A stretch of DNA of 27,429 bases from a virus: IMG/VR virus record IMGVR_UViG_3300025131_000331, positions 1 to 27,429 of that record. One strand, 5' to 3'. The notes under the pieces were generated by a model that made no database searches, was not told the DNA's origin, and was given only the letters and a program-made list of their open reading frames with translations. A program made the position numbers and the translations under genes. Position 1 is the stretch's first letter; the number at the start of each line of letters is the position of its first letter. This document shows, piece by piece, positions 1 through 27,429 of this stretch.

Positions 1-159
1 TACTGAACAAATCAGATATCCAATCACACATATCAAACTTTTTTAAGGCTTAATATTTGGATACCTGATTGCCCAATCATAATTGTTATTATTATGTGTT
101 CATTTTGGGACTTGTTCACTGTATTTCGTTAATTTCGTATTAACTGGAAATGGTAACGT

Positions 160-176
160 CATTGATATTATCAATG
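160..176. repeat. Perfect inverted repeat CATTGATA-T-TATCAATG
   Basis: Two 8-base arms (160-167 and 169-176) are perfect reverse complements around one central base. The symmetry suits binding by a dimeric protein, or it may be the left edge of the foldable segment that follows. No gene is adjacent, so an operator role is only a possibility. Confidence 0.45.
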
Positions 177-231
177 GAATAACTGTTTGGGTACGTTAGT
201 ACCTGCTCGAATATCAGGTTTGGATAGCCTC

Positions 232-256
232 ACCCTAGTCGCTACGTAGTAACTAG
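232..256. repeat. CTAGT/ACTAG palindromic repeat, copy 1
   Basis: CTAGT (235-239) and ACTAG (252-256) flank the perfect 8-base palindrome CTACGTAG (242-249). The segment 232-248 (ACCCTAGTCGCTACGTA) returns at 1333-1349 with two differences. Its reverse complement resembles 1520-1535. Related palindromes lie at 517-534, 1520-1530 and 1717-1727. Confidence 0.45.
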
Positions 257-602
257 TTTTCAATTCTCAAGTTATTAACCTAGAGCCTTTCAACTCTACA
301 GCTTAGACAGTATGCTTTTATAAGTAGTTTCATATACTTTGCTTAATCCGTTCCTTATGGTTAAAGGTTTGAGGGATACTTGACCACTATGCTCTTACTA
401 GCATATCGCCCTGACTGTCTTGCCGATTGAACCTTGTACCTAATCACTATTGATAGTGCCTATTAGACAGTGTACTGTTGGTGGTCTGGAGATAGTCTGC
501 CCTATCCCCTTCATAATTACTAGATTCCTAGTAAGAATCTCATAATCTGACGTATTTATAATATGATGATTAGTCATGATTTGGTACAGTCTTACAATCT
601 AG

Positions 603-630
603 GTCTTAGCTATCTAAGACAATATTTTTA
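603..630 (+). terminator. Possible intrinsic terminator
   Basis: GTCTTAG (603-609), loop CTAT and CTAAGAC (614-620) form a perfect 7-bp stem followed by AATATTTTTA. The shape is terminator-like, but the stem is not GC-rich and the T run is broken. It could instead be an internal helix of the candidate structured RNA. Confidence 0.3.
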
Positions 631-660
631 GCCATCATTGGCAAACTTGGGTAGTGCTTA

Positions 661-875
661 AATTATAAGAATTTAATCTATGTTGTTTTTTTACTTTTTA
701 TGAGTTGGATTTTAGTTTTACTAATCTCTCATGTTCATTTATTTCCTGTTGGTACTTAGGTTACTAAGTCTAAGTCCCTCGAGTTATTTATTTAATCTCC
801 CTTAATAGATTTATTTATTTGATATCCAAAGATTACATCAGTTAAATAATTAACACAATAGATAATCCTTAAAAA
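661..875. other. AT-rich stretch without recognisable features
   Basis: No gene, RNA or clear repeat is seen here. A run of seven T lies at about 684-690. Confidence 0.5.
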
Positions 876-917
876 TAGGGTAAAAAAGACCTGTTTTTTG
901 GCTATTTTGATACCCTA
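876..917. repeat. Nested inverted repeat with A6/T6 inner arms
   Basis: TAGGGTA (876-882) and TACCCTA (911-917) are reverse complements. Inside lies a second pair, AAAAAA (882-887) and TTTTTT (894-899), around GACCTG. The A/T tracts would bend the DNA. The function is unknown. Confidence 0.5.
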
Positions 918-927
918 AAATATCATT

Positions 928-947
928 ATCGTGACTAATCGTGACTA
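928..947. repeat. Perfect 10-bp tandem duplication ATCGTGACTA
   Basis: ATCGTGACTA occurs twice in immediate succession (928-937, 938-947), eleven bases after the nested inverted repeat at 876-917. It might be a pair of protein sites one helical turn apart. Confidence 0.55.
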
Positions 948-995
948 CATAAAAAAATTCAAATATTAGGATTGAAGGATTTTCAGGCACGAATT

Positions 996-1070
996 TTCTT
1001 TGCTGGTAGAATTTTATTTGATAGATTTTAAAGGGTTAGCTAGTCACAAAGTTAATTCTTTGCTGGTAGA
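996..1070. repeat. 15-bp direct repeat TTCTTTGCTGGTAGA, 60-bp offset
   Basis: The identical 15-mer lies at 996-1010 and 1056-1070, both in AT-rich surroundings. TAGATTTTAAA also occurs at about 1022 and 1067. An exact 15-base match in a gene-free region is unlikely by chance, and it fits an old tandem duplication or spaced binding sites. Confidence 0.6.
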
Positions 1071-1104
1071 TTTTAAAAACTGCTTGAAAAATAGCATATT
1101 TGAG

Positions 1105-1234
1105 GGGTTGCAATCTGTTAAATAGAAATATTTTTCTAGTATCTGGATGGATTATCTGGTGGTTTTCTGGGGTCTATCTGGGAGAATTTCTGGGGGCATA
1201 TTCTGGGGTAGTTTTTAAGGGTTTGCATGCTGTT
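1105..1234. repeat. Phased array of TCTGG motifs between imperfect direct repeats
   Basis: Six copies of (A/T)TCTGG, mostly followed by extra G, start at 1141, 1154, 1165, 1176, 1188 and 1201. The steps of 11-13 bp place them on roughly one face of the helix. The array is flanked by related 15-16-mers, GGGTTGCAATCTGTT (1105-1119) and GGGTTTGCATGCTGTT (1219-1234). Iterated phased motifs beside an AT-rich block are typical of replication origins, and iterated sites upstream of terminase genes also occur at pac or cos sites. The sequence alone does not decide between them. Confidence 0.5.
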
Positions 1235-1332
1235 CAACCTACACTACATATTGTGGTTTTGACCCCAAAATAGCGATTTGATACCCATATATTGTGTACC
1301 TTCCCCACCTTGGGCACTAGGATTTGACCTGA

Positions 1333-1349
1333 TAACCCTAGTAGCTACT
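1333..1349. repeat. CTAGT repeat, copy 2
   Basis: The segment ACCCTAGTAGCTACTTA matches 232-248 at 15 of 17 positions in the same orientation. It lies just left of the AT-rich block. Confidence 0.4.
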
Positions 1350-1460
1350 TATATAAATATATGCCCATAGCACCATATATAAAAAGATGTATATAAATAT
1401 ATATGTATATGGATATATGCCCCTATTAACCTATTGATATATATGTATATGCTTATATGA
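1350..1460. other. Very AT-rich block with ATATAAATATAT repeats
   Basis: The block is mostly alternating A and T. ATATAAATATAT occurs at 1351-1362 and 1391-1402, and ATATATGCCC at 1357-1366 and 1413-1422. Such DNA melts easily and could be a DNA-unwinding element next to the TCTGG array. No gene is seen. Confidence 0.45.
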
Positions 1461-1500
1461 ATATATGGAACATGGTTTTGGCGAGGGAATTAATCGCACG

Positions 1501-1572
1501 AAGACCCCCCACTACTAACCTAGTAACTAGTAGCGACAGGTACTGGTTGCTGGTTAGGAGGGGGTGGGTCTT
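1501..1572. repeat. Large imperfect inverted repeat
   Basis: The arm 1501-1520 (starts AAGACCC, ends CTAACC) is nearly the reverse complement of 1552-1572 (starts GGTTAG, ends GGGTCTT). The outer 7 bp and inner 6 bp are perfect. The loop carries the palindrome CTAGTAACTAG (1520-1530). The arms are strikingly GC-rich for this region. A reading frame runs through it (1457-1720), but its composition follows the repeat and I do not regard it as a gene. Confidence 0.55.
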
Positions 1573-1638
1573 GTCTTTGGGGGGCAGCATCGGAGTATAC
1601 CCTTATACATTTAATTTCTATAAAAGAGGAGGTATAGT

Positions 1639-1719
1639 TTTGGGTTCTGGGATTCTAGGTACTGTATATTTTAAAAAATACAAAAAGAAAGATTATAAGA
1701 AGGATAGTTACTGTATCTA
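1639..1719 (+). CDS. Doubtful 26-residue basic peptide (TTG start)
   Basis: A strong Shine-Dalgarno-like AGAGGAGG at about 1623-1631 precedes a TTG codon that would open a 26-codon frame ending in TAG. The predicted product begins with a short hydrophobic stretch (GSGILGTVYF) and continues lysine-rich with one Cys near the end. It is the 3' part of a longer open frame starting at 1457, whose upstream portion runs across the large inverted repeat. Nothing is recognised. The ribosome site is the only real support, and AT-rich DNA often gives such frames by chance. Confidence 0.15.
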
Positions 1720-1727
1720 GTTACTAG
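1717..1727. repeat. Palindrome CTAGTTACTAG
   Basis: The perfect 5-bp arms surround one base. It is the exact reverse complement of the palindrome at 1520-1530, so the two form an inverted pair about 190 bp apart. Confidence 0.4.
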
Positions 1728-1842
1728 TATATATTCTATTCTTTTCTTTCTTTTTAACTTTATTAACTTTAAGTTTCTGGGGAACTAAATTATACAAAAT
1801 ACAAATAAATACTGTCAAGGGAAGAATAATTCCTGAAATAGA

Positions 1843-1880
1843 AAACCCCCATAAGTTGGAAATTCGCCTTATGGAGGTTT
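1843..1880 (-). terminator. Hairpin, possible terminator reading leftward
   Basis: AAACCCCCATAAG (1843-1855) pairs with CTTATGGAGGTTT (1868-1880) over 13 bp around a 12-base loop. The single imperfect position is C-A on the + strand but G-T on the - strand, so the fold is better as a leftward transcript. There it would be followed by TTTTCTATTTC, which resembles a terminator tail. No gene on the - strand is known here, so it may instead be an isolated leader element. Confidence 0.35.
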
Positions 1881-1900
1881 AGAGGGAACCAATAGCTGAT

Positions 1901-1906
1901 AGGAGG
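1901..1906 (+). promoter_or_regulatory. Strong ribosome binding site AGGAGG
   Basis: A perfect AGGAGG sits five bases before an ATG at 1912. It is the best ribosome site in the left region and supports translation of the small leader ORF. Confidence 0.5.
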
Positions 1907-1911
1907 TAACT

Positions 1912-2013
1912 ATGATTCGTGGCTATTATAGCACAGGGGGGCAACTAGGGGTGGTGGAAAGAACGCAGATTAGTCTAGAGCAACGTACTGCACGAAGTGG
2001 TCAATGGTGGTGA
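1912..2013 (+). CDS. Putative 33-residue leader peptide
   Basis: The ORF begins MIRGYYSTGG and ends QWW, with TGA at 2011-2013. It has no recognisable family, membrane segment or cysteines. The support is the AGGAGG five bases upstream and its position at the head of the terminase operon. Its codons cover the left arms of competing RNA helices (see 1943-2047), so a translating ribosome would change the fold. This is the arrangement of leader peptides in attenuation systems. That reading is inference, and the ORF could also be accidental. Confidence 0.35.
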   Translation: MIRGYYSTGGQLGVVERTQISLEQRTARSGQWW

Positions 2014-2047
2014 GGCAAAGCACCACGCCCTAGTTTCCGTTTCCACC
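1943..2047 (+). promoter_or_regulatory. Leader RNA with mutually exclusive helices
   Basis: AACTAGGG (1943-1950) pairs perfectly with CCCTAGTT (2028-2035), and GTGGTG (1951-1956) with CACCAC (2021-2026), giving a 14-bp helix with one bulged base. A second GTGGTG (2007-2012) can pair with the same CACCAC as a local hairpin with loop AGGCAAAG. GGTGGAAA (1953-1960) can also pair with TTTCCACC (2040-2047). The three pairings compete, which is what a switch or attenuator needs. It ends 23 bases before the start of the zinc-ribbon gene. Confidence 0.4.
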
Positions 2048-2070
2048 GAGTTTATGCTAACATCATTTTT

Positions 2071-2472
2071 ATGGTTACGGTAAGAGGTTGTAGTAAATGT
2101 TTAGGGGCAACTATTCCGAGTGATGACGGTAACAAGTGTGTTATCTGTGGTTATACTGATTATTCTACTGCTCCAACTTATAAGATTAAACGAACTAAAC
2201 ATGAAGGTGTTCATGAACACGCAACTATTTTAATTCGTAAAATGGGGCAATCTTCTCTTTACCACGCTAAAACTGCTTATGTTATGAGTTTTACTAATGG
2301 TTATGGTAACCAAGCGTTTAGATATGAGATGAATTGTCCCTATGATAATTGCAAACAGAGGTGTGCAACAAAACGATATTCCCATAAACGTGAGTTTAAA
2401 TATAAATGCAAGAATAGACATATATGGTATCTTATAATGAAAGACGATGAACCCGTATATTGGAGGTATTAA
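2071..2472 (+). CDS. Zinc-ribbon protein of unknown function
   Basis: This is a 133-residue basic protein. An N-terminal zinc ribbon is clear from two CxxC pairs (C7/C10 and C23/C26, 12 residues between). A second Cys cluster lies near the C-terminus (C89, C94, C98, C113, with H117 nearby), so the protein may bind two metals. The middle is rich in Lys, His and Tyr. I do not recognise the family. Small zinc-ribbon proteins near phage terminases may bind DNA or regulate, but that is inference. No good ribosome site precedes the ATG. The preceding structured leader may control it. The stop overlaps the next ATG (TAATG), so the two are translationally coupled. Confidence 0.7.
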   Translation: MVTVRGCSKCLGATIPSDDGNKCVICGYTDYSTAPTYKIKRTKHEGVHEHATILIRKMGQSSLYHAKTAYVMSFTNGYGNQAFRYEMNCPYDNCKQRCATKRYSHKREFKYKCKNRHIWYLIMKDDEPVYWRY

Positions 2473-2549
2473 TGCCTAAAGGAAAAGGAACCTACGGTTC
2501 AAAAGTAGGAAGACCACCTAAGAAAAACAAAAAAAATAAAAAAAGGTAG
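2472..2549 (+). CDS. 25-residue highly basic peptide
   Basis: The ORF begins at the ATG overlapping the stop of the zinc-ribbon gene and ends with TAG at 2547-2549. It starts MPKGKGTYGSKVGRPPKK and continues almost wholly with Lys and Asn. The GRPPKK motif resembles an AT-hook (core GRP), which binds the minor groove of AT-rich DNA. Similar short Lys/Gly-rich peptides are, from memory, common next to terminase or structural genes of marine phages. The role is unknown: DNA binding or charge neutralisation in the head are guesses. The overlap with its neighbour and the coherent composition support it as real. Confidence 0.6.
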   Translation: MPKGKGTYGSKVGRPPKKNKKNKKR

Positions 2550-2556
2550 GTTATTA

Positions 2557-3030
2557 ATGGCTAGTAACGCTGTCCCTGATATGCCAGGGAATAATCCTGA
2601 AGCTATTAAAGCTAGACAAGATTTATTTCTCGAAGCATTTGAAGAATTAGGTACGATTACACACGCATGTAAGAAGACTGGTATAGATAGAAGTACGTAC
2701 AAACGATGGAAACGAGATGATAAGTTTGATTTTGTTACCAGATTTAATGACGTTAAAGATGATTTCGCAGAAGAAATAGAACAAACTCTGTTTCAAAGAG
2801 CTAAAGACCCTAAATCTAACCCCGTTATTTTAATATTTGCACTCAAAGGTCTACTACCTGATAAGTATAAAGACAATGCACAGGTAAATGACGAGACTGC
2901 TAAAGATATTATGAAAGAACTTAAAACTAAATTTAGAGGTATTAAGTTTGATGAAAGCGAAACGTCTGATACTAAAACAGCACAACAACAAGCAGAAGAT
3001 ATCCTAAGAGGCAAAAGTGGAGAAAAATAA
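2557..3030 (+). CDS. terS: Terminase small subunit (putative)
   Basis: This is a 157-residue protein with a helix-turn-helix at about residues 31-53 (ITHACKKTGIDRSTYKRW), of the kind found in small terminase subunits of the phBC6A51 or homeodomain-like type. A helical, acidic middle region follows (AEEIEQTLFQRAKD), then a KGLLPDKY motif that is frequent in these proteins. The C-terminal third is charged and probably flexible or contacts the large subunit. The small subunit recognises the packaging start on viral DNA and loads the large subunit. The gene for the large subunit overlaps its 3' end, which strongly supports the call. The ribosome site is AGGTAGG, and the length is normal. Confidence 0.8.
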   Translation: MASNAVPDMPGNNPEAIKARQDLFLEAFEELGTITHACKKTGIDRSTYKRWKRDDKFDFVTRFNDVKDDFAEEIEQTLFQRAKDPKSNPVILIFALKGLLPDKYKDNAQVNDETAKDIMKELKTKFRGIKFDESETSDTKTAQQQAEDILRGKSGEK

Positions 3031-4378
3031 CAGCAACGCACCTGTTAATGAACTAGCTGATTTTATTTATGAAAAAGTAGATTTTAAACCAACTTCCTTA
3101 CAATCACCGATACTGAAGTCTAGAAAAAGATTTATCCTGGTAGCTGGTGGTGAACAAGCTGGTAAATCTATGGTCGCTTCTAAATATCTGCTAGGTAGAT
3201 TCCTAGAAACAGAAGGACAAGGTCTGTTCTGGCTAGTTGCTGCCGACTATGAACGTACCAGAGCTGAGTTTGAATACCTAGTACAAGACTTCGCTACACT
3301 AGGACTACTAAAAGAATCAACTAAAAGAGTAGACCCAGGTAGAATTGTACTCGCAGACGGCACAAGAATAGAAACAAAGTCTGCTAAAGACCCAAGAACA
3401 CTAGCTATGAGAGCACCTAATGGCATCATTGGTTGCGAAGCATCACAGCTAGACCTAGAAACTTTCCACAGATTGCGTGGTAGATGTGCTCCAAAGAAAG
3501 GTTGGATGTTTTTAGCAGGTACTTTTGAAGGCTCACTAGGTTGGTATCCACAAATGTACCAGTCATGGCAACACTCAGCATCAATAGATGAACAAGCCTT
3601 CTCATTACCCAGCTACTCTAACCAGTATCTGTACCCAGGTGGTAGACAAGACCCAGAAATATTAGCACTTGAACGAGCTAGTTCAGATGATTTCTTTCTA
3701 GAAAGAATAGAAGGTATACCCAGCCCACCACAAGGTCTGGTATTCAATGAACTACGAGCTGACATTCATGTACGTGACGTAGAATACGAACCAGATATAC
3801 CTGTACATATATGGATAGACCCTGGTTATTCAGAAGCATACGCCTGTGAAATAGTACAAATAGTTAATGACCAAGTAAGAGTGATAGATGAAATCTATGA
3901 AAGGAATCTGGTTACAGATGAAATTATAGATATAGCACAATCAAGACCCTGGTGGAGAGATGCACAGTTCGGAGTTATTGATATCGCAGGTTATCAACAC
4001 CAAGCTATGGCTGCCCCTGCAGAAGTCTGGTTAGAACGAACTGGTATCTATTTTGACTCACAAAAAATAAGAATTAACGAAGGAACTGAAAGATTAAAGT
4101 CGTTTTTAAAGACCGACCCAGTATCTAAAACAGAACCTATGATAGTATTTAACCCAAAGTGTGAAGGAATATTGTCAGAATTCGGTGTTAAACCAAATCC
4201 CTTTGATGGACAGACTCGTTCCTATAGATGGAAGATGGACAGAGATGGTAATATTGTGGGACAAACACCTGAAGATAGATACAATCATGGTGTTAAAGCA
4301 GTAATTTACGGATTAATTAATCGTTATGGGTATGGTTATATTACCGATAATAAAACTATAAAGGTTAAACAATGGTAA
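3017..4378 (+). CDS. terL: Terminase large subunit
   Basis: This 453-residue DNA-packaging motor has an N-terminal ATPase and a C-terminal nuclease that cuts concatemers. Walker A is GGEQAGKS (residues 44-51). The Walker B/catalytic acid region is IIGCEA (137-142, acid E141), and a coupling-like motif is FLAGTFEGS (165-173). The RNase H-like nuclease begins at WIDPGYS (266-272, D268), with further acidic positions E292 and D322. The start is GTG at 3017, overlapping the small-subunit gene by 14 bases, with no in-frame ATG near it that would keep the N-terminus. The Walker B has Cys where Asp is usual, though the following Glu is kept. The length suits short-form terminases. Confidence 0.93.
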   Translation: MEKNNSNAPVNELADFIYEKVDFKPTSLQSPILKSRKRFILVAGGEQAGKSMVASKYLLGRFLETEGQGLFWLVAADYERTRAEFEYLVQDFATLGLLKESTKRVDPGRIVLADGTRIETKSAKDPRTLAMRAPNGIIGCEASQLDLETFHRLRGRCAPKKGWMFLAGTFEGSLGWYPQMYQSWQHSASIDEQAFSLPSYSNQYLYPGGRQDPEILALERASSDDFFLERIEGIPSPPQGLVFNELRADIHVRDVEYEPDIPVHIWIDPGYSEAYACEIVQIVNDQVRVIDEIYERNLVTDEIIDIAQSRPWWRDAQFGVIDIAGYQHQAMAAPAEVWLERTGIYFDSQKIRINEGTERLKSFLKTDPVSKTEPMIVFNPKCEGILSEFGVKPNPFDGQTRSYRWKMDRDGNIVGQTPEDRYNHGVKAVIYGLINRYGYGYITDNKTIKVKQW

Positions 4379-4387
4379 TAATGGTCA

Positions 4388-6262
4388 ATGGCTAATTACA
4401 AAGCAGAGGAAATTATATCTCTTGTAGACAATCATTATGATTTAACAGAACCTATGCGTACTCGTATGGATGATGACTATAAATTATACCGACTAGAAGA
4501 ATTTGACGCAGGAGAAGGCTACCAGTCTTACACTTCAAACGAACCTATGGTATACGCAGACAAACTTATTTCTTGGATGACTTCTGCTGAAATGGTTGTA
4601 CGAATACCTTATAACAATTCAGAAAGAGAACAACGAGAAAATAATGACGCTAAAGAAAAGTTTTTAATTGGTGTCTTAAAATCTGCTGATGAAAGACTAA
4701 CTAACAGATTACAGCCAATAGTAAGGCAACAACTAGCTTGGTACATAACACTACGTGGTTGGTACTCAGGCAGAGCCTTACTAGTTAAGAATAAAGATGG
4801 CGATACCTATGTTGATATTCAACCATGGGACCCACTTCATACTTATTGGGGAGAAGGTCCTGATGGTTTGTCATGGGCTTGTTATAAATCTAAGAAGTCA
4901 CCATCAGAAATTAATTTAACTTATGGCGTAACTGTAGGTTCAGATTCAGATACAGATGAACCTATTGATGTTTACGATTTTTATGACAAAGAAGATAATA
5001 TTGTTGTTACAGATTCAACTGTATTAAAGAAAAGAACTAAACATGGAGCTGATGAAGTTCCAGTATTTCTTGGACCAGTAGGTGCAACACCCATGATTCA
5101 AGCAATTACAGATACAAGAAACCAAGATACAATGGAAGACTTTGGTGAATCTTGTTATAAATCTACTCGTGACTTGTTTGATAAACAAAACTTTATGATG
5201 AGCGTAATGCTTGAACTTACAGCTCGTTCACGAAGACAAGGATTGAAAGTTAAATCTCGTGACGGAACTAAAACACTAGAAGAAGACCCATATAAAGAAG
5301 GCTCAGAGATAGCTCTTGGGCAAGGCGAAGACGTTGAACCTCTAGGGCTATTAGAAATGGCTAAAGAATCAGGCGTATTCATGGGACTTGTGTCTGGTGA
5401 AATGCAAAGAGGTGGATTACCACACTCTATTTATGGACAATTAGAATTTCAATTATCAGGGTTTGCAATAAATACACTAAGACAAGGCGTTGAATCACAA
5501 CTTGAACCAAGACTTCACTCTCTTGAACGTGCATATATGTGCATAGCAAAGATGATTTCAGACCAATATATTACTGGTGCCTACAAAGCAGTTGAAGTTA
5601 GTGGTAAAGATAGAAATAGAATGTATTTTTCTGAAGAAATTACAGTCGATACTATCAAAAATGCAGGTGACCCTGAAATAGAATTCATCGGTCAGTTGCC
5701 ACAAGACGATATGACCAAGATGTCTATGGCTCAAATGGCACGAGAAGGACAAACTCCACTCTTGTCAGATACGTTTATACGTGACCATGTACTTGGTTTG
5801 CAGTCTGCTGACCAAATGGATGACGCAATTAACGCACAAATAGCAGAAAGAACTCTACCTGAAGCTACATTGTGGACAATGTTACAAGCAGCTTTAAGAC
5901 AAGGCAGAGAAGATTTAGCTAAGTTCTATCAAGGTGAACTTGAAAGATTATTCTTAGTTAAAGGAATGGAACAGGCACAGATGATGCAACAGGCTGGAGC
6001 AATGGCTCAAGGCGTAGCTCCACCACAACCACAGGGTGGTCCATTACCACCACAAGGTATGCAACCACCATTGCCAGGTATGGGTGGAGGTCCAACAGCT
6101 TCCCCTCAAGTAATGCCTAATGCTATGATGGGTGTACCACCTGTAGCTCCGACTGCTCCTCCTGGTCCGTCAGTTCCTCTTGGAACTCCTAGACCTGGAG
6201 CACAAGATGCAGCTACAAGATTGGCAGAACAAGGATTAATCCTACCTGACGAAGGAGTATAG
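4388..6262 (+). CDS. Portal protein
   Basis: This 624-residue protein is encoded directly after the large terminase, the standard place for the portal. The portal forms the dodecameric ring through which DNA enters and leaves and to which the terminase docks. The N-terminal and central parts have the mixed alpha/beta, Trp/Tyr-rich pattern of podovirus-type portals (for example WDPLHTYWGEG near residue 150), then long helices. The last about 95 residues are low-complexity Pro, Gly, Gln and Met (PPLPGMGGG), probably a flexible tail. The length is within the range of portals that carry a C-terminal barrel. An ATG at 4381 is out of frame, and 4388 follows the large-terminase stop by nine bases. 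Confidence 0.85.
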   Translation: MANYKAEEIISLVDNHYDLTEPMRTRMDDDYKLYRLEEFDAGEGYQSYTSNEPMVYADKLISWMTSAEMVVRIPYNNSEREQRENNDAKEKFLIGVLKSADERLTNRLQPIVRQQLAWYITLRGWYSGRALLVKNKDGDTYVDIQPWDPLHTYWGEGPDGLSWACYKSKKSPSEINLTYGVTVGSDSDTDEPIDVYDFYDKEDNIVVTDSTVLKKRTKHGADEVPVFLGPVGATPMIQAITDTRNQDTMEDFGESCYKSTRDLFDKQNFMMSVMLELTARSRRQGLKVKSRDGTKTLEEDPYKEGSEIALGQGEDVEPLGLLEMAKESGVFMGLVSGEMQRGGLPHSIYGQLEFQLSGFAINTLRQGVESQLEPRLHSLERAYMCIAKMISDQYITGAYKAVEVSGKDRNRMYFSEEITVDTIKNAGDPEIEFIGQLPQDDMTKMSMAQMAREGQTPLLSDTFIRDHVLGLQSADQMDDAINAQIAERTLPEATLWTMLQAALRQGREDLAKFYQGELERLFLVKGMEQAQMMQQAGAMAQGVAPPQPQGGPLPPQGMQPPLPGMGGGPTASPQVMPNAMMGVPPVAPTAPPGPSVPLGTPRPGAQDAATRLAEQGLILPDEGV

Positions 6263-6266
6263 AAAA

Positions 6267-8285
6267 ATGGCAACACCGAGTTATTTTACCGAATGGGAAG
6301 ATTTAGGAGACAATAAAAACATTGATTCTATTCCAGATGCTTATGCATCAATAGGTGCTTTTGCTAATTTGCCAGCAGAACAAGTAGCTAATGCTATGTC
6401 TGGAGTATTTAATACGTTTCCAGGTGGACAAAAAGGATTAATTCAAAGAACTAACCAAGAACTTTTAAATCAAAGAATAATGGATAATGTATTATCCCAA
6501 TTACCTCCAGTAGAAAGCTCTGGACCCAACATAAATTTTGACTTAATGAATTTTGATAAGAATGACTTTAGAACTAGAGAAGCATTTAATAGAGCACTAG
6601 TAGCTTCAGGAAAAGTTCTTTCTGATGAACAACAAGCATTTAATGAAGCTCAAGATATACTGAGCCTTCTTAAAAATGATATAGCTGCTGCTCCAGGATA
6701 TCCTGGATTTGTCCCACCAGCACTTACTGCTGCTATACAACAACAAGAATCTTTTATAGAACCTACACCTACTTATGGACAATTAGCACGAACATATGAA
6801 GATTTTATTGACCCATCACGAGGGGCATTTAGAACTGATTTAGGAATAAGTTCACCTTCTGATATGGGATATTTTGCTCCTTCTCCAAGACGTATAGCTG
6901 ACTATGCAAAAGATATTATTGACCCAATAACAGGTGAAATTATTCGTGACCTAGGTGGACCTATTCCTACAACAAGTGAATTAAGAAAATTACAGTTACG
7001 CCAAGCATTGGGACAGGCTGAACCTGGAACTTTTGATTTAACAAACCCTTTATTTAATTACCCTGGTAGGATGTCGGTATCAGACTTAGATATATTAGCT
7101 GCACAAACTGCTGACCAAGTAGCTGCGAAAGCACCTTTCAGAATAGAACCAGATAAAGAAACTACATTTATACAACCAGAAGCTATAGGTTATGACCCAC
7201 AAAGTGGTACTTTTGTTGGTGAAAAGTACCTTAAAGATGGTGAGTATATAGAGCCTACTTATACTCAGCCTCAAGCAGAAGACATTAAAGAAAAAACACA
7301 AGCAGAAAAAGTTAAAGAAATGGTAGAAGATGCTGGTACAACAGAAGGTGAATGGAATCAACAACCATGGGTAGCTCCAAACGGAACTGTTTATAATTGG
7401 AAAAGTGATGGAAAAGGTGGAGCTATATTTGAACTTCCAGAAGGAAAATTAGCTTTTGATGCAATGAACGCTATGGCTTCAGGTCAAGATATAACAAGCC
7501 CAACAGGAGAAACAGGTGGAACTATTACAGTAGCTACACCAACTGCACCACCTGCAGCTGCTGTAACTGCTATACCTGGTGTAACTGCTACAGCTGGTGC
7601 ACCAACAATTCCAGCAGGAACTATGACTCCTTCTGCAACTAATTTATTTGCAGACCCATATGAAGCAGCTTTAGATGAATTTGAACAATATAAAAGATAT
7701 CAATTATCTGGATTTCCTGAAACTACTATGGGACAAAGAATGGCTGTTCAACCTAGTTTGGGTTATGGATATCAACCAGCAATGGGAAGATATTTACTTG
7801 GTACTGCAGGAGAAAGATTTATTCCCCAAGAAGGTCTTTCTGGTGGTGGAGCATTTGCTTCATATTTAAGAGGACAGCCAAGAGCAGACTTATCACAAAT
7901 TAGACAAGAATATGCAAACTTAGCACAAGCGTTAGGTGCATATGGAGCAGCTCAAGATGTTTCTCAATTAAATCAACCAATTATTAGTTATACGGCAGCA
8001 TTTGGAACGCCAGGAGAAGAAAGGCTTAAAGAGAATATATTAAGTGCAACACAGGCTGCACTTGGTGGTAGTCCAGTATTTAGAAGGAGTAGTTTAGAGA
8101 ACGTATATGATGCTATGGAACAACAGTATGGTGCAGATATAGGTGCTAGATTTGCAGACTTTGTTGGCAGAGGTTTTGGTGTACAAGGTAATTTACCTAC
8201 TGGAAATACACCTATTATATCTTCAGATTTTTCTGGTATTACACCTGGTACTTCAGGAATAAACCCATATGGAATGATTAGTTAA
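6267..8285 (+). CDS. Unrecognised virion-associated protein
   Basis: This 672-residue protein sits between the portal and the giant protein and is preceded by a good ribosome site (GAAGGAGT). I recognise no domain. Visible parts are an acidic N-terminus (TEWEDLGDNKN), a Pro/Gln-rich mixed central region, a low-complexity Ala/Thr/Pro linker at about residues 415-460 (TPTAPPAAAV), and a C-terminal segment rich in Gly, Ala and Tyr that looks helical. There is no signal peptide or membrane span. From its place in the operon it is probably a structural or internal virion protein, perhaps ejected with the DNA. That is inference from context only. Confidence 0.6.
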   Translation: MATPSYFTEWEDLGDNKNIDSIPDAYASIGAFANLPAEQVANAMSGVFNTFPGGQKGLIQRTNQELLNQRIMDNVLSQLPPVESSGPNINFDLMNFDKNDFRTREAFNRALVASGKVLSDEQQAFNEAQDILSLLKNDIAAAPGYPGFVPPALTAAIQQQESFIEPTPTYGQLARTYEDFIDPSRGAFRTDLGISSPSDMGYFAPSPRRIADYAKDIIDPITGEIIRDLGGPIPTTSELRKLQLRQALGQAEPGTFDLTNPLFNYPGRMSVSDLDILAAQTADQVAAKAPFRIEPDKETTFIQPEAIGYDPQSGTFVGEKYLKDGEYIEPTYTQPQAEDIKEKTQAEKVKEMVEDAGTTEGEWNQQPWVAPNGTVYNWKSDGKGGAIFELPEGKLAFDAMNAMASGQDITSPTGETGGTITVATPTAPPAAAVTAIPGVTATAGAPTIPAGTMTPSATNLFADPYEAALDEFEQYKRYQLSGFPETTMGQRMAVQPSLGYGYQPAMGRYLLGTAGERFIPQEGLSGGGAFASYLRGQPRADLSQIRQEYANLAQALGAYGAAQDVSQLNQPIISYTAAFGTPGEERLKENILSATQAALGGSPVFRRSSLENVYDAMEQQYGADIGARFADFVGRGFGVQGNLPTGNTPIISSDFSGITPGTSGINPYGMIS

Positions 8286-8294
8286 GGAGTAAAT

Positions 8295-8645
8295 ATGGCT
8301 AATACAAACACATTTGCTGATTTTTATGACACAATGCTTGAGGCAGAACCTCAGACAGCTTTTATGGGGGCTGTAGGTAGAGAGACATTTGGTCGTTCAT
8401 TACCTGACCCCACGTTAGATAGAGCACGAGCAGGATTTAGAAATCAGTTTAGTGATGTATACAATCAGTATCTTGGTCAACGAGCTAATCAAATGAAAAG
8501 TAGAGCTGACCCTTCGCAATTAAGTACGTTTTCTAATTTCTTAGAAAAGTATCCTTTTACACAAAGATATTCGGCTATGACTCCGTATCAACGAGGAACA
8601 TCAATGAGTAGATTCTCTCCTAGTACAAGGTTTATATATTACTAA
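8295..8645 (+). CDS. Small protein of unknown function
   Basis: This is a 116-residue protein with a clean ribosome site (AAGGAG) and an ATG nine bases after the previous stop. Its stop overlaps the next start (TAATG), so it is probably coupled to the giant gene. The sequence is rich in Phe, Tyr, Arg and Ser, largely polar, with no Cys, no membrane span and no motif I recognise. Its C-terminus (STRFIYY) is aromatic. The 672-residue protein before it, the giant protein after it and this one form one block inserted between portal and scaffold, so a role in virion assembly or as an internal protein is plausible. Confidence 0.6.
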   Translation: MANTNTFADFYDTMLEAEPQTAFMGAVGRETFGRSLPDPTLDRARAGFRNQFSDVYNQYLGQRANQMKSRADPSQLSTFSNFLEKYPFTQRYSAMTPYQRGTSMSRFSPSTRFIYY

Positions 8646-11600
8646 TGCCACACATACCAGGACATCAATACACTCCTCCTAACAGGTTGTCCTTTGGTCC
8701 TACCCCACAGATACCAGGACAATCAGCACCTCCACCTATTCAAGAAGATGGAGGTTTTTGGTCTGATATTTGGAGTGATTATTTACAACCTGGATTAGAA
8801 ACTGCTGTAGGTTTACCTGGAGTTAAACAATTATTTCAAGGATTAGGAGAAATACAAAACAGAGCTGTTATTCCTACAGTTAGTAGATTAATAGAACCTT
8901 TACCAATTAGATTTGAAGAAACACCTGGTGCCCCTGAAGTTTCATGGTATGACGTACCTGGTCAATTTGGTAGAGGAGAGACAAAATGGAATTGGGACCA
9001 ATATGTTACTCCTGAAGGTAAATTTTCTCCTCAAGCAGCCTATGACCAATTAATGAATCTTAATCCTGCAAATGTTGCATTAGAAGTAATAGGAGAAAAT
9101 TTAAATAAAGACTTTGATTTATTGGAACCAGAAACAAGAAGAAGCCAGAATGTTCAAAAAGAAATAGAACGATTTGAACAAGTTAATCAAAGACCTGTTA
9201 CTCAAGTAGAACAAAGACAAATAGAAGAAGATTTATATAAGTTACCACCATATACACGAGGGATAGCTGAAGAATTACCTTGGCTTGCTTTACCACCTGC
9301 TAGAGTAGCTAGAGCTGCTACACAAACAGTACGTAAAGGAAAAGCTCTTAGTTCTGCTGGTCGATTAGGAGCTGCTGCTCCTGTAGCACGAGGGGCATTA
9401 CGTGGAGCCGAGATAGCTTTAAAACCTGTAGAAATTATTGAAACAGCTATGGCTAGAGTTATTGAAGCACCATTTAAATTAATAGGTCGAGGTGCTGACT
9501 TAACAGGTCGTGGAGTTAATAGAGTTATTAATAGAGCTCAAATACTTAACTTAAGTGAAAGGGGATTGATGGAAGGTGACAATATAATGAAAACAAATAT
9601 TGTTGACGCAGCAGGTAATTCATTAACTCCTGAACAAAAATTAATTAACATTAATGATACATTTGAAGCTAAAACAGGAATTAGTAACAGATATCGTATT
9701 GAAGAAACTTATAGTCAAAGAGTTGGAGAAGAATCAATACCTAATTATACTTTAAGAATTAATAATGATGCTGTTATTCCAGATAGAATACGTGTAAGAA
9801 CTGATGAAGAAGCTCTTAATAGACCTAAATCACCTGAAGTAGAAGCTACTAGAGAAGGTGAACAATTAGGATTTGATGAGGTTCTTGAATCCCAAAGAAG
9901 ACAAGAGTTTTTAAATAAGTTAGGTCGTGAGCCAACTGAAGTAGAAGAGTTAGCATTTAATAGACGTATGTCTGTTGAAGATGCTAAAAAAGAAATAACA
10001 GATAAAGGTGGAATACAAAGAGAATTTGATTTTGAAATTGAAACACCTATAGAAGAAATGTCTGTTAATTCTTATCAAGCATTTAAAAGATTAAATGAAT
10101 CTCCTTTTGGTCAAACTGTAGAAGGTGTTCTTAAAGGTTTAAAAAGTTCTAAGGTAGTAAAAGAATTACACAGCAAAGGTAAAAATGCAGATAAATATTT
10201 AACAGATAAACTTAATAACAGATTTCCTAATTTACCTACATGGTTTGTAGAATTTAACAATAAAAATAATGATGCTTTTTATGGATTAAAAAAGAATATT
10301 GATGATTTCCTTGACGCAAGAGGAGCTAATCCAGGTCCATATTTAAAATTATCTAGGGAAGCATTAATAAACTTTCCTACTAAATTAGGAATTAGTAGTT
10401 CTCATGCAGTTAATAGAGCTAGTAATAGAATTGAAAATGTTTACAGAAAAAAAATAATTCCTGCAATAAACAAAGGAGTTAAAGAAAACGATATTAGCAA
10501 TTTAATATTAGCACGATTTCATCTTGAAATTCTTAATGTAAAAAACGTAGATGGTACTTTAAAGTTTCCTAACAGAGCAGCACCTCAAAAATTTGAAACT
10601 GCACCTGGAGAAAACATTAATAAAGAAGTTTTAGAAGATATGGTTAATCTTAAAAGTAATCGGTATGCTGATTATGATGCTGACCAAATAAAAGCTCTTG
10701 AAGAGGCTGTAGATGGTGTTACTAATTTTTATACAGAAGCAAGAACTAAGTTATATAACAACGGCATTATAGATAAAGAAACTTATGATTATCTTCGTAC
10801 TACTTATAAACATTACAATCCAATTACTTATGTAGAATATATGGATGACTTTGCAATTGATGTTGTTCCAGGCAAAGGTAGAAATGTTGTAGACAATACT
10901 GTTAGAACATTAGATGAAAAGTATGATGGTAAATATACAACACGAAATGCTGTTGGAGAAACTTTATGGGAAAACATTATTAGGCAAGAAGTAAGAATTA
11001 TTAATAATGAAAACACACGTACCTTTGGAAGATTGTATCAAGAAAGATTAAACTTTAAAGAGGTAACTGACAACTTTATTAATAAGTCAGGGAAAAAGAA
11101 AGGACAATATAAAACAGGCAAAAGCTCTAAAAGTTTATATAATGATAAAAAGAAAACAGGATACTTTTCTTTTTATGAAGATGGTAAGCGAGTAATTATT
11201 GGTGGTGTAGATGGAGCAGAAGTTCCACGAGATGTATGGGAAACATTAAATGGTAGAGCAGGTTTAAACTTACAGTCTCCAAGTGAAATAGCACAAAAGA
11301 TAGCTATGTCTAATGGTTGGTTTAGGTCTATGTATACTACATACAATCCATTGTTTTGGACTAGAAACATGGTTATAGATGGTTTAACTGTATGGCTTAA
11401 AACAGGAACTATGCCTCACAAAGTTGGTATGGAATTAATGAAAGATTTATATTCTATAGCTACTAATAGTGAACAAAGGTTTGTTCGATTTATTGGAGAC
11501 TTAGGTGGCTGGCAAGGTGATGGTTATGTTGGAAGACAACGAACGGCTGCCTCTATTAATGCAACTATTAAAAATGCTGACCAATCACTTGGTGCCATTG

Positions 11601-13999
11601 TTGTAGATTCTGATAAAGCATTACGTAAAGTTTTAAAAGAAACTACTACAAGCACAATGAAAGATACTATTAAGAAAGTTGGTGGTGCAGTAGAAGCTGC
11701 TCCACGACACGCTGTTGGTAGAAGGGCTGCAGCTAAAGGAATAAAAGATACTTATGGAATAGATGGTGAAACAGAAATAAAAAGAATAATGAAATTGTCT
11801 GAAACAGATTATGTTGACGAAATGTTTGATAATTATAAACCTGGAGGAAAAGGTGATGGTATAGGCAAAGGATTTGCTGATACAGATATTGCTGCACGTA
11901 CAGCAACCAATACTTTAGAAGCTACATTAAACTTTAGTCGTGGTGGAGAAAGAATAAGAAGATGGAATGATTATGTTTTATTTTTAAATGCTGCTATGGA
12001 AGGTTCTAAACTTCCATTTAGAGCATTAGGTATAGATGTTAATCCTGTTATAAGACCAGTAAAAAATCCAAAACCTGGTGAAGCCTTATATGAATTTGGA
12101 AGTATATCTGAACAATTAAAAAAAGCATTAGGTAATGTTACTGCAGGAACATTAGGTAGAGGACCAGGAGCTACAGGGAGAGTTTTAGATAATGTTGCAG
12201 GGGGACCATTTCGTGTAGCTATGAGATTAGGTGGAATTGTTGGTGCATACTGGGCAATTATGGAAGGGTGGAATAAATTAGAAACATTTAATGGAACACC
12301 TTTGTACTATGATATTCCTGATTATGTACGTTACAACAGTATGATATTTATGTTGCCAGCAGACAGAGATGAAGCTGGTGATTATATTATTGACCCAATT
12401 ACAGGAAGACCTAAACCTAACTATATTGTAATACCACATAGATTAAGGGAGTGGAACTCTATATTCCAAGGAATAACTTGGTTGTCAGAAACTAGTGACG
12501 AAATGGATTCATACCAAGATAAGAAAAAATGGATGTATGAAATAGCTACATCTGCTTTTCCTATTTCTGATGTACCTTTACCTGAAATTATGACTGTAGG
12601 AGTAGAACAATTAACAGGTTATGACACTTGGAGGAAAACTCCAATAGTTTCAGAGGACTTTCAAGAAGGACCATTAAAAGACCAATACAGTAAACATACA
12701 ACAAAGACTATGAGAGAAGCAGCTGGTATATTTGATGATGTTCCTGTTCCCGAACCACTAGCTGAAATAATAGGTAGTCCTGACAGGTTAGAACATTTAT
12801 ATGAAAGTATATTTGGTGGAGTAGGTACAACTGCTACATCTATAACTGACTATGGAATAGATTTATTTAATGATTTACGAAACGAAGAACCTCGACCTAT
12901 GGAAGAACAAGTTGCTAAGTTTCGTGAAATGGATAAAACACAACGTCAAGAATATATGATGACGTTAGATGATAAAGAGCTAGAAGAATTTGAAAAAGAA
13001 CTTAGAGAACCTGAAACAGCTCTACCTTTCCTTAACAAATTAAAAGATTCTTTTTTTCCAGGAAGAGGTGGTGGATTAGAACGAACTCAAGAAGCAAGAT
13101 TAAAAGAAAAGTTTCCTAGTATATCAATTAAAGAAAGTCGAGCAGCTAGTAAAGTATTAGCTAAGACAAATCAAAAGTTAGACCTTGAACAAAAAGAAAA
13201 TGATACAAAGTTAAAAGAATGGCGAGATGGCAAAAAAGGAGTAGACGTATTTTCACCTTCTGAATGGCGTGAAGCTAGGTCTGCAAAATATGACAAGTAT
13301 CAAGGTGCGTTAATATTTGCTGGAGAAAAATATAAATATGCTATACAAGCACAAGATGAAGAAACAAAAACAAACTATTATGATTTTATGCACTCATCTG
13401 CAGGTTTAGATACTCGTACAGGAGTAGAAATATTAATATCTGGTTACAGAGCAATAAAACTTAACGAAACTCCAGATAGTGCTGACTGGGATATATATAA
13501 TCAAGCTAGGGATGAATACCTTGCAAATATTAAATTAAGGTCTGACGCTGCTAATGATGGTCTTTATGATGATTTAATTAGAAGACTTGAAGCAGGGCAA
13601 ACTCCAATTGAAAAATTATATAAAGGAGCAAGTGATTTGTTATCTGAGTATTGGAGTATAGGAAACTCTTTAGATGATTTATATCGTCAAGGATATAGTA
13701 ATAATAATCCAGAGTTAGCTAGAAAATGGCAAGAATATCTTAATGCTGATACAGGAACACAAAGTCAACTAAGACGAAATGACCAGCAAATAAACACGTT
13801 AGTTCAAAGACGTAGTGCTTTAAGAAAACTATATGTTCAAAACAGTAATCCAGATATAGATGGCACGTTAGCTTTTTGGTATGGTGATTTTTATACACCA
13901 GTAACAGAAGTTGGAAAACAAATCTTTACTAAATACTATGGTGGTCCACAAAGATTTACTAACGTACAAGGTATTGGAACTCAATTTATACCACGTTGA
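8645..13999 (+). CDS. Giant (1784 aa) putative internal/ejection virion protein
   Basis: This is the largest gene of the window. The N-terminus is Pro-rich. An Ala/Arg-rich amphipathic stretch follows (about residues 210-295, including LPWLALPPARVARAA) and could insert into membranes. Around residues 895-915 is TYNPLFWTRNMVIDG, which resembles the NPxFxxRN-type motif I associate with large polyvalent phage proteins (LPD38-like). A further Gly-rich hydrophobic segment lies near 1187-1210. The C-terminal 400 residues are charged and probably coiled-coil. No protease, glycosidase or polymerase motif was found. A long protein encoded between portal and scaffold suits an inner-core or ejection protein carried with the DNA. 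A role as tape measure is less likely given this position. It is one uninterrupted frame. Confidence 0.6.
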   Translation: MPHIPGHQYTPPNRLSFGPTPQIPGQSAPPPIQEDGGFWSDIWSDYLQPGLETAVGLPGVKQLFQGLGEIQNRAVIPTVSRLIEPLPIRFEETPGAPEVSWYDVPGQFGRGETKWNWDQYVTPEGKFSPQAAYDQLMNLNPANVALEVIGENLNKDFDLLEPETRRSQNVQKEIERFEQVNQRPVTQVEQRQIEEDLYKLPPYTRGIAEELPWLALPPARVARAATQTVRKGKALSSAGRLGAAAPVARGALRGAEIALKPVEIIETAMARVIEAPFKLIGRGADLTGRGVNRVINRAQILNLSERGLMEGDNIMKTNIVDAAGNSLTPEQKLININDTFEAKTGISNRYRIEETYSQRVGEESIPNYTLRINNDAVIPDRIRVRTDEEALNRPKSPEVEATREGEQLGFDEVLESQRRQEFLNKLGREPTEVEELAFNRRMSVEDAKKEITDKGGIQREFDFEIETPIEEMSVNSYQAFKRLNESPFGQTVEGVLKGLKSSKVVKELHSKGKNADKYLTDKLNNRFPNLPTWFVEFNNKNNDAFYGLKKNIDDFLDARGANPGPYLKLSREALINFPTKLGISSSHAVNRASNRIENVYRKKIIPAINKGVKENDISNLILARFHLEILNVKNVDGTLKFPNRAAPQKFETAPGENINKEVLEDMVNLKSNRYADYDADQIKALEEAVDGVTNFYTEARTKLYNNGIIDKETYDYLRTTYKHYNPITYVEYMDDFAIDVVPGKGRNVVDNTVRTLDEKYDGKYTTRNAVGETLWENIIRQEVRIINNENTRTFGRLYQERLNFKEVTDNFINKSGKKKGQYKTGKSSKSLYNDKKKTGYFSFYEDGKRVIIGGVDGAEVPRDVWETLNGRAGLNLQSPSEIAQKIAMSNGWFRSMYTTYNPLFWTRNMVIDGLTVWLKTGTMPHKVGMELMKDLYSIATNSEQRFVRFIGDLGGWQGDGYVGRQRTAASINATIKNADQSLGAIVVDSDKALRKVLKETTTSTMKDTIKKVGGAVEAAPRHAVGRRAAAKGIKDTYGIDGETEIKRIMKLSETDYVDEMFDNYKPGGKGDGIGKGFADTDIAARTATNTLEATLNFSRGGERIRRWNDYVLFLNAAMEGSKLPFRALGIDVNPVIRPVKNPKPGEALYEFGSISEQLKKALGNVTAGTLGRGPGATGRVLDNVAGGPFRVAMRLGGIVGAYWAIMEGWNKLETFNGTPLYYDIPDYVRYNSMIFMLPADRDEAGDYIIDPITGRPKPNYIVIPHRLREWNSIFQGITWLSETSDEMDSYQDKKKWMYEIATSAFPISDVPLPEIMTVGVEQLTGYDTWRKTPIVSEDFQEGPLKDQYSKHTTKTMREAAGIFDDVPVPEPLAEIIGSPDRLEHLYESIFGGVGTTATSITDYGIDLFNDLRNEEPRPMEEQVAKFREMDKTQRQEYMMTLDDKELEEFEKELREPETALPFLNKLKDSFFPGRGGGLERTQEARLKEKFPSISIKESRAASKVLAKTNQKLDLEQKENDTKLKEWRDGKKGVDVFSPSEWREARSAKYDKYQGALIFAGEKYKYAIQAQDEETKTNYYDFMHSSAGLDTRTGVEILISGYRAIKLNETPDSADWDIYNQARDEYLANIKLRSDAANDGLYDDLIRRLEAGQTPIEKLYKGASDLLSEYWSIGNSLDDLYRQGYSNNNPELARKWQEYLNADTGTQSQLRRNDQQINTLVQRRSALRKLYVQNSNPDIDGTLAFWYGDFYTPVTEVGKQIFTKYYGGPQRFTNVQGIGTQFIPR

Positions 14000-14030
14000 C
14001 AATTCATGTATACTATAAATTAAATTATAT
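13996..14030 (+). promoter_or_regulatory. Possible promoter ahead of the capsid genes
   Basis: A perfect -35 hexamer TTGACA (13996-14001) overlaps the stop of the giant gene and is followed by very AT-rich sequence. The possible -10 elements are off in spacing: TATAAA (14014) is 12 bases away and TTAAAT (14020) is 18. It would drive scaffold and capsid expression, which phages often boost. The evidence is only consensus-like sequence. Confidence 0.3.
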
Positions 14031-14042
14031 GAGGTATTAATA

Positions 14043-14855
14043 ATGGTTAATCAGGCAGAACAAGACAATACAAGTACCCCTGAGGTTACTCAGGACAATA
14101 ATAATGGAGATACATTAGTTGATGTAACTTCAGAATTTGAAGGAGCTGATACTTTTACAGATACTTCTGCTCCTACAGAAGAAGTAACTGACACTCCCCC
14201 ACCACCTGAAAATGTAGAGACTCCAACAGAGACAACAGAAAAACCTGTTGAACCTGTAGCCGAACAAGCAAATACTAGTACAGAAACTCCTCCAGTAACC
14301 CCAGTACCTCAAGAAGATAATCAAACTACAGAAACTAGGTTACGAGAACTTGAAACTAAAAATGCTGCATATGAACAACAGCAACAACAGTCTCAACTTC
14401 AAACACAAGCAGCACAATATGCACAGCAATTAGAACAACGTGGTTATTTGCCAGACCAAGCAAATCAAATTGCTACTCAATGGATGGCACAACAAAGTCG
14501 TGAATCGCAGTTGTTAGAACAACAACAGCAACAACTTAAATATGTACAAGGGCAAGCTGCAGCAGCAGAACATTTTGCTACTAAGTATGACTTAAAGTTA
14601 AGCGACCTTGCAGAATTAAAAAGATATGACTCTCCTCCAGCTATGGAAGAAGCAGCTAAAAGTATTCAAGCTAATAGAGCTAAAGATGCTAGAATAGCAG
14701 AACTAGAAGCAAAGTTAGTTCCACCACAGAGTTTTGACAGTAGTCAAAGCACACCTGGTGCTTCTAATAGTCACGAGAGTTGGTTAGACAAATACAATTC
14801 AGGTGATAGGTCACCTGACGCACTTGCCGCAGCACGAAGGGCTGCAGGTTTATAG
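14043..14855 (+). CDS. Capsid scaffolding protein (putative)
   Basis: This is a 270-residue, acidic, low-complexity protein directly upstream of the major capsid gene, the usual place and character of a phage scaffold. Residues 1-95 are rich in Glu, Thr, Pro and Asp. The middle (about 100-175) is very Gln-rich and predicted coiled-coil. The C-terminal part has alternating Lys, Ala and Glu and ends in a short basic helix (AAARRAAGL), typical of the capsid-binding end of scaffolds. Scaffolds guide procapsid assembly and then leave or are degraded. The ribosome site GAGGT is present. The final codons contain a 14-base sequence repeated at 14881-14894. Confidence 0.8.
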   Translation: MVNQAEQDNTSTPEVTQDNNNGDTLVDVTSEFEGADTFTDTSAPTEEVTDTPPPPENVETPTETTEKPVEPVAEQANTSTETPPVTPVPQEDNQTTETRLRELETKNAAYEQQQQQSQLQTQAAQYAQQLEQRGYLPDQANQIATQWMAQQSRESQLLEQQQQQLKYVQGQAAAAEHFATKYDLKLSDLAELKRYDSPPAMEEAAKSIQANRAKDARIAELEAKLVPPQSFDSSQSTPGASNSHESWLDKYNSGDRSPDALAAARRAAGL

Positions 14856-14898
14856 GGTAGTAGTTGTTTAACAAAAACAGCAGCACGAAGGGCTACTG
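14829..14898 (+). repeat. Duplicated 14-mer in hairpin context before capsid gene
   Basis: CAGCACGAAGGGCT occurs at 14830-14843 (inside the last scaffold codons) and at 14881-14894 (non-coding). Each sits at the top of a hairpin with the same 7-base loop ACGAAGG. The first has a 5-bp stem (14829-14833/14841-14845). The second has a 7-bp stem with one mismatch (14878-14884/14892-14898). This may be a small local duplication, an RNA processing or stability element for the capsid message, or a protein-binding site. Confidence 0.5.
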
Positions 14899-14937
14899 AG
14901 TTAATTAAAATTTAAGAATTAAATCAGGAGGGCTATC

Positions 14938-15810
14938 ATGGCTCAGACATCAACAACTGGAAATTTAGAAAATGCCCAGAGAATAATACTTAGTTCAGCT
15001 AGGTATACAGAAGAACACAATGCACCTGCATTGGCACTTATAGAACAATTTAGTTTACCTAAAGGTGCTAAGACAGTTACCGTTCCTAAAGTTGGCTCAA
15101 TGACAATGAGTGACCTACAAGACGGAATAGACATTGTTGACGAAGAAGATATCGGAATGACAACAGTTGACCTTACAGCTAGTGAGGTTGGAGCTAAAGT
15201 TATTCTTACAGATAAACTTGTAAGACAAGCAGCTGACAATGTTTTTTCAATCATTGGAAGACAGCTTGGTGATGGCATGGCTCGAAAGAAAGATAATGAT
15301 GTCATTGCTCTTTATACAGGATTAAATGGTGGAACTACACTTGGAGCTGACGGTAGAAGCATGACTGCTGCTAACGTACACGCAATTATTTCTAACGCTA
15401 AAGCAAACAAGTTTGGTTCTCAATTATATATAGTTCACCACCCAAATGCTGTTGCAGCTCTATCTGGAGAAGCAGCAACAACTGCAGGTAACAACGCTGA
15501 AATTACATCAGGTTGGTCAGCAGATTTGCTATCTAACTTCTTTAGTGGTCTACGACCAATTAATGGTGTACCAATCTTTGAAGATGGAAACATTCAAAAG
15601 ACTGGTAGCGTTGACTCAGGGTATGGTGTTATCGCTGACAAGACTGCATTAGCAGCTCTTACTAGCGTAGAGACTAGAACTGAAAGACAGAGAGACGCTT
15701 CTCTTAGAGCTACAGAAATTGTAATGACAGCAGACTATGGTGTCTTTGAATTAGATGACACTAAAGGAGCTCCAGTACAATTTGAAATTGGTGACTTAGC
15801 AACTTCATAA
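14938..15810 (+). CDS. Major capsid protein, HK97 fold
   Basis: This 290-residue protein would form the icosahedral shell. The order of elements fits the HK97 fold: an N-terminal arm (1-45), an extended beta segment (about 46-90), the long spine helix (about 93-126, LVRQAADNVFSIIGRQLGDG), then the A-domain strand and helix (SQLYIVHHPNAVAAL, 161-175) and the loop NGVPIFEDGNI (209-219). There is no N-terminal delta domain, in keeping with a separate scaffold gene upstream. It has a very strong ribosome site (AGGAGGG) and the longest untranslated gap of the capsid module, consistent with high expression. It is short for the family but within range. Confidence 0.88.
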   Translation: MAQTSTTGNLENAQRIILSSARYTEEHNAPALALIEQFSLPKGAKTVTVPKVGSMTMSDLQDGIDIVDEEDIGMTTVDLTASEVGAKVILTDKLVRQAADNVFSIIGRQLGDGMARKKDNDVIALYTGLNGGTTLGADGRSMTAANVHAIISNAKANKFGSQLYIVHHPNAVAALSGEAATTAGNNAEITSGWSADLLSNFFSGLRPINGVPIFEDGNIQKTGSVDSGYGVIADKTALAALTSVETRTERQRDASLRATEIVMTADYGVFELDDTKGAPVQFEIGDLATS

Positions 15811-15823
15811 AGTAGAGGTATAA

Positions 15824-16225
15824 ATGGCAAATATAACTGAACGAAACAAACAAAAAATAGACTTGGCTAATGCTGGTTTTGCTATGAAATATATAGATGA
15901 TTGGCAAGCTAAAACTGTTTTATTTAGACATAAAGCTAGTGTAAATAGCGAAGGTAACATTAGTGGAGCAGTTGGAACTACCGTAACTGGAGTGCCTGGC
16001 AACCCTGATTATGTACTTAGAAAAGCTAAAATTGGTTTGTTTCCTTGGAAACCAGAAGAAAGTTGTACGTGCCAATGGTGCAGAGAAACTGATTGGAAAG
16101 CTCAAGAACCCACGACTATTAAAGGATTCTGTGATACCTGTGGGTTTGAAGCAGAAGCTAAAAATAGTTCTGGTATTGGGGCTAAGTTGGCTTTTCATAA
16201 GAAAGCTGAACACCCTGATGTATAA
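15824..16225 (+). CDS. Zinc-finger protein in the capsid module
   Basis: This is a 133-residue protein directly after the major capsid gene, with ribosome site GAGG. The N-terminal 75 residues are mixed, with a Gly/Thr/Val-rich beta segment (about 43-60). The C-terminal half is metal-binding: C83/C86 and C103/C106 form a zinc ribbon, with an extra C81, and H125 and H130 follow in a spacing that recalls a C2H2 finger. I do not recognise a family. The location suggests a head protein, perhaps a minor capsid or connector factor, or a regulator of late genes. Neither can be decided from sequence. Two hairpins follow in the gap before the next gene. Confidence 0.65.
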   Translation: MANITERNKQKIDLANAGFAMKYIDDWQAKTVLFRHKASVNSEGNISGAVGTTVTGVPGNPDYVLRKAKIGLFPWKPEESCTCQWCRETDWKAQEPTTIKGFCDTCGFEAEAKNSSGIGAKLAFHKKAEHPDV

Positions 16226-16227
16226 TA

Positions 16228-16270
16228 GAATCCTGAAAGTTGTAAAGATTGACCGAGGCTTTCAGGGTTC
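16228..16270 (+). terminator. Hairpin after the zinc-finger gene
   Basis: GAATCCTGAAAG (16228-16239) and CTTTCAGGGTTC (16259-16270) form a 12-bp stem with one G-T pair and a 19-base loop, starting two bases after the stop codon. It is followed by TTAAAATAAAAT and not by a T run, so termination would be weak. An RNA stability or processing element is equally possible. Confidence 0.4.
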
Positions 16271-16292
16271 TTAAAATAAAATCGGTTGGTCG

Positions 16293-16307
16293 CAGGGGTA
16301 AACCCTG
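16293..16307 (+). promoter_or_regulatory. Small hairpin before the decoration-protein gene
   Basis: CAGGG (16293-16297) and CCCTG (16303-16307) pair around GTAAA, some 16 bases before a strong AGGAGG. It may shield or space the ribosome site. Confidence 0.3.
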
Positions 16308-16336
16308 TAAATAAATAAACCTTTAGGAGGTTTGAT

Positions 16337-17077
16337 ATGTCTTTTAATCCAGTTCAAGGTGGTCGATATGGTTTTGAAAAAATAACCACGTCTGACCAAC
16401 GACAAGTTCTCGGTGCAGAAATGGCGTTCCCTGATGGCAGAAAGTTTCGTTACGTAGCTAACGGAGGAACTGCAATTGGAGAAGGTTTAGCTGTAGCTTC
16501 AGAAGCTCCAGCAGGTAATCATGATGAAGACTTGGTAATTACAACTAGTCCTTCAGTAGGTGACACTACTATCAGTATTACATTGGGTGGTACAGCAGCA
16601 GCTAAAAATTTGTATGCAGAAGGATACTTATTCTTTAACTTAGCTAGTACTACTCCACACGAAATGTACAAAATTAAAGGTCATCCTTTGATTGCATCTA
16701 GTGGTACTGGAGTAATTACAATAGATGAGCCTGATGGATTTCAGACTGCAATAACTGCAGGTACTGATACAGCAGGTTTAATTAAGAATCCTTATATGGA
16801 CATTGTTGTTGCTCCTGCTGCTGTTGCAGGTAGATTTGTTGGTGTAACTGCTGCTGACTTAGAAGCTGACTATTATGGTTGGGTTCAGGTTGCAGGTTTA
16901 GCTTCTGCTAAAATTGATGGTACTCCAGCAGTTGGTACATTAGTAGGTGCAAGCTCAAACCACGCAGGTCAACTACTTGCTGTGGCTGCTGACACTACTC
17001 CTGCTCTTGCTCGACTACATGGTAAAGCTGGTGTGGACAATGAGTTCCATACTGTAATGTTAATGAATCTATATTAA
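16337..17077 (+). CDS. Candidate capsid decoration or second capsid protein
   Basis: This 246-residue protein is rich in Ala, Gly, Thr and Val and almost wholly beta-strand in character. It has repeated short hydrophobic strands (GDTTISITLGG, GVITIDEP) and no Cys or membrane span. It has a very strong ribosome site (AGGAGG, 16325-16330) and its own leader with hairpins, so high expression is likely. A beta-rich protein of this size downstream of the capsid gene suggests a decoration protein that binds the capsid surface, but I cannot assign a family and a tail-tube role is not excluded. Notable segments are the Ala/Gly linkers around residue 110 and 185-220. Confidence 0.6.
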   Translation: MSFNPVQGGRYGFEKITTSDQRQVLGAEMAFPDGRKFRYVANGGTAIGEGLAVASEAPAGNHDEDLVITTSPSVGDTTISITLGGTAAAKNLYAEGYLFFNLASTTPHEMYKIKGHPLIASSGTGVITIDEPDGFQTAITAGTDTAGLIKNPYMDIVVAPAAVAGRFVGVTAADLEADYYGWVQVAGLASAKIDGTPAVGTLVGASSNHAGQLLAVAADTTPALARLHGKAGVDNEFHTVMLMNLY

Positions 17078-17078
17078 A

Positions 17079-17441
17079 TTGGATTCTGTTAAACTTTGGA
17101 CACCTCAAGGTTCTACGTATGTAGGTGGCAGTATTGCTGGCTATAACGAAGAAACTGGGGTGTCCATTGTTGTGCATACGTTTCAATTTAATGACCCTGA
17201 AACAGGTCGAGGTCAAATAGTTAAGATTCCTGCTGACCCTAGTATTTCTAAAGCACATATAGAAGATATGGCAGCTCAAGCACTTGAAAACTTTTTAATC
17301 GAGTGTAGAGTTAAAGACAAAAAGAAACCTATTACTGCTGAGCAAAAGAAACAAATAGGGAAACAGATAAAAGAATTTAAAGAATACGCAGAGAAACGTA
17401 GAGAAAGTACAAACAATAGAATATATTATAAAGGAATATAA
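17079..17441 (+). CDS. Small protein of unknown function (TTG start)
   Basis: This 120-residue frame opens with TTG one base after the previous stop. The first in-frame ATG lies about 190 bases in and would remove a well-formed beta-rich N-terminal half (LWTPQGSTYVGGSI), so TTG is the better start. The second half is strongly helical and charged, Lys/Glu-rich (KEFKEYAEKRRES), probably coiled-coil. No ribosome site is obvious, so translational coupling to the decoration gene is likely. I do not recognise it. The place between head and tail genes suggests a connector or accessory head protein, by context only. Confidence 0.6.
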   Translation: MDSVKLWTPQGSTYVGGSIAGYNEETGVSIVVHTFQFNDPETGRGQIVKIPADPSISKAHIEDMAAQALENFLIECRVKDKKKPITAEQKKQIGKQIKEFKEYAEKRRESTNNRIYYKGI

Positions 17442-17642
17442 ATGGTCATTGAAAATCAGGCAAATAACGATTTTAATTTAACAACTGAAGATATTAATGC
17501 AGCGTTTCAAGCTCATCCACAAGCTGCACAAACAGCACAAATAAATTTGTTAAGAAGATTAATTAACAATAAAGATGAGCAAATAGCTAATTTAAAAACA
17601 GAGATGGACAACTTATTAGCTAAAGGAATTTCTGATAAATGA
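17442..17642 (+). CDS. Small coiled-coil protein
   Basis: This 66-residue protein starts at the base after the preceding stop. The C-terminal part (about residues 33-62) reads as an amphipathic helix with regular Leu/Ile spacing (LLRRLINNKDEQIANLKTEM), so it probably forms a coiled coil. There are no Cys or hydrophobic spans. Its function is unknown. Its place between head and tail genes would suit an assembly or tail-chaperone-like factor, but no frameshift or tape-measure gene is seen to support that. Confidence 0.6.
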   Translation: MVIENQANNDFNLTTEDINAAFQAHPQAAQTAQINLLRRLINNKDEQIANLKTEMDNLLAKGISDK

Positions 17643-17651
17643 GGTTAAGAT

Positions 17652-18938
17652 ATGCCTGTACAGGGAAGAACGAGAAAACAACTTAGACAGTCTATAGGTT
17701 TTAATCTAGGGGCATTAAAAACTGGTACTGCTTATGATGCAGGTTCAACAACTACATTAATAGATACTAACCTTATCGGTGGTGACGATACTTATAATGG
17801 TAGGTGGATTATAGTTTCTGATGCTAGTGATTCTAGTAATGTTGAAACTAGGCTTGTTAGTGACTATACATCATCAGCTTACAGGTTAACATTACAGAAA
17901 GCATTATCGTTTTCTACTGCTGCTGGGGATACGTATGAAATATATGATGAACCATATGACCCTGAGATTATTAATGATTTTATTAATCAAGCTGTTGTAG
18001 ACGTAACAGGTCAGGCATATGACCCAATAGAATATCCTGATATGTCTAGTTCTCCACACACAGCTTTGTTTGGAGATGGAAGAACTTTAAGGTTTGATAT
18101 TCCCAGTAACATCTCAATTATTAATCGTATTTATTATAGAAGTTCTATTACTTCTACTATCTTGCACAGTTGTAATTCTGCATTTGATGAAACAATTGAT
18201 TCAGACTTTACAGTTACAGTAGATACAGAAGATAAAAAACAAGGCACAGGTAGTAACAAGTTTGTTATTGCTGCTGGTGCTAGTGCTGGAGACATAGCAA
18301 CTGACTCAATAGTTAGTAAAAATATTAGTAAATATGATTACTTAGAATGTTGGGTTAAAAGTACTGTTGCCACTTCTGCTGGCAACTTAAAGATATTACT
18401 TGACGATTCTGCTTCGTGTGCGTCTCCATTAGAGACGTTATCTGTTCCAGCCTTATCAGCAGACACATGGACTTACGTACGCATCAAATTAGCGAACCCA
18501 GAACTTGATACAGCAATCATATCTATAGGATTAGAATACGATTCTGATTTAGGTGCATGTCAAATACGATTAGATGATATTAAAGTAGTTAAAAACGATA
18601 CTGCTGTATTTCAAATCTTTCCTAAACATTTATGGAGGATAGACAGAAGTGCTAGAGATTTAATTTTAAATGATGGTGCTGAATCAGAAGTTGGTTACAG
18701 TATGATAAAGCTATCAGGTGGAGACAAGCCTGCATTGTTAAGTTCTGAAACAGCTACAACTGAAATAGATGATTCATATATTATAGCTAGAGCTACAGGA
18801 TTAGCGTTTGCTGCAGCATCAGGTGGTCCAAGTACAGACCCAGATGCTTTACGACAAGCAGCAGCTTTCTGGTTTGGATTAGCTGAACAAGCTAAACGTG
18901 CGTTCCCATTGTTAATAACAGGTAGAGCAGTCGAGTAA
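17652..18938 (+). CDS. Head-tail adaptor or tail protein with jelly-roll insert
   Basis: This is a 428-residue protein. Residues 1-110 have an N-terminal basic helix (TRKQLRQSIGFNLG) and beta strands, then a helix (PEIINDFINQAVVDV), a pattern I associate with phage adaptor or tail-completion proteins. About residues 170-315 read as a beta-sandwich resembling carbohydrate-binding modules (DYLECWVKST, LDDIKVV), apparently inserted before the C-terminal helical part (ALRQAAAFWFGLAEQAKRA). The first and last parts would bind the connector, and the insert might bind host sugars or capsid. Ribosome site GAGG is present. Its stop overlaps the next start by one base (TAATG). Adaptor is my preferred reading at moderate confidence. 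Confidence 0.55.
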   Translation: MPVQGRTRKQLRQSIGFNLGALKTGTAYDAGSTTTLIDTNLIGGDDTYNGRWIIVSDASDSSNVETRLVSDYTSSAYRLTLQKALSFSTAAGDTYEIYDEPYDPEIINDFINQAVVDVTGQAYDPIEYPDMSSSPHTALFGDGRTLRFDIPSNISIINRIYYRSSITSTILHSCNSAFDETIDSDFTVTVDTEDKKQGTGSNKFVIAAGASAGDIATDSIVSKNISKYDYLECWVKSTVATSAGNLKILLDDSASCASPLETLSVPALSADTWTYVRIKLANPELDTAIISIGLEYDSDLGACQIRLDDIKVVKNDTAVFQIFPKHLWRIDRSARDLILNDGAESEVGYSMIKLSGGDKPALLSSETATTEIDDSYIIARATGLAFAAASGGPSTDPDALRQAAAFWFGLAEQAKRAFPLLITGRAVE

Positions 18939-20875
18939 TGGCAAACAAAGTTTTAGATAAAAACGAAATATACCTTAACGGTACATATTTCCCTTTAACT
19001 AGACCTGTACAAAGCACATTAGCTTCTTTGTATCCACCAAAGGTTACTATTGGGGATACAACCAGAGACTCACAAACAAGAGCATCTGTTATATCCTGGT
19101 CTGATTGGCGTGGAGGTATAGGCGTAGAACGTATGCAAGGACCTGCAGATGCAGACAAGGCTTGGTATTCTACATTACAACTAAGATATAGAAGACATTT
19201 AGTATTACCTGCATTAGCTACAGAGACAAGAGCACAGTTATCAGACAGTACTGCTGTTAGTGGTGCTATTACTTTTATAGCTGAAAAAGGAAGTGATTTA
19301 TATGTAGGGTTTGATAAAAGACCTTATGTGTATTCAGAAGGTGGTGAAACTCATGGAGCAGATTTTCTTACACAATTAACTAATGGTGGTAGTGCTTATA
19401 GTTTTCCAGATACGCCAACAGATTCCATAACTATTAGTATGGCAGGTACAGATTATGTAGTCGTTGCCCATACAGGTGGATATAGTTATTACTCTGCTAA
19501 TACCACAGTTACAGACAAAACAACTGATGCTAAATTTCTTACATCTTGGGATGACAGATTGTGGGGAATAGACTCTAGTGGTCAGCTTTGGTACACACTT
19601 ACTATTGGTGGTACACCAGTTAATGATGCATTACTACCTGTACAAGATGGGTTTGTTACTGATTTATTTGTAGGTAGAGATTCTACGGGAACCCAAATTA
19701 TTTACGCAGCTACTAAAGTAGGCTTGTATGCACACGATATGGCTAACGGAAGATTTGTTGAAACACAATTTCAATTACCTTTCCATGAATTTAATGGTGT
19801 AGGGACTGTTAGATGGCGTGATGCTATTTACAATCCGAGTGGTTTAGGCATATATAAATATATTAATGGTAATAACAATGCTGTTGTAACAGTAATGGGT
19901 CCAGATAGAGATGATGGATTACCTGCAATACAACGAGGAACAATTAAAAAACTAGTAGGTACGCACACAGAATTGTTAGCAGCTATAGACGCAACTACTG
20001 CTCCAGCTGCTCAATCAAGTACAGACTGGTCTTTTCATGTTCCTGTTGCACAAGGAAGTCGAACAGCAGTTATAGATGCTTCTACTGGACATTCATCAAT
20101 CATAGGTTGGAATGATGTTGGGTGGGAAACTAAATGGTCTGCTACTACATCTGCAGCAGCTAAAGCTGTTGAGCATATGTTAGTAACTAATGCAGGTAAA
20201 GGTGACTACAGATTATGGTGGGGATTTAACGGTAAACTATGGAATCAATCTGTTCCATTTGATGTTCTTAATCCTTCACAATTATCTAGGTTTGAGTATG
20301 ATACGAGTGGTTTTTTAGAAACACCTTGGTTTGATGCACAACAATCTGAAGTAGATAAGTTAGCATTACAATTAAAAGTAGAAGTACAAGATGCTTCTAG
20401 TACTGAAACTGTAGCTGTACAGTATGCTATTGATTATTCTGATACATATACAAGCATGGGAACAATAACTAGTGATGGTACTACTAGTTATACATTTGGT
20501 TCTAACTTAGGAACTACATTTAGAGCTATAAAATTTAAGATAACATTGGCTAGAGAAGCAGGTACAACTATAGCTATTATGAAAAAATCTCCTGATGTGG
20601 TATCTCTTACTCTTGAATACAGAAAGAAATTAGCTGCTAAATATGGACATGCTGTAGAAGTAAACTTAAATGAAACTTATAAAGGAAAAGACCCTAAACA
20701 GTTACGAGCATCTTTAGTTTCAGCTATAGAATCAAACACGTTAGTTGAATTTACATTTAGAGATGATAGTGGAGGTACACGTAACTATTACGTAGACGTA
20801 ACCTCTGCAACAGGCATTGAATATACAGGACATGATGAACGAGGTTCATCAAGGATTACATTGGTAGAGCCATGA
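18938..20875 (+). CDS. Tail protein, probable propeller-like nozzle component
   Basis: This 645-residue protein is beta-rich. Residues 1-90 form an N-terminal Arg/Trp-rich region. A series of strand-rich units follows, with motifs such as SDLYVGFDKRPYVYS, WDDRLWGIDSSGQLWY and IIYAATKVGLYAHD, which resemble blades of a beta-propeller. The C-terminal third is another beta domain. In short-tailed phages the nozzle (the gp12 position of T7) is of this size and follows the adaptor, so that is the preferred guess. No enzyme motif is seen. It overlaps the next gene by four bases (ATGA). Confidence 0.5.
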   Translation: MANKVLDKNEIYLNGTYFPLTRPVQSTLASLYPPKVTIGDTTRDSQTRASVISWSDWRGGIGVERMQGPADADKAWYSTLQLRYRRHLVLPALATETRAQLSDSTAVSGAITFIAEKGSDLYVGFDKRPYVYSEGGETHGADFLTQLTNGGSAYSFPDTPTDSITISMAGTDYVVVAHTGGYSYYSANTTVTDKTTDAKFLTSWDDRLWGIDSSGQLWYTLTIGGTPVNDALLPVQDGFVTDLFVGRDSTGTQIIYAATKVGLYAHDMANGRFVETQFQLPFHEFNGVGTVRWRDAIYNPSGLGIYKYINGNNNAVVTVMGPDRDDGLPAIQRGTIKKLVGTHTELLAAIDATTAPAAQSSTDWSFHVPVAQGSRTAVIDASTGHSSIIGWNDVGWETKWSATTSAAAKAVEHMLVTNAGKGDYRLWWGFNGKLWNQSVPFDVLNPSQLSRFEYDTSGFLETPWFDAQQSEVDKLALQLKVEVQDASSTETVAVQYAIDYSDTYTSMGTITSDGTTSYTFGSNLGTTFRAIKFKITLAREAGTTIAIMKKSPDVVSLTLEYRKKLAAKYGHAVEVNLNETYKGKDPKQLRASLVSAIESNTLVEFTFRDDSGGTRNYYVDVTSATGIEYTGHDERGSSRITLVEP

Positions 20876-21165
20876 TACTTAATTCAGGAACAACAACTGT
20901 GTCTACGTCAGGTACGGAGCAACGATTATCTAACACAACTAATAAAGTCAGGTGGATAAAATTAAAAGCTCTCGCTGCAAACTCTGGCATTGCTTATTTT
21001 GGAGATAGTGGAGTAACTACATCTAATGGGTATGAGTTATCTGCAGGTAATACTTTAGAGATAAACTTTGCAGATGTAGGTGGAACAGTTCTTTTTAGTT
21101 CTTTGTATGTTGATGTTGCATCTAATGGTGACAAAGTATCTTGGGTAGTTTTATTGGATGGCTAA
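20872..21165 (+). CDS. Small beta-rich virion protein
   Basis: This 97-residue protein overlaps the preceding tail gene by four bases. It is beta-sandwich-like, with strands such as VRWIKLKALAAN and SSLYVDVAS, many Ser, Thr and Gly, no Cys and no charge clusters. Small beta proteins of this kind are common as accessory or decoration parts of marine-phage tails. I cannot name a family. Its stop overlaps the ATG of the next gene (TAATG), so it lies in a coupled string of tail genes. Confidence 0.6.
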   Translation: MILNSGTTTVSTSGTEQRLSNTTNKVRWIKLKALAANSGIAYFGDSGVTTSNGYELSAGNTLEINFADVGGTVLFSSLYVDVASNGDKVSWVVLLDG

Positions 21166-21560
21166 TGACTACACAAAGTTCTTTAACAATACCACCAGAT
21201 AACTGGATAGGTTCTAAACCTGAATGGATGTTTTACGCATCTTTAATAGAATTAGGATATGAACCTGGTGAAGACTTTAGTTATCAATCACCACTAATGG
21301 GTGGTCGATTAGATAAAGGTGGTTTAATAATAGACTTTTTATTTTATAACCCACCTAATTTAGCTGTTAACGTACAAGGTGTATACTATCACTATGAATT
21401 GGGGTCGGAAACTAAAGCTAGAGATTTGTTTGCAAGACAGGCTTTAGCAGGACAGGGGACAACATTAATATTTGTAGACGAAGATGATTTAGAACAAGAC
21501 CCTTTAGGGGTCACAAGAGATGCTATCAACTTTAGAGATAGGTCAAGACTAGGAGGATAA
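21165..21560 (+). CDS. PD-(D/E)XK nuclease-like fold with unusual active site
   Basis: This is a 131-residue protein. I start it at the ATG overlapping the previous stop (21165) and not at the in-frame TTG at 21141. The order of elements recalls very-short-patch-repair-like and related PD-(D/E)XK proteins: a helix with E20 (KPEWMFYASLIELG), an acid on a strand (IIDFLF, D57), a central strand LAVNVQGVYYHY (66-77), then RDLFARQALAGQG and a strand LIFVDEDD. In active enzymes the central strand usually carries acidic and basic residues. Here the equivalent positions appear to be N69 and Q71. It may be a structural domain derived from a nuclease. It sits within tail genes, which is odd for an enzyme. 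Confidence 0.5.
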   Translation: MTTQSSLTIPPDNWIGSKPEWMFYASLIELGYEPGEDFSYQSPLMGGRLDKGGLIIDFLFYNPPNLAVNVQGVYYHYELGSETKARDLFARQALAGQGTTLIFVDEDDLEQDPLGVTRDAINFRDRSRLGG

Positions 21561-21562
21561 TA

Positions 21563-23104
21563 GTGGCAGCTCCAACTATAAACTTTGCAGGTTTTGTTTT
21601 TGATGACGCAGGAGATGCTGTCTCTGGTGCAGTCGTTCATATATATAACAAAAACGCAACAGACACAGCTAGAGAAAGCTCTAGCATTACCACTAACTCT
21701 GATGGTTATTGGAGTTATGCTCACGCTACACCAGGTGAGTTTGACGTAGAGGTTGTTAGTGGTGCTTCTACAAGACGATTTAAATTTGACGATAAAATTC
21801 ATTTAGCAGGTATAGATGTAGAAACATTAAGTATTCGTGGTAATGAAGGAGCACTCGCAGCTGTTTATATGTATGCTGATGAGGGTGATGATGCTAGTGA
21901 CCAATGGAGAATAGACGCTGGAACTGATGGCGTACTTGCTATAGGTAATGACGCTGCATCACAAGGAACTTTTGTTGACCACGTAACATTTACACCTAAC
22001 TCTACTGTAGCTAGTTCAACAGTTGCATTTAAAGGTGGAGTTACAGTAGCAGGTGATTTAACTATTACTGGTGATGACCTTATCATGGGAACAAATACAG
22101 ATACGTATATTCTTGTGGCAGATGGAACTACTTATAATCCTGTGGCAGTTAGTGGTGACGTAACTATCGCTAATACTGGAGCAGTAACAATAGCAAACAA
22201 TGCAGTAGAAACAGCTATGATAAATGCTGATGCAGTTACAAGTGCAAAGATAGCTGATGATGCTATTGATAGTGAACACTATACTGACGGTTCAATCGAC
22301 AATGCTCATATCGCAGATGATGCTATAGATAGCGAACATTATGCAGCAGGGTCTATTGATACAGCACACATAGCAGACAACCAAGTTACTCTTGCTAAGA
22401 TGGCAGGTTTAGCTAGAGGTAAAATTATATATGGTGACGCTAGTGGTGACCCTGCAGCTCTTGCAGTTGGTACAGCTGGTTACGTATTAGCTACAGACGC
22501 AACAGACCTTGCGTATACCAATTCATTATTAGCTGCTGACTATGTTATTGGAGAAGATGCACAAACTAAAATAGATTTTGAAACAGCTAATGAAATACAC
22601 TTTGATGCTGACAATGCAGAGATAGCAAAGATAACTGCTACTGGATTAACAATGTCAGGTGGTGAAAATATATTTCTTGGAGATGCAAGTAATATAAATA
22701 TTAGTACTCCATTACTAGCAAATGCTGACCATACAACTTCAGGTATCACAGCACAAATGTTAGCAGGTGGAGCTATATCTGCATTTGATTTAGTTTGTAT
22801 TCATTCAACAACATCAGAAGTAGTTAAGGCTGACGCTAGTGCATACGCTACAGCCAGAGCAATAGGAATTGCTCCAGCTGCAATTAGCGATACTGCTACT
22901 GGAACTATATTATTACAAGGTTTTATTCGTGATGACACTTACAACTGGACTACAGGGGCAACTCTTTACCTATCAGAAACAGCAGGAGCTTTAACTGCAA
23001 CTGCTCCTACTACAGATGGGGCTTTCGTTCAGGCTGTAGGTATAGCACTAAGCCCAGATGTGGTCTACATAAACCCTAGTATGGATGTTATAGAGCACGC
23101 ATAA
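21563..23104 (+). CDS. Tail fibre protein with Ig-like N-terminal domain
   Basis: This 513-residue protein starts with GTG after AGGAGG. Residues 3-72 look like a small beta-sandwich of the carboxypeptidase-regulatory/transthyretin-like type (SGAVVHIYNKN, NSDGYWSYAH). A segment around 95-125 follows (WRIDAGTDGVLAIGND). Residues 231-270 are two 20-residue copies of ADDAIDSEHY-xxGSIDxAHI. The last about 120 residues form a beta-rich head (SAFDLVCIHSTTS to VVYINPS) of a kind I recall from many marine-phage fibres. It probably forms a trimeric fibre for host binding. It is Ala/Thr/Gly-rich with no Lys/Arg clusters, and its stop overlaps the next start (TAATG). Confidence 0.7.
   Translation: MAAPTINFAGFVFDDAGDAVSGAVVHIYNKNATDTARESSSITTNSDGYWSYAHATPGEFDVEVVSGASTRRFKFDDKIHLAGIDVETLSIRGNEGALAAVYMYADEGDDASDQWRIDAGTDGVLAIGNDAASQGTFVDHVTFTPNSTVASSTVAFKGGVTVAGDLTITGDDLIMGTNTDTYILVADGTTYNPVAVSGDVTIANTGAVTIANNAVETAMINADAVTSAKIADDAIDSEHYTDGSIDNAHIADDAIDSEHYAAGSIDTAHIADNQVTLAKMAGLARGKIIYGDASGDPAALAVGTAGYVLATDATDLAYTNSLLAADYVIGEDAQTKIDFETANEIHFDADNAEIAKITATGLTMSGGENIFLGDASNINISTPLLANADHTTSGITAQMLAGGAISAFDLVCIHSTTSEVVKADASAYATARAIGIAPAAISDTATGTILLQGFIRDDTYNWTTGATLYLSETAGALTATAPTTDGAFVQAVGIALSPDVVYINPSMDVIEHA
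22253..22372 (+). repeat. Two 60-bp in-frame repeats in the fibre gene
   Basis: Bases 22253-22312 and 22313-22372 encode two 20-residue repeats (ADDAIDSEHY then TDGSIDNAHI versus AAGSIDTAHI). The protein copies are more alike than the DNA, which differs at many third positions. Such repeats can change in number and alter fibre length. Confidence 0.6.
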
Positions 23105-24102
23105 TGGCTAATGAAATAGAAAAAGTTAATACGATAGCAATAGGTAATATTGAAAAGTTAAACACTATAACTGAAGCTAACATAGCAAAGTACAACACTT
23201 TTGAAATGACTTCTGTAAACGCATGGCAAGGTGACCGAGGAGTATTTGGTGGTGGCTACACAGGAAGTAGTTATGTCAACGTAATGGATTATGTGTCTAT
23301 TGCAAGTCTTAACAACGCACAAGATTTTGGTGACCTTAATAACGGAATGTGGTATTGTCGTGCAGAATCGAGTGGAGCAGGTGGTCGTATTGTTTTTTAC
23401 GGAGGACATGATGGCAGTAGTGATATAGCTCAGATAGATTACATTACTACTGCTAGTACTGGAAACGCTCAAGATTTTGGAGACACTCATGCATCTGGGT
23501 CTGCTCATGGAGCAAGTTCAAATGGCACGAGAGGAGTGTTTTCTTCTGGGGTTGGTGGAAGAAATGGTGGTGACAGTACAGCATATGGATATATAACTTT
23601 TGCATCAACTGGCAATGCTTCTACTGGCGGCAACCTACACGCAGGGTCTAACTTAGGAGGTTGTGGAAATAGTTCACGAGCACTCTTTGCTGGTGGTGCA
23701 AATAGTGGTGGTCTTGTAAATACAGTAGAGTATTTCAACATAACATCAACTGATGACGGCACAGATTTTGGTGACCTTACAAGTATAAGGGACGCTTTTG
23801 ACATAGCTACAAATGGAACTAAAGCTGTTGTTGTTGGTGGACAAAATGCTTCAGCTACATTAGACACTATGGACAATATGACCATAGCATCTCCAGGGGA
23901 CGCTACTGATGGGGGTGACCTTTCTTCTATTAGAAACAGAACTTCAACAGTAGACAACGATTCAAGTTCTGTGTTCTGGGGAACTACATCCAGCCATGCA
24001 ACTGGACAGCTAGATACTCTTAACATAGCCAATAACGCCACAGCAGACTCATCTTATGACAGACAGGCAGCAGCAGGTGGGGGAGGGGCTTCAGGGTCAT
24101 GA
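23104..24102 (+). CDS. Six-repeat beta-propeller (kelch/FGGG-like) tail protein
   Basis: This is a 332-residue protein. Residues 4-36 hold three 11-residue repeats (IEKVNTIAIGN, IEKLNTITEAN, IAKYNTFEMTS), probably the attachment or trimerisation stem. Residues 45-310 hold six blades of about 48 residues starting near 45, 94, 143, 191, 239 and 288, each beginning with a strand and glycine motif such as RGVFGGG, SRALFAGG or KAVVVGG. Each continues to a segment like MDYVSIAS and an Asp/Gly turn. The last residues are Ala/Gly. Six blades make a closed six-bladed propeller likely. Such proteins occur in marine phage tails and could bind host sugars. The gene sits right after the fibre, so it may be its receptor-binding partner. 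Confidence 0.72.
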   Translation: MANEIEKVNTIAIGNIEKLNTITEANIAKYNTFEMTSVNAWQGDRGVFGGGYTGSSYVNVMDYVSIASLNNAQDFGDLNNGMWYCRAESSGAGGRIVFYGGHDGSSDIAQIDYITTASTGNAQDFGDTHASGSAHGASSNGTRGVFSSGVGGRNGGDSTAYGYITFASTGNASTGGNLHAGSNLGGCGNSSRALFAGGANSGGLVNTVEYFNITSTDDGTDFGDLTSIRDAFDIATNGTKAVVVGGQNASATLDTMDNMTIASPGDATDGGDLSSIRNRTSTVDNDSSSVFWGTTSSHATGQLDTLNIANNATADSSYDRQAAAGGGGASGS

Positions 24103-24923
24103 ACGCATTAGCTAAAATAGAACAAAGTTTATTAGGAATGTCGAAGCATTTCTCAACTATGACTCCTGCAAAGATTTCTAAAATTTTTGGGGAGAAGATG
24201 ATTCCAGTTGAACGTGCAAACAAAACACTTGGCAGACGTAACACTCAACACACAAACCAGTTAATGACACTTACTATGTTGACCATGAGTCCTTACCGAC
24301 AGATACGTCAATGTCTTTCGCAGATAGAAAAGAAAAGGTTGGCTATTGAGGATGCGTATTTTAAAAATGCTAAGACAGAAATACGTATTAAAGAATGGCT
24401 TGCTCAAGATACAGAGATGAGTCGTATTCGCATACAAGAAGCAAAATATCAACAAGAGCGTGGAGCTATGTATATTGAAGGAGCAATAAAAGAAATTGCT
24501 ACGTTTCAAGATGCAATGGAAGAGATACGCATATCTAATGGAATACCTGAGGACTGGACTGAAAGAGATGCAGAGGAAGATGAGGTTAAGCACCATATTA
24601 TGCAAGCATTTCGCCAGTCACACAGAGATATGTTGCTGACAGGACATATCACACAAGGAAATGCTGAGTACCTTGAACAGTACGGCATCCATCTTCAGAC
24701 TGCTGAAAGAATTGTTGGAGATTATATTCAACAGGTTAATGAAATGATGGATAATAAAAAGATGCCATCAGTTGAACACCTTTACGAGTTTTTAGACCAG
24801 ATGGCAAATGAATTTTATTTAGCTCATAAATTAGTTATGAATCGAATTGGATTAAAGACAATTATTAGAGATGATTATTTATATGTACCTCAGTTAGAGG
24901 AGTCACGAAATGGCAATCATTAA
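24099..24923 (+). CDS. Helical protein of unknown function
   Basis: This 274-residue protein overlaps the propeller gene (ATGA) and the next gene by 14 bases. It is mostly helical and charged: an Arg/Thr-rich N-terminus with segments such as RANKTLGRRN, then long coiled-coil-like helices with many Gln, Glu, Met and Ile (about residues 75-150 and 170-250). There is no Cys pair, no signal and no membrane span. I do not recognise it. It might be a tail chaperone or assembly protein, or sit at the fibre base. The location at the end of the tail string supports an assembly role without identifying it. Confidence 0.55.
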   Translation: MNALAKIEQSLLGMSKHFSTMTPAKISKIFGEKMIPVERANKTLGRRNTQHTNQLMTLTMLTMSPYRQIRQCLSQIEKKRLAIEDAYFKNAKTEIRIKEWLAQDTEMSRIRIQEAKYQQERGAMYIEGAIKEIATFQDAMEEIRISNGIPEDWTERDAEEDEVKHHIMQAFRQSHRDMLLTGHITQGNAEYLEQYGIHLQTAERIVGDYIQQVNEMMDNKKMPSVEHLYEFLDQMANEFYLAHKLVMNRIGLKTIIRDDYLYVPQLEESRNGNH

Positions 24924-25185
24924 ATATACGTTAGATAACAAAGCAATCCCTGGTTATATATCTGATGGTGGATATTGGGGGGATGTTGATGACTCAACTC
25001 TAATTGGTGTTGGTACTGGTGGTGGGGAAACTATATCTCAGTCAGATTTAATAACAAGAGTTTTAGATATTCACACCAGATATCCATTCGTAACATCTGT
25101 TAGCAACATTGCTGATGAAACTGAACTATCTAATTCTGAAGTAACTGAATTAGTTAATAACTGGTGTACGACAAAGGGAGTATAG
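24910..25185 (+). CDS. Small protein at the end of the tail operon
   Basis: This 91-residue protein starts inside the previous gene (overlap 14 bases). It begins MAIIKYTLDNKAIPGYISDGG, Gly-, Asp- and Tyr-rich, and its second half is a short helical region with a single Cys. There is no signal or motif I recognise. Similar short N-termini occur, from memory, in small virion-associated proteins of marine phages. It may be a minor tail or fibre-associated protein. Confidence 0.5.
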   Translation: MAIIKYTLDNKAIPGYISDGGYWGDVDDSTLIGVGTGGGETISQSDLITRVLDIHTRYPFVTSVSNIADETELSNSEVTELVNNWCTTKGV

Positions 25186-25220
25186 AAATAATATGGTCAT
25201 ACCAATAAGGAGGCAGACTA

Positions 25221-25406
25221 ATGGTAATTACAAAAGCATTTCGGATAGTTAAAAGATACAGCTCGTGTCTTGATGAATTAATTGATTTAGCTGAAACAAT
25301 ACACACCTCAGTTCAAGATGGAAAAATTCCAAGAGAAGAACGCAGTATGTGCATGAAAAAGTTTTGGGCACTCGTAAAAGCTGTTGAAGACAGCTCGAAA
25401 CCGTAG
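25221..25406 (+). CDS. Small helical protein
   Basis: This 61-residue protein follows a strong AAGGAGG (25208-25214). It is helical with two Cys (positions 16 and 44) and many Lys and Glu, and has no membrane span or motif I recognise. It lies between the last tail gene and the membrane cassette, so it could belong to either. The ribosome site and coherent length make it a likely gene. Confidence 0.5.
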   Translation: MVITKAFRIVKRYSSCLDELIDLAETIHTSVQDGKIPREERSMCMKKFWALVKAVEDSSKP

Positions 25407-25513
25407 CTAACTCTATTCTCTAAGCCACGTAGAGCAACGTAACTACTCCAAGTAATACCATACCATAGGGTACTAAAAATAAATTGCATTTTTTATTGGA
25501 GGGGTTAGAGAAA

Positions 25514-25705
25514 ATGGACCCACATGAACAACAACGCATTAAAAATAAAGTTGAAGACATAGAAAAATTTTACATTCCAATTATTAAGGAGTTAAATAGG
25601 GCAATGAGTAAGGCAAAAAAAATTGGACTACTGGGTTTGGTTATCGGTGGTACATCATTGACTGTTAGTGGGTATTTAGTATTTAGGTTATGGGATAAAT
25701 GGTAA
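25514..25705 (+). CDS. Small one-span membrane protein
   Basis: This is a 63-residue protein. The ATG at 25514, eleven bases after GGAGG (25498-25502), is preferred over an in-frame TTG at 25484. A charged amphipathic helix (residues 5-35) is followed by one membrane span (36-58, IGLLGLVIGGTSLTVSGYLV), flanked by Lys on the N side and ending in WDKW. With the span last and charges before it, it resembles small holin or holin-partner proteins. Its stop lies inside the next gene (overlap 7 bases), so the two are coupled. A pinholin or antiholin role is possible but unproven. Confidence 0.6.
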   Translation: MDPHEQQRIKNKVEDIEKFYIPIIKELNRAMSKAKKIGLLGLVIGGTSLTVSGYLVFRLWDKW

Positions 25706-26013
25706 ATAAAGAAAAAACTTTACAAGAAGAATTGCTAGAAGCTAAAACAGAAATTATAGAGCTTCGTGCTTCTAGTAAGACTACTTTAACAGGTGCACAA
25801 TTTTTGGCTATCTTATTAGTTGGACCTTTGTTTCTTAGTTTCTGTGCGCTTGGAGTTTTAATAGTATGGAAGACAGTATCTAAACCTGCAGAAGTAGCTC
25901 CACACCTCGACATTATATTAGTTGCTTTTGCAATTTTTGCAAATCCAGTCACAGCAGCTGCTGGTATAATCATTTCACAGATTCAAGAAAAGAAACCTAA
26001 TAAGGAGGAATAA
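25699..26013 (+). CDS. Holin-like two-span membrane protein
   Basis: This 104-residue protein overlaps its predecessor by seven bases. It has an N-terminal charged helix (5-25, coiled-coil-like), then two predicted membrane spans: about 34-57 (AQFLAILLVGPLFLSFCALGV) and about 71-93 (DIILVAFAIFANPVTAAAGI). They are separated by a short Lys/Pro/Glu loop, and the protein ends in a charged tail (KKPNKEE). Size, two spans and basic C-terminus suit a class II-like holin, which opens the inner membrane to release endolysin. No endolysin is visible in the window, so this cannot be confirmed. Ribosome sites are internal to the coupled string. Confidence 0.55.
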   Translation: MVNKEKTLQEELLEAKTEIIELRASSKTTLTGAQFLAILLVGPLFLSFCALGVLIVWKTVSKPAEVAPHLDIILVAFAIFANPVTAAAGIIISQIQEKKPNKEE

Positions 26014-26014
26014 G

Positions 26015-26878
26015 ATGAAGGACAAAAAATTCAACACTCCTAATTTAAGAATGAGGTTGCCACGTTTCTGGGGCTTCCGAGTTCCTATTGGTGGGGGAGT
26101 ACATTTAGGTGGTGGCAAATTAATATTAGGTTCAATGTCAGTTGTAGCGATAGGATTTATTGCTTCAATGTTTGTATTGATTAGTTCTGGGGAGCAACAG
26201 ATAACTTTCCCTGACACGGGAGCTGTTTATAATGCTCCAGGTCATATTGGAACTAGGATTGTAGACCCAGAGTTTCCTGCTGACCGAAGCCAAACGCTTC
26301 AGCTTAATATGCCTGCAGGTATAAGACTTGATGAAGTAATACTTAAAGATATTAGTTTAGGTAAAGCAGGATTAACTGACGCATTCCAAATTGGATTTGG
26401 TGATTTTGCTAGTACTAGTACGGACAGAATCACTATAGATGAATTAATAATAAAGAACTCTAGCTTCCCTACAATGGATTTTGCTAACGGCTCTATTTAT
26501 AGCATTACAGTAGCAACATCAACTATAGCTGACGGTCACACGTTTAGCCCTACATTTGCTACTGGTACACAGGTATCTATGGCTAGTGGGCGTGGAGCCA
26601 CAAGTTATATAGCTGAAAATATGATTGTTGACAGGGTTATTTTGCTCCAATCTTCAGGGTCAGGAGATGTATTAATTGACCGACTAGTTCTTGATAACGT
26701 CAATGCTTGGACAGGTGGGTTTAATGCCGATTGGTTTGAAGTCGGAACGCTCATTTTAGATAATGTAAAAATAGGTTCGGATGCCAATATAAATACAGCA
26801 GACCTTATAATAAATAGCACGGTGTATATAAATAACATGACCGATGGCACGCAAGAACAGCCAATCATAATCAGGTAA
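26015..26878 (+). CDS. Membrane-anchored beta-rich surface protein
   Basis: This is a 287-residue protein with a very strong ribosome site (AAGGAGGAA). The N-terminal 36 residues are Arg/Lys-rich, then one membrane span lies at about 37-58 (KLILGSMSVVAIGFIASMFV). The positive-inside pattern puts the large C-terminal part outside the cytoplasm. That part is beta-rich with repeated strand units (IDELIIKNSS, VDRVILLQSS, IDRLVLDNVN, VGTLILDNVK), compatible with a small beta-helix or solenoid. I do not recognise the family. It sits between the holin-like and spanin-like genes, so it may be a lysis accessory, an envelope modifier or a superinfection-exclusion factor. Confidence 0.55.
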   Translation: MKDKKFNTPNLRMRLPRFWGFRVPIGGGVHLGGGKLILGSMSVVAIGFIASMFVLISSGEQQITFPDTGAVYNAPGHIGTRIVDPEFPADRSQTLQLNMPAGIRLDEVILKDISLGKAGLTDAFQIGFGDFASTSTDRITIDELIIKNSSFPTMDFANGSIYSITVATSTIADGHTFSPTFATGTQVSMASGRGATSYIAENMIVDRVILLQSSGSGDVLIDRLVLDNVNAWTGGFNADWFEVGTLILDNVKIGSDANINTADLIINSTVYINNMTDGTQEQPIIIR

Positions 26879-26882
26879 TACT

Positions 26883-27308
26883 ATGAACTCAAACCAAATA
26901 TTACAAATAGTTATCGGCTTTGTTCTTACTATCGCAGTTAGTGGGCTTGGATTTATCTGGGGAGAGATAGACAGTTTAAAGCAAGAAGTACAGATGCAAA
27001 GAGTACAACTAGCCCAACTTATAACTCCAGATGGCGTTGTAATTTCTTCTCCAGAAAATGCAGAAGCAAGGCAACAAGTTGCAGACCGATTAAACGAATT
27101 GGAACTAGAAGTTAAACTGGCTGGGCAAGAGGAGAGAGGGCTTCTCCAAAATGAGAATACTGCCCTTACACAAAGAATTTTCGCCCTAGAAGAATTCAGA
27201 AATGCTCCGAGTAGGTCTGCCGCAGAGGTTGAGAAACTACAAATGCAAATAGATTATATGTACCGAGAAATCATGGACAAGATTGCTCATATTGAGGACA
27301 TGGAATAA
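26883..27308 (+). CDS. Spanin-like membrane protein with periplasmic coiled coil
   Basis: This 141-residue protein has an N-terminal membrane span (residues 6-27, ILQIVIGFVLTIAVSGLGFI). The remaining region is almost entirely helical with long coiled-coil stretches (about 28-45, 60-140: EIDSLKQEVQ, LNELELEVKL, AEVEKLQMQI). One short span followed by a long extracytoplasmic coiled coil is the architecture of inner-membrane spanins (i-spanins), which fuse the membranes at the end of lysis in Gram-negative hosts. No outer-membrane lipoprotein partner was found in the window, and the coiled coil could also serve in other complexes. Its place after the holin-like gene supports a lysis role. Confidence 0.5.
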   Translation: MNSNQILQIVIGFVLTIAVSGLGFIWGEIDSLKQEVQMQRVQLAQLITPDGVVISSPENAEARQQVADRLNELELEVKLAGQEERGLLQNENTALTQRIFALEEFRNAPSRSAAEVEKLQMQIDYMYREIMDKIAHIEDME

Positions 27309-27310
27309 AT

Positions 27311-27429
27311 ATGGTAGCTAACCAAACAAAACGAGAATGCGATACCTGTAAGTGGATAGAGTCTCAAAAAGATTCTTTGCAATATCAGGAAGATCAAAGC
27401 AATTTAGAAGATAAGTACAGAGAGATAGC
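27311..27429 (+). CDS. Start of a Cys-containing ORF, cut by window end
   Basis: The frame from ATG 27311 stays open to the last base (39 full codons). It contains CDTC (Cys-x2-Cys) at residues 10-13, then a Gln/Glu/Asp-rich helical run. It may be a zinc-binding coiled-coil protein. Only the beginning is visible, so nothing more is claimed. Confidence 0.4.
   Translation, partial: MVANQTKRECDTCKWIESQKDSLQYQEDQSNLEDKYREI

Follow-up and report, generated by a model that had tools for sequence, protein, structure and literature searches.

Conservation of a gene-free stretch in a marine phage contig

Does a stretch of phage DNA that is free of genes but rich in hairpins encode a large folded RNA, or have its hairpins come together by chance? 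This question is raised by the left end of a 27,429-base IMG/VR virus contig, which was analysed at its full length and is referred to here as the window. Only a small number of large structured phage RNAs have been described, and what GOLLD and ROOL do is an open question, which makes such RNAs of interest. Rightward in the window lie the terminase small and large subunit genes (2557-4378) and the gene for the major head protein (14938), and a comparison of the head protein showed that the nearest GenBank phages are mostly Pelagibacter phages, at ∼30-33% identity. The sequence-only reading of this locus had described positions 160-660 as a gene-free segment with a nested fold. Indeed, the ORF list contains no open reading frame of at least 50 aa that overlaps window positions 1-1099. 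A coding explanation was rejected, as open stretches within the RNA reach at most ∼53 codons between stops and none was obviously conserved upon inspection.

Three complete copies of the element (in the window and in contigs L162 and L169) and one partial copy (in L011) have 24 helices in common, which span window positions 4-668. L162, which is one contig with L051, is 91% identical to the window across positions 1-996, and L169 is ∼73% identical across positions 1-1100. Within positions 1-500, the best-kept parts of L169 are mostly 84-96% identical to the window. Lower values occur at 201-300 and 401-450, and the identity drops to 36-48% just past position 650. The L011 contig ends within the element and covers only the part from ∼475 onwards. 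This set of homologues is small, and it comprises two close pairs. Covariance models detected no members beyond L162, L169 and L011 among 88 distinct related phage records; of the two domain models, R1 was run on all 88 records and R2 on 50, one batch was run without a positive control, and R1 is blind to L011, from whose contig the respective domain is absent. A hit to contig L188 was judged to be due to chance, as only 21 bases match, and scans for exact short motifs returned mostly chance matches in unrelated sequence.

Compensatory changes in the predicted helices

All stems that had been named for the nested domain between 382 and 486 are present (GACCAC 382-387/GTGGTC 481-486, 388-392/401-405, 414-420/465-471 and 445-449/454-458), and for three of the four, L162 or L169 shows compensatory changes; the remaining one, 445-449/454-458, is invariant. 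The covariation among homologues that had been proposed as a check was found in the structure as a whole. Specifically, 21 of its 149 base pairs, located in 12 helices, had changed on both sides and yet remained paired, as compared to 8.4 upon shuffling, and the observed covariation values were reached in none of 500 shuffles. The covariation score was 0.140 versus 0.079 for shuffled alignments, and controls in which the pairing partners were slid yielded 0-2 double-change pairs. Standard pairs made up 98.1% of the 149-pair structure in the four sequences versus 94.3% after shuffling, a percentage that is inflated because the structure was curated on the same four sequences.

In view of this curation bias, two less biased tests are the ones that matter. 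For helices from independent predictions on both strands, double changes made up 15 of the 28 variable pairs, compared to 1 of 17 and 1 of 8 when neighbouring genes were treated likewise, and the same folding pipeline returned 19-20 double-change pairs in the RNA region versus 1-5 in neighbouring genes. Furthermore, seven stacks with at least two double changes were observed, while column shuffles gave a mean of 1.07 and a maximum of 3. No enrichment was seen when a single double change per stack sufficed (35 observed versus 38 in column shuffles), showing that isolated double changes prove nothing. Double changes also accounted for 14 of 50 variable pairs in the non-coding region 900-1500, where the alignment is poor (56-66% identity), and we therefore leave them uninterpreted.

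The folding energy of single sequences was less telling. Segment 160-660 alone gave z-scores of -1.95 on the plus strand and -1.82 on the minus strand, so that the argument from one sequence, namely that nested perfect helices arise by chance less readily than single hairpins, was weak; its conclusion was borne out by the comparative evidence, which settled the matter. Over positions 1-660, an excess of folding over shuffled controls was apparent, with z-scores (100 shuffles) of -3.84 on minus and -2.51 on plus for the window, -3.49 and -3.78 for L162, and -4.01 and -2.83 for L169. An earlier run with 20 shuffles had shown a larger strand difference, which shrank with 100 shuffles, and it is the latter values that stand. 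Hence, neither of the two computational outcomes that had been named as refuting the proposal, a lack of covariation and a lack of excess folding, was obtained. Together, these sequence comparisons indicate that the gene-free stretch of this marine phage encodes a folded RNA that is large and evolutionarily conserved. Its folding is well supported, and there is little doubt left that we are dealing with a real and conserved structured element of large size.

Architecture of the RNA

While segment 160-660 does lie within the structured region, the RNA is longer than had been proposed, reaching at least from 4 to 668 and probably starting at ∼824, and the minus strand is favoured over the plus strand on which the helices had been drawn. 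All features are therefore given in the direction of the minus strand with window coordinates. The conserved core (668-4) consists of the 24 helices with 149 base pairs, as delineated by covariation, gene controls and column shuffles. A further hairpin, close to where the transcript would begin, is probable at 778-751, based on inspection of the sequence comparison for the four loci. The 5′ domain (668-592) is closed by helix 662-668/592-598, which encloses the hairpins 631-642 and 603-620; two double-change pairs each were found in the closing helix and in hairpin 631-642, and hairpin 603-620 is invariant in all four sequences. It is followed by a short hairpin (577-566), in which one pair varies from A-U to G-U on the minus strand, and by a variable segment (560-511). 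According to the alignment, this segment forms a hairpin at ∼519-536 in the window and L162; L169 and L011 have a different and longer sequence here, in which other hairpins lie. The 8-bp hairpin at 509-488 has two double-change pairs, and it contains a G-U pair on the minus strand, in line with the earlier remark that this stem folds better on that strand.

The central multibranch domain (486-382) contains four double-change pairs. Here, helix 481-486/382-387 encloses both helix 465-471/414-420, with stem-loop 445-458 inside it, and hairpin 388-405. Read in minus-strand letters, the pairs 482/386 and 481/387 changed from A-U to G-C and from C-G to U-A, respectively, and the pairs 401/392 and 470/415 both changed from C-G to U-A. 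Helix 374-377/346-349, which encloses hairpin 353-367 (377-346), has three double-change pairs. The subsequent hairpin (298-281), which in the alignment differs in stem length and sequence in L169, is the weakest helix of the model, with 77.8% of the cells in its inner part being paired. In the multibranch domain at 276-178, helix 270-276/178-184 encloses hairpins 235-256, 217-234 and 190-203. Double changes are present in the first two of these hairpins; the closing helix is invariant and thus receives no support from covariation. A 7-bp hairpin (176-160), which belongs to the helix set and is invariant in the covariation count, and a 6-bp hairpin (144-128) with two double-change pairs lead to the 3′ three-way junction (118-4). 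This junction is built from helix 112-118/4-10, an arm at 71-111 with inner hairpin 78-96, and a long arm at 11-69. Three double-change pairs were located in helix 57-69/11-23, and the remaining helices of the junction are nearly invariant.

Comparison with known RNA families

With its extensive secondary structure and covariation support, the element belongs to the general kind of large structured phage RNAs, as had been suspected. The more specific idea that it could be a GOLLD or ROOL RNA was not supported. GOLLD is a large multibranched phage RNA of unknown function that is also encountered in marine metagenomes, while ROOL is a large structured RNA of ∼0.6 kb from phages and prophages, likewise of unknown function, and both are often located near tRNA genes (PMC12286853). 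No Rfam 15 family matched the window at the gathering score, and a scan of positions 1-1500 at E-values up to 5 returned only weak matches to unrelated families, with neither GOLLD nor ROOL among them. For three homologous loci, the scan at E-values up to 1 produced only four weak sub-threshold matches to unrelated families, all in L187. The GOLLD model RF02032 gave no match at E-values up to 10 in the window and the L162, L169, L011 and L041 records. The ROOL model RF03087 gave no match at E-values up to 10 either, but control genomes were equally silent, which makes the Rfam scan of positions 1-1500 the better evidence on ROOL. The covariance model of a group II intron (D1D4-1, RF01998) gave no match either. 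No tRNA genes were detected in the window, L162, L169, L178, L011, L041 and L006, all of these contigs being incomplete. Thus, the RNA resembles GOLLD in being large, multibranched and phage-encoded, and it differs in lacking an RF02032 match and tRNA neighbours and in being placed before early genes. Likewise, it shares with ROOL that it is a large structured phage RNA, but it lacks an RF03087 match and has another genomic context. A literature search, the scope of which excluded most subscription papers, retrieved nothing relevant on non-coding RNA of pelagiphages. Apparently, this large phage RNA has no prior description; it combines covariation support and the absence of an Rfam match with an unusual position before early genes.

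Promoters, gene order and a possible early leader

Two promoter-like sites were recognised on the minus strand upstream of the RNA by consensus and conservation. Site P2 (858-830; TTGTGT-17-TAATCT) is followed by a start box, GGATATCAAATAAATAAAT (827-809), and this arrangement recurs in all four members (window, L162, L169 and L011) as well as in L041. Site P1 (1818-1789; TTGACA-18-TATAAT) matches the consensus at 12 of 12 positions, and it was found in L162 and L169 and also in L003, L005, L006 and L009, relatives where no copy of the RNA was detected. The L162 and L169 contigs have this region flanked by early genes that run leftwards on one side and by late genes that run rightwards on the other; the first of the early genes, equipped with a Shine-Dalgarno sequence and an ATG, starts ∼80 nt past the RNA, and an ArdC-like gene (PF08401, PF18818) is situated further along. 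For L162 and L169, scans of the minus strand revealed no terminator in the stretch from the RNA to the first early gene. It is this lack of a terminator, together with the gene order, that leads to the leader model, which for the window itself rests on the relatives because its early genes would lie beyond the left contig end.

We consider it probable, judging from these sequence features, that the RNA is transcribed leftwards from P2 and P1 as the 5′ leader of an early operon, and a conserved minus-strand RNA serving as an early leader is the likely identity of the element. Transcription would start near 824 at the predicted P2 promoter, and probably also at P1, and the part of the transcript from 668 to 4 would adopt a fold of 24 or more helices. 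We infer that it would then continue into the early operon, forming a leader of ∼0.8-0.9 kb. During transcription of the early genes, such a leader could act in cis, either by promoting elongation or by protecting the early transcript. The put element is short and acts in cis. In phage HK022, the put RNA is an early-transcript leader element that suppresses pausing and termination (PMC9378689). The window RNA is far larger, and put is a possible working model for it; a position within an early leader would agree with the promoters, the gene order and the missing terminator. A mode of action like that of put-type antitermination or stabilising leaders, albeit at a much larger scale, is our preferred guess, and a tentative one.

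The main rival to this cis-leader role is an ornate RNA that, once freed from the early transcript, would work in trans in the manner of GOLLD or ROOL, perhaps in the form of an assembly made of RNA alone. The size and multibranch architecture would suit such a role, as would the promoter-like site P2 that the RNA has to itself, the ∼80 nt that separate the structured part from the first early gene, and the precedent of GOLLD and ROOL, by which phages are known to encode such RNAs (PMC12286853). However, no terminator was found at its 3′ end, tRNA genes, which often accompany GOLLD and ROOL, were not found nearby, and homology to either family is absent, which leaves release and action in trans a possible but rather unlikely course. 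Somewhat more doubtful still is the wider proposal that the RNA represents a new class among large ornate phage RNAs and would be transcribed early in infection, beside early genes including the ArdC-like anti-restriction gene, and act in trans as an assembly or on the host machinery. Placed before early genes, the RNA can be tested directly for a part in the expression of these genes or in the takeover of the host.

Strand and nature of the element

Alternatively, the plus strand could encode the RNA, which would then precede the late genes. Supporting this idea, L162 folds about equally well on plus, a cUUCGg hairpin is present on this strand in L169 and L011, and a plus-strand promoter-like site lies inside the RNA (TAGTCA/TACAAT in the window and L169, with TATAAT in L162). 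Nevertheless, when helices were chosen irrespective of strand, 19 G-U cells fitted the minus strand and 4 the plus strand (binomial P ∼0.001, an approximate value because cells in related sequences are not independent), and the independent, overlapping helix set gave 8 versus 2. Moreover, the strongest conserved promoters sit on the minus strand. Based on these patterns, the minus strand is favoured, and a plus-strand RNA appears improbable.

A function at the level of DNA, with the hairpins forming in single-stranded or cruciform DNA of a replication origin, a packaging site or a set of binding sites, would agree with the position between the leftward and rightward gene clusters and with the repeated CACGA-type motifs alongside (∼925-1050). 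Yet, the strand bias of the G-U pairs and the nested long-range helices with compensatory changes fit RNA better, and we regard a DNA element as very improbable. Lastly, chance hairpins in an AT-rich intergenic region, with which the mere ∼2 standard deviations by which 160-660 alone outfolds its shuffles would agree, are dismissed in favour of a conserved structured RNA, as they are already contradicted by a covariation far in excess of the shuffle, slide and gene controls.

Additional observations

The motifs at 925-1050 in the window are of the type GTCACGA / GGCACGAA. Similar copies were noticed between the early and late genes of L162, L169, L011 and L003, and a replication or regulatory protein may bind to these motifs. 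In L041 (3511-4194), a P2-like site (TTGACA-17-TAATCT) with a start box precedes ∼650 nt that lack genes and contain several hairpins; a leftward gene comes next. No homology of L041 to the RNA was found, so this is a lead only, and a different leader RNA, or one that has diverged strongly, could reside in this more distant relative. The second early gene of L169 (8147-8743; 198 aa) has only two matches in IMG/VR, both on contigs that carry the RNA, and it may travel with the latter. An AT-rich inverted repeat at window positions 1401-1600 shows strong local folding (z -5.5 on plus and -4.5 on minus), as strong as that of L169 at 10460-10659. Finally, positions 8645-13999 of the window encode a protein of 1784 aa in which an LPD38 domain (PF18857; large polyvalent protein associated domain) was recognised at an E-value of 1.7e-15.
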